Origin: Candidatus Binatia bacterium
GTDB lineage: Bacteria > Desulfobacterota > Binatia > UBA1149 > CAITLU01
Reading direction: 5' to 3'
DNA length: 64,000 nt
NCBI GenBank assembly: GCA_036493895.1
Contig: DASXOZ010000013.1
Location: forward strand, 62,001 to 126,000
In this document: positions 1 to 64,000 of the stretch, piece by piece
How the letters are laid out: every line of letters begins with the position of its first letter
How positions within the stretch are numbered: the first letter of the stretch is position 1
Translations under genes and position numbers: made by a program
The notes under the pieces: generated by a model
What the model was told of the DNA's origin: nothing
Seen by the model: only the letters and a program-made list of their open reading frames with translations
Database searches by the model: none

Positions 1-286
1 GCCCCGGCTCCTGCTCGACGCCCGGCTCAGGAACGACGACCGAAGGCTGCGGCTCCACTTGCGGCGCTGGTGCGGCCGCCGGCGGCGGTGCGGCTTCACG
101 TGTCGGCGGCGCCTGCACGCCGAGGAGCTTCCTCAGCATGTCGTAGTCCTGCTCGGTCGGCGCGGTGCCGGCCTTCGGCGCGCCGCCGGTCTCCTGGGCG
201 AGGACCACGGGAGCGGCGGCGAGAAGCACGGCGCAAAGGCCGGATCTCACGAGCGAAGGACCGTCGCTGCAAGGCAGGAGTTTCAA
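1..286 (-). CDS. Secreted Pro/Ala-rich protein of unknown function, C-terminus cut off by window edge
   Basis: The leftward frame shows a clear export signal: a short N-region, then a hydrophobic stretch with the sequence CAVLLAAAPVVLAQ and a probable cleavage after ALA/Q. The mature part begins ETGGAP, carries a short helical segment EQDYDMLRKLLGVQ, then becomes rich in Pro, Ala and Glu before leaving the window. I chose the TTG at 286 because a GGAAG lies about 9 nt upstream. An in-frame GTG at 250 gives a shorter, more typical signal peptide but has no visible ribosome-binding site. No domain is recognisable, so no function is assigned. The gene is real mainly on the strength of the signal peptide and uninterrupted frame; only about 95 codons are visible. 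Confidence 0.5.
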   Translation of the reverse strand, partial: MKLLPCSDGPSLVRSGLCAVLLAAAPVVLAQETGGAPKAGTAPTEQDYDMLRKLLGVQAPPTREAAPPPAAAPAPQVEPQPSVVVPEPGVEQEPG

Positions 287-1815
<1,529 letters not shown>

Positions 1816-1890
1816 GCGGCGCCTTCTCCGGACATCGGCGGCCGCGCTGCACGTTTTGCGGCAAAGGTTCCGCGGCCTCGCGCGTACGTT

Positions 1891-3090
1891 TCAGGACGGA
1901 GAGCGCGGCTCGCTCGCGGCTTCTTCTTCGACTTCTGCCAGCAGCGCAGGGATGGCGTCGATCTCGTAGCGCTTGTCGCGCGAGCCGTAGACGAAATGCG
2001 CCGACTGCTCGAGAGTAGCGGCGATCTCCGCCAGGTTGTCGTCGAGCCAGCGCGGATTGGCGGCCACGAGCGCGTGCACCCTGGCAACGTAGTCACGCGT
2101 CGAGGAAAGGTCGGAGTAATAGCGCCGCAGGATGTCGTAGCGGAACAGGCGGCGGATACGCGAGAGATTTTTCGCCCCCGTCGGCAGCGGCAGCAGTGCG
2201 ACGTCGGTGCGTCCCTTTCTCCGGCGCTCGTCGAGCCTGAGCTGCACGAGATCGAGGCTGCTGCGCAGCTGCGCGGGCGAGCAGAAGCACGCGAACTCGT
2301 CGTAGAGCAGCCGCATCGTCAACATGGCTTCGTCGAGCGGAAGCCTCGCCTGCCGTTCGCGACCCATTCTTCTCAGCAGCAGCATGAACGGCAGCGGCCG
2401 GGGCCCGGTCGCCTCGATGACGTCATGGGGACGGAAATCCGGCTGGCGATACGGGAAATGCCGCGGATCGATCGCGTCGAAACCGCCGCGTCCGTAGAAC
2501 AGGATTCGCTGCAGCGACAGCTGGTCGTCCGGGGAGAAGTATTCCATTTCGGCCGCCAGGTTCAGCTTGACGCCGAAGTACTTTCCCGGCTGGTCCGGCC
2601 GCGGAAGCGCCGCGAGTCCCCGTTGCTGGAGCTGGAACAGGTATTCGATGGCCAGCTCGACCGGCGCAATGCGGAGCCAGTACGTGAGCACCGTCCCGCG
2701 TGCCTCCGGAAGCACGTAGATGTGCGAGAGATAGATGGTGCAGAGGTCGGGCGCCCACTTCGGGTTGTAGATCACCGAGCCGTCGCGCACTCCGCGCAGG
2801 TTTCCCGCCGTGTCCTTCGCGACGACCAGGAAATAGCGGATGAAGGTGCCCGAGGGCAGCGGCTCGTACGCGTCGTCGAGCAGGAAACGGCGGATCGCAC
2901 TCTCGGGCTCCATCTCGCCGGGAGGGCCGAAGACATCGTCGAGGATCACGAACGCGCGCCGGAAATCAGGGTGGTCGGGATGCTGGATGTCGATGAGCTC
3001 GTAGCGCCGCGTTTCGCGCTCGATCATCTCGACGATGTCCTGGGGATACAGGTCCTTCAGGCAAAGCCGCACCCGCTTGCCGAGGATCAC
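1891..3090 (-). CDS. GNAT-like protein, paralogue of the protein at 4031-4951, degenerate acetyl-CoA loop
   Basis: 399 aa. It is a clear paralogue of the first gene of this trio. Both share a beta-strand segment ending in LSHI (about residue 121 here), and a C-terminal signature DPR..(Y)xQPDFR, GPRPLP and RRxGRE (about 208-245). In the partner the LSHI segment is followed by a normal acetyl-CoA loop (RGRGLA), whereas here the same place reads EARGTVLTYW, so the Q/RxxGxG/A motif is not intact. It is also about 90 residues longer at its C-terminus. The GTG start overlaps the deacetylase stop (GTGA) and is preceded by GGCGAGG, indicating coupled translation. It may be an inactive or regulatory acetyltransferase homologue, or bind a different acyl donor; the substrate is unknown. 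Confidence 0.7.
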   Translation of the reverse strand: MILGKRVRLCLKDLYPQDIVEMIERETRRYELIDIQHPDHPDFRRAFVILDDVFGPPGEMEPESAIRRFLLDDAYEPLPSGTFIRYFLVVAKDTAGNLRGVRDGSVIYNPKWAPDLCTIYLSHIYVLPEARGTVLTYWLRIAPVELAIEYLFQLQQRGLAALPRPDQPGKYFGVKLNLAAEMEYFSPDDQLSLQRILFYGRGGFDAIDPRHFPYRQPDFRPHDVIEATGPRPLPFMLLLRRMGRERQARLPLDEAMLTMRLLYDEFACFCSPAQLRSSLDLVQLRLDERRRKGRTDVALLPLPTGAKNLSRIRRLFRYDILRRYYSDLSSTRDYVARVHALVAANPRWLDDNLAEIAATLEQSAHFVYGSRDKRYEIDAIPALLAEVEEEAASEPRSPS

Positions 3091-4034
3091 GGGAACACCT
3101 CGCCGGCGGCGACAAAGGTGTTCGTGTGCACGCGCACGACCTTGGAAACGTCGGCCGTGTAACCGCCGGCCAGCACCCACGCGACGGGAATCGCGTTGCT
3201 TTTCGCATACTCGAACGCACGGCGATCACGCGCGAGAAGGTCGTCGTGATCGAGATCCAGTGGAGAATACGGGTCTTCGCGGTAAGGATCGGCGCCGGCC
3301 TGATACAGGAGCAGGTCCGGCCGGCCCCACTTCGCGAGCAGCGCAAAACCTGCCTCCATCGCTTCGAGCAGCTCGCGGCGCCCCGCGCCGGCGGCAAGCG
3401 CGATCGAGCGATGGTTGGCTCCGTCTTCGTGGCGCTTCGTGGAAACGTCGCGCCACGCAGTGTTCGCATCGTAGTCGTTGCCGTAGATCGACAGGTTGAA
3501 GAGCCATGGACGCGATCGCGCCAGGGACGCGGTGCCGTTGCCGTAGTGCAGGTCGAGATCGAGCACCGCGATCCTGTCGATGCGCCGCATCCGGCGGCCT
3601 CCGACTTCGTCGCCGGCCCTCAGGGCCTCGGCCGCGACGACCAGCGAATTGAACGTGCAGAAGCCTTCGCCGTGATCGGCGTGGGCGTGGTGAAAGCCGC
3701 TGGCCAGGGCGCCGGCAACGCCGCGATCGAGCGCGAGCGCCGCCGCGGCCAGGAGTCCGCCGCCGGTCAGCAGCACGGAGTCGTACAGCGCGGACGACCA
3801 CGGGAACTTCTGCGACTCGGCCAGTGGCCTCGGCTCTCCGCTGCGGATCGCATCGACGTACTCGTGGCTGTGGACGCGCAGGAGCTGGTGCGGCGACAGC
3901 GGCGCCGGCTCGAGGATCTCGCAGCGCGCCTGTCCGCGCAGCGCTTCGGCGACGCGCGCGAACTTGTCGATCGGCATCACGTGCTGTCCGATCGGCGCCG
4001 CGAAGCCGGGATGGTGAAAAACGCCGATCTTCAT
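3087..4034 (-). CDS. Histone deacetylase/AcuC/acetylpolyamine amidohydrolase family protein
   Basis: 315 aa, close to the compact bacterial HDAC-family size. Zinc-hydrolase residues are present in order: the His pair in GFHHAHAD (His115-His116), DLDLHYGNGT with zinc ligands Asp161 and His163, GADPYREDP with the third ligand Asp249, and the transition-state Tyr292 in AGGY. The family removes acetyl groups from protein lysines, polyamines or small molecules. The ATG start overlaps the upstream GNAT stop (ATGA), and its stop overlaps the downstream GNAT-like start (GTGA), so the three are one operon. By analogy to acuABC of Bacillus, the trio may reversibly acetylate a protein; the target cannot be read from the sequence. 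Confidence 0.88.
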   Translation of the reverse strand: MKIGVFHHPGFAAPIGQHVMPIDKFARVAEALRGQARCEILEPAPLSPHQLLRVHSHEYVDAIRSGEPRPLAESQKFPWSSALYDSVLLTGGGLLAAAALALDRGVAGALASGFHHAHADHGEGFCTFNSLVVAAEALRAGDEVGGRRMRRIDRIAVLDLDLHYGNGTASLARSRPWLFNLSIYGNDYDANTAWRDVSTKRHEDGANHRSIALAAGAGRRELLEAMEAGFALLAKWGRPDLLLYQAGADPYREDPYSPLDLDHDDLLARDRRAFEYAKSNAIPVAWVLAGGYTADVSKVVRVHTNTFVAAGEVFP

Positions 4035-4951
4035 CGCACCTGCTTCGACGCGGCGGCGGCAGCGTCGACGGCCACGGCGCTGCGGGGAATTTCGGCCGCT
4101 GCGTCCAGGCCGAGAAGCGCGACTTTTTCGCCGCGACCGGGCATTCGCGCCGCCGCTTCCCGCACCGGCCGCATCGCCTGTTCGCAGACATCGACCGCGA
4201 ACATCGCGTGCACCGCATCGACCAGGCCGTGCAGCTCGGCGCCGTCGATCGACTCTTCCTGTTCGCGTCCGATTCGCCGGATGACGAGCGCAAGCGGCAC
4301 CGGGCGCGGTCCTGCCTGGCGGATGGCGTCCTCGGCGCGAAAATCCGGCTGAAGGTACCCGACGCGCGGATCGACCATGCGAAAGCCCGCCCGAAGGTAC
4401 GACAGGCGGCGACGCGCGGCTTCGCGGTCGTCGCCCGTTTCCATTTCGGCGACGAGCGTGACTGGAACGGCATCCGTATCCGGCACTCCCGCCGCCGCGA
4501 GCGCCTTTCTGGCTGCATCGACCGGCAGCGCGCGCAGCGGCGCGGCAAGCCCACGCCCTCGCCATTCTTCCTCGATGACGATGTGAGACAGGTGCACGAC
4601 GGCGAGTGGCCCAGCGGCAGCGCTCCGACGCGGCACGACGATCGCGGTATGGTCGCGCACTGCCACCAGGCGTCCCTCGGCGCGCACCGCGAAGAGCTCG
4701 TACAGCAGCCCGAGCCCCGCGGCGGTCGGACGACGAGGATCGCGCGCGAGGCGTCGCGCGAGGACTTGGCGGCTTTCCATTTCGCCGCGCTCGCCGAACT
4801 CGCGCCACAGGCGCCCCCACGCCTCTTCGAACGACTCGCCCGAGCCTTCGCGTATGGTTTCCAGCGAAAGCGACGACCACGCCCCGACGGTCATGGCACG
4901 CTCGCCCGGTGCGAGATCGCGCGCGAACGGCTCGAAAGGTCCGGGCACCAT
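4031..4951 (-). CDS. GNAT-family acetyltransferase, first gene of the acetylation/deacetylation trio
   Basis: 306 aa from the ATG at 4951; an in-frame ATG at 4894 would give 287 aa. I favour the longer form because the extra residues (PFEPFARDLAPGERA) look like coding sequence, although its ribosome-binding site (AGAGG) is too close. The core has the GNAT pattern: strand VVHLSHI followed by EEEWRGRGLAAPL, where R131 to A136 form the acetyl-CoA pyrophosphate loop. The C-terminal half carries DPRVGYLQPDFR, GPRPVPL and IRRIGREQ, shared with the downstream paralogue. The stop overlaps the deacetylase ATG by 4 nt. The acceptor is unknown. A divergent aminotransferase starts about 85 nt away, so a shared promoter region is likely. 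Confidence 0.75.
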   Translation of the reverse strand: MVPGPFEPFARDLAPGERAMTVGAWSSLSLETIREGSGESFEEAWGRLWREFGERGEMESRQVLARRLARDPRRPTAAGLGLLYELFAVRAEGRLVAVRDHTAIVVPRRSAAAGPLAVVHLSHIVIEEEWRGRGLAAPLRALPVDAARKALAAAGVPDTDAVPVTLVAEMETGDDREAARRRLSYLRAGFRMVDPRVGYLQPDFRAEDAIRQAGPRPVPLALVIRRIGREQEESIDGAELHGLVDAVHAMFAVDVCEQAMRPVREAAARMPGRGEKVALLGLDAAAEIPRSAVAVDAAAAASKQVR

Positions 4952-5035
4952 GCCTCTACGGTGTCGCGTTTTGACGCGCTCGTAAAGACGCCCGGGTAGC
5001 TGGCCGCTCCGCTTTTCTTGTGCTCTAACGCGACG

Positions 5036-6388
5036 GTGGACGCTGCGACCCTTTCGGAGCTGCGACGCAAGGACGCGGCCTTCCTGATCCATCCGTTCAC
5101 GGATCATGAAGAGCTTCACCGCGACGGCACCCATGTGATCCAGTCCGCGCAGGGCTGCCACGTCATCGACGAGAGCGGGCGGCGCCTTCTCGACGGACTG
5201 GCCGGCCTTTGGTGCGTGAACGTCGGCTACGGGCGCCGCGAGATCGCGGATGCCGTTCACCGCCAGATCCTCGAGCTTTCGTACTACCCGTCGTTCTTCA
5301 ACTCGACGACGGAGCCGGCGATCCTTCTCGCCGAGAAACTGGCGTCGCTGGCACCGCGCGGGATCGGGCGCGTGTTCTTTTCGAACTCCGGATCGGAAGC
5401 CAACGAGACGGCGCTCAAGCTCATCCGGGCCTGGCATCACGCGTGCGGCACGCCGGAGAAGTCGAAGATCCTGTCGCGCAGCTTTTCCTATCACGGGGTC
5501 TGCCTCGCGACGACGAGCATGACCGGCCTGGCGAGCTGCCGCGATCCTTTCGATCTGCCGCTGACGGGATTCCTCGAAGTGCCGGCACCGTACGCGTACG
5601 GCGCCGGATCGTCGCTTTCGCACGAAGAGTACGCGGCGTGGTGCCTCGAGGAGACAGCACGCATCATCGAGCGCGAAGGCGCCGGGAGCATCGCGGCGCT
5701 GTTCGCCGAGCCGGTGCAGGGAGCCGGAGGCGTCATCGTCTCGCCGCCCGGTCACTTGCGCGCGCTTCGCGAGCTGTGCCGCCGGCACGACATTCTTTTC
5801 GTCGCCGACGAAGTGATTACCGCGTTCGGTCGCCTCGGTGCATGGTTCGCGTCCACGCTGTGGGACCTCGAGCCGGACCTCGTGACGATGGCCAAGGGGA
5901 TTACCAGCGGCTACGTGCCGCTGGCCGCGACTGCCGTCTGCGACCGCATCGCCGATACGCTTTCGCAGGCGGGCTATCTCGCGCACGGATTCACCTACAG
6001 CGGCCACCCCGTCGCCGCAGCCGCCGCGCTCGCGAACATCGAGATCCTCGAGCGCGAAAAACTGGTCGAGCGAGTTCGCGACGACGTCGGGCCTTACTTC
6101 CAGGACAAGCTCGCATCGCTCGCGGCACATCCGGCAGTCGCGGAGGTGCGCGGGTTCGGCCTGATCGGCGCGATCGAGCTCGTGCGGCCGCCCGCGCAGA
6201 ATACACCGGCGGCGCTCGGTATCCGGGCGGCGGCGATCGCGCGCTCGCAAGGCATCATCGTCCGCGGCATCCGCGATCTCGTCGCGCTGGCACCACCGCT
6301 GGTGATCGCGCGCGACGAAATCGATTTCCTGTTCGCCGCTCTGCAATGCACCCTCGATCGCCTCGCGACCGGCGAGAGCGCGGGATGA
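5036..6388 (+). CDS. Class III (omega-type) PLP-dependent aminotransferase
   Basis: 450 aa from GTG 5036; a TTG at 5018 adds six residues and neither start has a good ribosome-binding site. The family transfers amino groups from omega-amino acids, amines or polyamines to pyruvate or 2-oxoglutarate in the cytosol. Marks include LIHPFTDH near the N-terminus, FSNSGSEANETALKL, the cofactor-stacking region SYHG, the DEVITAFGRLG motif, and the PLP lysine in MAKGITSGYVPL. TYSGHPVAAAAAL closes the active site. The stop overlaps the next ATG (ATGA), coupling it to an acyl-CoA thioesterase. Beta-alanine:pyruvate or putrescine aminotransferase activity are both possible; the substrate is inferred only at family level. 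Confidence 0.85.
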   Translation: MDAATLSELRRKDAAFLIHPFTDHEELHRDGTHVIQSAQGCHVIDESGRRLLDGLAGLWCVNVGYGRREIADAVHRQILELSYYPSFFNSTTEPAILLAEKLASLAPRGIGRVFFSNSGSEANETALKLIRAWHHACGTPEKSKILSRSFSYHGVCLATTSMTGLASCRDPFDLPLTGFLEVPAPYAYGAGSSLSHEEYAAWCLEETARIIEREGAGSIAALFAEPVQGAGGVIVSPPGHLRALRELCRRHDILFVADEVITAFGRLGAWFASTLWDLEPDLVTMAKGITSGYVPLAATAVCDRIADTLSQAGYLAHGFTYSGHPVAAAAALANIEILEREKLVERVRDDVGPYFQDKLASLAAHPAVAEVRGFGLIGAIELVRPPAQNTPAALGIRAAAIARSQGIIVRGIRDLVALAPPLVIARDEIDFLFAALQCTLDRLATGESAG

Positions 6389-7212
6389 ATGAGCCCGGCG
6401 ACAATCTCGCGACCTTGTTCGAGCTGGCACCCGGCAGCGCCAACGATTACGTCGGGCAGGGTCTCCAGTACCCGTGGGGCGGCCTTTATGGAGGCCACAT
6501 CGTCGCGCAGGCCCTGCGCGCCGCTGCCCACAGCACGGCCGACGGGCTGCTTCCGCATTCGCTCCGCGCCTATTTCATCCGTCGCGGCAACAATGCCGAG
6601 CCGGTGCGCTACGAGGTCGACCGCATCCGCGACGGACGCAGCTTTGCGACTCGCCGCGTCGTCGCGAGCCAGCACGGCGAAGCGATCCTCAACCTCGAAG
6701 CATCGTTTCATCGCACCGAAGACAGCCCCGACATCCAGACGCTGTCGTTTCCGGCCGCCCACGCGATGCCCGCTTCGATTGCGAGCGATACGTGGAGCTC
6801 GCTCTTCGACAGGCGCTATGTTCCCGAAACGCTGCTTCCGGCGACCGCGACGGGAGGAATCGGCCGCGTTGCCGCATGGATGCGCGCCACCGGCGATTTT
6901 GGTGGCGACGAGCTGCTGCACCGCTGCGCGCTGGCCTACCTCTCCGACGACCTTCCGTGCGAGGCCGTGATCCGCGCGTGGCCCGATGCCAGGCGCTACC
7001 TCGAGAGCACCGGCACCCACCCGTTCAACGCGAGCCTGGACCACGCAGTCTGGTTCCACCGCACGGTTCGCGCCGACCGCTGGCACCTCCATGACGTGTC
7101 CTGCCACAATTTCGCGGGAGGCCGCGGGCTGGCCATCGGGCACGTGTTCGACGAGGACGGACTCCACGTCGCAACCGTCGCCCAGGAAGCGCTGGTCCGT
7201 TTGCCTCCCTGA
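6385..7212 (+). CDS. Acyl-CoA thioesterase II family (TesB-like double hotdog)
   Basis: 275 aa, the normal length for TesB-type enzymes, which hydrolyse acyl-CoA to free fatty acid and CoA. The N-terminal hotdog shows QYPWGGLYGGHIVAQALRAA and LPHSLRAYFIRRGN, the typical substrate-tunnel segment. The second hotdog contains NASLDHAVWFHR (catalytic Asp in the LDHA motif) and GRGLAIGHVFDEDG near the end. The ATG overlaps the aminotransferase stop by 4 nt, so both are probably translated from one message. No signal peptide, so cytoplasmic. A link to amino-acid or fatty-acid breakdown is plausible but not shown. Confidence 0.88.
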   Translation: MNEPGDNLATLFELAPGSANDYVGQGLQYPWGGLYGGHIVAQALRAAAHSTADGLLPHSLRAYFIRRGNNAEPVRYEVDRIRDGRSFATRRVVASQHGEAILNLEASFHRTEDSPDIQTLSFPAAHAMPASIASDTWSSLFDRRYVPETLLPATATGGIGRVAAWMRATGDFGGDELLHRCALAYLSDDLPCEAVIRAWPDARRYLESTGTHPFNASLDHAVWFHRTVRADRWHLHDVSCHNFAGGRGLAIGHVFDEDGLHVATVAQEALVRLPP

Positions 7213-7237
7213 CTGCGGCAGGCGAAGCTTCCTGGCG

Positions 7238-7990
7238 ATGCCGCCAAGCCGCTCGATACGCCTCGCGCTCCCGTTCGCCCTGGCCTTGGCCACCGCCTGT
7301 CCTGCGGCGGCCGCGACGCAGGTGATCGACTTCGACGATGCGGATGCGCCGTTCGCGTTTTCGGATACGAATGCGCTGCGCGACAAGTACGCCGCCCTCG
7401 GAGTCACGTTCACGGCGCCCGGAGACAACGGCGTCGCGATTCTCGACGACGCTTCGGCGCCGGGCGTGTCGGGTTTCAGCGCGCCGAATTTCCTCGCGTT
7501 CAACAAGCAGGGAACCCTCGCCGACGGCGGAGCGCCCGTGCTTCCGGAAACTCTTCTTTTCGACCCGCCGGTTGCTCACGTCGCCATCGAGGTCGGCGAC
7601 TACCAGCTCTCGACGATTTCGATCGAGGCGTTCGACGCGGGAGACCAGTCCCTCGGCACGGATTCCGTCCAGGCGAGCGACCAGATGCAGCCGCTCGCGA
7701 TCGACGCGTCCGGCATCGTGCGCGTCGTCGTCACGAGCGACGGAGTGCAGGGCATACTCGACGACCTCGAATTCGGTTCTGCGGCTGCACTCTGCGGCGA
7801 TGCCAACGGCGACGGCCACGTCACTGCGAGCGATGCACTGGCCGCTCTCAAAACTGCCGTCGGATCGGCCGACTGTCCCGTCGATCGCTGCGATTTCAAC
7901 GGGGACGGCCACGTGCTCGCGGCCGATGCGCTGGCGATCCTGAAGACGGCCGTGGGGCAGGATACGACGCCGTCGTGTCCTGCCGCCTGA
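7238..7990 (+). CDS. Secreted protein with two dockerin type I-like calcium repeats
   Basis: 250 aa with a cleavable signal peptide (residues about 6-26, ending PAAAA). The central part (about 28-180) is a beta-rich domain of unknown family. The C-terminus carries two near-identical repeats: CGDANGDGHVTASDALAAL (from residue 186) and CDFNGDGHVLAADALAIL (from 218), each followed by KTAVG. DxNxDG loops of this type bind calcium in dockerin and EF-hand-like modules. Four cysteines frame the repeats. No cohesin or cellulosome gene is nearby, so the repeats are more likely a structural module than true cellulosomal dockerins. Start ATG 7238 lies 25 nt after the thioesterase stop. Confidence 0.75.
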   Translation: MPPSRSIRLALPFALALATACPAAAATQVIDFDDADAPFAFSDTNALRDKYAALGVTFTAPGDNGVAILDDASAPGVSGFSAPNFLAFNKQGTLADGGAPVLPETLLFDPPVAHVAIEVGDYQLSTISIEAFDAGDQSLGTDSVQASDQMQPLAIDASGIVRVVVTSDGVQGILDDLEFGSAAALCGDANGDGHVTASDALAALKTAVGSADCPVDRCDFNGDGHVLAADALAILKTAVGQDTTPSCPAA

Positions 7991-7995
7991 CGCGC

Positions 7996-8895
7996 ATGCT
8001 CGATTGCCTCGACCACGTCATCTTCACGGCCAAAGACCTCGATGCGGCGTCGCGAGACCTCGCCCGCCTGCTCGGCCGCGATCCGTCGTGGCGCGGTTTC
8101 CATCCCGATCTCGGCACCGCAAATGCGCTTTTTCGCCTCGAAAACTGCTACGTCGAGATTCTCGCGGCCTCCGGCGACGGCATTCGCTCCCGGCTTCTTC
8201 GTGCGTGGATCGCGGAAAAGGGCGAAGGCCTGCTCGGTCTTGCATTCGGCGCTGCAGACATCGACGCGTGCCGGCAGCGGCTCGCGGACAGCGGGCTGGA
8301 GCCCGGGCCGGTCGATGGCGGCCATGGACGCGACTCGCGCTCCGGCGCGCAGCGGCAATGGCGCCGCATCGCGATCCCGCCTCACCGCACTCGCGGAGTG
8401 CTGCTGTTCCCGATCGCGCACGATCCCTCGTCGGACGAGCTGCCGACGATGCCGCCGCGCGGCGACGAGCGCGCGTGCATTCACGGCGTCGATCACATCG
8501 TGGTCCAGACGGTGCAGCCCGAAGAGGCCAGGCGGCTGTACGGCGATGCCCTCGGCATTCGCCTCGCCGTCGATCGCGAGTTTCCGCAGTGGGGCGTGCG
8601 GCTGATGTTCTTCCGCATCGGCGGCGTGACGGTCGAGGTGGCCGCTGCGCTCGGCGGCGGCGCGGCGGCTTCGGTGTTTCCCGGCGCAAGCGCAGGGCCG
8701 GGCGAAGACCGGCTCTACGGATTGACGTGGAGAGTGCGGGACATCGAGGCAACCCACGCGCGTCTCGAACGCGAGGGGTTTGAGGTCTCCGAGGTGCGGA
8801 CGGGCCGCCGCCCCGACACGCGCGTGTTCACCGTGCGCAGCGGGACTCTCGGCGTTCCGACCCTGATGATCGAGCTGCCCGAATCCAAGCAGTGA
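7996..8895 (+). CDS. VOC superfamily (glyoxalase-like) protein, two-domain
   Basis: 299 aa from ATG 7996; a GTG at 7975 would overlap the previous gene. Two vicinal-oxygen-chelate halves are visible: the first begins LDCLDHVIFTAKDLDAASR with ENCYVEIL at its end, the second begins GVDHIVVQTVQPEEARRLYG and ends VPTLMIELP. His residues opening each half and Glu residues closing them are the usual metal ligands (DHV...YVEI; DHIV...MIEL). This resembles the Glyoxalase_3-type group, whose substrates are mostly unknown. It follows the secreted dockerin-like gene by 5 nt but need not be functionally linked to it. Confidence 0.75.
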   Translation: MLDCLDHVIFTAKDLDAASRDLARLLGRDPSWRGFHPDLGTANALFRLENCYVEILAASGDGIRSRLLRAWIAEKGEGLLGLAFGAADIDACRQRLADSGLEPGPVDGGHGRDSRSGAQRQWRRIAIPPHRTRGVLLFPIAHDPSSDELPTMPPRGDERACIHGVDHIVVQTVQPEEARRLYGDALGIRLAVDREFPQWGVRLMFFRIGGVTVEVAAALGGGAAASVFPGASAGPGEDRLYGLTWRVRDIEATHARLEREGFEVSEVRTGRRPDTRVFTVRSGTLGVPTLMIELPESKQ

Positions 8896-8919
8896 CAGCG
8901 TCCCTGGGCCGCCGCGACG

Positions 8920-9693
8920 TCAGGCGCCGAGGGAGACTCCCGGGCCCGCGGTCATTCCGCCGTCGATCGGGATGGCGGCGCCGGTAATGAACGACGCATC
9001 GTCACTGGCCAGGAACGTCACGAGCTTGGCCACTTCGTGGGGCTCGCCGAGGCGCCCGAGGGGATGTACGCGCTGGGCGAACTGTTCGATGGTGTAGGGG
9101 CCCATGCTTCCGTCGCCGAACCCTTCGGCCATCGGCGTGCGGATGACGCCAGGGCACACGGCGTTGACGCGAATGCCGAGAGGCGCGGCTTCGAGCGCAC
9201 CGACTTTCGTCAGCAGCACGACACCGCCCTTGGCCGCGTTGTAGCTGGACAGTCCCGGTGCACCGATCAATCCCGCCACCGATGCCGTGTTGATGATCGA
9301 GCCGCGCGCCGGGCCGTCGTTGTTCGCCATCGCGCGGATCGCCGCCTGGAGGCAGTAATAGACGCCGTTCAGGTCGACGTCGATGACGCGACGATGCTCG
9401 GCCAGGTCCATCGCCGCCAGCGGCCCGTGCTTCTCGATCCCGGCATTGTTGAACAGGACGTCGATGCGGCCGTAGTGGTCGACGGTACGCGCGACCATCG
9501 CTTCAACCTCGTCGGGACGCGTGACGTCGACGCGGATCGCGATGGCGCCGAGCTCCCGGGCGACGCTGTCGGCGTCGCGGACATCGGCGATTGCCAGGCG
9601 GGCGCCGGCCGCGTGGAACTCCCGGGCCGTGGCCAGGCCGATGCCGGAGGCTCCGCCCGTGATCAACGCGATTTTCCCTTCGAGACGACACAT
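8920..9693 (-). CDS. Short-chain dehydrogenase/reductase (classical SDR)
   Basis: 257 aa with AAGGAG 7 nt before the ATG. Classical SDR landmarks: NAD(P)-binding TGGASGIG (residues about 13-20), acidic residue in IADVRD after the second strand (favouring NAD(H)), NNAG (about 87-90), the catalytic Ser in INTASVAG, YNAAKGG (Tyr/Lys), and PGVIRTPMAEG. The C-terminal FITGAAIPIDGGMTAG is typical of 3-oxoacyl-ACP reductase/FabG-like and alcohol-oxidising SDRs. It stands alone, convergent with the VOC gene and divergent from the channel gene. The substrate cannot be assigned. Confidence 0.88.
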   Translation of the reverse strand: MCRLEGKIALITGGASGIGLATAREFHAAGARLAIADVRDADSVARELGAIAIRVDVTRPDEVEAMVARTVDHYGRIDVLFNNAGIEKHGPLAAMDLAEHRRVIDVDLNGVYYCLQAAIRAMANNDGPARGSIINTASVAGLIGAPGLSSYNAAKGGVVLLTKVGALEAAPLGIRVNAVCPGVIRTPMAEGFGDGSMGPYTIEQFAQRVHPLGRLGEPHEVAKLVTFLASDDASFITGAAIPIDGGMTAGPGVSLGA

Positions 9694-9903
9694 GGTGCTG
9701 CTCCTTTTGCGCGCGCGGCCGGCTTCGGCACTTCGCCACGGGCGCCCGCTGCGCGAATGACCGCCGGCCGGCCGCAGGCATGGAGCGGGCGGTCCGGGGC
9801 GGCTGCGAACGGCCAGCGGTAGACCGATGGCGGCGCGCAAGCAAGAATGCGCGCCGGCCTGCAGCGCGGGTCGCAGGAACGACCGCCTGCCCGAGAACGA
9901 CCC

Positions 9904-11415
9904 GTGGAGCTTCAATTCTTCGAACGTCTGTTGCTGGCGCCGCTGTTCGCCGTCATCGCCGCGGCGCTGGTGGCGGTGCTGCGCGGTTTCGGCTCGCTGC
10001 GCCGCCTTCGCATCTGGGCCGTGCTGACCGGCCTTTCGCTCGGCGCCTGGATCGCCGTGCAGGGCTCGGGGATGCAGTTCGAGGCGGGCGCGCGGCAGGC
10101 TCTTGCCGCGATCGCGCTGATGTCGGGCGCAGCCACGGTGCTGCGCCTCGTCGACCTCATTTTCTGGGACTGGTTCCTCAGTCGCCGTCGCCACGTGCTC
10201 GTGCCGCGGCTGGCCGTCGACCTGTTCAAGCTCATCGCGCTCATCGGCGTCGCGATCTCGGTGCTCAAGTACATCTTCGGGATGGAACTGAGCGGCCTGC
10301 TGGTCACGTCCACGGTCGTGTCGGCGGTCATCGGCCTGGCGATCCAGGACATGCTGGCCAACATCGCCGCCGGCCTCGGCGTCCAGCTCGAGAGGCCGTT
10401 CAACGTCGGCGACTGGCTGACGATCGGAAACCACGAGGGCGTCGTTACCCAGCTCAACTGGAGGACGCTGACGCTGCTGACGCGCGACCGCCACGAGGTG
10501 CTGGTGCCGAACTCCACGGTCGCCAAGACGGAGGTCATCAACTTCTCGCGGCCGAGCACGCTGCAGCGGGCGCACTCCTACGTCGGCGTCGCGTACCGGC
10601 ATCCGCCGGGCGTCGTCAAGGCGACGCTCGCGCGCGCGGCGTCTTCGTGTCCGGAGGTCACCAGCAACCCGCCGGTGGAGGTCCTCGTGAAATCGTTCGA
10701 CGAGTCGCAGATCCTCTACGACGTGCGCTTCTGGATCACCGACTACAGCCGCCTGCTGCAGATCACCGACGACGTCTATTCTCGCTGCTGGTACGAGCTG
10801 AGGCGCAACAACCTGTCGATCCCGTTCCCCACCCGCGACGTCACGATCCGCACGGCCTCCGACGAGCAGGAGAAGAAAGCTGCCGAGGACCGGCGCCGCG
10901 AGATCTTCTCGGTGCTGAGGCCGCTGCCGGTGTTCACGCCGCTCAACAACGAGCAGATCGAGATGCTGGTCGCGGGCGCCGAGCTGCAGGTGTTCATGAA
11001 GGGAGAAACGCTCGTGCGCCAGGGGGACCGCGGTGAGTCGCTGTTCGTGATCCGCGCCGGCAAGGTCCGCATCGACAAGATCCACGAAGGCGCGGCGCCC
11101 ACGACCATCGCCACGATGGAAGGCGGGGAGTTTTTCGGCGAGATGAGCCTGCTGACCGGAGAGCCGCGCACCGCGTCCATCGTCGCCGACGACGAAACCG
11201 AGGTGGTCGTCGTCAGCAAGGAATCCTTTGCGCCGGTATTGACGGCCGATGCCGGAATCCTTCCGGGCCTGTCGGCGGCGCTCGAAACGAGGGCGCGCAA
11301 CACCCAGCAGTTCCTTCGCGATCTTCCGGCCACGCGCGACGAGGTGCGCACCACGCACCAGAGCTCGGCGCTGCTGCGCCGCATCGGACATTTCTTCGGG
11401 CTGGACGAGAGCTGA
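9904..11415 (+). CDS. MscS-type mechanosensitive channel with C-terminal cyclic-nucleotide-binding domain
   Basis: 503 aa. The N-terminal half has four or five hydrophobic segments. TM3 and the beta domain of MscS follow: VVSAVIGLAIQDMLANIAAGL (split here only by naming) then QLERPFNVGDWL and WRTLTLLTRDRHEVLVPNS. From about residue 335 a cNMP-binding fold appears: LPVFTPLNNEQIEML, VRQGDRGESLFVI, GGEFFGEMSLLTGEPRTASIVA, the last matching the phosphate-binding cassette (FGEMSLLTGEPRTA). Such fusions act as nucleotide-gated channels in the inner membrane. The GTG start has only a weak ribosome-binding site; earlier codons look non-coding. It converges with the phospholipid gene, with 8 nt between stops. 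Confidence 0.88.
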   Translation: MELQFFERLLLAPLFAVIAAALVAVLRGFGSLRRLRIWAVLTGLSLGAWIAVQGSGMQFEAGARQALAAIALMSGAATVLRLVDLIFWDWFLSRRRHVLVPRLAVDLFKLIALIGVAISVLKYIFGMELSGLLVTSTVVSAVIGLAIQDMLANIAAGLGVQLERPFNVGDWLTIGNHEGVVTQLNWRTLTLLTRDRHEVLVPNSTVAKTEVINFSRPSTLQRAHSYVGVAYRHPPGVVKATLARAASSCPEVTSNPPVEVLVKSFDESQILYDVRFWITDYSRLLQITDDVYSRCWYELRRNNLSIPFPTRDVTIRTASDEQEKKAAEDRRREIFSVLRPLPVFTPLNNEQIEMLVAGAELQVFMKGETLVRQGDRGESLFVIRAGKVRIDKIHEGAAPTTIATMEGGEFFGEMSLLTGEPRTASIVADDETEVVVVSKESFAPVLTADAGILPGLSAALETRARNTQQFLRDLPATRDEVRTTHQSSALLRRIGHFFGLDES

Positions 11416-11423
11416 GGGCCGGC

Positions 11424-12146
11424 TCAGCCGCGGCTGCGCATGTCGTAGACGAACGACGCGGCCGTGTAGTAGGCCGGGTAGAACAGCGACGCCCATGCCA
11501 GCAGAGGCGAAGGTTTCGGGAGCTGGAAAATCAGCCAGATTCCCATCACGCCCCACAGCACCCCGAGCCATACCGCCGCAGCGCGGCCCTTTTCCATGCG
11601 GCTCGGGTACAGCCAGCGCATCGGCACGAACACCATCGCGAGGAAGAACACGAGGAACGCGAGGTTGACCCACGCGTTGGTGCCGAGCACCACGTAATAG
11701 AACACGAGCACGTTCCAGTACGAGGGAAATCCCTGGAAATAGTGCTCGACGAAACCCTTCGCGTCGGTGCGCGAGAAGCCGTAGGCGCTGGCGACGAGCA
11801 CCGGCAGCGCCATCCACTGCGTGCCCGGCGGAAGAATGCCGGGCTGGATCAGGACGGCGACGGGGACGATGACGTAGTTCTGGTAATCGATGATGTTGTC
11901 GAGAAGGGTGCCGTCGATCCACGGTACGACGTGCTTGACGTGCGCCCGCCGCGCGAGCGTACCGTCGGTCGCATCGACGACGAATGCGATCGCGAGCATC
12001 CAGAACGTCGTCGCGTAATCGCCGCGGAACGCCGCAGCCAGTGCGACGAACCCGAGCACGGCGCCGAACGCCGTGTACGCGTGCACCGCGAACGCGAAAA
12101 GCAGCTGGGAAAACCCGATGGTCGCCTCGCCCTTGTCCACGGCCAT
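11424..12146 (-). CDS. pcs: CDP-alcohol phosphatidyltransferase, phosphatidylcholine synthase type
   Basis: 240 aa membrane protein, the usual size of bacterial Pcs, which makes phosphatidylcholine directly from CDP-diacylglycerol and choline. The catalytic metal motif D-x2-DG-x2-AR-x(n)-G-x3-D-x3-D is present: DATDGTLARR followed by WIDGTLLDNIID (about residues 55-90). Several hydrophobic helices surround it, and conserved GFVEHYFQGFPSYWN follows. The ATG has GGAG and AGGA upstream. It sits 4 nt after the stop of an alpha/beta hydrolase and is probably cotranscribed with it. Other CDP-alcohol enzymes share the motif, but length and the FQGFPSYWN region favour Pcs. Confidence 0.8.
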   Translation of the reverse strand: MAVDKGEATIGFSQLLFAFAVHAYTAFGAVLGFVALAAAFRGDYATTFWMLAIAFVVDATDGTLARRAHVKHVVPWIDGTLLDNIIDYQNYVIVPVAVLIQPGILPPGTQWMALPVLVASAYGFSRTDAKGFVEHYFQGFPSYWNVLVFYYVVLGTNAWVNLAFLVFFLAMVFVPMRWLYPSRMEKGRAAAVWLGVLWGVMGIWLIFQLPKPSPLLAWASLFYPAYYTAASFVYDMRSRG

Positions 12147-12150
12147 CGTC

Positions 12151-13050
12151 CTACGCTCCCTCGCCGATCTCGGCAACGATGAGGCGCGCAACCTCGTCGG
12201 GCTTTTCCATCGGAATGAAATGCGTCGTGCCGGGTACCGTCACCAGCCGCGCGCGAGGGGCGACCTCGGCGGCGCGCCGCGCCCGCGGCTCGTCGAGCGT
12301 AGTGCTCGACTCGCCGCGCACGAGCAGCATCGGCGCCTGGACGCGGCCGAGGATCGAATAGGCATCGAAATCCGAGGCCGCCGAATACACCTGGGCCTCG
12401 ACGCGCGCCGGGCACAGCAACTCGACCTCGCCGTCGGGCCTGTCGAACGTTCCCTCGTCGACGTACGCATGCAACGCTTCGTCGGTCCACGTCGAGTACG
12501 GCTCGCGGCGGCGGAACGAATGAAAGAGCTGCTCGCGCGAGCGCCAGACCACGCGGCGGGTGCGCGTACGCGCCGCCATCGGATTCTGCACTCCCGCCTC
12601 TTTCATCATCCGCGCCATCTCCGGGTGGAACAGTACGGGGTCGATGAGAACCAGGCGCGACAGAAACTTCGGCTCGGCTGCGGCGACGCCGGCCAGCGTC
12701 GTCGCTCCGGCCGAATGCCCGACGCCGAGTGCACGCTCGATCCCGAGAATCCTCAAAAGCTCGGTCGCATCGACGACGAACTGCTCCCACGCATAGTCGT
12801 CGTCCGGCTTGGACGACAGGCCGTGGCCGCGCTGGTCCCACGAAAGGAAGCGCGACGTGACACCGAGGGCGCGCAGCCGCACGAGCAGCGGCTTCCAGAC
12901 GGCGCCGAGAAAACCGGTGGGATGCGCGAAGACGATGCAGTCGTCGCTCGTATGACCGCCCCAGTCGGTGACGTGGAGATGGATTTTCCCGACGCGGATG
13001 CGCTTGTCGCGGCGGTCGGAAAACCAGGGGCGCTCCATCGCAGCAGTCAT
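12151..13050 (-). CDS. Alpha/beta hydrolase
   Basis: 299 aa from ATG 13050 (an ATG at 13038 is an alternative). The fold is clear: HLHVTDWGG, FAHPTGFLGAVW (HP replaces HG in the oxyanion region), SWDQRGHGLSS, nucleophile elbow GVGHSAGAT, then a lid region (about 165-235), LLVRGESS before the acid, and catalytic His in TTHFIPMEKP. It is cytoplasmic, with no signal peptide. The stop is 4 nt from the pcs start, suggesting an operon; a lipid-ester or choline-ester substrate would fit that context but is not shown by the sequence. Confidence 0.82.
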   Translation of the reverse strand: MTAAMERPWFSDRRDKRIRVGKIHLHVTDWGGHTSDDCIVFAHPTGFLGAVWKPLLVRLRALGVTSRFLSWDQRGHGLSSKPDDDYAWEQFVVDATELLRILGIERALGVGHSAGATTLAGVAAAEPKFLSRLVLIDPVLFHPEMARMMKEAGVQNPMAARTRTRRVVWRSREQLFHSFRRREPYSTWTDEALHAYVDEGTFDRPDGEVELLCPARVEAQVYSAASDFDAYSILGRVQAPMLLVRGESSTTLDEPRARRAAEVAPRARLVTVPGTTHFIPMEKPDEVARLIVAEIGEGA

Positions 13051-13220
13051 TGCAGGCCGGCGGGTTGTCGCACCTCCCTCGGGCGGTGCAAGCGGCCGCG
13101 GCGGCGGCTGAGCTTGCGATCGCGACGGGTGATCGGCCGCGCCCGCGCGGGACGGCGACGCGGGCCGGTGGAGCATCAGGCGACCGTGACAGCATGGTGG
13201 TCGTCCGCTAAGGTCGGACC

Positions 13221-14015
13221 ATGGCCCTTTCCGCGACGTCCATCGAACAGCTCTTCGGCCTTCACGGTCGTGTCGCGATCGTCACCGGCGCCTCCTCGGG
13301 ACTCGGCATCGAGTTCGCCGATGCGCTGGCCTGCGCCGGCGCCGATGTCGCCCTGCTCGCAAGGCGCGGCGACCGGCTCGATGAAGTCGCGGCGGGACTC
13401 AAAGCCCGTTACGGCGTGAAGACGATCGCAGTCGAAGTGGACATCACCGATCGCGAAGCGCTGACGGCAGCGTTCACGCGCACGCGTGCTGCGCTGGGCC
13501 CGGCCTGGGTGCTGGTGAACAACGCCGGCCTGGCTCCGACCGGCCGTGCCGAGAAACAATGGCCGGAGGACTGGGACCGCACGGTCGCCCTCAACATGAC
13601 CGCGGTATTCCAGTGCTGCCTTCTCGCCGCGATGCAGATGCGCGCGGCGGCCGGCGGCGGGCGCATCATCAACGTCACGTCGATCTTCGGCCGCCTCGGC
13701 AGCTCGCTGTTTCGCGTCGCCAGTTATGCCGCGAGCAAGGGCGGCAGCGAAAACCTGACGCGGCAGCTCGCCGTCGAGTGGGCGCGCGAGTCGATCACCG
13801 TCAATGCGATCGCCCCGGCGTGGTTCCCGAGCGAGATGACGCAGGAAAGCCTCGTTCGCGAGAGCATCGAGGAGCGCATGGCTTCGGGCAATCCGATGGG
13901 TCGCATCGGCGACGAGGGAGAATTGCGCACGGCCTGCCTGTTCCTGGCCTCTCCCGCGAGCAGCTACGTCACCGGATCGGTGATTCCGGTGGACGGCGGC
14001 TACACCGCTTGGTAA
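13221..14015 (+). CDS. Short-chain dehydrogenase/reductase, gluconate 5-dehydrogenase/FabG-like
   Basis: 264 aa with AAGG about 8 nt before the ATG. Marks: TGASSGLGIEFA (cofactor loop), an Arg-containing second strand (ALLARRGDRL) which favours NADP(H), NNAG, catalytic Ser in INVTSIFGRLGSS, Tyr/Lys in YAASKGG, PAWFPSEMT after the catalytic block and VTGSVIPVDGGYTAW at the end. N-terminal SIEQLFGLHGRVAIVTG is common among gluconate 5-dehydrogenase-like SDRs. The gene is divergent from the hydrolase/pcs pair (170 nt between starts) and is followed by a metallo-hydrolase 43 nt later. Substrate not assigned. Confidence 0.86.
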   Translation: MALSATSIEQLFGLHGRVAIVTGASSGLGIEFADALACAGADVALLARRGDRLDEVAAGLKARYGVKTIAVEVDITDREALTAAFTRTRAALGPAWVLVNNAGLAPTGRAEKQWPEDWDRTVALNMTAVFQCCLLAAMQMRAAAGGGRIINVTSIFGRLGSSLFRVASYAASKGGSENLTRQLAVEWARESITVNAIAPAWFPSEMTQESLVRESIEERMASGNPMGRIGDEGELRTACLFLASPASSYVTGSVIPVDGGYTAW

Positions 14016-14058
14016 CAAGCGCTGCCCCACATCTGCGGGGGCGGAGGGACCCCCAGTG

Positions 14059-15141
14059 ATGCGACGCCTCGTCCAGCTCCTCGTAGCCATCGTTTTCCTT
14101 GGCTTCGGTTTCGCGATCGCGATCACGCGCGTCATCCCGCTGCAGGACGCGATCGTGCACCGCATGGCGCGAAAGGTGCTGACCACGTCGCGGGATTACC
14201 TGTTCCAGGACGACGCATTGCGGGTGCTCGCGTGCGGCACGCGTTCACCGATGCCCGACCACGACCGCGCCGGCGCCTGCGTCGCAGTGTTTGCCGGCGG
14301 CCGTTTCTACGTCGTCGATACCGGCCCGAACGCCTGGGACAACTTCGCGCTGTGGCGCATCCCGGGAGACAAGGTCGGCGCAGTCTTCTTCACGCACTAC
14401 CACTCCGACCACATCGGCGACCTCGGCGAGTTCAACTTGCAGACGTGGGGGGCAGGCCGGCCGGGGCCGCTGCGCGTTTTCGGTCCGCCAGGCGTCGACA
14501 AGGTGGTCGACGGCTTCACCCTCGCCTACGAGCTCGACCGCGGCTATCGCACGGCGCACCACGGCCCCGAGGTCATGAATCCGGCCAAGGGGCTGATGGA
14601 AGCGCATCCTTTCGATATCGATGACAAGAATCCCGCGGGCACCGTCGTGCTCGAGGAGAACGGCCTGGTCGTACACGCGTTCCATGTCGACCATGCACCG
14701 GTCAAGCCGGCCGTCGGCTATCGTTTCGATTACAAGGGACGCTCCGTCGGGATCAGCGGCGACACCAAGCCGACTCCGTCACTGGTGGCGGCGAGCAAGA
14801 ACGTCGACGTGCTGTTCCACGAGGCGCAAGCCAACTTCATCGTGAATATTCTGCAGGAAGAGGCGACGGCAGCGGGAAAAACCCAGTACGCGCACATCCT
14901 GCACGACATCCCGAACTACCACACCTCTCCGGTCGAGGCCGCCCAGGAAGCGAACGAAGCAGGCGCAGGCCTTCTCGTCCTGTACCACCTGACTCCGCCT
15001 CCGACCAATCCCATTCTCGAGCGCATCTTCCTGCGCGGCGTCTCCGACGTGCGGCCAAGCGGAGTCGTCGTTTCGCGCGACGGGCTGCTCGTCACGTTGC
15101 CGGCGGGCGGCAAACAGATCGAGACCGGTCACGTGGAGTAG
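14059..15141 (+). CDS. Membrane-anchored metallo-beta-lactamase-fold hydrolase (RNase Z-like)
   Basis: 360 aa from ATG 14059, directly after a GTG; GGAGGG lies about 9-12 nt upstream. Residues 2-25 form one hydrophobic anchor, so the catalytic domain is probably periplasmic. The metal site is clear: CGTRSPMPDHDRAG, DTGPNAWD, THYHSDHIGDLGEF (HxHxDH), a later His in HAFHVDHAP, SGDTKPTP with the bridging Asp, and a final His in YHLTPPP. The arrangement matches the RNase Z/arylsulfatase-like branch rather than a beta-lactamase. An exported location argues against tRNA processing; an ester or phosphodiester substrate is likely but unknown. Confidence 0.82.
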   Translation: MRRLVQLLVAIVFLGFGFAIAITRVIPLQDAIVHRMARKVLTTSRDYLFQDDALRVLACGTRSPMPDHDRAGACVAVFAGGRFYVVDTGPNAWDNFALWRIPGDKVGAVFFTHYHSDHIGDLGEFNLQTWGAGRPGPLRVFGPPGVDKVVDGFTLAYELDRGYRTAHHGPEVMNPAKGLMEAHPFDIDDKNPAGTVVLEENGLVVHAFHVDHAPVKPAVGYRFDYKGRSVGISGDTKPTPSLVAASKNVDVLFHEAQANFIVNILQEEATAAGKTQYAHILHDIPNYHTSPVEAAQEANEAGAGLLVLYHLTPPPTNPILERIFLRGVSDVRPSGVVVSRDGLLVTLPAGGKQIETGHVE

Positions 15142-15192
15142 CAAGCGGCTTCGCGCTGCGCTGCTGCGATGTCGCGGTTGCCCGCACCGGCA

Positions 15193-15702
15193 TCAGTGTG
15201 CTTGCGAGATGCTCGCCAGAAGCCCTGCGCGTACCTTGGACGCTTCGACGAGCGGATTTCTTCGCCACGGTCCCACTTCGGCGGCCGTGAACGGCTGGAA
15301 ATCGGCGGGAAGGTGCTCCTTGTCGAACCACGCCAGCAGCCAATTGAGAAGGGCGGCAACGGCAGCATCGTCCAGGCGGGACTGCGCTACGCCGGGCACT
15401 CGGCAGAGATATTCGCGTCCGCCGGCAACGGTCACGAGGCGTGCGACGTTGTCCTTCAGCTGGGGCACCGCGCCGGCAAGGCCGGTACCTTGCGCCTGGT
15501 GGCAGCCCTGGCAATTGAGCAGGTAGTCGAGAGCAGGATCTCCGCTGCTTTTCATTCCGATCGCGCTGTCCTGGGCGCGGGGAACGCGGCCAGGTGCGGA
15601 AAAGCTGACGCCCTGAGCCAGCGCAGGCGATACGGATGATGCAACCCAGGCGGTCGCTGCTGCGAGTGATACCGCGGCAAGCGACGTGGTGCGCAGAGAC
15701 AA
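15193..15702 (-). CDS. Monohaem cytochrome c of the amine dehydrogenase cluster
   Basis: 169 aa from TTG 15702, which gives a good signal peptide (SLRTTSLAAV...SPALAQ). A GTG at 15783, right after the mauA stop, would add 27 residues. One haem motif, CQGCH, lies at residues 64-68, and the domain extends through YLCRVPGVAQSRLDDAAVAALLNWLL, a typical class I cytochrome helix. A second cysteine in EYLCRV has no haem motif. As the gene directly follows mauA, it most likely takes electrons from the reduced amine dehydrogenase in the periplasm. It is not MauG, which needs two haems and is much longer. Confidence 0.75.
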   Translation of the reverse strand: MSLRTTSLAAVSLAAATAWVASSVSPALAQGVSFSAPGRVPRAQDSAIGMKSSGDPALDYLLNCQGCHQAQGTGLAGAVPQLKDNVARLVTVAGGREYLCRVPGVAQSRLDDAAVAALLNWLLAWFDKEHLPADFQPFTAAEVGPWRRNPLVEASKVRAGLLASISQAH

Positions 15703-15793
15703 GGTGTGTCGCGAAACAAAAGCGGCAGCGCGGGCGACCCGCGCTGTAGCGATTCGCGTGCGCCGCGCATCGTGTGTTCGCACCCCGCCGGGA

Positions 15794-16336
15794 TCAGGTC
15801 TTCGTCGCAAGGCCGACCACCACCGAGACGCTGCAGTGCACGGCGCGGCTCTGGGTGCCGAAGCACCAGAGCAGGTCGTTGTTGCGGAAAGTATCGTAGA
15901 TCGGCTGCTCGCCTTCGGTACGGCTGCACAGGCAGCGCCCGCACAGCGAAGCGCCGCAGCAGTCGTTGTACGCGATCACGTATTCCTTCGAGTCGACCGG
16001 ATTGCGGCAGGTGCCGAGCCACGTGATCGGCGACATCTCGGTACCGGGCGGACACGCGTTGGCCGAGCCGCCGCAGCAGGAGCACAGGTAGCCGTGGATC
16101 GCGCAATAGCGCCAGTACTGGCAATCGCGCGGATCGCCGGACTCGCCCGGAGCCGGGGCACGGGACTCCGCCGCGTCGGCGATTCGTGCGACCGGCAGCA
16201 GCGGCAACGCCGCACCACCGACGAGAAGCCCCCCGACTCGCGCGAGAAACCCGCGCCTGGACGACGCGCGCGCCAGATGCCGGCTTGCCTGCTCCATCCA
16301 CGCATCCAGTCGTTTTGCTGCTGCTTTGTCGTTCAT
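15794..16336 (-). CDS. mauA: Methylamine/aromatic amine dehydrogenase light chain with TTQ cofactor
   Basis: 180 aa. A twin-arginine signal (SSRRGFLARVGGLLVGG, residues 25-41) exports the folded small subunit. The mature chain is the Cys-rich TTQ subunit: CQYWRYCAIHGYLCSCCGG (72-90), CPPGTEMSPITWLGTC, NDCCGASLCGRCLC and LLWCFG. Trp106 and Trp157 align with the two tryptophans that are oxidised and crosslinked to tryptophan tryptophylquinone. The chain ends VHCSVSVVVGLA, as in the family. Together with mauB it oxidises primary amines to aldehyde and ammonia in the periplasm. The sequence mixes features of methylamine and aromatic amine enzymes, so the substrate is not settled. Confidence 0.93.
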   Translation of the reverse strand: MNDKAAAKRLDAWMEQASRHLARASSRRGFLARVGGLLVGGAALPLLPVARIADAAESRAPAPGESGDPRDCQYWRYCAIHGYLCSCCGGSANACPPGTEMSPITWLGTCRNPVDSKEYVIAYNDCCGASLCGRCLCSRTEGEQPIYDTFRNNDLLWCFGTQSRAVHCSVSVVVGLATKT

Positions 16337-16338
16337 GA

Positions 16339-16980
16339 TCAGGCTACCTTGGCGCGCCCGGGCGCCGCCGCCGCGTCGCGGGCCGTGCCTTGCCGGCGCA
16401 CGAGCTCCTGGATGGAGGCAACCCCGCGGTCACGGGCCTCGAGCAGGCTTTCCAGGTGCTCGCGGGAATTGACGAGGCCGTGCGCACGAACGATTCCGCT
16501 GTCGTCGACGAGCACCGCGTACGGAAGTTTCGCGATCTGCCACGTGACGCCGAGCTGGGTCGACAGCAGGTACGACGATGCGTCGAGCTTCTGCTCGCGG
16601 GCGAACGCCTCGTGTTCGGACGGAGAACCGTCGCCGGCGACGAGCACGCGAAGGTTCGCGGCTTCGGCGGCCGCCATCGACCTCAGTGCCGGCAGCAGGC
16701 TCTTGCAGACCGGACAGGTGGGCGACAGAAAGAACACCAGCGTCGAGCGCCCGTCCTCCGAAGCCGCGCCGACCATCTCGTCGTTGCCGGCCAGTGTCGG
16801 CGCGCGCACGACCGGGGCTTCGTCACCCGCGACCACGCCGCGTCCGATCATCAACGCGCCCGCCGGCGCGACGCGCTCGTAGAGCACGCCGATCTGTCGC
16901 GTCAGCGCGAACACGACGCCGCAGAGCACGACGACGACGACCCACAGCAGCACGACGGAAACCGACAGCGCCGCAATCAT
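16339..16980 (-). CDS. mauD: Amine dehydrogenase accessory thioredoxin-like protein MauD
   Basis: 213 aa. One N-terminal membrane helix (about 3-28) anchors a periplasmic thioredoxin-like domain with the redox motif CPVC at 89-92 (in FFLSPTCPVCKSLLP), an AKLPYAVLVDDSG segment with the cis-Pro, and a final helix. MauD is required for correct disulfide formation and stability of the light chain, which carries six disulfides. The ATG overlaps the mauE stop (ATGA) and its stop lies 2 nt before mauA starts. Confidence 0.93.
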   Translation of the reverse strand: MIAALSVSVVLLWVVVVVLCGVVFALTRQIGVLYERVAPAGALMIGRGVVAGDEAPVVRAPTLAGNDEMVGAASEDGRSTLVFFLSPTCPVCKSLLPALRSMAAAEAANLRVLVAGDGSPSEHEAFAREQKLDASSYLLSTQLGVTWQIAKLPYAVLVDDSGIVRAHGLVNSREHLESLLEARDRGVASIQELVRRQGTARDAAAAPGRAKVA

Positions 16981-17525
16981 CGTCGCAGCCTCGCGAGCGC
17001 CGCTGCGCGCGGCGCGGTCGCCAGCAACCGCTGGCTCGCGAGCCAGCAGGCGCAGAGCCCCGGCGTCGCTGCCATGACGGCAACGCAGTCGAACCAGGCC
17101 AGGGGTCGCGGCGAAAGTGGCAGCGCCAGTGCAGCCGCCGCGACGGCCACGACGCCGTTGCGCACCACGAGGCTCGCGCCAAGCGGCACGTGGAAAGCAG
17201 GACCGGTGCAGCCGCAATCGATCCCGGTACGGCCTCTGGCCACGTTGACGGCGATCGCCGCGGCGTAACCCGCCATCAGCAGCGAGGTGGCGACGCCGGC
17301 AGCACCGAGCCCCATCGCCAGTGCGACCGCGAGCGAGGCCTCGACGGCGGGAACCGCGACGGTGGCGGGCGCAAGCAGCATCTTCGGCAGCACGCGATAT
17401 CCGGCAACAGCGGCGCGAAAGCGCGAAAAATCCGCGATCTTGTGAAACGCCGCCGCCGCGAGCAGCAGCGTCAGGCAGGCGCGAAGCACGAGCGCCGCCG
17501 CGGGATCGATTGCGACGCCACTCAT
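16977..17525 (-). CDS. mauE: Amine dehydrogenase accessory membrane protein MauE
   Basis: 182 aa with about five hydrophobic helices, the size and shape of MauE, a DoxX-like membrane protein needed with MauD for light-chain maturation. Recognisable points: FHKIADFSRFRAAVAGYRVLP in the first loop and a CGC pair in RTGIDCGCTGPAFHVPLG (about 115-130), a usual MauE feature. The start overlaps the mauB stop (ATGA) and the stop overlaps the mauD start, so the cluster is a tightly coupled operon. Confidence 0.9.
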   Translation of the reverse strand: MSGVAIDPAAALVLRACLTLLLAAAAFHKIADFSRFRAAVAGYRVLPKMLLAPATVAVPAVEASLAVALAMGLGAAGVATSLLMAGYAAAIAVNVARGRTGIDCGCTGPAFHVPLGASLVVRNGVVAVAAAALALPLSPRPLAWFDCVAVMAATPGLCACWLASQRLLATAPRAAALARLRR

Positions 17526-18796
17526 GGCGTGAACAGCAGGCTGAAACCGAGGCCCGGCTCGCTGACCTCGTGACGCACTTCGCCCGTCTGCGCGTCGTGG
17601 ATCGTGATCGTCGGCGGGAATCCGGAGGACGTCACGAGAAGAGGCTTGTCACCCTGGGTCACGATCATGCGCTCGACCCCGGGGTTCGGCAGCACCATGC
17701 CGAGCAGCGCTCGCGTCGCGCGGGCGCCGAAGCCTTCGCTCTCGACCGAACCCATCTTGGCCTGGTCGGCAAGGAAGCTGACGTTGGGGTTGGGCACGGC
17801 GATGCGCTGGACCCGCTTCTTTTGCGCGAGATCGTAGACCCAGATCTCGGTGCCGGGATCTTTGTGGGTTCCCGGCGGACCCTGGTGCATCAGTGCGTAG
17901 AGGCGTCCGCTCGCCGAGTGCACGGCCAGGCTCTGCAGGCCGCCGACACGCCATCGGTCCTTGCGATCGGAGTCGTCGAGAAGAGGCCAGGCCTGGCCGA
18001 ATGCAAGTTGCGGCTCGCCGACGTCGATCGTGTGGATGACGCCCTCGTACGAGACGAAAATCCACTGGTTGCCGCGCCGCACGGCTTTTTCCGTAACGGG
18101 GTCCTTGGCGGCATCGAAGAAAACGTCCGACCTTGCGGCCTTCGCGACGTGGCCTGCATCATCGAGGTCGATGACCAGCGCGCTGCCGTTCGCACACAGC
18201 ATGAAGAAGCGGCGCGGGCCGGCCGCGTACGCGAGGCTGCATCCCGGCGATTCCACTTCCTCGACGAAACGCCGCTCCTTGACGTCGACGATGCTGAGCG
18301 AGGTCGCCGGCGTGATGTTGAAGACGGCCATGAAGCGACCGTCGTCGCTGAGCGCGTTGGCGGCGTTGCCGGGAAAGTATTCGCCGCGCTTGGCCGGGAT
18401 CGGAATCTCGGCCTTCGGCCTGAGCGTCTTCGCATCGTAGACCGTGACGACATCGGTGCGGTCGCCGCGAATTCCCCGCGACCAGTACGTCTCGGCGATG
18501 TAGATCTCGTCGTGGGCCGGCGAGAACAGAGGGAAAATCACGAAACCGGTACCGGCCGATCCCGAATTGATCGTGCCGAGCAGGCGGCCGTCGTCGCCGT
18601 CGTACAGCGACGTGCGGTGCAGCAGCACGTCGCTGATCCAGAACCAGTGCGGACCGGGTCTGGCGGGAAGCTCGACCACGGTGCCGGTTTTTTCGGGAGC
18701 CAGATCGGCCGCTGCGGGTGGCGCGAACGCGACGATTACCGCCAGCGATGCAGCTGCTGCGGCCGCCGGCAGAGTAACCGTGGCGCGCAGGCGCAT
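17522..18796 (-). CDS. mauB: Amine dehydrogenase heavy chain (beta-propeller)
   Basis: 424 aa from ATG 18796; an ATG at 18829 adds 11 residues before the same signal peptide (LRATVTLPAAAAAASLAVIVAF, ending PPAAA). The mature chain is the seven-bladed propeller of TTQ amine dehydrogenases: HWFWISDVLL, FVIFPLFSPAHDEIYIAETYWSRG (cut here for length), DVVTVYDAKTL, LSDDGRFMAVFNITPATS, SPGCSLAYA, YEGVIHTIDV, GTEIWVYDLAQKKRV and ending SEPGLGFSLLF. It forms the structural alpha subunit that binds the TTQ light chain. First gene of the mauB-E-D-A order seen in known clusters. Confidence 0.9.
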   Translation of the reverse strand: MRLRATVTLPAAAAAASLAVIVAFAPPAAADLAPEKTGTVVELPARPGPHWFWISDVLLHRTSLYDGDDGRLLGTINSGSAGTGFVIFPLFSPAHDEIYIAETYWSRGIRGDRTDVVTVYDAKTLRPKAEIPIPAKRGEYFPGNAANALSDDGRFMAVFNITPATSLSIVDVKERRFVEEVESPGCSLAYAAGPRRFFMLCANGSALVIDLDDAGHVAKAARSDVFFDAAKDPVTEKAVRRGNQWIFVSYEGVIHTIDVGEPQLAFGQAWPLLDDSDRKDRWRVGGLQSLAVHSASGRLYALMHQGPPGTHKDPGTEIWVYDLAQKKRVQRIAVPNPNVSFLADQAKMGSVESEGFGARATRALLGMVLPNPGVERMIVTQGDKPLLVTSSGFPPTITIHDAQTGEVRHEVSEPGLGFSLLFTP

Positions 18797-19064
18797 CACG
18801 ATCCGGCGAAGTCTCGAAAAGTTCCGCATTTGCGAGTGGCGCGCGCTTCGACGTCCGCTGCGGCACGGGGCCGGCTGCGGCGCGCGGCGCGAGCGGCGCG
18901 TTTATAACACGGCCGGCGGGGTCTATGCGAAGAGGTCGGTCGCGGCATCCGGCGCCGCGACGCTGCGGTGGATGCCGGGCTTTGACTCCGGCCCCCGCAG
19001 CAGGCTTGCTTCGTCGTTGCGCGCCGCACGGGAGCCTTCCGTGCCCGCAATTTCGGGAGCCGCA

Positions 19065-20684
19065 GTGAGCACCACCCAAGCCATGGTCCAGGGCGTCGCC
19101 GGCGCCCAGGTGCGCAGTCGCCGCACGTTCGCGATCATCGCGCACCCGGACGCGGGCAAGACGACACTGACCGAGAACTTGCTGCTGATGGGCGGAGCGA
19201 TTCGCCTGGCCGGGCAGGTGCGATCGCGCGGCGAGAACCGTCGCGCGCGCTCGGACTGGATGAAGATCGAGCAGGAGCGCGGCATCTCGGTGTCGTCGGC
19301 CGTCATGACGTTCGAGTCCGACGGCATCACGTGCAACCTGCTCGACACCCCCGGCCACGAGGATTTCAGCGAAGACACCTACCGCACGCTGACGGCCGCC
19401 GACAGCGCGATCATGGTGCTCGACGCCGCCAAGGGCATCGAGCCGCAGACGCTCAAACTCTTCGAGGTCTGCCGGCTGAGGAACATCCCGATCCTCACGT
19501 TCGTCAACAAGATCGATCGCGAGGGACTCAGCCCCTTCGAGCTTCTCGACCAGATTGCCGCGCAGCTTGCGCTCGACGTCTCCCCGATGATGTGGCCGGC
19601 CGGCATGGGCGGCCTGCTGAAGGGAGTCGTCGATGCGGAGAAGGAAACGTTCCTGCCGTTCGACCGCAGCGGCCAGGTGCAGACTGCCGTCCCGTTCGGC
19701 AACGAGGAGGAGCTCCAGCGTTACCTCGAGCACGACGACGCGGTGATCCTGCGCGACGAGCTCGATCTTGCGCGCGCCGGTTACCCCGCCTTCGACCGCG
19801 AACAGTACCTCGAAGGGCACCTCACGCCGGTCTATTTCGGCAGCGCGCTTCGCGCGCTCGGCGTGCGCGAGCTTCTCGACGCAGTCATCCGCTACGCACC
19901 GTCACCTCGTCCCCAGGCGGCGGCCACGCGCGTCGTCGAGCCCGGCGAGCCCAAGGTTGCCGGCTTCGTCTTCAAGGTGCAGGCGAACATGGACGCCAAT
20001 CACCGCGACCGCGTCTCGTTCATGCGCATCTGCTCGGGACGTTTCACGCGCGGCATGCGCCTGCGGATCGCGGCCAGCGGGAAGACCGTCGGCGTGCACA
20101 ACCCGATCCTGTTCTTCGCGCAGAGCCGCGAGACGGTCGACGAGGCGTGGGCCGGCGACATCATCGGCATCCCGAATCACGGCACGATCCGCGTCGGCGA
20201 CACGCTGACCGAAGGCGAGGAGCTGCGCTTTACCGGCATTCCGAACTTCGCGCCGGAAATCCTGCAGCGCGTGCGCCTGGACGATCCGATGAAGTCGAAG
20301 CAGCTGCGCCGCGCGCTCGAGAACTTCGCCGAGGAAGGCGTCACGCAGGTGTTCCGGCCGCGCCTCGGCGCGAGCTGGATCGTCGGCGTCGTCGGTCGCC
20401 TGCAGCTCGACGTGCTGGCGTCGAGGATCGGCGGAGAATACGGCATCAAGGTCGGTTTCGAGGCGGCGCCGTTCGAAGCAGCCCGCTGGGTGAGCGCCGC
20501 CGATCCCGCCGAGCTCAAGCGATTCGAGGACGCCAACCACGCCTCGATGGCCGACGATCGCGACGGCGCCCCGATTTTCCTCGCGCGCACCTCGTGGGAG
20601 CTGCGCTACGCGCAGAAGAACTTTCCGCTGGTGCGATTCGCAGCTACGCGCGAGCGGGTGGCGGCGACGCAGGCGGACGAGTAG
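19065..20684 (+). CDS. prfC: Peptide chain release factor 3 (GTPase)
   Basis: 539 aa, slightly above the usual 529. The GTG start has GGGAG about 6 nt upstream; the next ATG is six codons in. Translation-factor GTPase motifs: AHPDAGKTTLTE (G1), ERGISVSSAVM (G2), DTPGHEDFSEDT (G3), NKIDREG (G4) and GSALRALGV (G5). ENRRARSDWMKIEQERGIS is typical of RF3. Domain II starts about 290 (VAGFVFKVQANM) and the C-terminal domain ends near 520. RF3 recycles RF1/RF2 from ribosomes after termination. Isolated from other translation genes here. Confidence 0.95.
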   Translation: MSTTQAMVQGVAGAQVRSRRTFAIIAHPDAGKTTLTENLLLMGGAIRLAGQVRSRGENRRARSDWMKIEQERGISVSSAVMTFESDGITCNLLDTPGHEDFSEDTYRTLTAADSAIMVLDAAKGIEPQTLKLFEVCRLRNIPILTFVNKIDREGLSPFELLDQIAAQLALDVSPMMWPAGMGGLLKGVVDAEKETFLPFDRSGQVQTAVPFGNEEELQRYLEHDDAVILRDELDLARAGYPAFDREQYLEGHLTPVYFGSALRALGVRELLDAVIRYAPSPRPQAAATRVVEPGEPKVAGFVFKVQANMDANHRDRVSFMRICSGRFTRGMRLRIAASGKTVGVHNPILFFAQSRETVDEAWAGDIIGIPNHGTIRVGDTLTEGEELRFTGIPNFAPEILQRVRLDDPMKSKQLRRALENFAEEGVTQVFRPRLGASWIVGVVGRLQLDVLASRIGGEYGIKVGFEAAPFEAARWVSAADPAELKRFEDANHASMADDRDGAPIFLARTSWELRYAQKNFPLVRFAATRERVAATQADE

Positions 20685-20708
20685 AAGAACGACTCAGGAC
20701 CCTGGCCG

Positions 20709-21274
20709 ATGCAGGACCTCGCGCTGATGGCGTGGCTGTTCACGCCGCTGTTCGTCGGACTTGCCGTGAACGGCCTGTGCATGAAGTACGACATCCTGCG
20801 CGGCCTTGCGCGGCCCGTCGACGGCGGGCGGACGTGGAGGGGTGCGCCGCTTTTCGGAGCATCCAAGACGTGGCGCGGCATCGCGGCTGTCTGTGGCGGC
20901 ACCGCGCTCGCATACGCGATACGAGCTCCACTTTGGCGGCCACCGCTAGCGGCCGCATCGCTTTCGCAGTGGCCTTCAGCCTGCGTGTTCGGCGCGGCGC
21001 TCGGCGGCGCGGCGATGCTCGCCGAGCTGCCGAACAGCTTCGTCAAGAGAAGGCTCCGCGTCGCGCCCGGGAAGACCGCTGCGCGGGCTTCATCCGGATT
21101 CCGCTGTACGCGTTCGACCAGGTCGATTTCCTCGTCGGGGGCTGGCTCGTCGTCGCGGTAGTCGTCGCGCCGACGGCGACGCGGCTGCTGTGGTCCGCAG
21201 CGTTCGTTCTGGTCGTCCACCCGGCCATCTCCATTGCCGGCGCCGCGCTCGGCATGAGAGCGTCGGCGCGCTGA
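20709..21274 (+). pseudogene. CarS-like (CDP-archaeol synthase family) membrane protein interrupted by a -1 frameshift
   Basis: The first frame runs from ATG 20709 and shows two hydrophobic helices, GGRTWRGAPLFGASKTWRG (about 38-56) and LAELPNSFVKRRLRVAPGK (about 104-122), both hallmarks of the CarS-like family. After VAPGKTA the frame turns to Arg/Ser-rich sequence and stops at 21161. The expected continuation, AGFIRIPLYAFDQVDFLVGG plus two helices, is present in the frame ending at 21274. The switch lies around 21075-21090 in a GC-rich run (gaccgctgcgcgggc) and needs one missing base. It may be a sequencing error, a true mutation or programmed slippage. An intact protein would be about 188 aa and act on a CDP-lipid precursor at the inner membrane. 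Confidence 0.7.
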
Positions 21275-21358
21275 CGATTTCGCGACGGCGGTCGGCCTGT
21301 GCTCGCCGTAAAGTCGTCTTTGCGCCGCGATCGAGGTAAGCGCCGCCGCATCGACACG

Positions 21359-22384
21359 ATGGTCGCTTACGCGCTCACTCGCCGCCAGTTCCTGCTCGGA
21401 AGCATTGCCGCCGCCGCGCCGGTCGTGTTCCCGGGCTGCTCCGGCGGCACGAGCAAGGAGCCGTTGCTCGTCGGGGGCCTTCCGGTCACGTGCAACCTTA
21501 CGCTTCCCGTCGCGTGCAGCGCGCGCGCCGCCGCCAACAAGTCTGCGACCGGCACTCTGCTCGAATACCAGTACAGCAAGTACAGCGGCTGGCCGGAGAT
21601 CAAGGAGTCGCTGATGGCGGGGCGCATCCAGGCGGCGTTCATGCTGGCGCCGCTCGTGATGGATCTTGCCAACCGGGGCATTCCGGTGCGAATCGTTTCG
21701 CTAGGCCATCGCTCGGGCGCCGTGATCATGGTTCGCACCGATTCGCCGGTGCAGAGCTTCCGCGAGCTTGCCGGCAAGCGCGTCGCGATCCCGAGCCGGT
21801 TCGCCGTGGACTACCTGTTCCTGCGCAAGATGCTGGCGCGCGAGAACATGACACCCGACCAGCTCGAGATCGTCGAGATGCCGCCGCCGGACATGCCGGC
21901 AGCGCTGTACGCCAAAGCGGTGGACGCCTACTGCACGGGCGAGCCTTTCGGAGCCGCCGCACAGAGCGCCGGCTATGCGCGGCCTCTTCGCATGACCCGC
22001 GACGAGTGGCGCAATTACATCTGCTGCGTGCTGACCGTGCGCCAGGAGCTGATCGCCTCCAACCGCCCTCTCGTCCAGGACCTCGTCGATCACGTGCTCG
22101 GCGCGGGGGTCTGGCTCGATGCTGCCCCGGAACATCGCGAGAAGGCGATCACGATCGCCGCCGGACGCGACTACTTCAACCAGGATCCGAACATCCTGCG
22201 TTTCGTGATGCAGAACCCGACCGACCGCGTCACCTACGGCGACCTGCGGATGATCCGCGACGAGTTCGACGAGCTGATGCATCTCTCGATCGAAGCCGGA
22301 ACGATCCAGCATCCGATCGCGTATGAAACCTACGTCGATGACAGCTTCGCCACGAACGCCAGGCCTGCGGCCATTGCGTTGTGA
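21359..22384 (+). CDS. ABC transporter substrate-binding lipoprotein, NrtA/TauA-like
   Basis: 341 aa. The N-terminus has a twin-arginine-like RRQFLLGS and a lipobox ending PGC (Cys27), so it is exported and probably lipidated. The body is a type II periplasmic binding protein of the nitrate/sulfonate/taurine group: GGLPVTCNLTLPVAC, EIKESLMAGRIQAAFMLAPL, RSGAVIMVR, LAGKRVAIPSRFAVDY and AYCTGEPFGAAAQ. The ATG has no close ribosome-binding site. It heads a five-gene operon with SCO1-like, cupredoxin-like, permease and ATPase genes. The copper-protein neighbours suggest the ligand may be related to copper handling, but the sequence alone does not identify it. Confidence 0.82.
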   Translation: MVAYALTRRQFLLGSIAAAAPVVFPGCSGGTSKEPLLVGGLPVTCNLTLPVACSARAAANKSATGTLLEYQYSKYSGWPEIKESLMAGRIQAAFMLAPLVMDLANRGIPVRIVSLGHRSGAVIMVRTDSPVQSFRELAGKRVAIPSRFAVDYLFLRKMLARENMTPDQLEIVEMPPPDMPAALYAKAVDAYCTGEPFGAAAQSAGYARPLRMTRDEWRNYICCVLTVRQELIASNRPLVQDLVDHVLGAGVWLDAAPEHREKAITIAAGRDYFNQDPNILRFVMQNPTDRVTYGDLRMIRDEFDELMHLSIEAGTIQHPIAYETYVDDSFATNARPAAIAL

Positions 22385-22985
22385 GCGTCGGCCGCCGGTG
22401 CGGGGTCGGGCACTCGCGGCAATCGGCGGCGCGATCTTCGCGCTGACGCTCCTGGTTGCGGTCGTCTCGCGTGCGGCCGACGTCGCCGCGACGCTGAAGG
22501 CCGGCACCTTCGATCCACCTCGCGACGCGCCGGAGCTTTCGCTCGTGGGTTCCGACGGCCAACCCCTCAGCCTCGCGCGCTTTCGCGGACGAGTCGTCGT
22601 CGTCGAGTTCGGCTTCACGTCCTGCCCCAACGTCTGTCCGACCACGTTGGCGACGATCGCCAGGGCGCACACGCTGTCGACCGCAGCCGGCAAGGATTTC
22701 CAGCTCGTCTACGTCACCGTCGACCCGGAGCACGACGATGCGGCACGCCTGCACGACTACCTCGCGCATTTCGATCCCGCGTTCGTCGGAGGCACCGGCA
22801 GCGCAGAGCAACTCGCCGCACTTCGCAAGGCCTACGGCATCGAAGCGACCAGGACAGACACGGGCTACAGCCACTCCTCGTTCACCTATCTGGTGGATCC
22901 GGCCGGAAAGCTGCGCGCGCTGATGCCGTTCGGCAGCTCGGCCGAGGACTACGTGCACGACGTCGCGCTGCTGTGGAAACCGTGA
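22323..22985 (+). CDS. SCO1/SenC family copper chaperone or thiol-redox protein
   Basis: 220 aa if the ATG at 22323 is used, which overlaps the binding-protein gene by 62 nt. The TTG at 22374 or GTG at 22398 are likely real alternatives, because the first 17-25 residues look like frame shadow. One membrane anchor (about 31-52) precedes a thioredoxin-fold domain with the copper/thiol site FTSCPNVCPTT (Cys101, Cys105), VTVDPEHDD, and His184 in GYSHSSFTYLVD. SCO proteins deliver copper to, or reduce thiols of, CuA and other cuproproteins in the periplasm. It ends overlapping the cupredoxin-like gene by 4 nt. Confidence 0.85.
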   Translation: MKPTSMTASPRTPGLRPLRCERRPPVRGRALAAIGGAIFALTLLVAVVSRAADVAATLKAGTFDPPRDAPELSLVGSDGQPLSLARFRGRVVVVEFGFTSCPNVCPTTLATIARAHTLSTAAGKDFQLVYVTVDPEHDDAARLHDYLAHFDPAFVGGTGSAEQLAALRKAYGIEATRTDTGYSHSSFTYLVDPAGKLRALMPFGSSAEDYVHDVALLWKP

Positions 22986-23488
22986 CGGCGCCGGTTCTCA
23001 AGGTTTCGACGCGGCGCGAGGGCGAGCGCCGGCCGTCGCGCCGGCTGGCGTGGATCGCGGTCGCCGCGCCGGCCCTCGGCTTGACCGCGTGGGCTGCAAT
23101 GGCACCTATCCACGTCGCATCGCGCGAGGCGCTGTTCGAGATTCCCAGGGGTACCTGGGCGCGACGGATGTCGGGCGACAGGGTGGAAATCCTGCCGGAC
23201 CATATCCGTCTCACGATCGGCGTCCGCGACGTATTGCTCCTGAGGAACCTCGACGACGTGCCCCAGACCTTCGGTCCCACGCTGCTGATGCCGGGCCAGA
23301 GCCTGCGCCTCCCTTTCGCGCAGGCTTCCAGTTACCAGTTCGCGTGCACGGCCCACGCGAGCGGGCAGATGACGATCGACGTCGAGCCGTTTCCGCAGTG
23401 GCCGTGGACGAGGCTTGCATGGCGGGCTCGTGAGCTGTTTGCGCCCGCGCCGCCGCCAGCGCACCCGGACGAGGCAGCATCCAGATGA
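22982..23488 (+). CDS. Membrane-anchored cupredoxin-like protein
   Basis: 168 aa from GTG 22982, which overlaps the SCO1 stop (GTGA). One N-terminal membrane helix (about 20-42) is followed by a single beta-barrel domain: VRDVLLLRNLDDVPQTFGP, MPGQSLRLPF and SYQFACTAHASGQMTIDV. The C-terminal loop carries Cys122, His125 and Met130, the usual order of type 1 copper ligands, but the first His ligand is not evident (TFGP where His is expected). It may bind copper with an altered site or none. Its stop overlaps the permease ATG by 4 nt, so it belongs to the same operon as SCO1 and the ABC genes. Confidence 0.72.
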   Translation: MTAPVLKVSTRREGERRPSRRLAWIAVAAPALGLTAWAAMAPIHVASREALFEIPRGTWARRMSGDRVEILPDHIRLTIGVRDVLLLRNLDDVPQTFGPTLLMPGQSLRLPFAQASSYQFACTAHASGQMTIDVEPFPQWPWTRLAWRARELFAPAPPPAHPDEAASR

Positions 23489-24249
23489 AGCGGATCGGCG
23501 ACATTCTGCCGCCGCTGGCGCTGCTGGCATCGCTGATCGCGATCTGGTGGCTCGCCGTCGATCTGTCCGGCAGCGCGATCTTTCCGACGCCGTGGCAGGT
23601 CGTTGCCGGCATTGTCGAGCTCATCCGCGACGGCACGCTGTGGCAGCACATCGGCGCCTCGCTGATGCGGGTGGGCGCCGGCTTCTCGCTCGCAGCCGTC
23701 GTCGCGATTCCGCTCGGGCTGTGGATGGGCTGGGTGCCGCCGGTGTTCCGCACGCTGAACCCGGTGTTCCAGATCCTGCGCCCGATCTCGCCGATCGCAT
23801 GGATCCCGATTGCGATCCTGTGGTTCGGCGTCGGCAACGCCTCGCCGATCTACCTGATCTTCATTTCGTCGGTGTTCCCGATGATCGTGCAGACGACGGC
23901 CGGAGTGCATACGATCGAAAGGCGCTACCTGTGGGCAGCCGAAAACTTCGGCGTCTCGCGTTACACGCTGTTCACGCGCGTCGTGATCCCGGCGGTGCTG
24001 CCGCAAATTATCGTGGGAATGCGCATCGGGCTCGGCGTGGCGTGGCTCGTCGTCGTCGCCGCGGAGATGATCGCGCTGAGATCGGGGCTCGGTTACCTGA
24101 TCATCGACTCGCGCAATGCGGGCAACCGCTACGACCTGGTCGTCGCGGGAATGATCGTCATCGGGCTGATCGGGCTTTCGCTCGATGCGCTGATGCGCCT
24201 GCTCGAAGGACTGAAGATCGTGCGGTGGCGTTATGTCCATCAAGATTGA
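23485..24249 (+). CDS. ABC transporter permease, NrtB/SsuC/TauC family
   Basis: 254 aa with six predicted membrane helices. Family marks: AIFPTPWQVVAGIVEL near the N-terminus, GASLMRVGAGFSLAAVVAIP, LRPISPIAWIPIAILWFG, and the EAA-type loop AAENFGVSRYTLFTRVVIPAVLPQI. GLGYLIIDSRN and LVVAGMIVIGLIG follow. It forms the inner-membrane channel with the ATPase encoded next. The start overlaps the cupredoxin-like gene by 4 nt; the stop overlaps the ATPase start by 17 nt. Confidence 0.9.
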   Translation: MKRIGDILPPLALLASLIAIWWLAVDLSGSAIFPTPWQVVAGIVELIRDGTLWQHIGASLMRVGAGFSLAAVVAIPLGLWMGWVPPVFRTLNPVFQILRPISPIAWIPIAILWFGVGNASPIYLIFISSVFPMIVQTTAGVHTIERRYLWAAENFGVSRYTLFTRVVIPAVLPQIIVGMRIGLGVAWLVVVAAEMIALRSGLGYLIIDSRNAGNRYDLVVAGMIVIGLIGLSLDALMRLLEGLKIVRWRYVHQD

Positions 24250-24988
24250 CGTTCGCGAGATCACCAAGAAGTTCGGCGCCGACGGCTCCGCGCTGCCGGT
24301 GGTAGAAGAAACGTCGTTCTGCGTAGCGGACGGGGAGTTCGTCGCGATCGTCGGGCCTTCGGGCTGTGGAAAATCGACGCTGATGAACATCATCGCCGGT
24401 TTTCTTCGTCCCGACAGTGGACAGGTGGTGGTGGGCGGCGAGCTGCGGGAAAAACCGGACTCCCGCGGAATCCTGATTTCGCAGCACGGCTCGGTGTTCC
24501 CGTGGCTGACGGTGCGCGAGAACCTGATGTTCGGGCTGAACGGCCACCACGCCCATTCGGAGAAGGCCGCCCTTGCCGACCATTACGCCGCGATCGTCGG
24601 ACTGACCGGCTTCGAGACGCGCTATCCGCACGAACTGTCCGGCGGCATGCTGAAGCGCGTCGAGCTGGCGCGCGCGCTGGTCGTCAAGCCCGAGATCCTC
24701 TACATGGACGAACCGTTCTCGGCTCTGGACGCGCTGATGAGCCTGCGCATGCGCAGCGAGCTGCTGCGCATCCTGGCCGAAGAGCGCCACACGGTGCTGC
24801 TGATCACGCACGACGTCGAGGAGGCGGTGCACATGGCCGACCGCATCCTCGTGCTGTCGCCGCGACCGGCACGCATCCAGGCCACGTTCGACGTCACGAT
24901 TCCGCACCCGCGCCGGCTCACCAGTCCCGAGGTGCAGGACCTGCGCGTCGCGATCCTGCGCGAGCTTGGCGTCGATCGCTCCGGCTGA
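24233..24988 (+). CDS. ABC transporter ATP-binding protein, NrtD/SsuB/TauB family
   Basis: 251 aa. Walker A is GPSGCGKST (41-49), Q-loop in ILISQHGSVFPWLTV, signature LSGGMLKRVELARAL, Walker B LYMDEPFSALDALM and switch His in LITHDVEEAV. The signature has M in place of the usual Q after LSGG. It powers the permease encoded upstream and ends the operon. The stop lies 84 nt from the convergent mltA stop. Confidence 0.92.
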   Translation: MSIKIDVREITKKFGADGSALPVVEETSFCVADGEFVAIVGPSGCGKSTLMNIIAGFLRPDSGQVVVGGELREKPDSRGILISQHGSVFPWLTVRENLMFGLNGHHAHSEKAALADHYAAIVGLTGFETRYPHELSGGMLKRVELARALVVKPEILYMDEPFSALDALMSLRMRSELLRILAEERHTVLLITHDVEEAVHMADRILVLSPRPARIQATFDVTIPHPRRLTSPEVQDLRVAILRELGVDRSG

Positions 24989-25072
24989 TCCCGGCGCTGC
25001 CCTCGCGCCGCACGGTGTGCGCTGTGTGGACTTGTCGTGGGTCCCTTGCCGGATCTTGCGGCGCCGCGAGCT

Positions 25073-26191
25073 TCACTTGCCGCTCGGGCACAGCACGTAG
25101 AACAGCTCTCCCTTTTCGTCGGCAAGCCCCGCGACGGCGCCGGCTTCCTCGCCGGATCCGGCAAACACGTCGAGCCTTGCCTCTCCGCGGATTGCGGCGC
25201 CGGTATCCGCAACGAACACGAAGCGCGCGAGGGAAGTGGATCCCGTGCGAGTGCCGGTCGCACCCGCGACGGGCCACGTCGAGCTCAGCCACGCGAGCGT
25301 TCCTGGCGGCACCGCCGGATCGGCTGCGACCGAACGCCCGGCAACCAGCCCCGCACCCGACGAGCCTACCGGGCCTTCGCCGTCGCGGACTGCAAAAAAT
25401 ACGTAGCGGGGGTCGGCTTCGAGCACGCGGTCGCGCCCGGATGGATGCTCGCGAAGCCAACGCCGGATCGATCCCGCATCGAGGTTGCCGGGCGCAAGCA
25501 GCCCGCGCTCGCGCATCACTGCGCCGATGCTGCGCCACGCAAGACCGTTGGTGCCTGCGAATCCGACGCGTCGGCGCCGCGAGCCGTCATCGAGCACTCC
25601 CGATCCCTGCACCTGCAGGAAAAAGCGCGCCACCGGATCGTCGGTCCATGCCAGCTCGAGGTGAAGGCCGGCAAGAGCGCCGCGGCGATCGATGTCGGCG
25701 CGATCGGGCAGGTGCCCGAGCTTTTTCGTGATTCGCGCGAGCTGCTCCGGCGTCGGTGCGCGGTAGATCGGATAGCGGAAGCGGCGGTCGGGCCGCATGC
25801 GGGCCGCAAGGACGGGCTCGTAGTACGCGGTGATTCTTGCCGGTGCGGCGGCGGCGACGAGCTCGCAGTGCGATGCGATCTCGCTCGCGGCGCGCTCGAT
25901 GTCGCCTCCCGAAGCGGCGGCCGCGACGAAGCGCGCCGTCGCGGCCAGCTCCGCGGAAGTGACGCGACGGTGCGCAAGCGAAAGGCCGCCGCCCGTGGCG
26001 CCACCGGCGACGATGGCGTCAGCTGCTCGCCCGGCAGCCAGCGCCAGCGACGCAGCGTCCAGATCGTCGTGGACGAGAACCGCCGTGCGATGTGCGAGTT
26101 CGGCCTGGTGAGTCGAGCAGCCGGCCGCGAGCAGCAGCGTGGCCGCCAGCGACCTCGCCGCGCGGGCCGCGCGCCGCCTCTCGGCCGTCAC
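25073..26191 (-). CDS. mltA: MltA-type lytic murein transglycosylase lipoprotein
   Basis: 372 aa. The GTG start has GAGG 5 nt upstream. A lipobox (LLLAAGCS) places it at the outer membrane. The MltA domain shows ITAYYEPVLAARMRPDRRFRYPIYRAP (split at the motif ends), FFLQVQGSGVLDDGS and GFAGTNG; the 3D domain shows FVADTGAAIRGEARLDVFAGSGEEA with the catalytic Asp in the LDVFAG segment. The enzyme cleaves peptidoglycan with 1,6-anhydro ring formation. Its start is 4 nt after the stop of the upstream aminotransferase, so they share a transcript. Confidence 0.9.
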   Translation of the reverse strand: MTAERRRAARAARSLAATLLLAAGCSTHQAELAHRTAVLVHDDLDAASLALAAGRAADAIVAGGATGGGLSLAHRRVTSAELAATARFVAAAASGGDIERAASEIASHCELVAAAAPARITAYYEPVLAARMRPDRRFRYPIYRAPTPEQLARITKKLGHLPDRADIDRRGALAGLHLELAWTDDPVARFFLQVQGSGVLDDGSRRRRVGFAGTNGLAWRSIGAVMRERGLLAPGNLDAGSIRRWLREHPSGRDRVLEADPRYVFFAVRDGEGPVGSSGAGLVAGRSVAADPAVPPGTLAWLSSTWPVAGATGTRTGSTSLARFVFVADTGAAIRGEARLDVFAGSGEEAGAVAGLADEKGELFYVLCPSGK

Positions 26192-26195
26192 GACC

Positions 26196-27371
26196 TCAAC
26201 CCGCCGACGCGTAGACGTGGTCGGCCGCCTCGATCGCTTCGCCGCCCGGCACGGCGAGTCCTTCGCGGCGAAGCTCGGACTCGAGAGCCAGCAGCAAGCG
26301 GCGCACGTTGGCAGGCCTGCTCGATTCTCCCATCAGGCCGATACGCCAGACTTTGCCCGCCAGTGGCCCGAGCCCCGCGCCGATCTCGATCCCGTGATCG
26401 AGCAGCAGGCGACGGCGAAGCGCTGCCTCGTCGATGCCACCAGGCACTTCGACGCTGTTCAGCATCCACAGGCGGTGTCCTTCCTGGGCGGCCGCCTTGA
26501 CGCCGAGCGCGGCCAGGCCGGCCAGCAGCGCGTGGTGGTTGCGCTCGTGGCGCACGAAACGGTCCTCGAGCCCCTCTTCGAGCACGATCGAAAGCGATTC
26601 TGCGAGCGCGTAGATCATCGAGACGGGCGCGGTGTGATGGTAGAGGCGCTGGTTTTCGAAATAGGCACCGATCAGGCCGAGGTCGAGATACCAGCTTCGC
26701 GGCTTCGATTTTCGCGCGCGCACGACTTCCATCGCACGCTCGCTCATCGTCAGCGGCGACAGGCCGGGAGGGCAGCTCAGGCACTTTTGCGTGCCGCTGT
26801 ACGCGGCATCGATGCCGATCTCGTCCACTGCGACCGGACAGCCGCCGAGGGACGTCACGCAATCGACGAGCAGCAGCGCGCCGGCGTCGTGCGCGATCCG
26901 GCCGATCTGCTGCAGCGGCTGCCAGGCTCCGGTCGATGTCTCGGCGTGGACCACGGCGACGAGCTTCGGCCGTGCGCAGCGGGCAACCGCTGAAGCGACG
27001 TCGTCAGGATCGGCCACGCGCCCCCACGGCACCTCGACCGTCTCGACGCGAGCGCCCAGGCGGGTGGCGACCTCGGCCATGCGTGTGCCGAACACGCCGG
27101 CGACGACGACGACGATCTCGTCGCCGTCCTCGACCAGATTCGCAAAGCACGCCTCCATGCCTGCCGATCCGGTGCCCGAAATCGGCAGCGTCACCGAATT
27201 GGCAGTGCCGAACACCGTCCTCAGGTCGGCCTGAACCTGCTCGAGGATCTCGAGGAACCAGGGATCGAGATGACCGACCAGCGGACGCGCCATCGCGGCG
27301 TAAACCCGCGCGTTGACCATCGAGGGACCGGGACCGAGGAGAAGCCGCGACGGCGGCGCGATGCTCGACAT
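26196..27371 (-). CDS. Class V aminotransferase, alanine/serine-glyoxylate type
   Basis: 391 aa. PLP enzyme of the alanine-glyoxylate/serine-pyruvate group. Marks: LLLGPGPSMVN and GHLDPWF at the N-terminus, ISGTGSAGMEA, VVHAETSTGAWQPL, VDCVTSLGGCPV, the PLP lysine in SGTQKCLSCPPGLSP, and YHHTAPVSMIYALAE. Glyoxylate as substrate agrees with the divergent glcDEF operon (252 nt away), which makes glyoxylate from glycolate. GGGCGA lies upstream of the ATG. Followed by mltA with a 4-nt gap. Cytoplasmic. Confidence 0.87.
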   Translation of the reverse strand: MSSIAPPSRLLLGPGPSMVNARVYAAMARPLVGHLDPWFLEILEQVQADLRTVFGTANSVTLPISGTGSAGMEACFANLVEDGDEIVVVVAGVFGTRMAEVATRLGARVETVEVPWGRVADPDDVASAVARCARPKLVAVVHAETSTGAWQPLQQIGRIAHDAGALLLVDCVTSLGGCPVAVDEIGIDAAYSGTQKCLSCPPGLSPLTMSERAMEVVRARKSKPRSWYLDLGLIGAYFENQRLYHHTAPVSMIYALAESLSIVLEEGLEDRFVRHERNHHALLAGLAALGVKAAAQEGHRLWMLNSVEVPGGIDEAALRRRLLLDHGIEIGAGLGPLAGKVWRIGLMGESSRPANVRRLLLALESELRREGLAVPGGEAIEAADHVYASAG

Positions 27372-27623
27372 GTCGCCCGATAGCGCGGGAGCGCCATGCT
27401 TCGCAAGCCGGCGGCGGCTCGGAAGCGGGCGCAACCTGGCGACCGGCGGCTGTCTGGCGACCCGATCGCGAGCGGACGGGAACTTTTCGCCGGATACCGA
27501 TCGGCGTGCTGCCGATGCTGCGCTGCGTCCCGATCGTCCCGGCGGGTGCACACGCAGGCATGCCCGCGCTCCCACCGCAGCCGGGGCGCGGGTATAGTGA
27601 AAGATCGGAGCAGTTCCGCACCG

Positions 27624-29156
27624 ATGCAGGATAACAGCCCACGTTCTTTCGCCGAGCGCCCGGTCGTCGCCCCCGCGACGACCCAGGATGCGCTGCAGGC
27701 CGCGCCGCACCTGGCCACCGCGCCGCCAGCCGGCAGCGACCGGCGCGTCGTCGACGCGATTCGCGAGATCGTGGGCCCGCGCGGCATCGTCGACGGCGCG
27801 AGCGCTCGCAAAGTCTACGAGTGCGACGGCTATACGCTCGAGAAATCGGTGCCCCGCCTCGTCGTGCTGCCCGCGACCACTGAAGAGACCTCGCGCGTCG
27901 TGTCCGTCCTGGCCGGCGCGGGCATTCCGTTTGTTCCGCGCGGCGCCGGCACCGGCGTCTCGGGCGGCTGCCTTCCGCTCCAGTCCGCCGTGATGATCGG
28001 CACCTCACGCCTGCGCCGCATCCGCAGCATCGACGTCGAGGCACGCACCGCCGAAGTGGAAGCGGGAGTCGTGAACCTCGAGGTTTCGCGCGCGGTCGAT
28101 GCGCACGGGCTCTACTATGCGCCCGATCCTTCGAGCCAGTCGGCATGCAGCATCGGCGGCAACGTCGCCGAGAATTCGGGCGGGCCGCACACGCTGAAGT
28201 ACGGTGTCACCGTCAATCACGTCCTCGCGCTGGAAGTCGTGCTGCCCGACGGCCGCGTCATCTGGCTCGACCGCGAGTACGACGCGCCCGGTTACGATCT
28301 CGTCGGCATTTTCACCGGCAGCGAAGGCACGCTCGGCCTGGTCACGGCGGCGCGCGTCCGCCTGATGCGCAAGCCCGAGTCGGTGACGACGCTTCTCGCA
28401 GTATTTCCCGGCGTCGCGCAGGCGAGCCGCGCCGTTTCGGCAATCATCGCGGCGGGCATCATCCCGGCCGCTCTCGAGATGATGGACGCGCTCGTCATCG
28501 AGGCCGTCGAAGCTGCCTACCACTTCGGCTTTCCCGCGGGCGCCGGTGCGGTGCTCCTGATCGAGCTCGACGGCATCGCAGCCGGCCTCGATGCGCTCGC
28601 CGCCCGCGTCCACGACTGCTGTACCCGCGAAGGGGCAAGCGAAGTGAAGCGTGCGGCGGGCGAAGAAGAGCGCGCACTGCTGTGGAAATCGCGCAAGCGC
28701 GCGTTCGGCGCGATGGGACGGCTCGCGCCGGCCTATTGCACCCAGGACGGTGTCGTCCCGCGCAGCCGCCTGCCCGAGATCGTGGCGAAGATCGCCGAAG
28801 TCGCGTCACGCTACCACCTTCGCATCGCGAACCTGATGCATGCCGGAGACGGCAACATCCATCCCCTCGTGCTCTACGACGAAGACGTTCCCGGCGAAGT
28901 CGAGCGCGTGCTCGCTGCCGGAAACGAAATCCTCACCGCGTGCATCGAGCTCGGCGGCTCGATCACCGGCGAGCACGGCATCGGCATCGAAAAAATGGCG
29001 CTGATGCCGAAGTCGTTCACCGCACCGACCCTCGCGGCGATGGAGGACATCCGGACGGCCTTCAACCCGCGAGGCCTGTGCAATCCGGGCAAGATCCTGC
29101 CGTCCTCGCGCACCTGCGTCGAAGTTCGTCGCCCACGTCCCCGGGGCGGCGGATGA
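27624..29156 (+). CDS. glcD: Glycolate oxidase FAD-linked subunit
   Basis: 510 aa from ATG 27624; a GTG at 27597 would add nine residues. FAD-binding PCMH domain: RLVVLPATTEETSRVV, FVPRGAGTGVSGG, ACSIGGNVAENSGGPHTLKYG, GYDLVGIFTGSEGTLGLVT. The C-terminal FAD-oxidase domain has NLMHAGDGNIHPLVLYD and GSITGEHGIGIEK, the GlcD hallmark, ending FNPRGLCNPGKILP. It oxidises glycolate (or D-lactate) to the 2-oxo acid, in complex with GlcE and GlcF. The glcE ATG overlaps its stop (ATGA). Confidence 0.92.
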   Translation: MQDNSPRSFAERPVVAPATTQDALQAAPHLATAPPAGSDRRVVDAIREIVGPRGIVDGASARKVYECDGYTLEKSVPRLVVLPATTEETSRVVSVLAGAGIPFVPRGAGTGVSGGCLPLQSAVMIGTSRLRRIRSIDVEARTAEVEAGVVNLEVSRAVDAHGLYYAPDPSSQSACSIGGNVAENSGGPHTLKYGVTVNHVLALEVVLPDGRVIWLDREYDAPGYDLVGIFTGSEGTLGLVTAARVRLMRKPESVTTLLAVFPGVAQASRAVSAIIAAGIIPAALEMMDALVIEAVEAAYHFGFPAGAGAVLLIELDGIAAGLDALAARVHDCCTREGASEVKRAAGEEERALLWKSRKRAFGAMGRLAPAYCTQDGVVPRSRLPEIVAKIAEVASRYHLRIANLMHAGDGNIHPLVLYDEDVPGEVERVLAAGNEILTACIELGGSITGEHGIGIEKMALMPKSFTAPTLAAMEDIRTAFNPRGLCNPGKILPSSRTCVEVRRPRPRGGG

Positions 29157-30457
29157 GCGCGGCGTCCGCAGTTGCAAGACCTCGCCTGGATCCGGCGTCG
29201 TTCCCGTCGATGGGGCCGGGCCAGCTCCGGCCGGGCCGCGACAATGACGCCATCGACGGGCTGGTTCCGCAGGCGGTGATCACGGCGCGCGAGACGGCGC
29301 ACGTCGTCGCGACGATCGAGGAGGCCCGTGCGAAAAAGCTTGCCGTGGTGCCGAGCGGCGGCGGCACGCTGCTGCACGTCGGCGCCGTCCCGCGCGCCTA
29401 CGACATTCGCCTCTCGATGACCGCGATCGGCAACATCGTCGAGGAGAACCCCGAGGACATGACGGTGACCTGCCAGGCGGGAGTCTCGCTGTCGAGGTTG
29501 CAACGCAGCCTGGCCAAGCAGGGCCAGCGTCTTGCGATCGACGCGGCCCGCGAAGACCGCGCCTCGATCGGCGGCATCGTCGCCGCCAACGCGACCGGCG
29601 GGCTGCGCCACGGTTTCGGCCTGCCGCGCGACCTCGTGCTCGGCGCGACGGCGATCGACGGTTGCGGGCGCGAGATCGTCGCCGGCGGCCGTGTCGTCAA
29701 GAACGTCGCCGGATACGACCTCGTGCGGCTTTTCGCCGGGTCCTGGGGCGGCCTTGCGATCCTGACCGAGCTGACGCTGCGCACGCATCCTCTTCCCGCC
29801 GCGGCAGCGACGCTGGTGTTCGAATTCGTCTCGGCGAGCGAGCTGGACGCGGCGCGCTCCCGCCTGGCAGGTGCCCAGCTCTCGCTGTCGGCGATCGATT
29901 TTACAGTGGACACCACGGAAGCGATGCCGCTGTGGATCCTCGTCGTCCGGATCGAGGGAACAGAAGAAGAAGTGGGCTGGCAGGGCGACGCCGTCTGCGC
30001 GCTGGTCGGACGCCAGCCGGCCGATGCCGCCGAAGAATGGGAAAGCCCCGCGCATGTGGATGACGGCCACGGGACGAGCGTGCGCGTGGCCGCGGCGCCG
30101 CAGGACATCGTCGGCGTCGTGCGCGACGTCTGCGCGAAGTGGAAACAGAGCGCAGCGTCCCAGGGAGGGCAGGCTGCGATCCGCATCGCGGGGCATCTCG
30201 GCGCGGGCATCGCGAGATTCCATCTCGCCGGAGCAGAAGCAGGCGAAGCAGACACGGCCAGCGCAGCGCTCATCACGGCCACCGCCGTCGGCGGCCTGGT
30301 CCGCGGGCGTGTCATCGAGAGAGCGCCCGCGCAGCTCAAGGCTCTCTACGATGTGTGGGGACCGCCGCCCGCGTCGATCGGCCTGATGCGCGCCATCAAG
30401 CGCCGTTTCGATCCCGACGACGTGTTGTCGCCTGGCCGCTACGTCGGAGGACTTTGA
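29153..30457 (+). CDS. glcE: Glycolate oxidase FAD-binding subunit
   Basis: 434 aa. A second, shorter FAD-binding PCMH protein: VVPSGGGTLLHVGAV, MTVTCQAGVSLSRLQ, IGGIVAANATGGLRHGFGL, GRVVKNVAGYDLVRLFAGSWG, all GlcE-like. The C-terminal half is divergent and ends FDPDDVLSPGRYVGG. GlcE does not have the EHGIG motif of GlcD. Start overlaps glcD by 4 nt; the last base of its stop is the first base of the glcF ATG. Confidence 0.9.
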   Translation: MSAASAVARPRLDPASFPSMGPGQLRPGRDNDAIDGLVPQAVITARETAHVVATIEEARAKKLAVVPSGGGTLLHVGAVPRAYDIRLSMTAIGNIVEENPEDMTVTCQAGVSLSRLQRSLAKQGQRLAIDAAREDRASIGGIVAANATGGLRHGFGLPRDLVLGATAIDGCGREIVAGGRVVKNVAGYDLVRLFAGSWGGLAILTELTLRTHPLPAAAATLVFEFVSASELDAARSRLAGAQLSLSAIDFTVDTTEAMPLWILVVRIEGTEEEVGWQGDAVCALVGRQPADAAEEWESPAHVDDGHGTSVRVAAAPQDIVGVVRDVCAKWKQSAASQGGQAAIRIAGHLGAGIARFHLAGAEAGEADTASAALITATAVGGLVRGRVIERAPAQLKALYDVWGPPPASIGLMRAIKRRFDPDDVLSPGRYVGGL

Positions 30458-31707
30458 TGGGCGGCCCGGGTCTTCCGTGCGTGCACTGCGGCCTGTGCCT
30501 CGACACTTGCCCGACGTATCGCGTCCTCGGCACCGAAGCCGATTCCCCGCGCGGACGAATCTACATCATGGAGGGCATCCGCGACGGAGAGCTCGAATTC
30601 GACGACGAGGCGGCGCTGCACCTGTCGCGCTGCCTCGGCTGCCTCGCGTGCGAGAGCGCGTGTCCGTCGGGCGTCTCCTTCGGCCGCCGCATCGAGGAGT
30701 TCCGTCCTCGCCTGGCCGAGCGCACGGGCAGCACGCGCCGCTGGCAGGACCTCGCGCGCAAGGCCTACACCAGCGACGCCCTCGTCGACGCCGGTGTCAA
30801 GGTAGCTTCCCTTCTCGACCGCGCAGGGCTCGGCGGCGTAAGAAGGAAGGTGCCGGGACTCGGGCTCCTGCCTGGCTCGCTGCCGGGCTCCCAGCCGTCC
30901 TCGAGCGCCGGCGTTTCTCCGCTTCGCCGCAGCACCAGCCACCAGCCGCTGCGCGCCCGCGCGCGGGTGGCCGTGCTGACCGGCTGCGTCGCCGACCGCG
31001 TGCTTCCCGACATCAACCGCGACACCGTCGAGGTGCTGCAGCGCAACGGAATCGAGGTGGTGGAGGTCGCCGGGCAGCAGTGCTGCGGCGCGCTCGCGCT
31101 GCACGCCGGGCTCACGAGCGATGCGGTCGAGTTGGCTGCCGCGAACGCCAACGCGCTGGCGGGGTCCGACATCGACTTCGTCGTCACGACGGCAGCGGGC
31201 TGCAGCGCGATGCTTCGCGACTACGCTCATGTGCTGGCCGGAACCAGCGCCGCCGGCCGCGGCGAGGAGCTGGCATCGATGAGCCGCGACATCTGCGAGC
31301 TTCTCGTCGAGATCGGATTCGACGCGCCCGCCCGGCCGCTGGAAGCGCGCGGCAACGTCGCTTTCCACGACGCCTGCCACCTGCTGCACGCGCAGGGAAT
31401 CTCGTCGGCGCCCAGACGCGTGTGCGAGGTCGCGCTCGGGCGTGCGCCGGTCGATCTCGGGGAGAACGCGATCTGCTGCGGAAGCGCCGGCAGCTACAAC
31501 ATCGACCATCCGGTGCTGTCGGCCGAGATCGGCGCACGCAAGGCGGAGCTTGCCCGCGAGCGCAAGGCGACTGTGGTCGCTGTCGCCAACGTCGGGTGCA
31601 TGCTTCAGATCGGACAGGCCGTTGCGCTGGCCGGGCTGCCGACCCTCGTCAAGCATCCGGTTCAGCTGCTGGCCGAGGCATACCGGCGAAGCGACACGGG
31701 TGCCTGA
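30457..31707 (+). CDS. glcF: Glycolate oxidase iron-sulfur subunit
   Basis: 416 aa. Two 4Fe-4S ferredoxin motifs: CVHCGLCLDTCP (Cys8, 11, 14, 18) and CLGCLACESACP (Cys59, 62, 65, 69). Two CCG domains follow, with QQCCGALALHAG near 208 and FHDACHLLHAQG plus ICCGSAGSYNIDHP later. GlcF passes electrons from the flavin subunits toward quinone at the membrane. A Ser/Pro-rich linker at about 140-165 is longer than usual. Last gene of glcDEF; a MAPEG gene follows 72 nt later with its own ribosome-binding site. Confidence 0.92.
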   Translation: MGGPGLPCVHCGLCLDTCPTYRVLGTEADSPRGRIYIMEGIRDGELEFDDEAALHLSRCLGCLACESACPSGVSFGRRIEEFRPRLAERTGSTRRWQDLARKAYTSDALVDAGVKVASLLDRAGLGGVRRKVPGLGLLPGSLPGSQPSSSAGVSPLRRSTSHQPLRARARVAVLTGCVADRVLPDINRDTVEVLQRNGIEVVEVAGQQCCGALALHAGLTSDAVELAAANANALAGSDIDFVVTTAAGCSAMLRDYAHVLAGTSAAGRGEELASMSRDICELLVEIGFDAPARPLEARGNVAFHDACHLLHAQGISSAPRRVCEVALGRAPVDLGENAICCGSAGSYNIDHPVLSAEIGARKAELARERKATVVAVANVGCMLQIGQAVALAGLPTLVKHPVQLLAEAYRRSDTGA

Positions 31708-31779
31708 GTCCGGGATGGCACCCAGCGAAGCGATGGGGAATGATGAGACCCGCATCCAGACACGACAGGGAGGTCCACC

Positions 31780-32163
31780 ATGGGTTTCGCGTTCACCTGC
31801 ATCGGATTGCTCGGCCTTCTCGTCTTCGGCCTCGGCCTGGGCGTTTCGCTGAGGCGCGGCAGCACCAATCGCGCGATCGGGCACGAGCTCGATCCGACCG
31901 ACACCCTGCACAAGTGGGTAAGGGCGCATGCCAACGCCTGCGAGTACGCGCCGATGCTCGCCGTGCTGATCTACGCCCTGGCCAGCACCGGCCCGAGCAA
32001 GTGGCACAATTTTTTGTTCCTTGCGGCGGTCGTCGTTCGCTACTGCCATGCCGCCGGGATGATCGCCTCGCCGACGCTCGCCGAAGGCCATCCGCTGCGC
32101 TTCGTCGGCGCGCTCGGCACGTACGTGGTCGGTCTCCTGCTGTGCATGTCGGCGCTCTTTTAA
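31780..32163 (+). CDS. MAPEG family membrane protein
   Basis: 127 aa, four hydrophobic helices, the typical size of bacterial MAPEG proteins (eicosanoid/glutathione-metabolism membrane enzymes). GGGAGG lies 6-11 nt before the ATG. The conserved loop between helices 1 and 2 reads RAHANACEYAPMLAVL, matching the family RxxxNxxE(Y/N)xP motif that contacts glutathione. Probable glutathione-dependent transferase or peroxidase in the inner membrane; the substrate is unknown. Confidence 0.85.
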   Translation: MGFAFTCIGLLGLLVFGLGLGVSLRRGSTNRAIGHELDPTDTLHKWVRAHANACEYAPMLAVLIYALASTGPSKWHNFLFLAAVVVRYCHAAGMIASPTLAEGHPLRFVGALGTYVVGLLLCMSALF

Positions 32164-32251
32164 GCGGTCCGCAGGCTGCAAAAAGCCGTCCATCGGCGGC
32201 CAACCGGAAACGGGTGAGCCGCGCGCGTCCGCGACAGACGCGAAACCCGGC

Positions 32252-32752
32252 TCAGCGAGGCTTGTAGTCGCGGTCCATCACGGTCTTTCGACCTTCGGTC
32301 CGGGCCTGGTCGATCGCGCGGTCGGTGTGCTCGCGAACGATGTCGGACAATTCGTCGAGCACCGATTCCGACATGTTCATGCCCGCGCGAGCGCGGATGT
32401 AAGTCTTCAGTTTGGAGGCGACGACGAGCACGTCGTCGGGAATCGCCGGCGCGGACGGCGGCGGCTGGGTCCTGGCGTCGACCACGATGCGGCGCGGCGC
32501 TCCTTCCGCGGAAGCCCTTTGCTCCGACTCCCACTCCCCGCGAGCCGGCGCGCGTTTCTGTTCGGCCCACGCGTCGCGGTGGCGCATCACCGGTACGTGC
32601 TCCTCCCAGCAGGTTACCGAGCAGAACACCGGATGATTTCGTCCGGTCGTGCACGTCGAGACGCTGCACTGGTAGTACTCGGACTCGAAGCCGAGGTCCC
32701 GCTTGCAGACTCCGCATCGTTTCCAGGAGACAGAAGACTTCACGTCGGTCAT
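32252..32752 (-). CDS. Zinc-finger protein with C-terminal histone fold (prokaryotic histone-like)
   Basis: 166 aa. Residues 13-52 form a two-site zinc finger: Cys13, Cys16, Cys29, Cys34, His40, Cys44, Cys48 and His52 (CGVC, CSVSTC, HPVFCSVTCWEEH). A disordered, charged linker covers about 55-105. The C-terminus (106-166) reads like a histone fold: helix 1 DVLVVASKLKTYIRARAG, helix 2 ESVLDELSDIVREHTDRAI continuing to QARTEG, then RKTVMDRDY, the counterpart of archaeal histone RKTI/V-x3-D. The chain stops just after the start of helix 3, so that helix is short or absent. Histone-fold proteins bind DNA or form dimers. It is the third gene after a membrane protein and a TonB-like gene, with a 13-nt gap. 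Confidence 0.7.
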   Translation of the reverse strand: MTDVKSSVSWKRCGVCKRDLGFESEYYQCSVSTCTTGRNHPVFCSVTCWEEHVPVMRHRDAWAEQKRAPARGEWESEQRASAEGAPRRIVVDARTQPPPSAPAIPDDVLVVASKLKTYIRARAGMNMSESVLDELSDIVREHTDRAIDQARTEGRKTVMDRDYKPR

Positions 32753-32765
32753 GGCACAAATTCTC

Positions 32766-33557
32766 TCAGTGCAGCCCATAGTCGACGGGCGCGTCGAATT
32801 CGAAACTCGCATCGGGGTATTCGGGGGGGATCGCAGGAAAAGGGCTCGCTCGCCGCACCAAGTCGAGAGCCGCCTGGTCGAGCAGATCCTGGCCGGTGCT
32901 GCGCACAATGGAGGCTTCGAGCACGCGCCCGCTGCGGTCGATGCGGATTCTGACGGACGCATGGCCCTGGAGGCCGCGACGCTTCGCGAGCACCGGGTAT
33001 TCTTCCTTGTGGCGGTGCAGCCATGCGGACAGCAGCTCCAGGTAGCGCACGCCCGCCGATTCTCCCCAAGACGGCGCGCTCGCAACGGCACCGCTCCCCG
33101 AATCGCCGCCGGTCGCGCGACCGTCTGCGGTTGCCGCGGCGCTTGCGGGAGCAACCGATGCGATTGCCGGCGCAGGCTGCGGAGCGGGGGGTTTTGCGGT
33201 TTTGTTTTTTTTCGGCGCCGCGACCAGCGGAGGAGCCGGCGCAGGGGTCTCGTTGCCGGTCTCCACTTTTGCTGCCGGCTCGATGACGGCCGGCGCCGGC
33301 GAGTCCTTTGGCGGCGCAGGCGGCTGCGCAGCCGCCGGAGCCGACGCTGCCGCAGACTGAAGGCGATCGGACGGGATGCCGGGACCGGCGGTCCTGGTTC
33401 CCGCAGGCACAAGGCTGAGCAGCAGCGGCGCCCTCGGCATCGCAAGCTCGACGACGACCTGGTGCCGAAGCAGCAAAGCCAGGACCATCGCGTGCAGGAC
33501 GATCGACAGGGCGACCGATACCGACTGCCGCGACGCAAGCACCGTCACGACCACCAC
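32766..33557 (-). CDS. TonB-like energy-transducing protein
   Basis: 263 aa from GTG 33557 (GTGs at 33554 and 33548 are also possible). One N-terminal membrane helix (VSVALSIVLHAMVLALLL), then a long Pro/Ala/Lys-rich periplasmic spacer (about 50-165), then a TonB C-terminal domain: YPVLAKRRGLQGHASVRIRI, DRSGRVLEASIVRSTGQDLLDQAA and SPFPAIPPEYPDASFEF. TonB couples the proton gradient to outer-membrane receptors. No exbB/exbD or receptor gene lies beside it. It sits between a small multi-helix membrane protein and the histone-fold gene, all leftward with short gaps. Confidence 0.82.
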   Translation of the reverse strand: MVVVTVLASRQSVSVALSIVLHAMVLALLLRHQVVVELAMPRAPLLLSLVPAGTRTAGPGIPSDRLQSAAASAPAAAQPPAPPKDSPAPAVIEPAAKVETGNETPAPAPPLVAAPKKNKTAKPPAPQPAPAIASVAPASAAATADGRATGGDSGSGAVASAPSWGESAGVRYLELLSAWLHRHKEEYPVLAKRRGLQGHASVRIRIDRSGRVLEASIVRSTGQDLLDQAALDLVRRASPFPAIPPEYPDASFEFDAPVDYGLH

Positions 33558-33580
33558 GCCGCCCGCTGCTGTTGCATCGC

Positions 33581-34201
33581 TCAGTCCGCCGGCTCGTCCG
33601 CCGCGGCTTCGGCCGCTCCGAACAGCATCAGCAGGTAGCCGAGCAGCTCGGAGGATTCTTCGACCAGCTCCTTGATCGGGCGGTAGATGCTCTCGTCGAG
33701 TACGGCGAGCCACAGCACCTTCTGGCCCATGATCTGCGCAAACACGACGACCGTCAGGAACCCCGCCAGAAGCAGCGCGAACGACGAGCTTCGCGAGAAC
33801 GTCGCCAGCTGCACGAACAGCCGCTCGCGACCACGCACCACCACCGACAACGCCCATGCCAGCGGGATCATCGCGACCCACACGTACCCGTCGCGCCAGC
33901 CGAGCTCGAGCGAGACGTTGTCCAACTCGCGGGCACACGCGATCAGCGAAAGCGCCGAGAAGAACTGGAACAACAACGAATAGCGCGGGCGCCGTCGCGA
34001 CAGCACGAAGAACCACGCGGCCGTCGAGAACGCAGCAATGAGCTGCGCGGTCTCCACCGGGCCGTCGTCGCGCATCAGCCAGTGCAGGTCGTGGGTGCGG
34101 GCGCCGGTGACGATCGATTCGAACGCGAGCGCGACGATCGCCGCATAGATGAAGAAGCGGATGATCAGGAATGCAGCGGGCCTGACGGCGGAGACGTCCA
34201 T
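33581..34201 (-). CDS. Multi-helix membrane protein of unknown function
   Basis: 206 aa, about six hydrophobic segments. I do not recognise the family with confidence. Noteworthy conserved-looking charged residues lie in or beside helices: DDGPVET (Glu50), RELDN (Arg91, Glu92, Asp94) and EESSELLGY (Glu181, Glu182, Glu185), a pattern that could form an intramembrane polar or metal site. First gene of a three-gene leftward group with the TonB-like and histone-fold genes. The divergent LOG gene starts about 100 nt away. Confidence 0.65.
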   Translation of the reverse strand: MDVSAVRPAAFLIIRFFIYAAIVALAFESIVTGARTHDLHWLMRDDGPVETAQLIAAFSTAAWFFVLSRRRPRYSLLFQFFSALSLIACARELDNVSLELGWRDGYVWVAMIPLAWALSVVVRGRERLFVQLATFSRSSSFALLLAGFLTVVVFAQIMGQKVLWLAVLDESIYRPIKELVEESSELLGYLLMLFGAAEAAADEPAD

Positions 34202-34302
34202 GATGGGGCAGGCCCGGCCCGACGCCGGTCCGGTGCCATGCTAGCCACGCCGCCCTCGCGTTGCATCCCGCAGGCTGGAGTCGTCGGCTTTGACGGCGGA
34301 CA

Positions 34303-35364
34303 ATGAGAGCCGTGAAGCCTTCCTCCGGACACGACTCCGTGCACGAAGTGCTGGCCGAGAGGCTGGCCGCCGCCCACGCGGGTCACACCGATCCCCGCGC
34401 CCGCCGCCTGCTGGAAAGCCTCGTCGAAGAAGCGATCGGCCTGGTCGCCGACGGCACCGACGTCGTCGATCTGAAGCTCGTCACGGCGGCGTTCTCGGAG
34501 ATGCGCCGCGCGCTGGCGGTGTTCCGGCCCTGGAGCGCCGGCCCGCGCAAGGTGACCGCGTTCGGGTCGGCCCGGACCACGCCGGACCAGCCGGTTTATC
34601 GCCTGGCCCACTCCTTCGGGCAGCGGATCGCGGAGGCCGGTTTCATGGTGATCACCGGCGGAGGTCCCGGGATCATGGGCGCGGTCGTCGAGGGCGCCGG
34701 CGCGGAGCACAGCTTCGGCGTCGGCATCCGCCTTCCGTTCGAGCAGCAGCCGCACGAGCTGCTGCGCGAGGACCCCAAGCTGTTCGAGTTCAAATACTTC
34801 TTCACGCGCAAGCTGTTCTTCCTGAAGGAAGCGTGCGCCGTGGCGCTTTTTCCCGGCGGCTTCGGCACCCACGACGAAGGCTTCGAGACGCTGACGCTGG
34901 TTCAGACCGGCAAATCGCGGCTGCTGCCGATCGTCTGCCTCGACGTCGAAGGCTCGGATTACTGGCAGGTCTGGAACCGTTTCGTGCGCGAGGAGCTGCT
35001 CGCTCGCGGCCTCGTCAGCGAAGACGACCTCGCGCTCTACCGGATCACCCACGACGTCGACGACGCGGTCCGCGAAATCGTTTCGTTCTACCGCGTTTTC
35101 CACTCGATGCGCACGATCCGGCGAACGACGGTGATCCGTACGAACCACGACGTCGACGATGCCGTCCTCGGTACTCTCTCCGACGAATTCGCCGATATTC
35201 TCGGCGGCCGCCCGGTACGCCGCATCGCCGCGATGAAGGAAGAGAGCGACGAGCCGGAGACGCTGGCGCTGCCGCGCCTGGCGATCGAGTTCAACCTGCT
35301 CGGCTTCGGTCGCCTGCGACTGCTCATCAACCGCCTGAACGAGCTCGGCGCGGCTGCGGGCTGA
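34303..35364 (+). CDS. LOG family protein (nucleoside 5'-monophosphate phosphoribohydrolase-like), long form
   Basis: 353 aa. The Rossmann core has the LOG marks: VTAFGSARTTPDQPVY, VITGGGPGIMGAVVEGA, FFTRKLFFLKEACAVALFP and PGGFGTHDEGFET (the PGGxGTxxE catalytic motif). The core is about 180 residues, and extra N-terminal (1-80) and C-terminal (about 265-353) helical regions make it longer than short LOG proteins, nearer to PpnN-like nucleosidases. The family cleaves the base from nucleoside monophosphates. Stands alone, convergent with the HAD gene. Confidence 0.82.
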   Translation: MRAVKPSSGHDSVHEVLAERLAAAHAGHTDPRARRLLESLVEEAIGLVADGTDVVDLKLVTAAFSEMRRALAVFRPWSAGPRKVTAFGSARTTPDQPVYRLAHSFGQRIAEAGFMVITGGGPGIMGAVVEGAGAEHSFGVGIRLPFEQQPHELLREDPKLFEFKYFFTRKLFFLKEACAVALFPGGFGTHDEGFETLTLVQTGKSRLLPIVCLDVEGSDYWQVWNRFVREELLARGLVSEDDLALYRITHDVDDAVREIVSFYRVFHSMRTIRRTTVIRTNHDVDDAVLGTLSDEFADILGGRPVRRIAAMKEESDEPETLALPRLAIEFNLLGFGRLRLLINRLNELGAAAG

Positions 35365-35439
35365 CGCGCCGAGCTGGATTCGCGTCGCGGCGACGGGACG
35401 CGTTCGCGCTGCCCACGCTTTGCCCGATGGGCTCCAGCG

Positions 35440-36066
35440 TCAGCGGTCGAGGCTCGCGACGATCGTCTCGACGTCCTCGAGCCGCTGGGCGGAGTGGGGC
35501 GTGCGACCGCACATCGGTCCCATGCCGATGAAGCGGATGTTGGCGGCCGCGGCGGCCGCGAGGTCGGTCGCCTGGTCGCCGACGTACACTGCCTCCGCAG
35601 CAGAAACACCGAGACGCGCCAGGCAAAGCTCGAGCATGTCCGGCGCGGGCTTGGGATTGGCGACGTCGAGCACGCCGACGGCGAGATCGAACAACGGTTC
35701 CAGCGCGAAGTGGCGAAGGACGCCCTGCGTGGTCTTGCCTCGGTTGGTCGCCATTGCCGTTCGGTAGCGCTTCCTGAGCGACTCGAGCGTTTCACGCAGC
35801 CTCGGCTTCGGCTGCATCAGCGGGAAGAACGGAGCGTAGTCGGTCTGGCGCGAAACGGCCTGCACTCGGGCGAGCAGCTGCGGCTGGTCGCCGAACATTT
35901 TCTCGAACAGCTGCGCGGACGCGAGCGAATGATAGGCCGCCTCGGCCGATTCGGGCACCGGCGGCGCGCCCGACGCGCGCAGCACCTCGCGGTAGAACGC
36001 GAGGTTGGCGGGCTCGGAGTCGAACAGCACTCCGTCGCAGTCGAAAATGAGCAGTTGGATTGCCAT
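35440..36066 (-). CDS. HAD-superfamily phosphatase (Gph/beta-phosphoglucomutase-like)
   Basis: 208 aa with AAGG upstream of ATG 36066. HAD motifs: FDCDGVLFDSE (nucleophile Asp, residues 8-17), AMATNRGK (motif II Thr), KPAPD (motif III Lys) and VGDQATDL (motif IV). The inserted helical cap follows motif I, as in phosphoglycolate or small sugar phosphatases. It is 76 nt downstream of glpK on the same strand, so it could be the last gene of the glycerol cluster. Substrate unknown; phosphoglycolate or glycerol phosphate would fit the wider context but neither is proven. Confidence 0.82.
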   Translation of the reverse strand: MAIQLLIFDCDGVLFDSEPANLAFYREVLRASGAPPVPESAEAAYHSLASAQLFEKMFGDQPQLLARVQAVSRQTDYAPFFPLMQPKPRLRETLESLRKRYRTAMATNRGKTTQGVLRHFALEPLFDLAVGVLDVANPKPAPDMLELCLARLGVSAAEAVYVGDQATDLAAAAAANIRFIGMGPMCGRTPHSAQRLEDVETIVASLDR

Positions 36067-36142
36067 TCGGCCTTTTCCGCCGGGTTTGGCTGCAGCGCGG
36101 GCCGCGTTCGCGTTGCGCACCGCCTCTCGCCTGAAAAGCGCT

Positions 36143-37591
36143 TCAGCCCGCCTCGGTCACTACCAGATCGAGGCGCTTCTTCCAGAGCGCGCGCCGCGCG
36201 GCCCGTTCGTCGGAAGAAATCGACGGCTCGAAGACACGATCGGCAACGAAGGCCGACGCTGCTTCCCTCGGCCACACGCCGGTGCCGACGCCCGCCAGGC
36301 GCGCCGCTCCTAGCGCAGCCCCGTCGGTGACCGCCGATCTCTCGACCGGGATCCCGAGAAGATCGGCCTGGGCCTGCATCAGGAAGTCATTGCGGCTCGC
36401 GCCACCGTCGGCCCTCAGCGAAGAGGGCGCCGCGACGCCTTCGGCGATACTCTCGGCAACGTCCGCGACACGGTGGGCGATGCCCTCGAGAACGGCGCGC
36501 ACGATGTGCGCGCGCGTCGAGCCTCGCGACAGGCCGCCGATCATCGCTTTTGCCTGTTCCAGCATCACCGGAGTTCCCAGTCCCTGGAAAGCCGGGACGG
36601 CCCAGACGCCGCCGCTGTCTTCGACGCTTGCCGCTAGCCGCGCCGTCTCGGCGGCGTCTGCGACCACCCCGAGACCGTCCCGCAGCCACTGGACCGCCGC
36701 GCCGGCCGTCACGACCTGACCTTCGAGGCTGAGCACGGTGCGACCGTCGTAGCGCCACGCGACGATCGGGTAGGTGCCCGCGCCGCCGAACGCCACGGAT
36801 TCGCCGGAATTCATCGTGATCATCGCCGAGGTGCCGTACGAGCACTTGGCCTGGGAAAGTTCGACGCAGCCGAGGCCGAACAACGACGCCTGCTGGTCTC
36901 CGGCCATCCCCGCAAGCGAAACTTCGGCGCCGAAGCCGGCAACCGTGGTCCTTGCCAGCTCCCCGCTGGAGTCGACGAGCTTCGGCAGAATCGCCGGGTC
37001 GAGGCCCAGGGCTGCGAGGGGACCCGGATCCCAGTCGTTCTGGAAATAGGAGTACAGGCCGGTCGTGCTCGCGTTACCATGGTCGCTGATGTGAACGTCT
37101 CCACACAGGCAGGCGGCGAGGAAAGCGTTCGGGGTACCGAGTCGAAGACGGCCCGAGGCCGCAGCTTCGCGCGCCGCGGGCACGTTTTGCAGGATCCACT
37201 CGGCCTTGGACGCCGCCATCATCGGCGTGATGTAAAGGCCCTGGTCCTGCAGCTCGCGGCAGCGGTCGGCGCCGCGCGTATCCTGCCAGATGAGCATCGG
37301 CGACAGCGGCCTCCCGGCCGGTCCGTCCCATGCGACGATCGACGATCGCTGGTTGGTGATGCCGACCGCCGCAACGTCGCGCGCCGTCGCTTTGGCCGCG
37401 GCGATGGCGGCGTCGATCACTTCGCGCATCGACGTTCGGATCGCGTCGGGATCCTGCTCCATCCATTGCGGTCGCGGATAGTGGCTCGCGATCTCGCGGT
37501 ACGCCGAAGCCGCGACGTTTCCTTCTTCGTCGAGCAGCAGCGCGCGCACGCCCGTCGTGCCGGCATCGATTCCCATGACCAGTCGCGCCAT
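36143..37591 (-). CDS. glpK: Glycerol kinase (FGGY family)
   Basis: 482 aa from the second of two adjacent ATGs (37591; GGAG 6 nt upstream). Marks: GIDAGTTGVRALLLDEEGN, WMEQDPDAI, VGITNQRSSIVAWD, WQDTRGADRCREL, LFGLGC, CSYGTSAMI, and ADGGASRNDFLMQAQADLLG. It phosphorylates glycerol to glycerol 3-phosphate. It lies between the alkyl-DHAP-synthase-like gene (28 nt upstream) and the HAD gene, in an order glpD - flavoprotein - glpK. The substrate is inferred from family marks and neighbours; other FGGY sugar kinases share part of the pattern. Confidence 0.85.
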   Translation of the reverse strand: MARLVMGIDAGTTGVRALLLDEEGNVAASAYREIASHYPRPQWMEQDPDAIRTSMREVIDAAIAAAKATARDVAAVGITNQRSSIVAWDGPAGRPLSPMLIWQDTRGADRCRELQDQGLYITPMMAASKAEWILQNVPAAREAAASGRLRLGTPNAFLAACLCGDVHISDHGNASTTGLYSYFQNDWDPGPLAALGLDPAILPKLVDSSGELARTTVAGFGAEVSLAGMAGDQQASLFGLGCVELSQAKCSYGTSAMITMNSGESVAFGGAGTYPIVAWRYDGRTVLSLEGQVVTAGAAVQWLRDGLGVVADAAETARLAASVEDSGGVWAVPAFQGLGTPVMLEQAKAMIGGLSRGSTRAHIVRAVLEGIAHRVADVAESIAEGVAAPSSLRADGGASRNDFLMQAQADLLGIPVERSAVTDGAALGAARLAGVGTGVWPREAASAFVADRVFEPSISSDERAARRALWKKRLDLVVTEAG

Positions 37592-37619
37592 CATCAGCTC
37601 CGTCGCCACCGCGTCGCGT

Positions 37620-39029
37620 TCAGACGTCGATGAGGACGCCGGGATTGAGGATTCCCGCGGGGTCGAATGCACGCTTGAGCGCGGCCAGCAGTGCTACTCC
37701 CTCTCCGAGCTCCTTGCGCAGCCACTGCTTGCGCACGCGGCCGATGCCGTGGTGGTGCGAGATGGTCCCGCCGAGCTCGATCGTCGTCTCGATGGTCGTG
37801 CGCCACGCCTCGTCGTAGATCGTGACGGCAGCTGCAGGGTCGCTCTCGGCGGCGACGAACGTGAAGTAGATGTTCGCGCCCTGCGTGTAGCAGTGCGACA
37901 CGTGCCCCGACATGGCAAAGACACCGTTGATCTTCGCGCCGCGCGAATTGACGGTCTCGAACAGCTCCCCGATGCGATCCCAGCCGATGGCGACCTCGAT
38001 GGTGTCGGCCACCAGCCCCTGGGCCAGCAGCTTTTCGAACGACGGCACGTGGTTTCGATGATCGAGCCAGCTGCGCAGCGGTGCCTCGCCGAGATCGGCG
38101 CCGCCGCAGGACGCGACGATTGCCGCGGCCGCCTCCGCTTCGGGCCGCACGCGCGCGGCCGTCCCTTCGCTCATCACCAGCAGCACCGGCTTCCCCGCGG
38201 CATCGACGGCGAAATTGCGTCCCGCTTCGGTCGCGTCGTAGAGGCGCGTCACGGCCGGGGTCCAGCCCGCTCGAAGGATGAGGCGCAAGGCATCGAGCCC
38301 GTCGGCGATCGAGTCCATGCGGAAGGCGCGGCCTACCTGCAGCTCCGGCGCCGGGTGGATGCGGAAGGTCAGCTCCGTGAACACGCCGAGCGTGCCTTCG
38401 CTGCCGAGGAACAGGTGCCTCAGGTCGGGGCCCGCGGCGGCGCGGGGCACCGGCGCGAGCTTCATGCGGCTTCCGCCCGCGAGCACGATTTCGCAGCCGA
38501 GCAGCATCTGCTCGATGTTGCCGTACAGCGTCGACAGCTGTCCCGAAGCGCGCGTCGCGCACCAGCCTCCGACGGTCGAAATTCCGATCGACTGGGGCCA
38601 GTGGCCCATCGTATAGCCGCGCGCGGCAAGGGCCGCCTCGAAATCGCTGCCGCGCATTCCCGGCTCGACGCGTACCGTCAGCGACTCGTCGTTGATCTCG
38701 AGAAGGCGATCCATGCGGCCGAGGTCGAGGATGATCTCGCGGCCCGACGCGAGCACCGCGCCGCAAACGCCCGAGCCGAGCCCGAACGGGACGACCGGCG
38801 TTTTCGTCTCATCGGCAAACGCGAGCACGGCGGCGACCTGGCCTGCGTCGGCCGGGCGGGCGACCAACGCCGCGCGAGGGGCCCCGTCGATGCGTGACGC
38901 AAGCAGCGATCGCATCCAGCTGTCGCGGCTCTTCGCTTCGACGGCCGAGGCGTCGGTAAGGATTTCGAGCCCGGGAACGCTGCGGGCAAGGGCTTGGGCA
39001 AGGTCGGATGCGGAAATGGGCGAGCTCAT
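37620..39029 (-). CDS. FAD-binding oxidase, alkyldihydroxyacetonephosphate synthase (AGPS)-like
   Basis: 469 aa. The PCMH domain has FGLGSGVCGAVLASG, VRVEPGMRGSDFEAAL, YTMGHWPQSIGISTVGG, ATRASGQLSTLYGNIEQML and LFLGSEGTLGVFTELTF. The C-terminal domain has the catalytic HHHGIGR loop (GGTISHHHGIGRVRKQWL), which is the AGPS signature; GlcD-type oxidases have EHGIG there. AGPS exchanges an acyl chain of acyl-DHAP for a fatty alcohol, forming the ether bond of ether lipids. It lies between glpD and glpK, which handle glycerol phosphate and DHAP. Not a proof of ether lipid synthesis; related proteins oxidise other substrates. Confidence 0.82.
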   Translation of the reverse strand: MSSPISASDLAQALARSVPGLEILTDASAVEAKSRDSWMRSLLASRIDGAPRAALVARPADAGQVAAVLAFADETKTPVVPFGLGSGVCGAVLASGREIILDLGRMDRLLEINDESLTVRVEPGMRGSDFEAALAARGYTMGHWPQSIGISTVGGWCATRASGQLSTLYGNIEQMLLGCEIVLAGGSRMKLAPVPRAAAGPDLRHLFLGSEGTLGVFTELTFRIHPAPELQVGRAFRMDSIADGLDALRLILRAGWTPAVTRLYDATEAGRNFAVDAAGKPVLLVMSEGTAARVRPEAEAAAAIVASCGGADLGEAPLRSWLDHRNHVPSFEKLLAQGLVADTIEVAIGWDRIGELFETVNSRGAKINGVFAMSGHVSHCYTQGANIYFTFVAAESDPAAAVTIYDEAWRTTIETTIELGGTISHHHGIGRVRKQWLRKELGEGVALLAALKRAFDPAGILNPGVLIDV

Positions 39030-39098
39030 CGCGTGTGTCTCCTCTTCGGTCGAAGCAGCGTCGCCGCGCGTGGCCGGTCCGTCCGCGCTGCCGTGGTC

Positions 39099-40745
39099 TC
39101 AGGCCGAACGCACCAGCTCGAGCTCGGCGCGCCACTGCCGGGTCGTCGCGTCGATCTCTGACGCGGCACGCGCCTGGTCCCAGCCCAGCAAGCCGCCGAG
39201 AACTCCGGCCGCATCCGGAGCCGCGACAATCGCTGCCGCGGTATCGAACATGGCGACGCGGCAACGGCGCCTCAGCAGGTCGTCGAGCGACGCTACCATT
39301 TCGTGGGAAACGGCATGTTCGACCTCGGCGTGCGTCAGCTCCTCGAGGCCGCCTACCGGCTGCGCCAGAGCCGGTTCGTCGCGGATTCGTCCGATGATCG
39401 CTGCGGCGGCTACGCCGTACGTGGACCACAGCCGGGTTTCCAGTGCCTTGCCAGCCGCGTCGGCGGCGATCGAAGGAGCGGTGCCGCGTGCCTGCTGCTG
39501 CTCGTGCTCATCGCCACCGGCCAGGGCGACTGTTGCGGAGTCGACGCCTGCGGGCGCGCTCTGGCCGAGAATGCGGAACACCTCCGCGCAGACGCGCTCG
39601 GCCATGCGCCGGTACGTCGTCAGCTTGCCGCCGGCGATCGCGACGACGGGGCCGGGGCCGGTGAGGATTTCGTCGCGCCGCGAGATCTCGGACGGCGCCT
39701 TTCCTTCCTGCGCGAGAAGCGGACGCACGCCGGACCAGGTTCCGACGATGTCCGCGGCGCGCGGTGCGTCGGCGAACGTCGCCGCCACCGAATCGAGGAG
39801 GTAGCGGGCATCGGCGACCGATACTCCCGGCTCCTCGGGCGCGCCTTCGTAGTGCGTATCGGTGGTGCCGATGTAGACCGCGCGTCCGCGCGGCACGACG
39901 AACGTCGAACGACCGTCGGGCGAGCGCAGTACGACGCTGTGGCGCACGGGCAGCTTCGCGCGCGGGACCACGAGGTGGATGCCGCGCGTGAGCTGCAGTC
40001 GCGCTCCGCCGGCGCCGGCACCCGGCGTCATCGACTGTACGCGCTCGAACCAGGGACCCGCGGCGTTGACCAGGCAGCGCGCACGCACGACGAGGGATTC
40101 GCCGGTCACGCGGTCGCGCACGCAGACGCGCAGGCCTGCCGGATCGGCGGCAACCTCGACGACTTCGGCGTAGGACGCGACGACGGCGCCGAGGGCGAAG
40201 GCGCCCTGGACGGTCTCGAGCACGAGGCGGGCATCGTCGGTCAGGTATTCCTGGAAAACGACGGCCCCCGCCAGCGGAGACGGCCTCAGGCCGGGTTCCT
40301 TTTCGAGGGCCCCGCGCCGGTCCAGCACCTGGTAAGGGTCGCCTGCCTGTTCCCCCGCAAGTTTCTCGAAGGTCCACACGCCGGCCTGCATCTTCATGCG
40401 CCCGGCCAGCGACGCGGTCGGCATCATCATCCACAAAGGCTCGGCCAGGTGCGGAGCCAGGCGTCTCAGCACGGCTCTTTCGCGTGCCGCCTCGCGCACC
40501 AGGGCCACGTCCCCCTGGGCAAGGTAGCGAAGGCCGCCATGGATCAGCTTCGAGGAGCGGCTGCTGGTTCCGGACGCGAAGTCGCCTTTGTCCAGCAGCA
40601 CGGTCGCAAGGCCGCGAAGGGAAGTCTCCCGGGCCACCCCGGAGCCGGTGATGCCGCCGCCGATCACGACCACGTCGGCGACGGACGAGGCGGCGCGCTC
40701 GAGGCCCCGCCGCCTGGCGCCGAGATCGAAAGGAGTGCCGGGCAC
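39099..40745 (-). CDS. glpD: FAD-dependent glycerol-3-phosphate dehydrogenase
   Basis: 548 aa from GTG 40745. The FAD-binding GGGITGSGVARETSLRG, LDKGDFASGTSSRSSKLIHGGLRYL (split in reading), and C-terminal AGGKLTTYRRMAERVC are canonical. It oxidises glycerol 3-phosphate to DHAP and feeds electrons to quinone at the inner membrane. The C-terminal DAO domain (about 385-540) with THAEVEHAVSHEMVASLDDLLRRR is intact. First gene of the glpD - AGPS-like - glpK cluster; the AGPS-like start is 69 nt downstream. A MerR-type regulator gene is divergent. Confidence 0.92.
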   Translation of the reverse strand: MPGTPFDLGARRRGLERAASSVADVVVIGGGITGSGVARETSLRGLATVLLDKGDFASGTSSRSSKLIHGGLRYLAQGDVALVREAARERAVLRRLAPHLAEPLWMMMPTASLAGRMKMQAGVWTFEKLAGEQAGDPYQVLDRRGALEKEPGLRPSPLAGAVVFQEYLTDDARLVLETVQGAFALGAVVASYAEVVEVAADPAGLRVCVRDRVTGESLVVRARCLVNAAGPWFERVQSMTPGAGAGGARLQLTRGIHLVVPRAKLPVRHSVVLRSPDGRSTFVVPRGRAVYIGTTDTHYEGAPEEPGVSVADARYLLDSVAATFADAPRAADIVGTWSGVRPLLAQEGKAPSEISRRDEILTGPGPVVAIAGGKLTTYRRMAERVCAEVFRILGQSAPAGVDSATVALAGGDEHEQQQARGTAPSIAADAAGKALETRLWSTYGVAAAAIIGRIRDEPALAQPVGGLEELTHAEVEHAVSHEMVASLDDLLRRRCRVAMFDTAAAIVAAPDAAGVLGGLLGWDQARAASEIDATTRQWRAELELVRSA

Positions 40746-40874
40746 CCGCGCCGCCTACGTCCGCGGCGACCTGGAGTCAACAAAGGTGTCCCGTGGCACT
40801 CGCCGCCGGCCGCTCGCGACCCGCCACGATGCCTTGGCGACGCATCCGGGGGCTATGACGCCACGCATCATCTT

Positions 40875-40922
40875 GAAAATACGACGATTTTCGTTGACAG
40901 GCTCGAACACGTTTCAGTAAGA
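40875..40922 (+). promoter_or_regulatory. Inverted repeat and TTGACA promoter candidate in the glpD/MerR intergenic region
   Basis: Between divergent starts (40745 and 40957), 40875-40892 is a perfect inverted repeat GAAAAT-acgacg-ATTTTC. Two bases later TTGACA (40894-40899) is followed, at 17-18 nt, by TAAGAA-like sequence near 40918. The repeat would overlap or lie just upstream of the -35 for the MerR gene and could be bound by that regulator. No experimental support; the -10 is weak. Confidence 0.4.
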
Positions 40923-40956
40923 AGCGCTGCCACCTCGCACGGGCACTGCAACCTTG

Positions 40957-41736
40957 ATGGCCTCACCCCTTCGCCGAAAGGCCCCCTCGAACGGGCTACT
41001 GCGGATCTCGGATCTCTCCCGTGAAACGGGAGTGTCCACTGCGACGATCAAGTTCTACATCCGCGAGAAGCTTCTTCCTGCTCCCACCCTGAAGACGGGC
41101 CGCAACATGGCCTACTACGATCGCGCGTTCGTGACGCGCATCCGTTTCATCAAGGAGCTGCAGCAGAAACGGTTCCTGCCGCTGGACGTGATCAAGGCGA
41201 TCCTCGACCAGAACGATTCGATCATCAGTCCTCGCGAAGTCGATACCCTCCTGGGTCTGGAGGGAACGTTCTACGAGGCGATTCATTTCACGCCGGGACA
41301 GCTTCCGATGACCGTCGAGCAGGCGGTCGACAGGTTCCACATCGAACGTGAGGAAATCGAATTCGCCGTGCGCCAGGGGGCGCTCGAGCCGGTGGACAGG
41401 GCCGGCACCCGCTACTTCGAAGGAGACGACCTGCTGATGCTCGAGACGATGGCCGAGCTCGAGCAGGCCGGACTGCGCCAGGATCTGATTCCTCAACAGG
41501 TCTCGCTGCCGATCTACGTCGATGCCGTCGAGAAGCTCGCGCGCGAGGAGCTGAAAATGTTCTCGCGCGCAGTGACCGGGAAAGTCGAGGAGGGCCAGGT
41601 CGCCACCATGGCGCTGGCCGGCGTCAAGCTCGTCGAACGATTCATCGTGCTGCTGCGGCGCAAGCTCCTGCTCAGGCTGATCCAGGAAATGCGCCAGGAG
41701 AAGGAAGAGGGGAAGAAGGCCAAGGTCGCCGGCTGA
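40957..41736 (+). CDS. MerR-family transcriptional regulator
   Basis: 259 aa. N-terminal winged helix-turn-helix of MerR type: GLLRISDLSRETGVSTATIKFYIREKLL (14-41, split), then TLKTGRNMAYYDRAFVTRIRFIKELQQ. The C-terminal effector part (about 95-240) is unlike metal sensors: no conserved Cys pair, and a long region with DRAGTRYFEGDDLLMLETMAELEQ and a Lys-rich tail. The substrate or ligand is unknown. It is divergent from glpD and may regulate that cluster. ATG 40957 is preceded by an adjacent TTG. Confidence 0.82.
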   Translation: MASPLRRKAPSNGLLRISDLSRETGVSTATIKFYIREKLLPAPTLKTGRNMAYYDRAFVTRIRFIKELQQKRFLPLDVIKAILDQNDSIISPREVDTLLGLEGTFYEAIHFTPGQLPMTVEQAVDRFHIEREEIEFAVRQGALEPVDRAGTRYFEGDDLLMLETMAELEQAGLRQDLIPQQVSLPIYVDAVEKLAREELKMFSRAVTGKVEEGQVATMALAGVKLVERFIVLLRRKLLLRLIQEMRQEKEEGKKAKVAG

Positions 41737-41799
41737 GCCGGCGACGGCAATCGCCGGCTCAGCCGGCGGCGGAGGGCAAACCGCCGGCTTCGCCGGCGG
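41725..41799. repeat. Three tandem palindromic hairpins (GCCGGC-rich)
   Basis: Three perfect palindromes in a row: GTCGCCGGCT-g-AGCCGGCGAC (41725-41745, overlapping the MerR stop), CGCCGGCT-c-AGCCGGCG (41752-41768) and CCGCCGGC-ttc-GCCGGCGG (41781-41799). Each is followed by a GGCAA, so the unit repeats about every 25-30 bp. No T-run follows, so they are not simple Rho-independent terminators; they may protect the 3' end of the MerR message or be a REP-like element. Confidence 0.6.
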
Positions 41800-41872
41800 C
41801 AGAAGGCAAGCAAGGTCCGCAGCGTGCGATCCGGAGAAGGGTCGGGTCGCACCGGTAGAAAAGCGAGGGATC

Positions 41873-42379
41873 ATGAGCCAAGAAGCAGCAGCTCCTGCGG
41901 CGACGACGCCGGCGGAGCCCCGCAAATCCAAAACCGTATGTGTCGAAGATCCGGCCACGACGATGGTCGAGCCGGATACGATGACGCCCCTGCAGTTCTA
42001 CGATCGCATCTTCGCCGAGGCTTCCCTGGTGCCCGAGAAGCGCCTGATGCTGGCAGTGCTCGAAGACGCGATCGCGTCGTTCCAGCGTGCGTTCATCCAG
42101 CCGAAGGTGATGCTGGAAGACGCCGAGGATTTCGACGTCGAGGCGTGGCTCCAGTCCGACGACATGAGCTGGCCGTTCTCGTTTGCGAGCATCTGCCAAG
42201 CCCTCGACATGGAGCCGGAGTACCTGCGCGTCGGCCTGGCCGACTGGCGCTCCAGGGCCCAGCGCGACGGCATGAAGGGGCAGGTCTACCGCTTCCCCTT
42301 CCGCCGCGTAAATGGGCGCCGCCACAGCATCAATGCCAAGCGCGAGCGGCGCCGCGTACGCCACGCGAAAGCCAGCTGA
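41873..42379 (+). CDS. Hypothetical protein, basic C-terminus
   Basis: 168 aa with GAGGG just before the ATG. No family recognised. Visible parts: an N-terminal Ala/Pro-rich tail, an amphipathic helix MTPLQFYDRIFAEA (37-50), a helix MLAVLEDAIASFQRAF, acidic EDAEDFDVEAWLQS, a region FASICQALDMEPEYLR, and a strongly basic end (NGRRHSINAKRERRRVRHAK). The basic end could bind nucleic acid. No signal peptide or membrane segment. Confidence 0.55.
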   Translation: MSQEAAAPAATTPAEPRKSKTVCVEDPATTMVEPDTMTPLQFYDRIFAEASLVPEKRLMLAVLEDAIASFQRAFIQPKVMLEDAEDFDVEAWLQSDDMSWPFSFASICQALDMEPEYLRVGLADWRSRAQRDGMKGQVYRFPFRRVNGRRHSINAKRERRRVRHAKAS

Positions 42380-42705
42380 CTGTCGTCGCGGCGGGAAAGG
42401 ACGCAGCCACCTGCGCGTCCTTTCCCGACCGCATCACATGGGGCTTTGTTCGAAGCCCCCGCATGCACGGTTCAGAAAGCAGGCTCCCCCGTCCCACGCT
42501 TTTGTGACCCCCGTCACGAAAGAGTTCGCGCATTAGTGATCGTCGTCACGCAACTGTCGAGACATTTCACCAGAAATTCGCAGGGAACTATTTCTCTGGC
42601 TTTTCAGGGGTGTAAGGTTCCAGCGGGCGCGTCTGTGTCGGGACCAGGTTGTAGCCGCGCTCGTGCGCGCTGCTTGCGACCCGCCGCGCGCGCTCGGCAG
42701 TGCCA
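42380..42705. other. Intergenic control region before the first Crp/Fnr gene
   Basis: 326 nt without a gene. A perfect 12-bp stem GGGAAAGGACGC / GCGTCCTTTCCC (42393-42426, 10-nt loop) follows the hypothetical protein; there is no T-run after it. Further right lie two CRP-like palindromes (see 42503-42550). Confidence 0.5.
42503..42550 (+). promoter_or_regulatory. Two CRP/FNR-like palindromic operators upstream of a Crp/Fnr gene
   Basis: Site 1 (42503-42518) is TGTGA-cccccg-TCACG; site 2 (42535-42550) is aGTGA-tcgtcg-TCACg. Both match the TGTGA-N6-TCACA pattern bound by CRP-family dimers, and their centres are 32 bp apart, about three helical turns, so the sites face the same side. They lie about 155-200 nt upstream of ATG 42706. 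Probable autoregulation, or regulation by the second Crp/Fnr protein nearby. Confidence 0.55.
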
Positions 42706-43488
42706 ATGGCGGAGTCCGCGAGCGATATCAGTCTAGCCATCCTCAAGCGCGCCCACGTTCTGGAGGTCGCCCCTGCGGCGGACCTCGAGAGACTGGCCCA
42801 GAGGTGCACGGTGCAGCGTTTCCGACGCGGCTCGGAGATCATCCGGCGCAGCGCCCCGGGGGAAGCGCTCATCGTCGTCGGACGCGGCCGCATCAAGGCG
42901 ACCGTCCCGTCGCCCAATGGCGACGGCGAGTTCCTGATCGGCGTGTACTGGCCGGGCCAGGCGTTCGGCGAGATCCCGATGTTCGATCCGAGTGCCCAGC
43001 CGGCGGCGGCCACGGCAGTCACCGAGGCCGAGGTCGTCTTCGTCCCGCGCGCGGACCTGCTCAGCCTGATGGAGAGGCGGCCCGCCGTCGCGATCCGCAT
43101 GGTCGAAGCACTGTGCGACCAGCTGCGCTCTGCCGTCGAGCTCAATCTCAGCCTTCGCTTCCTCGACCTGCCATCGCGCTTCTACCAGAGACTCGCGTAT
43201 CTCAGCCGCCACGACTCGCGTCGCGACGGCGCGAGCCTGTTGATCCACCACGGGCTGTCGCAGCAGGAGCTGGCCGATTCGATCGGAGCGTCACGCGAAG
43301 GCCTGAACAAGCTGATCGCCGACTGGAAACGAGCAGGGCTGATCGAGTCGGGACGGGGCTTCGTTCACATCACGGACTGGGCTGCGCTCGCCGAGCGCAT
43401 GCCGAGCGCGGTGCGCCAGAATTTCTCATTCGAGGACGACGGCGGACTGACGGAACCGCCGCGGCGCCGGCCGGGAAGTCGCGACTGA
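42706..43488 (+). CDS. Crp/Fnr-family transcriptional regulator
   Basis: 260 aa from ATG 42706; a GTG at 42700 is an alternative. The N-terminal cNMP-binding fold (about 12-125) has RRGSEIIRRSAPGEALIVVG and IGVYWPGQAFGEIPMFDPSA. The C-terminal winged helix (about 165-240) has HGLSQQELADSIGASREGLNKLI. No cluster cysteines for an Fe-S Fnr and no haem motif. Ligand unknown. Convergent with a second regulator of the same family whose recognition helix differs, and preceded by two CRP-like sites. Confidence 0.85.
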   Translation: MAESASDISLAILKRAHVLEVAPAADLERLAQRCTVQRFRRGSEIIRRSAPGEALIVVGRGRIKATVPSPNGDGEFLIGVYWPGQAFGEIPMFDPSAQPAAATAVTEAEVVFVPRADLLSLMERRPAVAIRMVEALCDQLRSAVELNLSLRFLDLPSRFYQRLAYLSRHDSRRDGASLLIHHGLSQQELADSIGASREGLNKLIADWKRAGLIESGRGFVHITDWAALAERMPSAVRQNFSFEDDGGLTEPPRRRPGSRD

Positions 43489-43489
43489 C

Positions 43490-43534
43490 AAAAAAAGGCC
43501 GGGTACCTGTGGAGGAGATCACAGGAACCCGGCC
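43490..43534 (-). terminator. Rho-independent terminator, leftward
   Basis: Stem GGCCGGGT/CCTGTG (43497-43511) pairs with CACAGG/ACCCGGCC (43520-43534) with one mismatch and an 8-nt loop. Seven A residues at 43490-43496 read as a U-run on the leftward transcript, so it stops transcription coming from the second Crp/Fnr gene (stop at 43735). It sits 1 nt after the first regulator's stop and could serve both. Confidence 0.7.
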
Positions 43535-43734
43535 GCTCGGGGCGGCAGGATCGCGGGGCCGCTTCCGAGACTGGACCGTCGTGGACGGCTTGCAGTGCCG
43601 TGTAACACGGACGAGTGCCTCGCGTCTGTGAGCCCAGTCATAACATCCTAAAAAAATCGCGGGGTTGTGCGCGAACTGCGCTCCGCGGCGGCCGGCGGCC
43701 CTGCTGGTGCGGGAAAGAGTCCCGCGGAGGGGGC
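43535..43734. other. Gap between convergent Crp/Fnr genes
   Basis: 200 nt without a gene. It holds a 13-bp palindrome CCGTGT-a-ACACGG (43598-43610) and a CRP-like half-matching TGTGA-N6-TCATA (43627-43642). Neither is assigned a role. Confidence 0.3.
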
Positions 43735-44553
43735 TCAGGCCGCCCCTTTGTGCTCGATCTCGACGAACCCCGGGTCGCGGACGGCCGGGGAGGCGGCCAT
43801 TGCCAGTCCAGGCGGGTCCTTGACCAGCACGTAGCAGCGACCGGCCTCGACGAGGCCGCGATCGCGCCACGCCGCGAGCTGCCGATTGACGGCTTCGCGC
43901 GAAGCTCCGATGCCGGCCGCGAGCTCGGCCTGGTAGAGCCCGTGCTCGATCAGCAGCCCGGCCGGTGTCGCACGCGAGCGCGTTGCGGAAAGCTCGACCA
44001 GCTTACGGTAGAGGCGGTCTCCGACATCGAGGCAGGCATTCTGCGTTGCCAGCTCGATCACGCGGCGCAGCTTGGTCGCGATCGCGGAAACGAAACGGAT
44101 GGCGACCTTGGAGTTGCGCGAAAGCAGCAGATCCAGCGGGCGCTTGGGGATGAAGAGCACCGTGCTCGGCTCCAGCGCCAAGGTCTCTCCAGGCTCCGCC
44201 GATTTCTGCCTCGCCCAGCACCCTTCGGAGATGATCTCGCCCGCCTCGACGATCCCGAGCGCGAACTCGCCGCAGGAAATTCCTCGCGGCATCGTCGTCT
44301 TGACGCGGCCCTCGATCAGCACGACGCACTCGTCGACGCTGCCGCCCCGCAGCACCGTGCGTCCGCGCTCGAAGCGGCGCAGCAGCGCCGACTCGGCAAG
44401 CTTCTGCAATTCCTCGTCCGATGCGCCGGCGAACACGTCGAGGCCGCGCAGGGCTTCGACCTTGCGAACCAGTGCCGGTGACACCGGCAACATCGTCGCG
44501 CCGACAGCAACGCGAGGCTCGGAATGATTTACGAAGGAAGGCGTGATGCTCAT
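43735..44553 (-). CDS. Crp/Fnr-family transcriptional regulator (second)
   Basis: 272 aa from ATG 44553; upstream in-frame codons look non-coding. The cNMP-like domain (about 35-150) has RFERGRTVLRGGSVDECVVLIEG and the shorter cassette FALGIVEAGEIISEG; the winged helix has HGLYQAELAAGIGASREAVNRQLAAW. It differs from its neighbour (42706-43488) in the cassette but shares the recognition-helix pattern, so they may compete for the same sites. Ligand unknown. Its transcript probably ends at the hairpin at 43490-43534. Confidence 0.83.
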   Translation of the reverse strand: MSITPSFVNHSEPRVAVGATMLPVSPALVRKVEALRGLDVFAGASDEELQKLAESALLRRFERGRTVLRGGSVDECVVLIEGRVKTTMPRGISCGEFALGIVEAGEIISEGCWARQKSAEPGETLALEPSTVLFIPKRPLDLLLSRNSKVAIRFVSAIATKLRRVIELATQNACLDVGDRLYRKLVELSATRSRATPAGLLIEHGLYQAELAAGIGASREAVNRQLAAWRDRGLVEAGRCYVLVKDPPGLAMAASPAVRDPGFVEIEHKGAA

Positions 44554-44814
44554 GCTCAACTCACCGCAATCGACAACCCCGGCCAGACCATTCGTCGGCA
44601 GAGCCGTATACGCCAATCGGGGGGGTAGACTAGCGGACCGTACCGACCAACGGCAATGGTAGAGGCGCCCGTTCGGATTTTTCCAGCGATTCGCGCTCCA
44701 GAAGGGTCGCAATGCGCTCGCGACCTGCTGCAGCTCGCGATTCGGCAACGAACGCAGGATTCGGAGTTTTCGCGATTATAGGAAAATCGAGAGCGGTATT
44801 GCGCGCGCCGGGGC

Positions 44815-46005
44815 TCAGCGGTCCTTCGGCATTCCGAGCACGCGCTGCGCGATGATGCCGCGCTGGATTTCCGAGGTGCCGGCCGCGATCGTCCTCCCTC
44901 GCGAGTACAGCATGAGGTGAGGCCAGCGACCGTCGAGCGGAGCGTGCGGATCTCCGGGCGCAAGGTTGCCGTAAGGCCCCGTCATCGCGACGGCATCGAC
45001 GAGCATGCGCTGGAACATCTCGCTCCAGAACAGCTTCTCCATCGACCCCTCGGGACCGGGAGCGCCGCCCCGTAGCTGGCGCGTCAGATGACGAAGCGCC
45101 GTAAGCCGCATTGCTTCGCTGTCGATCCACGCCTGGGCGATGCGCTGACGCTGCACCGGATCGCGCATCGGCGGATCGCCCAGCGCATTCCAGCGCTTCG
45201 CAAAGCGCACCAGGTCGGCCAGCGCGACCCTCGACTGGAGCTGGCGCTGGAAAGTCAGCGTCGCGCGCTCGTGCATCAGCAGCGCGACCGCCATGTCCCA
45301 GCCCTGGCCCTCCCGGCCGACGATGTTCTCGCGGGGGACGCGCACGTCCTCGAGGTATACTTCGTTGAATTCGCTGTCGCCGTTCATCTGCCGCAGCGGT
45401 CGCACCGTCACGCCGGGGACGCGCATGTCCATGATGAACATCGTGATCCCCTTGTGGCGGGGCACGCCGGGGTCGGTGCGCGCGAGCAGGATGCAGAAAT
45501 CGGCATACTGGGCGTAGCTGGTCCAGACTTTCTGGCCGTTGATCACCCAAGCGTCGCCGTCGAGCACGGCGCGAGTCGCAAGCGAGGCCAGGTCGGAGCC
45601 GGCACCAGGCTCGCTGTAGCCCTGGCACCAGATCTCCTCGGCAGTGAGAATTTTGTGCAGGTAGCGCTTCTTCTGTTCTTCGGTGCCGTGGTCGATGAGC
45701 ACCGGCCCGACCATGCTGAGCGCCAGCAGGTTGATCAGCTGCGGCGAGCCCGCGCGCGCCAGCTCTTCCTGGAAAATGATCTGCTCGATCAGGCCGGCGC
45801 TTCGTCCTCCGTACTGCTTCGGCCAGTGGATGCCGCACCAGCCCGCAGCGTGCAGCGTCGCCTGCCAGCGGCGCCCGTCGCGAACGACTTCGTCGAGACT
45901 GCGCGGACCTGTGCCGCCGAACGCGCCTTCGGCTTTCTTGCGATCGAGCCACGCGCGCAGCTCGGTGCGGAATTTCTCCTGATCGGGCGTGTACGAAAAG
46001 TCCAT
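44815..46005 (-). CDS. Acyl-CoA dehydrogenase
   Basis: 396 aa, normal size. FAD enzyme of fatty acyl-CoA or dicarboxyl-CoA beta-oxidation. Marks: QGYSEPGAGSDLASL (FAD/substrate contact), WVINGQKVWTSYAQYADF, GITMFIMDM, GEGWDMA-like GREGQGWDMAVALL, and the C-terminal AAGTSEIQRGIIAQRVLG. The usual catalytic Glu after helix J is not evident at the expected place, as in several FadE-like long-chain or multidomain members. Its ATG overlaps the stop of the alcohol dehydrogenase by one base (TGATG), so they are an operon. Confidence 0.85.
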   Translation of the reverse strand: MDFSYTPDQEKFRTELRAWLDRKKAEGAFGGTGPRSLDEVVRDGRRWQATLHAAGWCGIHWPKQYGGRSAGLIEQIIFQEELARAGSPQLINLLALSMVGPVLIDHGTEEQKKRYLHKILTAEEIWCQGYSEPGAGSDLASLATRAVLDGDAWVINGQKVWTSYAQYADFCILLARTDPGVPRHKGITMFIMDMRVPGVTVRPLRQMNGDSEFNEVYLEDVRVPRENIVGREGQGWDMAVALLMHERATLTFQRQLQSRVALADLVRFAKRWNALGDPPMRDPVQRQRIAQAWIDSEAMRLTALRHLTRQLRGGAPGPEGSMEKLFWSEMFQRMLVDAVAMTGPYGNLAPGDPHAPLDGRWPHLMLYSRGRTIAAGTSEIQRGIIAQRVLGMPKDR

Positions 46006-46964
46006 CAGCGCGCGCTCACGAGAACCTTGCGCACGCCGCGCCGCGCGGCCTCGGTGAATGCACTCTCGACGTCGCCCAGGTCGTAGCGCGCGTCGATGAG
46101 CGGCGCGACGTCGACACGGCCGTCGCAAAGCATCGCCAATGCCGGCTCGAACTGGCCGCAGCGCGACCCGATGATCGAGATCTCGTTGATGACCACGGGC
46201 GCCAGGTCGACCTCGTGGCGTCCCGATACTGTCGTCTTCAGCACCAGGCGCCCGCGTGGGCGCGTGCAGGCGATCGCCGCCTGCAGCGCGTCGGTGCTAC
46301 CCGTCGCCTCGACGACCAGCGGGTAGTCCCCGCGGTCAGGTTTCGCATCGACGATGCGGATCCCGCGATCGCGCAACCATTTCGTGCTCGCGCCCTCGCG
46401 AGGGCGGCCGACCAGGTCGACGCGGAAGCCGTCGGCCGCAAGCACCTGCGCAACGATGCAGCCAAGTTTTCCCGCGCCGAGCACCAGCGCATCTTCCCTC
46501 GGTGTGTCGCCGACCTGTTCGAGAATCTCGCAGGCCGCACCGACGGGCTCGGCGAACACTGCCGTTTCGTCGGCGACCGAATCCGGCACCGCGAGAAGGT
46601 TCGCTTCGGGGATCCAGAACTCTTCGGCGAGCACGCCGTCGGCACCGAGGATGCCGAGCACGCGCCGCTGCGGGCAGTGACGCGCGATGCCGCGCGCGCA
46701 CCAGGTGCAGGAGCCGCAGCCGAAATTGATGCCGCCGACGACGCGGCGTCCTTTCCATTTTCCCGACGTCGCCTCGCCGACGAACTCGTGGCCGAGCACG
46801 CCGCGAAAGCCCATGTAGCCGCGCGCGATCTCCAGGTCGGTGTTGCAGATGCCGGCAAGCACCGTGCGCACGCGCACGAGCGACGCAGCCTCGTGCGCCG
46901 CCGGCGCGGCAGTCCAGTCGCGTACCAGGCGCGGTCCGCCCTGCTGCATCACGAAGGCGAGCAT
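46005..46964 (-). CDS. Zinc-dependent alcohol dehydrogenase-like protein (MDR family)
   Basis: 319 aa, somewhat short for the family. Catalytic zinc residues CNTDLE and GHEFVGE, structural zinc cysteines GCGSCTWCARGIARHC, and the cofactor loop LVLGAGKLGCIVAQVLAADG are present. The substrate could be an alcohol or a polyol; similar proteins are annotated as glucose 1-dehydrogenase-like. Followed directly by the acyl-CoA dehydrogenase (1-nt overlap). Divergent from the alpha/beta hydrolase gene with about 140 nt between. Confidence 0.82.
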   Translation of the reverse strand: MLAFVMQQGGPRLVRDWTAAPAAHEAASLVRVRTVLAGICNTDLEIARGYMGFRGVLGHEFVGEATSGKWKGRRVVGGINFGCGSCTWCARGIARHCPQRRVLGILGADGVLAEEFWIPEANLLAVPDSVADETAVFAEPVGAACEILEQVGDTPREDALVLGAGKLGCIVAQVLAADGFRVDLVGRPREGASTKWLRDRGIRIVDAKPDRGDYPLVVEATGSTDALQAAIACTRPRGRLVLKTTVSGRHEVDLAPVVINEISIIGSRCGQFEPALAMLCDGRVDVAPLIDARYDLGDVESAFTEAARRGVRKVLVSAR

Positions 46965-47106
46965 CGCGGCGCCTTCTACCACCGGCCCGGCCGCCGGGCC
47001 AGTCGCGGCAAACCAGGTGCCGCCGCCGCTTGGACTGCAGCCGCTTTTCCGGTTTGATGCCGCGCCAGCCGCGGCCATCGCGGCGGCGTTCCTCGAGGAT
47101 TGCACC

Positions 47107-48000
47107 TTGTCGACACTCGCCGCCGGCCCGGGCCCCACTTCGCACTGGTTCTACTCCCAGCGCCTGCGCCTGCACTACGTCGACTTCGGCGGCGACGGAA
47201 AACCGCTGTGCGTGCTCGTGCACGGCGGCCAGGACCACTGCCGCAACTGGGACTTCGTCGCTGCCACGCTGCTCGGCCGCTACCACGTGATCGCACCCGA
47301 TCTGCGCGGCCACGGCGATTCGGCGTGGGCCGTCGGCTCCAACTACGGCATCTCCGAATACATCCTCGACCTCGCCCAGCTCCTGCGCCACGTCGGACAG
47401 ACGCCGGTGACGCTGGTCGGGCACTCGCTCGGCGGAGCGATCGTGCTCCAGTACGCCGGCGTCTATCCGGAGCACGTGGTCGAGGTCTGCGCGATCGAAG
47501 GCATGGGTCCGCCGCCCGAGATGCTGCGCGGCCTGCAGGAGAAGCAGGTCGAGGACCGCATTCGCGATTACATCGCGGGAACGCAGGCACTTCCTGCTCG
47601 CAAGCAGCGCGAGTACGCGACGCTGCCGGCCGCCGAAGCGCGCATGCGCGAAGCCAATCCGCATCTGACTGAGCAAATGGCGCGCCACCTGACGCTTCAC
47701 GGCGTCATGCGACTGGAAAACGGCAACTACGTCTGGAAGTTCGACAACTACGTGCGCGTGTGGGGACCGCACCGCTACGACTTCGAGGGAGTGCGGCGGC
47801 TGTGGAGCCTGGTGCGCTGCCCGGTGCTTCTCGTGCGCGGAGCGCAGAGCTGGGCGAGCAACCCCGTCTCCGACGGCCGGGCCGCCGAGTTCCGCGAATA
47901 CACGTACGTCGAAGTCGAGAACGCCGGTCACTGGGTGCACCACGACCGTTTCGACGAATTCACCGGCCATCTGCACCGATTCCTCGGACTCGGCGCGTGA
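47107..48000 (+). CDS. Alpha/beta hydrolase
   Basis: 297 aa from TTG 47107, preceded by GAGG about 8 nt upstream. Marks: VDFGGDGKPLCVLVHGGQDHCRNW, APDLRGHGDSAW, nucleophile elbow VGHSLGGAIVL, LLVRGAQSW and the catalytic His in NAGHWVHHD. Several MhpC-like ring-cleavage hydrolases and haloalkane dehalogenase relatives have this pattern; the substrate is not shown. The start codon is weak but the upstream frame is non-coding. pyrE follows after 19 nt. Confidence 0.8.
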   Translation: MSTLAAGPGPTSHWFYSQRLRLHYVDFGGDGKPLCVLVHGGQDHCRNWDFVAATLLGRYHVIAPDLRGHGDSAWAVGSNYGISEYILDLAQLLRHVGQTPVTLVGHSLGGAIVLQYAGVYPEHVVEVCAIEGMGPPPEMLRGLQEKQVEDRIRDYIAGTQALPARKQREYATLPAAEARMREANPHLTEQMARHLTLHGVMRLENGNYVWKFDNYVRVWGPHRYDFEGVRRLWSLVRCPVLLVRGAQSWASNPVSDGRAAEFREYTYVEVENAGHWVHHDRFDEFTGHLHRFLGLGA

Positions 48001-48019
48001 TGCAAGGCGGAGCACGACG

Positions 48020-48568
48020 ATGACCGAGCGCAAGGATCTGGTTTCCCTGCTGGCCCGCTTGTCGTACCGCAAAGGCACGTTCCGGCTGGCCTCCGGTCGC
48101 GAAAGCGATTTCTACGTCGACGTGAAGCAGGCCGTGATGCGCGCCGAAGGCGCGCTCGCGATCGGCGAGCACCTGTGCTCCCGGCTCCAGAAGCACCAGA
48201 TCACGCTCGTCGGTGGAATGGCCGTCGGCGCAGTACCGCTGGTCAGCGTCGCACTGGCCGCCGCCGCGTCTCGCGGCTACGCCCTGGACGGCTTCTTCGT
48301 GCGCAAGGAGGCCAAGGACCACGGCACCGCGCAGAAGCTCGACGGTCGCTTCGACGCCCGAGCACGCATCGCACTGGTCGAGGACGTCGTGACCACCGGG
48401 GCGTCGACGCTCGCAGCCATCGACGCGGTCGAGGCGGCCGGGGGCAAAGTTGCGCTGATCATCACGGTCGTCGATCGCGAAGAGAACGACGGCGCCGTTG
48501 CGCTCGCCGCACGCGGGTGCATCGTCGAGAGCCTGGCAACGCGAAGCGAGATCGTCGCCGCCGCCTGA
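48020..48568 (+). CDS. pyrE: Orotate phosphoribosyltransferase
   Basis: 182 aa, close to the usual 180-215. Marks: RKGTFRLASGRESDFYVD (the ASG..S.YY region; here YVD), GMAVGAVPLVSVALAAAA, FFVRKEAKDHGTAQKLDG (flexible loop), and the PRPP site VALVEDVVTTGAST. It makes orotidine 5'-phosphate in pyrimidine synthesis. Ribosome-binding GGCGGA lies upstream. The C-terminus is shorter than in E. coli PyrE. Confidence 0.9.
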   Translation: MTERKDLVSLLARLSYRKGTFRLASGRESDFYVDVKQAVMRAEGALAIGEHLCSRLQKHQITLVGGMAVGAVPLVSVALAAAASRGYALDGFFVRKEAKDHGTAQKLDGRFDARARIALVEDVVTTGASTLAAIDAVEAAGGKVALIITVVDREENDGAVALAARGCIVESLATRSEIVAAA

Positions 48569-48760
48569 ACATCGCGCGCGAGCCGTCGCCCGCACGTCGC
48601 CGTCGTGCACGATGTCGACGCATCACCGCCGGCGCGGACCCCCCTTGCGCCCATCTTTGCCGGAAAGTCTTTGCGGCCCGATTTCCGGGTGCTAGCGTGC
48701 GCAGCCGCAGCATCCGCGAGCCGCACTTTGCCTGCCCCCGCGCCTGGCCGCGCCCGTCCG

Positions 48761-50716
48761 ATGAGGAATTCGACTGCCCCGGGACGTCCTCGCTTCGCCT
48801 ATGCGCCACTTCGCCCGGCGGCTTGCCTCACCGCCGCCGAGCGGCACCCGCACCTCGCGCAGTTCTTCCGGAGCGACGAAGCGCTCCGGTTGCGGCTGGT
48901 CCTGCACGTGGCCGCCGGGCTGCGCGACGGCGAAAGCTGCGTCGTCATCGCAACCAGGCCTCACCTCGATGAGTTGGAGTCGGCCCTTCAGGTGCGCGGC
49001 ATCGACACCGCCGTCGTGGCGCGGCGTCTTCAGCGCATCGACGTCGACGAGAAGCTGTGGAGCTCACGCACCGAGGCCCACCCCGATACCTCCCGGCTTC
49101 TTCGTACGGCCGAAGTCGCGATATTGCGGGCGCGACGGCAGGCGCCGGACGTGCAGGTCTTCGTCGAGGTGGTCCCCCGGCTATGGTCCGGCGCGAACCA
49201 CGTCCATGCCATCGAGCTCGAAGACCGGTGGAGGAAGCTGCAGGAGCGCCTCGGCTTCTCCCTCTTGTGCGCCTATCCGTGGTCGCTTCCAGCCGACTCC
49301 ATCGAGCGCGGTGACCTGCTCTTTCGCGTGAGCAAGGTACGCGCCATGCACCCGGCGCAGATCCCCAACGAGACCCTTGCCGCGCTCGACTCGCCCGTCC
49401 CCCGGCGGCTCGACCGGCCTCACAAGAAGCGCGGACATTCGCTGAGGCTGGCGGACGAGTTTCTCTCGACGATCAGCCACGAGCTTCGCACGCCGCTCAC
49501 GACGATCATCGGCTGGTCGCACATGCTGCACCACGAGCGCCTCGACGAGGAGACCACCGCGAGCGCACTCGAGGCCATCGAAAGGGCAGCGACGACCGAG
49601 GCCCAGCTCATCGAGAACATCCTCGATGTTTCGCGCCTCGTAGCCGGCCGCCTCCGCCTCGTAAGCGCGCCGGTGGACGTCGTCACTGTCATCCGCTCTG
49701 CCTGCGAAGCCGCACGGCAGTCCGCGCATGAAAAAGGTATCCGGCTGACGATCGAGCGCCGGCTGCCGGAGGCAGCCGGCTCGGCGATCGACGGCGACGC
49801 CGACCGCCTGCGGCAGGTGTTCTGGAACCTCGTGATGAACGCGGTCAAGTTCACGCCGCACGGCGGCCGTGTCGACGTCGGAATCGACCGGGAACCGGAG
49901 CGGATTCGGGTCGAAGTGCGCGACAGCGGCGAGGGCATCGAACCGGCGTTTCTTCCGCACGTGTTCTCCGGCTTCCGCCAGGCCGACGGCAGCAGCAGGC
50001 GCCGCCACGGCGGGCTCGGCCTCGGGCTGACGCTCGTTCGCCACCTGGTCGAGCTTCACGGCGGGACGGTCGAAGCCGCAAGCGACGGGCGCGGGCGCGG
50101 CGCGACGTTCGCCGTCGAGCTGCCGCTTCGTGCGACCGACGCAAGGCCGACCGGCGACGCGGGCGCACTTGCGAACGGCCTCGTCGAGGCGCCCGAGCCG
50201 GAAGATCTCCACGGCGTGCGCGTGCTCGTCGTCGACGACGACCGCGACAGGCTCGAAGGCCTGCGGACGATGCTCGACGAGAGCAAGGCCTCCGTCGAGA
50301 TCGCCGCGTCGGCTGGGGATGCGTTCGAGGCGCTCGCGAATTTCGCGCCGGACGTTCTCGTTTGCGATGTCGAGATGCCTGCGAACGATGGAACGTCCTT
50401 CATCGCGACGCTTCGTGAGAGCGAACGCGACGCGGCGCCGCGAGTCCCGGTGATCGCCGTTACCGGCGTGGCACGTGTCGAAGAGCGGCGCCGCACACTC
50501 GATGCCGGATTCCAGATGTTCGTTCCGAAGCCTGTCGAGCCTACCGAGCTGGTCGCGACCATCGCGAGCCTGTCGCCGCGACATCCGCCGCGACGCGAAC
50601 CGGCACGGCAACCGGGCTTTTCGCGCAAGGGCGACGATTCGCTTCGCGCAAAAACGCGCGGTGGCCCCACGACGCGAGCCGACAACGCCAGGCCCATGAA
50701 GCGCCTCGAGCGATGA
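48761..50716 (+). CDS. Hybrid MEDS sensor - histidine kinase - receiver protein
   Basis: 651 aa from ATG 48761. The N-terminus (about 30-190) is a MEDS (DcmR-like sensory) domain: HLAQFFRSDEALRLRLVLHVA, DGESCVVIATRPHLDELESAL, GDLLFRVSKV. Then HisKA with the phosphorylated His240 in FLSTISHELRTP, and HATPase_c with NLVMNAVKFT (N box), DSGEGIEPAFL (G1) and GGLGLGLTLVRHLVELHGG (G2). A receiver domain (about 485-605) has VVDDDRDR, phosphoacceptor Asp536 in CDVEMPAND, and the Lys in FVPKPVEP. The MEDS domain is also called DcmR-like in methylotrophs. Cytoplasmic; no membrane segment. Target unknown. Confidence 0.85.
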   Translation: MRNSTAPGRPRFAYAPLRPAACLTAAERHPHLAQFFRSDEALRLRLVLHVAAGLRDGESCVVIATRPHLDELESALQVRGIDTAVVARRLQRIDVDEKLWSSRTEAHPDTSRLLRTAEVAILRARRQAPDVQVFVEVVPRLWSGANHVHAIELEDRWRKLQERLGFSLLCAYPWSLPADSIERGDLLFRVSKVRAMHPAQIPNETLAALDSPVPRRLDRPHKKRGHSLRLADEFLSTISHELRTPLTTIIGWSHMLHHERLDEETTASALEAIERAATTEAQLIENILDVSRLVAGRLRLVSAPVDVVTVIRSACEAARQSAHEKGIRLTIERRLPEAAGSAIDGDADRLRQVFWNLVMNAVKFTPHGGRVDVGIDREPERIRVEVRDSGEGIEPAFLPHVFSGFRQADGSSRRRHGGLGLGLTLVRHLVELHGGTVEAASDGRGRGATFAVELPLRATDARPTGDAGALANGLVEAPEPEDLHGVRVLVVDDDRDRLEGLRTMLDESKASVEIAASAGDAFEALANFAPDVLVCDVEMPANDGTSFIATLRESERDAAPRVPVIAVTGVARVEERRRTLDAGFQMFVPKPVEPTELVATIASLSPRHPPRREPARQPGFSRKGDDSLRAKTRGGPTTRADNARPMKRLER

Positions 50717-50723
50717 GAGATGT

Positions 50724-51161
50724 TTACAGAGTCGCCGCCGCGACTGCGACGAGCGCGAGAAGCACGTAGATTCCGCTGACGGCGGGGCTTGCGACCGTTC
50801 CGGTCAGCGCCCCGATCTTCTCGCTGCGCGACAGCCCGTCGAAAGGATTGGCCGGGGTTTTCCACGTCGCGAGCTCGGCCTCGCCGGCGCCGGGAAGAGC
50901 ATCGAGCCACGCGCGTACCTGGAGGCGGCGCCGCTTATATATGTCGCCGTAGTAGGCGTAGAGCACGTCCACCGACCACAGCGCGATCACCGTCAGCACG
51001 ACGACAGGAAGGGGGCGTCCCCAAGCCAGCACCCACGCCAGCACCGCCACGAGTTTGGTGACGGTCGTCATGACGATCTCTTTCTCGACGAAAGACGAAA
51101 GGGAGCGGTGCTCGTCGAGCAGGCACTCCTTCTTGTACTCGCGCAGCCAGTCTCCGCTCAC
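50724..51161 (-). CDS. Small membrane protein of unknown function
   Basis: 145 aa from GTG 51161 with GGAG about 8 nt upstream. Two or three membrane segments: TKLVAVLAWVLAWG (about 35-50), LPVVVLTVIALWSVDVLYAYYG (about 51-73) and a C-terminal TGTVASPAVSGIYVLLALVAVAA. Between them is a basic loop (YKRRRLQVRAWLDALPG). No family recognised. Separated from atpE by a terminator. Confidence 0.6.
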   Translation of the reverse strand: MSGDWLREYKKECLLDEHRSLSSFVEKEIVMTTVTKLVAVLAWVLAWGRPLPVVVLTVIALWSVDVLYAYYGDIYKRRRLQVRAWLDALPGAGEAELATWKTPANPFDGLSRSEKIGALTGTVASPAVSGIYVLLALVAVAAATL

Positions 51162-51250
51162 GACGTCTCTCCTCGTTCGTGATCGCTAACGGCTCCATCG
51201 CCGGCGTTCAGACAAAGACGGGAGGCCCGTTCTTGCGGGACCTTCCATTC

Positions 51251-51280
51251 AAAAAAGGGAGGCCCGTCTCCGGGCCTCCC
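51251..51280 (-). terminator. Rho-independent terminator after atpE
   Basis: Perfect 10-bp stem GGGAGGCCCG (51257-51266) / CGGGCCTCCC (51271-51280), 4-nt loop; six A residues at 51251-51256 give a U-run on the leftward transcript. It ends the hemL-atpZ-atpI-atpB-atpE transcription unit 52 nt after the atpE stop. Confidence 0.85.
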
Positions 51281-51331
51281 GGGTCGTTTCCAACCTCCGC
51301 CGTCCCGCGTGCTGGCGGCGAAGTTTCTCGT

Positions 51332-51661
51332 TCAGTGAATCTTGCCCTGCAGGAAGAACGCGATCACCAGGCAGTAGATCGCGATCGACTCGATCAGCGC
51401 CAGGCCGATGATCATCGGCGTCTGGAGGCGATCGACGGAATTGGGGTTGCGGCCGATCGACTCCATCGCCGAGGCGACGGCGCGGCCCTGACCCATGCCG
51501 CAGCCAAGGGCGCCGAGGCCCATTGCCAGGCCGGCGCCGACACCGATCAGGCCGAGCTCGCCAGTGGCGCCGCCGTCGGCAGCCATCGCTGCCGGGGCGC
51601 CGGCCAGCGCGGCCAGCATGACGCCGGCAAACATCGTCACGAACATCGTAACTTTCTTCAT
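51332..51661 (-). CDS. atpE: ATP synthase F0 subunit c
   Basis: 109 aa from ATG 51661 (GAGGG upstream). Residues 1-28 look like an extra signal-type segment ([21 protein letters not shown]...AMAA), then the usual two-helix hairpin: [17 protein letters not shown]...[19 protein letters not shown] and a second helix [20 protein letters not shown]. The carboxylate is in LIESIAIY; a Gln in GMGQG and Ser next to the Glu match two residues of the Na+-binding site. The loop RNP replaces the usual RQP or RNP variants. Makes the rotor ring with AtpB. Confidence 0.93.
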
Positions 51662-51763
51662 TGCGTTTCCCTCTCGAAATCGCGCCGCCTTGTTTTCCGC
51701 CATCGCAACCCCTCTATCCTCTTCCGCCTCGTGGCGAACGGCGCGGTCCTGTTTCGCTGCGTC

Positions 51764-52540
51764 TCAGTGGGCGGCGACCGCCTCCGCAGGGCCGTGGGCG
51801 TGGCCGTGCGCGTCGTCGTGCTCGCCTTCTTCATGATGGGCGTGGCCCATCGACAGCGACACGTAGACGATGCTGAGCAGCGTGAAGACGAAAGCCTGGA
51901 TCAGCGACACGAAAGCGCCGAGGAAGTAGAAAATCACGGGGATGATGAGTTTGGTCAGGTCCGTGAAGATCTCGAGCACCATGTGGTCGCCGGTCATGTT
52001 GCCGAAAAGACGCATGCCGAGGGACAGCGGACGCACGAGGTTGTCGATGATCTCCAGCGGGATCATCAGCCACGCAAGCCACCACACCGGCCCGATGAAG
52101 TGCTTCGCGTAGTTCGCAAAGCCCTGGGTGCGGATTCCGATCCCGATGAAGCAGAGGAACGACGCGATGCCGAGCGCGAACGTGATGTTGAAGTTGCTGG
52201 TGGCCGGAACGAAGCCGGGGACCAGTCCCATCAGGTTGTTGACGAGGATGAACAGGAAGAAGGTCCCGAACAGCGCGATGTAAGGGCGACCGCGCTCGGC
52301 GAGCACGCCGGCGACCATCGATTCGATCGCCGTCACCAGGAGCTCGGCGACGTTGCGGCACGTCAGGCCTTCGTCGGGCACCAGGTGCGTGCCGTTGGCA
52401 CGAGCCTGCTCGAGCTGGGATGTCGCGCGCCACGCGAACCACAGGATCAGCAGGGTCGCCAGCAGCGCGTGGAAGGTGTGGGATGGAAGCTGATTGATGC
52501 CCGGGATCAGGGCGTGCCAGGTAATGGGCTCGTGTTCCAT
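51764..52540 (-). CDS. atpB: ATP synthase F0 subunit a
   Basis: 258 aa, several membrane helices. Essential Arg in NLVRPLSLGMRLFGNMTGDH, with helix VIFYFLGAFVSLIQAFVFTLLSIVY after it; FFLFILVNNLMGLVPGFVPATSN is typical. The C-terminus is unusually His-rich (GHAHHEEGEHDDAHGHAHGPAEA), which may bind metal. Ion channel next to the c-ring. In-frame upstream codons look non-coding, so ATG 52540 is used. Confidence 0.94.
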   Translation of the reverse strand: MEHEPITWHALIPGINQLPSHTFHALLATLLILWFAWRATSQLEQARANGTHLVPDEGLTCRNVAELLVTAIESMVAGVLAERGRPYIALFGTFFLFILVNNLMGLVPGFVPATSNFNITFALGIASFLCFIGIGIRTQGFANYAKHFIGPVWWLAWLMIPLEIIDNLVRPLSLGMRLFGNMTGDHMVLEIFTDLTKLIIPVIFYFLGAFVSLIQAFVFTLLSIVYVSLSMGHAHHEEGEHDDAHGHAHGPAEAVAAH

Positions 52541-52596
52541 TGCGTTTCCTGCGTCCGTCCCTGCGTCCGTCCCGAAGTCGGTGCGCCGCGGCGCGC

Positions 52597-52995
52597 TCAA
52601 CCGCGGATGTTCGCCTCGCCGGCTTCGTCGCCGCCTTCGCGGCTGGGCTCACCGAGAAGCAGCGCTTCGAGCACGACCGCCACGACGAGAGTGGCAGTGC
52701 CGGCAAGAAAAGACGCTGCGTCGATCGGCAATCGTCCGAATGCGACGGCCAGCAGGGCAAGCAGGATCAGGAACTTGATCGTGACGACCTGCGACAGCCG
52801 CGGGCCGGTCGCGTCGGCCGTCATAAGGCGGGAAACCACGATACGAATCAAATGAAGATTGGCGATGCTTACCGCGCCGCCGAACAGGACGCTCGCTGCA
52901 TCGCCAATGCCGATAAGAGCGCAAAGCGCCGCTAATGCGACGGAGGTGGCGGCGGTGGTTCGGGCGATGCTCGGGACGCGGACCTGGCGCGTCAT
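52597..52995 (-). CDS. ATP synthase subunit I (AtpI-like)
   Basis: 132 aa, four hydrophobic segments in the usual small AtpI arrangement, here with GGAVSIANLHLIRIVVSRLM between helices 2 and 3 and a Glu-rich tail. AtpI helps assemble the c-ring. Its ATG shares one base with the atpZ stop (TGATG). It is followed by atpB after 56 nt. Confidence 0.7.
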   Translation of the reverse strand: MTRQVRVPSIARTTAATSVALAALCALIGIGDAASVLFGGAVSIANLHLIRIVVSRLMTADATGPRLSQVVTIKFLILLALLAVAFGRLPIDAASFLAGTATLVVAVVLEALLLGEPSREGGDEAGEANIRG

Positions 52996-53237
52996 CACTG
53001 CTCGTCCGCGGAGCCGTCACGATGCTCCGCCGCCTCGCGGCTGCTGACCAGTATCAGGCGCCAGACCGCGGCCGCGAAGGCGCCGAGACCGAGACCGAGC
53101 GTTGCCCACGGCGAGCTGCCGAGCTTGCCGTCGATCCAGTAGCCGGCGATGACGCCGGCTGCGACTGGCCAGCCGAAATTCCACGAGATCGCCAGCAGTT
53201 GGAGCTGCAGGGGCTGGTCGTTGTCGCGGCCTGCCAC
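52995..53237 (-). CDS. AtpZ/AtpQ-type small ATP synthase accessory subunit
   Basis: 80 aa, two hydrophobic helices; GTG start with GAGG about 6 nt upstream. The glycine pattern FGWPVAAGVIAGYWIDGKLGSSPW (first helix and loop, split here by the cleft) is the family mark, followed by a second glycine-rich helix. AtpZ with AtpI forms a small membrane complex linked to ATP synthase. First gene after hemL, 7 nt away. Confidence 0.75.
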   Translation of the reverse strand: MAGRDNDQPLQLQLLAISWNFGWPVAAGVIAGYWIDGKLGSSPWATLGLGLGAFAAAVWRLILVSSREAAEHRDGSADEQ

Positions 53238-53244
53238 AGCTGCC

Positions 53245-54522
53245 TCAATCGCTCGCGCGAAGCGCGCGGTCGATGGCCGAGATCGTGACGTCCAGGTCGG
53301 CGCGAGAGTGCGCGAGCGAAACGAACCACGCTTCGAACTGCGACGGCGGAATCCAGACGCCCTCGTCGACGAGGGCGCGAAAAAAACGACCGAAGCGTTC
53401 GGTGTCGCACGAGGCGGCTTCGTCGAAATTTCGCACCGCCGCGGGGCCGAAGAACAGCGTCAGCATCGAGCCGGCGCGCTGCACGCAGCCAGGCCTCGTG
53501 CCCATCACGCCGCGCAGCCCGGCCGCAAGGTACGCGGAGGCCTCGTCGAGCCGCCGGTACGGCCTTTCGCCTTCGAGCAGGTCGAGCGTCGCCATGCCGG
53601 CGGCAACGGCCAGGGGATTGCCGGACAGAGTACCGGCCTGGTAGACGGGACCAGCGGGGCTCACCTGCTGCATCAGGTCACGGCGTCCGCCGTACGCCGC
53701 CAGCGGAAGTCCCCCGCCGATGATCTTGCCGAGCGTCGTAAGGTCGGGCCTCACCGACGTCACGCTCTGGTAACCGGCAGGGCCGAGGCGCAGCCCGGTC
53801 ATCACTTCGTCGAAGATCAGCAGCGCGCCGCAACTGCTCGTGATCTCGCGAAGACCTTCGAGGAACCCCGTCTGGGGAGGTACCACGCCCATGTTGCCGG
53901 CAACGGGCTCGACGATGACGGCAGCGACGTCACGGTCGCAGACGGCGCGGACCGATTCGAGGTCGTTGAAGCGCGCTACGCGAGTGAGATCCACCACACT
54001 TTTCGGAACGCCCGGACTGTCGGGAACTCCGTGCGTCATCGCACCGGATCCGGCGCGCACCAGCAGGCTGTCAGTGTGGCCGTGGTAGCAGCCTGCGAAC
54101 TTGACGATCGCGTCGCGGCCCGTGGCTGCACGGGCCAGCCGCAGCGCACTCATCGTCGCCTCGGTGCCGCTGGTGACGGCACGCACGCTGTCGATAGATT
54201 CGAATCGCGCACAGATGCGCTCGGCGAATTCGACTTCGAGCGCAGTGGCTGCGCCGAAACTCGTTCCGCGGCGCGCGGTTTCGGTGATCGCCGCAATGAC
54301 CGGCGGCGGTGCGTGGCCCGCGACCATCGGTCCCCACGAGCCGATGTAGTCGATGTATTCTCGACCCTCGACGTCACGAATGCGACTGCCGCTCGCCGAT
54401 GCAACGAAGCGCGGAGCACCACCGACGGACGACCACGCGCGCACCGGAGAGTTGACTCCACCGGGGATTGCGAGTCGCGCGCGACAGAACAACGCTTCCG
54501 AAGTTTGCTTGTGCTGCGTCAT
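53245..54522 (-). CDS. hemL: Glutamate-1-semialdehyde 2,1-aminomutase
   Basis: 425 aa. PLP enzyme making 5-aminolevulinate for haem. Marks: IPGGVNSPVRAW, RFVASASGSRIRDVEGREYIDYIGSWG (split), TSGTEATMSALRLAR, KFAGCYHGHTDS, DEVMTGLRLG, the PLP lysine in LTTLGKIIGGGLPLAAYGG, and VYQAGTLSGNPLA. It heads the leftward unit into atpZ, atpI, atpB and atpE. Its start is about 290 nt from dnaA, so control is shared or divergent with the origin region. Confidence 0.95.
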   Translation of the reverse strand: MTQHKQTSEALFCRARLAIPGGVNSPVRAWSSVGGAPRFVASASGSRIRDVEGREYIDYIGSWGPMVAGHAPPPVIAAITETARRGTSFGAATALEVEFAERICARFESIDSVRAVTSGTEATMSALRLARAATGRDAIVKFAGCYHGHTDSLLVRAGSGAMTHGVPDSPGVPKSVVDLTRVARFNDLESVRAVCDRDVAAVIVEPVAGNMGVVPPQTGFLEGLREITSSCGALLIFDEVMTGLRLGPAGYQSVTSVRPDLTTLGKIIGGGLPLAAYGGRRDLMQQVSPAGPVYQAGTLSGNPLAVAAGMATLDLLEGERPYRRLDEASAYLAAGLRGVMGTRPGCVQRAGSMLTLFFGPAAVRNFDEAASCDTERFGRFFRALVDEGVWIPPSQFEAWFVSLAHSRADLDVTISAIDRALRASD

Positions 54523-54814
54523 CTCGCGTCGTGCACCTTCGTCGGCGGGAGGACTGCGATGCAGCGGGCGCTGCGTGAACTCGCGTTATCTCGCGACGTT
54601 AGAAAATAGTGAAACGAAATCCTTGCAACGCGCTACTCGAAACACTACACAGCGCGCGTCGCCACACGGCGCAGATGGATTCGAGCGAACCACGTCGAGG
54701 CCATTTCGGCTTCGATGCTGGGTGGCCGGCGGAACTGAAACGACGAGTCGACAACTGGCCCTGTGTATTGTCCACAGGGGTGGACAAAGCTGTTGGCAAC
54801 TAGCGGGGTCGCGT
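54523..54814. promoter_or_regulatory. hemL/dnaA divergent control region with a DnaA-box inverted pair
   Basis: 292 nt. TTGTCCACA (54768-54776) is a one-mismatch DnaA box, facing GGTGGACAA (54779-54787); together TTGTCCAC-aggg-GTGGACAA is a perfect 8-bp inverted repeat 28-47 nt before the dnaA start. This suggests dnaA autoregulation or part of the origin. An AT-rich patch (GTTAGAAAATAGTGAAACG near 54598-54616) lies to its left. Confidence 0.6.
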
Positions 54815-56182
54815 TTGGTCGTTGCTACTCGAACTCAGCTCGAAGACCTTTGGAATCGGGCAGTTAGCGCGCTCCGGCAACGCCTGGAGCGCGACGAGTT
54901 CGACAACTGGATCCTCCCGCTGGTTCCGCTGGCCCTGACGAGCGAAACTCTCGAGATTTCGGTTCCGAACAAGCTGTTCGCGTCGTGGCTCGAGGAGAAC
55001 TACCTCGATTTGCTGACATCGGCGTGGATGGAAGCCCACGGCGAAGAAACCTGCTTCACGTTCACGTGGAGCGGTACCGGGCTTCAGGGCGAGCTGTTCC
55101 ACGAATACGAGGCCGATCGCGCCAAGCGGTTGCCCCCGCGTCGCGCCGCCAATCCGAGCGGTCTCATCGAGCGCTACGATTTCGAGAACTTCATCGTCGG
55201 TCCGAGCAACCAGTTCGCGCGGGCCGCAGCGATGGCCGTCGCCCAGCAGCCCGGCACCCTGTACAATCCGTTCTTCCTGTACGGAGGCGTGGGTCTGGGA
55301 AAAACCCACCTCGCCAACGCCATCGGCCACGCCCTGTTGCGCAGCGAGCCCGAAGCGCGAGTCCTGTTTCTCTCGGCCGATACGCTGACCAACCAGCTGA
55401 TCGAGGCGATCGCGCGCAACAAGGCGGCGGCGCTGAAGAATCGCCTTCGCCGCGTCGACGTGCTGATCGTCGACGACGTCCAGTTCCTGGCCGGGCGCGA
55501 ACGAACGCAGGAAGAATTCTTCCACATCTTCAACGCGCTGTACGAGAACGGGCGCCAGATCGTGCTGACCAGCGACAAGTTTCCGAGTGAAATCCCCGGC
55601 GTCGAAGAGCGGCTGTGCAACCGTTTCGGCTGGGGTCTGGTCGCCGACATCCAGATCCCGGACATGGAGACGCGCGTGGCGATCCTCGATCGCAAGGCGC
55701 TGGCCGAAGGCGTCGAGATCAGCCTCGATGTCGCTTCACTGATCGCCCGCTCCGTCGACTCGAACATCCGCGACCTCGAAGGCGCGCTGACGCGCATCAG
55801 CGCTCACGCTTCCCTGTCCGGCCGCACCATCGACCGCGCGCTGGCCGAGGAGGTGCTCGGCAAGGGGCGCAGCGGCGACGGCCCGACGGCGGTGATCAGC
55901 CTCGACGAGGTCGAGAAGGAGGTCGCGAGTCATTTCGGCCTTCGTATCGCGGACTTGCGCGCCCGCCGCCGCACCAAGAAGATCGCCGAAGCACGCCAGG
56001 TCGCGATGTACCTGATGCGACAGAAAGCCGGCGCTTCCTACCCGGTGATCGGAGCGCACCTCGGCGGCCGCGACCATTCGACGGTCATCCACGCGTGCCA
56101 GCAGGTCGAGCGCCGCCGCAAGGAAGACTCGCGAATGCGCCTGGTGCTGGAAGCCGTTTCCCGCCGCTTCGGCGCACACTGA
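54815..56182 (+). CDS. dnaA: Chromosomal replication initiator DnaA
   Basis: 455 aa from TTG 54815 (GCGGGG upstream). Domain I (about 8-75) has LEDLWNRAVSALRQRLERDEF and FDNWILPL; domain III has Walker A GGVGLGKTHL (157-166) and Walker B VLIVDDVQFLAGRE; sensor region LTSDKFPSEIPG. Domain IV has GGRDHSTVIHACQQVE, the DnaA-box recognition motif. It opens oriC and controls its own gene. A rare TTG start is common in DnaA. dnaN follows after a 249-nt AT-rich gap. Confidence 0.96.
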   Translation: MVVATRTQLEDLWNRAVSALRQRLERDEFDNWILPLVPLALTSETLEISVPNKLFASWLEENYLDLLTSAWMEAHGEETCFTFTWSGTGLQGELFHEYEADRAKRLPPRRAANPSGLIERYDFENFIVGPSNQFARAAAMAVAQQPGTLYNPFFLYGGVGLGKTHLANAIGHALLRSEPEARVLFLSADTLTNQLIEAIARNKAAALKNRLRRVDVLIVDDVQFLAGRERTQEEFFHIFNALYENGRQIVLTSDKFPSEIPGVEERLCNRFGWGLVADIQIPDMETRVAILDRKALAEGVEISLDVASLIARSVDSNIRDLEGALTRISAHASLSGRTIDRALAEEVLGKGRSGDGPTAVISLDEVEKEVASHFGLRIADLRARRRTKKIAEARQVAMYLMRQKAGASYPVIGAHLGGRDHSTVIHACQQVERRRKEDSRMRLVLEAVSRRFGAH

Positions 56183-56431
56183 GCGCGGCGTTTTCGCCAT
56201 GTGGACAAGCCCTGCGTCCGGTCGTGCGCAACGCTCTGCAGGAAAGACTTCACAAGCGTCACAGCAAGGGCTATGCACCTGCCCGCGCACCGAGAGCACA
56301 GGCCTTCCTGCAGAAATTTCCCCCGCAACGTCGGGGGCTTCTGCCACCTGTCCACGGATTTCGCCGGCCCTAATAACAACAAGAATACTAAATCCATTAT
56401 TGGAAGGCTGCCAGAAGCGAGCGATCCAGCC
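56183..56431. other. Candidate replication origin segment, dnaA-dnaN intergenic
   Basis: 249 nt without a gene. It has TGTGGACAA (56200-56208, a TTGTCCACA box on the minus strand) and a weak CTGTCCACG (56348-56356). A sharply AT-rich stretch, about 56371-56402 (TAATAACAACAAG...CATTATTGG), stands out in GC-rich DNA and could be the unwinding element. Origins in many bacteria sit here or before dnaA; only GC-skew or mapping can tell. Confidence 0.55.
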
Positions 56432-57547
56432 ATGAACATCACCGTCGGAAGCGAAGATTTCCTTCGAATCCTTGGGCGAACCCAAGGCGTGGTGGACCGC
56501 CGTCATTCCATGGCCATCCTGACGAATCTCGTCATCGAGGCCGGTACCGGCGAGATCTCCATCGTCGCTACCGATCTCGAAGTCAGCCTGCGCCAGGCGC
56601 TCGCTGCCAAAGTCGGCGAAGCCGGTCACGTCGCGCTGTCGGCGCGCAAGCTGTTCGAGATCGTTCGCGAGTCGAAGTCCGAGGAAGTCACCGTGCGCAG
56701 CCTCGACAGCCACTGGGTCGGGGTATCCTACGGCCGCTCGAATTTCCGATTGATGGGAATCGATGCGTCCGAGCACCCGGGAATGCCGACTCCCGGAGCG
56801 GCTGCCGAGGTCAACGCGGCGTTCGAGCTGGAAGCCGAGGAGCTCGCCGAGATCATCGAGAAAACGCTGTTCGCGGTTTCCCATGACGACACGCGCTCGA
56901 ACCTTGCCGGCGTGCACCTGGACAGCGGATCGAAGAAAGGCGCGATCCGGCTGGTCGCGACCGACGGTCACCGCCTGGCCGTCGTCGACCGCAAGGTGAA
57001 GGGAACTTCGCCGAAGCAGGGAGTGATCCTTCCGCGCAAGGGCCTGTCCGAAGTCGTCAAGGTGCTGCCGGAGGTCACCGGCACGGTGGCCGTGCGCATC
57101 GTCGGCAACGAGGCAGTCATCGATCTTCCGGGACTCACGCTGAGCATGAGGCTCGTCGAAGGCACGTTCCCGGACTACAAGCAGGTGGTGCCCAAGGAGA
57201 GCGGGAACGCACTGCAGGTCGACCGTGACGCGCTGCTGGCCACTGTCCGGCGCGTCTCGCTGCTGTCGAACGAGAAGGCCCGCGGCATTCGCCTCGGCCT
57301 CAGCCCTGGCCGTCTCGAGATCAGCGCGAACAATCCGGACATCGGCGAGGCCAGCGAAGACCTCGAAGTCGAATACGCCGGAGCGGACCTCGAGATCGGC
57401 TTCAACGCCCGCTATATCCTCGAGGTTCTGCAGGTGCTGCCCGAGAACTCCAAAGTAGAAATCGGGCTCGGGGACCACCTCAGCCCGGGTGTCATCAAGG
57501 GCTCCGATCCGGGCTATTCCTACGTTGTCATGCCGATGCGGATATGA
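56432..57547 (+). CDS. dnaN: DNA polymerase III beta sliding clamp
   Basis: 371 aa, normal length. Three repeated clamp domains are seen, with DFLRILGRTQGVVDRRHSMAIL at the start, HLDSGSKKGAIRLVATDGHRLAV (split) in the middle, and the C-terminal YVVMPMRI ending, the usual VMPMR tail. It holds the polymerase on DNA. The gene is followed by 200 nt and then gyrB; recF, often found between, is missing here. Confidence 0.96.
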   Translation: MNITVGSEDFLRILGRTQGVVDRRHSMAILTNLVIEAGTGEISIVATDLEVSLRQALAAKVGEAGHVALSARKLFEIVRESKSEEVTVRSLDSHWVGVSYGRSNFRLMGIDASEHPGMPTPGAAAEVNAAFELEAEELAEIIEKTLFAVSHDDTRSNLAGVHLDSGSKKGAIRLVATDGHRLAVVDRKVKGTSPKQGVILPRKGLSEVVKVLPEVTGTVAVRIVGNEAVIDLPGLTLSMRLVEGTFPDYKQVVPKESGNALQVDRDALLATVRRVSLLSNEKARGIRLGLSPGRLEISANNPDIGEASEDLEVEYAGADLEIGFNARYILEVLQVLPENSKVEIGLGDHLSPGVIKGSDPGYSYVVMPMRI

Positions 57548-60210
<2,663 letters not shown>

Positions 60211-60228
60211 CCCATAGCGAACGCCGAG

Positions 60229-62688
60229 ATGCCACCAGTCGGAAAGAACCCGCCGGTTCCCGTCGATATCGAGAACGAGATGCGTACGTCCTACCTGGAC
60301 TACGCAATGAGCGTCATCGTCGGGCGCGCGCTGCCCGATGCGCGCGACGGGCTGAAGCCCGTCCACCGCCGCGTGCTCTTCGCCATGCAGGAGCTCGGCA
60401 ATCAGTGGAACAAGGCGCCGAAGAAATCGGCGCGCGTCGTCGGCGACGTCATCGGCAAATACCACCCGCACGGCGACTCGGCCGTCTACGACACGATCGT
60501 TCGCATGGCCCAGGAATGGTCGATGCGCTATCCGCTGGTCGACGGCCAGGGCAACTTCGGCTCCATCGACGGCGACTCGGCGGCAGCGATGCGTTACACC
60601 GAGGTCCGGCTCGCACGCATCGCGAGCGAGCTGCTCGCGGACATCGACAAGGAAACCGTCCCGTTCATTCCGAACTACGACGAGTCCACCATCGAGCCGG
60701 CGGTGATGCCCGGCCGCACCCCCAACCTGCTGATCAACGGCTCGACCGGCATCGCCGTCGGAATGGCGACGAACATCCCGCCGCACAACCTGAACGAGAT
60801 CTGCGACGCGCTGCTCGCGCTGCTGGCCGATCCCGAGCTCAAGATTGAAAAGCTGATGCGCATCGTCACCGGCCCGGACTTCCCGACCGGAGGAATCATC
60901 TACGGTCGCCAGCCCGTCATCGATGCATACAAGACCGGCCGCGGCGTGCTGACCGTACGTGCGCAGGCGATCACCGAAACGGAAGAGCGCACCGGCAAGA
61001 CGAAAATCGTCGTCACCGAAATCCCGTACCAGCTCAGCAAGAAGCGCCTGATCGAGAAGATCGCCGAGCTCGTCAACGACAAGAAGCTCGACGGGATCTC
61101 CGACCTGCGCGACGAATCGGACCGCGACGGAATGCGCATCGTCATCGAGCTGAAGCGCGACGCGATCCCGCTGGTCGTGCTCAACAACCTGTACAAGTAC
61201 ACCCCGATGCAGGATTCCTTCGGGATCATCCTGCTCGCGCTGATTGGCGGCCGGCCGCGCCTGGCGACCCTCAAGGAGCTGCTCGAGGAGTTCGTCGCGC
61301 ACCGCATGGACATGGTCACGCGCGCGACCGCGTTCGACCTGCGCAAGGCTGAGGCCCGGCTGCACCTGCTCGATGGCCTCAAGATCGCGCTCGATAATCT
61401 GGACGCCGTGATCAAGCTGATCCGCGCCGCCAAGGACGCGCCCGCCGCCAAGGAACAGCTGATGGCGAGGTTCGGCCTGAGCGAGATCCAGTCCCAGGCA
61501 ATCCTCGACATGCGCCTGCAGCGCCTGACCGGCCTCGAACGTGACAAGATCCTGGAGGAGCACGCGGAGACCGTCAAGACGATCGAGCGCCTGCGCGCGA
61601 TCCTCTCGGACGAGGGCGAGATCCGCAAGATCATCGCTGAGGAGCTGCGCGAGCTGAAGAAACAGTACGGCGACGAGCGCCGCACGCAGATCGTGGACGC
61701 CTCCGGTGAAATCACGATCGAGGACATGATCGTCGAGGAAGAGATGGTCGTGACCGTCTCGCACGAGGGCTACATCAAGCGCAATGCCGTGACGCTGTAC
61801 CGGCAGCAGCGCCGCGGCGGCCGCGGCAAGATCGGCGCGACGACGAAGGACGAGGACTTCATCGCGCAGATGTTCACCGCCTCCACGCACGATTACATCC
61901 TGTTCTTTACCAATCGCGGGCGCGTGTACTGGAAGAAGGTGCACGAGGTGCCGCAGGCGGGCCGGGCCGCGCGCGGCAAGGCGATCGTCAACCTGCTGCA
62001 GCTGTCCCAGGGTGAGAAGCTGTCGGCGTTCCTCTCGGTGCGCGAGTTTCGCGAGGACGCGTTCGTGCTGTTCGCGACCGCGCGCGGCATCGTCAAGAAG
62101 ACGCCGCTGCTCGAATACTCCAGGCCACGCTCGAGCGGCATCATTGCGATCAATCTGGCCGACGACGACGAGTTGATCGCGGTGCGCCTGACGGCCGGTC
62201 ACGACCAGGTCGCGCTCGCCACCCGCAGCGGCCAGCTCGTGCGCTTCAACGAAGGCGAGGTGCGCGCGATGGGCCGCAGCGCCGGCGGCGTGCGCGGCTG
62301 CAACGTCGATAGCGACGACCGCGTCGTTGCGATGGAAATCGTACGGCCCGGTGCGACGCTCCTGACGGTATCGGCCAACGGGCTCGGCAAGCGCAGCCCG
62401 ATCGACGACTACCGCCTCACGCGCCGCGGCAGCGCGGGAGTGCGGACGATGAACGTCACCGCAAAGACCGGCCTCGTCGTCGGCGTGCTGCAGATCGTCA
62501 GCAACGAAGACGAAGTGATGCTGGTCACGAACGAAGGCAAGATGATCCGCATCGCGATGGAGAACGTGCGGGTGATGAGCCGCAACACCCAGGGCGTCAC
62601 GCTGGTTCGCCTGGCGCAGGAGACGGGCGAGCACGTCGTCTCCGTGGCTCCGGTCGTCGAGAAGGAAGTCGCGGGAGACGAGGAATAG
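60229..62688 (+). CDS. gyrA: DNA gyrase subunit A
   Basis: 819 aa. Catalytic Tyr in [11 protein letters not shown], quinolone region [20 protein letters not shown] with Ser and Asp at the usual resistance positions (wild type), and the GyrA box QRRGGRGK in the C-terminal domain, marking it as gyrase rather than topoisomerase IV. The C-terminal six-blade propeller follows. The stop is followed after 5 nt by gpsA. Confidence 0.96.
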
Positions 62689-62693
62689 CGCCG

Positions 62694-63695
62694 ATGACGA
62701 CGAACGTCGCCGTCATCGGTGCCGGAAGCTGGGGCACTGCGCTCGCGAGCCTGCTCGCAGGCAAGGGCTACAGCGCGCGGCTGTGGTCGCGCGGCGCCGA
62801 AGTCTGCCACGGCATCAACGAGCACCACGAAAACCGCGTGTACCTGCCGGGCGTCGCGCTTCCGCCATCGTTGCGGGCAACGACCGATCTTTCCGAGGCA
62901 CTGGACGGGGCCGAGCTCGTCGTGGCCGTCGTGCCGTCTCACGCGATGCGCGGCACCATGGAGAAGGCCGCGCGGGTGATACGCCCCGATGCGCTCGTCG
63001 TCTCGGCGAGCAAGGGCATCGAGGACGACTCGCTGCTGACGATGCACGGCGTGATCGCCGACGCGATCGGCTCCGAAAAACGCGTAGGTGCCCTTTCGGG
63101 CCCGAGCTTCGCGGTCGAAGTTGCCGGCGGCCAGCCCGCCGTCGTCGTCGCCGCCGCGACAACCGAAGAGACGGCCGAACGAGTCCAGCACTTCTTCCAC
63201 GCGCCGATGCTTCGCGTCTACCGCAGCACCGACATGGTCGGCGTCGAGCTCGGCGGCGTCGTCAAGAACGTCATGGCCATCGCGACCGGCGTCTCCGACG
63301 GCCTCGGCTACGGTCTCAACGCGCGCGCCGCGACGATCACGCGCGGCCTCGCCGAGATCATGCGACTTGCGATCTCGATGGGCGGCCGGCCGGAAACCCT
63401 GTCGGGCCTGGCCGGCATCGGCGACCTCGTGCTCACGTGCACCGGTGACCTCTCGCGCAATCGACAGGTGGGGCTGCGCCTCGGCCGCGGAGAGACGATC
63501 GAGTCGATTCTCGGCGGCATGCGCATGGTTGCCGAGGGGGTGCGCAACACGAAGTCGGTGCGCGACCTGGCAAGACGCCAGAACGTCGAGATGCCGATCG
63601 TCGAGTGCGCTTACAAGGTCCTCTACGAAGGGATGTCGCCGGGGCAGGCCCTCGAGGAGCTCTTCGGCCGCAGCCTCAAGCCCGAATTCCCCTGA
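62694..63695 (+). CDS. gpsA: NAD(P)-dependent glycerol-3-phosphate dehydrogenase
   Basis: 333 aa. Marks: VAVIGAGSWGTALASLLA, VSASKGIE, LSGPSFAVEVA, catalytic Lys in GGVVKNVMAIATG, and GLAGIGDLVLTCTGDLSRNR. It makes sn-glycerol 3-phosphate for lipid synthesis, the opposite direction to GlpD (39099-40745). GAGG lies upstream; it is 5 nt after gyrA, so cotranscription is likely. Confidence 0.95.
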   Translation: MTTNVAVIGAGSWGTALASLLAGKGYSARLWSRGAEVCHGINEHHENRVYLPGVALPPSLRATTDLSEALDGAELVVAVVPSHAMRGTMEKAARVIRPDALVVSASKGIEDDSLLTMHGVIADAIGSEKRVGALSGPSFAVEVAGGQPAVVVAAATTEETAERVQHFFHAPMLRVYRSTDMVGVELGGVVKNVMAIATGVSDGLGYGLNARAATITRGLAEIMRLAISMGGRPETLSGLAGIGDLVLTCTGDLSRNRQVGLRLGRGETIESILGGMRMVAEGVRNTKSVRDLARRQNVEMPIVECAYKVLYEGMSPGQALEELFGRSLKPEFP

Positions 63696-63749
63696 AGTTG
63701 CGGGCCGCTGCAGCGCGGGCGCCCGTTCGGAAGCAACCCCGCCTGTGCG

Positions 63750-63800
63750 TTGACAATTTTCCCGTGCGCTGACAAAAGCTCCCGCTTGCGGTTCAAAGGA
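63750..63800 (+). promoter_or_regulatory. Tandem TTGACA/CTGACA promoter-like repeat before rpmH
   Basis: GTGCGTTGACAATTTTCCC is followed by GTGCGCTGACAAAAGCTCCC, a degenerate 20-nt direct repeat. TTGACA (63750-63755) and CTGACA (63769-63774) look like -35 boxes; the -10 sequences that follow at 17-18 nt (caaaag, ttcaaa) are weak. Likely promoter region of rpmH. Confidence 0.4.
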
Positions 63801-63841
63801 CCGCGCGCCCGCAAAGGGTGTAGCGCCGAGGATCGGTTACC

Positions 63842-64000
63842 GTGAAAAGAACGTACCAGCCCAGCAATCTGCGGCGTCGTCGCCGTCATGGCTTTCGAGC
63901 GCGCATGGCCACACCGGGTGGGCGGCTGGTGCTCAAGAGGCGTCGCGCCAAGGGGCGCAAGCGACTGACCGTCGTAACGCCGCCGAAACCGGGACGCCGG
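63842..64000 (+). CDS. rpmH: Ribosomal protein L34, 3' end beyond the window
   Basis: 53 codons visible from GTG 63842: [20 protein letters not shown], then [20 protein letters not shown], then RLTV, as in L34 of other bacteria. L34 usually ends after RLTV with 44-46 residues; here it runs on through VTPPKPGRR without a stop up to the window edge. So a C-terminal extension is present, or the end lies just outside. Position after gpsA and near dnaA fits the origin neighbourhood; rnpA would be expected next. Confidence 0.93.

What the first reader, a model, noticed from the sequence alone, without database searches (positions are those of the whole stretch)
32252..32752. Zinc-finger protein with a C-terminal histone fold
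Residues 13-52 carry eight Cys/His zinc ligands and residues 106-166 read as a histone-fold dimer unit with the RKTVMDRDY motif (compare archaeal histone RKTIKAEDI). The third helix is cut short. I recall zinc-finger histones being described among prokaryotic histone families, but from memory only. The gene sits with a TonB-like and a membrane protein, an unexpected partnership for a DNA-binding protein.
Basis: partly seen in the sequence, partly recalled or inferred. Interest (0 to 1): 0.82.

Follow-up and report, generated by a model that had tools for sequence, protein, structure and literature searches.

The report
Bacterial ZZ (zinc-finger) histone, Binatota member

Summary
Window 32252-32752 (-) encodes a 166-residue protein with eight zinc ligands (C13, C16, C29, C34, C44, C48, H52, H58), a disordered linker, and a C-terminal histone fold (about 107-163) with a truncated third helix and RKTVMDRD. 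The histone part matches the Bdellovibrio histone HBb by sequence (E 3e-7 single, 9e-16 profile) and predicted fold (Foldseek prob 1.00); eight of HBb's ten main DNA contacts and its RD clamp are kept. The finger is structurally closest, weakly, to eukaryotic ZZ domains. This is the defined architecture of the 'ZZ histones' of Schwab et al. 2024 (PMC11390915). All eight ligands hold in 79 of 80 homologous loci; dN/dS is 0.21-0.30. Extra points: the host is probably Binatota/Binatia; in that class every histone domain found (30 of 148 genomes) goes with this finger, whereas some relatives keep the finger alone; the linker carries a recurrent RR[IV][IV] motif; the membrane protein-TonB-histone order is conserved only within part of the host's family. 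Conclusion: a new member of a known kind, probably a DNA-bending dimer with a finger tether whose partner is unknown.

The parts
32252..32752 (-). ZZ histone gene, 166 aa
   Evidence: ORF and translation; homologues in all 7 sampled genomes of its family including its own
32546..32725 (-). N-terminal ZZ-type zinc finger (residues 10-69): C13 C16 C44 C48 and C29 C34 H52 H58 by the published site assignment
   Evidence: eight invariant ligands; Foldseek of the finger model: best matches are ZZ domains of p62 and HERC2, weak
32483..32494 (-). RRIV motif (residues 87-90) in the otherwise variable, low-confidence linker
   Evidence: R[RKM][IVLM][IVLTAK] in 42 of 84 linkers against mean 1.7, max 5 after shuffling residues
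32264..32434 (-). C-terminal alpha3-type (truncated) histone fold, residues 107-163
   Evidence: PDB sequence hits to HBb; AlphaFold2 pLDDT about 82-94 per block of ten here and Foldseek prob 1.00 to HBb
32267..32290 (-). RKTVMDRD loop-2 / helix-3 motif (residues 155-162) with the R155-D162 'RD clamp' pair and DNA contacts K156, T157, R161
   Evidence: R155, T157, R161 and D162 invariant in A1; mapped with constant offset 104 on HBb R51, K52, T53, R57, D58
32766..33548 (-). TonB-family protein gene directly upstream; 13 bp between its stop and the histone ATG (start codon uncertain)
   Evidence: Pfam TonB_C 1.4e-15; coordinates; neighbour order kept in L121-L124
33581..34201 (-). membrane protein without a Pfam match, upstream of TonB
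   Evidence: no Pfam family; order kept in L121-L124

Best explanation
A ZZ histone: a two-module nucleoid protein. The C-terminal alpha3-type histone fold dimerises and binds the DNA backbone at the minor groove through its L1-L2 surface, bending DNA without sequence specificity as HBb does. The N-terminal two-zinc finger hangs on a flexible linker of about 35-40 residues and tethers a second partner (a protein, or a further nucleic-acid contact) to the histone-bound DNA. Shown here: gene, domain anatomy, ligand conservation, histone fold by sequence and model, conservation of HBb's DNA-contact residues, purifying selection. Inferred: dimerisation, DNA bending, zinc loading, and the tethering role of the finger.
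For: HBb matches by sequence and fold. Of HBb's ten main DNA contacts (N22, R57, S9, T53, T8, S24, K10, K12, K52, K16; PMC11317129), eight are identical here (N126, R161, S113, T157, S128, K114, K116, K156), one is conservative (R120) and one differs (A112); R155 and D162 of the RD clamp are invariant in A1. All eight ligands hold in 79 of 80 loci. The finger model is closest to ZZ domains. The architecture equals the published ZZ histones. In this class the histone domain was never found without the finger (30 of 30 genomes), so the two modules appear to act together.
Against: No ZZ histone has been shown to bind DNA in the papers found. The finger's match to ZZ domains is weak (E 0.19, prob 0.69, TM-target 0.55), and by sequence Pfam does not report ZZ; weak hits are zf-FLZ, C1_2 and FCS types. 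Dimer formation was not modelled. The two papers on HBb disagree about bending: Hocher et al. 2023 see straight DNA coated by dimers, Hu et al. 2024 see bending.
Confidence: 0.78

Rival explanations
1. The histone fold serves only as a dimerisation or anchoring scaffold, as in TAF-like histone-fold proteins, and the finger is the working part, so that the protein is a regulator or adaptor and not a nucleoid protein.
For: Finger-only relatives exist (L022, L025, L027, L034) while finger-less ones were not found in the class. The B. bacteriovorus ZZ histone is weakly expressed and Bd3044 cannot readily replace HBb. Operon-like position behind TonB in part of the family.
Against: DNA-contact residues of the histone part are almost all kept, and the histone domain is more conserved (66% mean column identity) than the finger (46%), which a bare scaffold would not need.
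Confidence: 0.15
2. The finger reads the tail of another histone, as eukaryotic ZZ domains (HERC2, p300, ZZZ3) read histone H3.
For: ZZ domains are the best structural neighbours of the finger; the eukaryotic ones bind the H3 tail.
Against: No second histone was found in this genome (PF00808) and every histone-bearing genome of the class has only one full-length histone domain of this kind, the ZZ histone itself. Schwab et al. report that the pocket residues are not conserved.
Confidence: 0.03
3. The gene works with the neighbouring TonB and membrane protein as one envelope-linked unit, for example anchoring the nucleoid to the envelope.
For: 13 bp spacing to TonB and conserved MP-TonB-histone order in four genomes of the family.
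Against: The order is absent from other sampled genomes of the order and class, including one of the same family (L125-L127), and no common neighbour emerges among 80 wider loci.
Confidence: 0.04

Closest known systems
ZZ histones (alpha3 histone family; Schwab et al. 2024, PMC11390915; e.g. D0LYE7 of Haliangium ochraceum; Bd3044 of B. bacteriovorus appears to be one)
   Same: N-terminal zinc domain with a C4 and a C2H2 site at the same ligand spacing, flexible linker, C-terminal bacterial-dimer-like histone fold with truncated helix 3.
   Different: Host class Binatia (Binatota) is not named in the main text of that paper. The fourth Cys of the C4 site is C44-x3-C48 here and in the homologues, whereas the paper prints C51/C53 (x1), probably a slip or a peculiarity of D0LYE7.
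Bacterial dimer histone HBb / Bd0055 (PDB 8CMP, 8FVX, 9EZZ)
   Same: Histone domain about 40% identical, same length, RKTVMxRD, RD clamp, 8 of 10 main DNA contacts.
   Different: HBb has no zinc finger or linker; it is abundant and probably essential, while the B. bacteriovorus ZZ histone is scarce.
FtF histones HLp (9QT0) and HTkC (9F2C)
   Same: alpha3-type histone fold (Foldseek prob 1.00).
   Different: No zinc finger; they form tetramers and match less well in sequence.
Eukaryotic ZZ domains (p62/SQSTM1, HERC2)
   Same: Best structural neighbours of the finger model and a two-zinc ligand set.
   Different: Weak structural scores, no sequence hit to the Pfam ZZ family; peptide-pocket residues reported not conserved.

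Membership tests
ZZ histones (Schwab et al. 2024) | N-terminal zinc domain with C4 and C2H2 sites (eight ligands) | tested here: met
   Same spacing as the paper's ligands except the second Cys of the C44/C48 pair; all eight ligands in 79 of 80 loci
ZZ histones (Schwab et al. 2024) | The zinc domain resembles eukaryotic ZZ domains in structure | tested here: inconclusive
   ZZ domains of p62 and HERC2 are the top fold matches but with E 0.19-0.67, prob 0.47-0.69; no Pfam ZZ sequence hit
ZZ histones (Schwab et al. 2024) | C-terminal alpha3 histone fold with helix 3 of 3-4 residues and shortened helix 2 | tested here: met
   DSSP: helices 112-123 and 129-152 and a one-turn helix at about 160-162; Foldseek best match HBb
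ZZ histones (Schwab et al. 2024) | RKTxxxD-type motif of bacterial dimers | tested here: met
   R155-K-T-V-M-D-R-D162; R155, T157, R161 and D162 invariant in A1
Bacterial dimer histones (HBb) | Stand-alone histone fold without extra domains | tested here: not met
   106 residues of finger plus linker precede the fold
Bacterial dimer histones (HBb) | Homodimer that binds DNA | not testable with these tools
   single-chain folding only; no bench work
Archaeal nucleosomal histones | Full-length helix 3 of about ten residues | tested here: not met
   protein ends at 166, helix 3 about one turn; HMfB only E 0.19 by profile

The most novel reading that the evidence does not exclude
In Binatia the ZZ histone is the only histone and a genome-wide architectural protein whose finger, kept even where the histone domain is lost, docks a still unknown conserved partner; the RR[IV][IV] linker motif is a second docking site.
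Probability: 0.2. Interest if true: 0.6.

Novelty: new member of a known kind. Interest (0 to 1): 0.33.

Why it matters
ZZ histones are one of the least studied bacterial histone groups, with no biochemistry in the papers found here. This member and its relatives give a clean ligand set, evidence that the finger is kept where the histone is lost, a class of bacteria in which the ZZ histone is the only detectable histone, and a linker motif to test. It does not change the known classification.

Tried and rejected
Viral or plasmid origin: no relative in viral contigs, plasmids or phage records. Functional partnership by neighbourhood: no shared neighbour in 80 loci; conserved only inside the family. 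Internal translation start giving a free histone: an in-frame ATG with a Shine-Dalgarno-like run precedes the histone domain in 8 of 38 linker Met codons against 4 of 204 elsewhere, but synonymous shuffling gives a mean of 5.8 of 38, so the signal follows from the residues and is not established; the window gene has only a GTG at residue 90 and no such run at normal spacing. Histone hidden downstream of the finger-only genes by a frameshift: not found. A second histone in the genome: only a sub-threshold PF00808 hit (E 0.64). Filing the finger as MYND, FLZ or FCS type: some weak sequence hits, but ZZ ranks higher by fold. A sequence profile of the finger found no PDB chain.

Full report
What is there. 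Homologues are found in all 7 sampled genomes of the family including its own, in 35 of 148 of the class by single-sequence search and 9 of 395 of a phylum sample. dN/dS against two relatives is 0.21 and 0.30, so it is a protein under purifying selection.

The finger. The ligands C13, C16, C29, C34, C44, C48, H52 and H58 have the spacing 2-12-4-9-3-3-5. The same spacing occurs in 73 of 80 loci from the genome collection; six others shorten the C34-C44 loop but keep all eight; one has C44 to Asp. In 43 aligned fingers the invariant columns are the eight ligands plus V31, S32, F43 and P69. A model of residues 1-85 (pLDDT 84) matches ZZ domains of p62 and HERC2 first and MYND domains next, all weakly. 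By sequence no ZZ family of Pfam is reported; weak hits are zf-FLZ, C1_2 and FCS types. So 'ZZ-type' rests on structure more than on sequence.

The histone part. phmmer finds HBb of Bdellovibrio at 3.2e-7 over residues 107-163; a profile of 26 homologues finds HBb at 9e-16, HLp at 9e-11 and HTkC at 2e-7. The AlphaFold2 model (pLDDT 84) has helices 112-123 and 129-152 and a single-turn third helix, and its best PDB matches are HBb, HLp and HTkC. Mapping onto HBb has a constant offset of 104. Of the ten main DNA contacts listed for HBb (PMC11317129), eight are identical, K16 is R120, and T8 is A112. The RD clamp R51-D58 is R155-D162.

What it is. This is the published definition of a ZZ histone: an N-terminal ZZ-type finger with a C4 and a C2H2 site and a C-terminal bacterial-dimer-like alpha3 histone fold (PMC11390915). 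The paper states these are found mainly in Proteobacteria, that half of the proteomes with one carry no other histone, and that the B. bacteriovorus example is weakly expressed. Only two held papers use the term 'ZZ histone', and none joins Binatota and histone. Loci identical in sequence to those of same-family, same-order and same-class genomes carry the titles Candidatus Binatota, UBP10 and Candidatus Binatia (L059, L055, L079), so the host is a Binatota/Binatia bacterium by inference.

Distribution. In 148 genomes of the class, 30 have a histone domain of this kind, one full-length copy each, and every one of these genomes also has the finger. Four further genomes of one family show the finger without a detected histone; in three of them the gene is a short finger-only ORF with no histone fragment downstream (L022, L025, L027), and one genome of another class has the same state (L034). 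On a finger tree the three sit with a histone-bearing relative (L009) in one supported group (97/91), which suggests loss of the histone part; short sequences make the detail uncertain. The host genome has three HU/IHF-family genes and no other histone found by PF00808.

Linker. Residues 87-90 (RRIV) belong to a motif R[RKM][IVLM][IVLTAK] present in 42 of 84 linkers, against 1.7 expected after shuffling. It occurs in Binatota, Myxococcota and Bdellovibrionota and is absent from several Binatia families. Related sequences inflate the count.

Neighbourhood. The TonB-family gene ends 13 bp before the histone ATG, and the order membrane protein-TonB-histone is kept in four genomes of the family (L121-L124), but not in L125-L127, nor do 80 wider loci share a neighbour. 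The arrangement is local.

Mechanism. Most likely the protein dimerises through the histone fold and binds and bends DNA as HBb does, with the finger as a tethered second binding module. DNA binding is inferred from conserved residues; dimerisation, zinc loading and the finger's partner are untested. Reading of histone tails by the finger is unlikely because no second histone is found. A regulator or adaptor role, with the histone fold mainly as a scaffold, remains the main rival.

Noticed in passing
L022:1486-1764 (+), L025:1471-1758 (-), L027:1471-1758 (-), L034:1510-1722 (-): Stand-alone finger proteins of 71-96 residues without the histone domain; the finger is kept where the histone part is absent, in two classes.
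   Followed up: partly
window 32483-32494 and linkers of L041-L120: Recurrent RR[IV][IV] motif in the disordered linker of ZZ histones, far above shuffled expectation; not found discussed in the main text of the ZZ histone paper (supplement not read).
   Followed up: partly
L020, L033, L044, L082, L100, L118 (linker just before the histone domain): In-frame ATG preceded by AAGGAG/AGGAGG at 6-10 bases, followed by an HBb-like start (e.g. MSDDAKEVLVV); possible internal initiation or fusion scar, but not above a synonymous-codon shuffle.
   Followed up: partly
L106 near 6001 (+); L114:1754-2236 (+): L106 has Asp in place of the ligand C44; L114 has an in-frame stop inside the central histone helix (decay or sequencing error).
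   Followed up: no
PMC11390915 Fig. 4 legend: The paper lists C51 and C53 (profile C41, C43) in the C4 site; the homologues here have C-x3-C at that place, so the second number is probably a slip or special to D0LYE7.
   Followed up: partly
window 27396-31707 (+): Cluster of FAD-linked oxidase genes and an Fe-S/CCG-domain protein that looks like a glycolate oxidase (GlcDEF-like) set.
   Followed up: no
window 35443-40754 (-): HAD phosphatase, FGGY carbohydrate kinase, FAD-linked oxidase and glycerol-3-phosphate dehydrogenase-like genes upstream of the membrane protein-TonB-histone block, largely collinear in L121-L123.
   Followed up: partly
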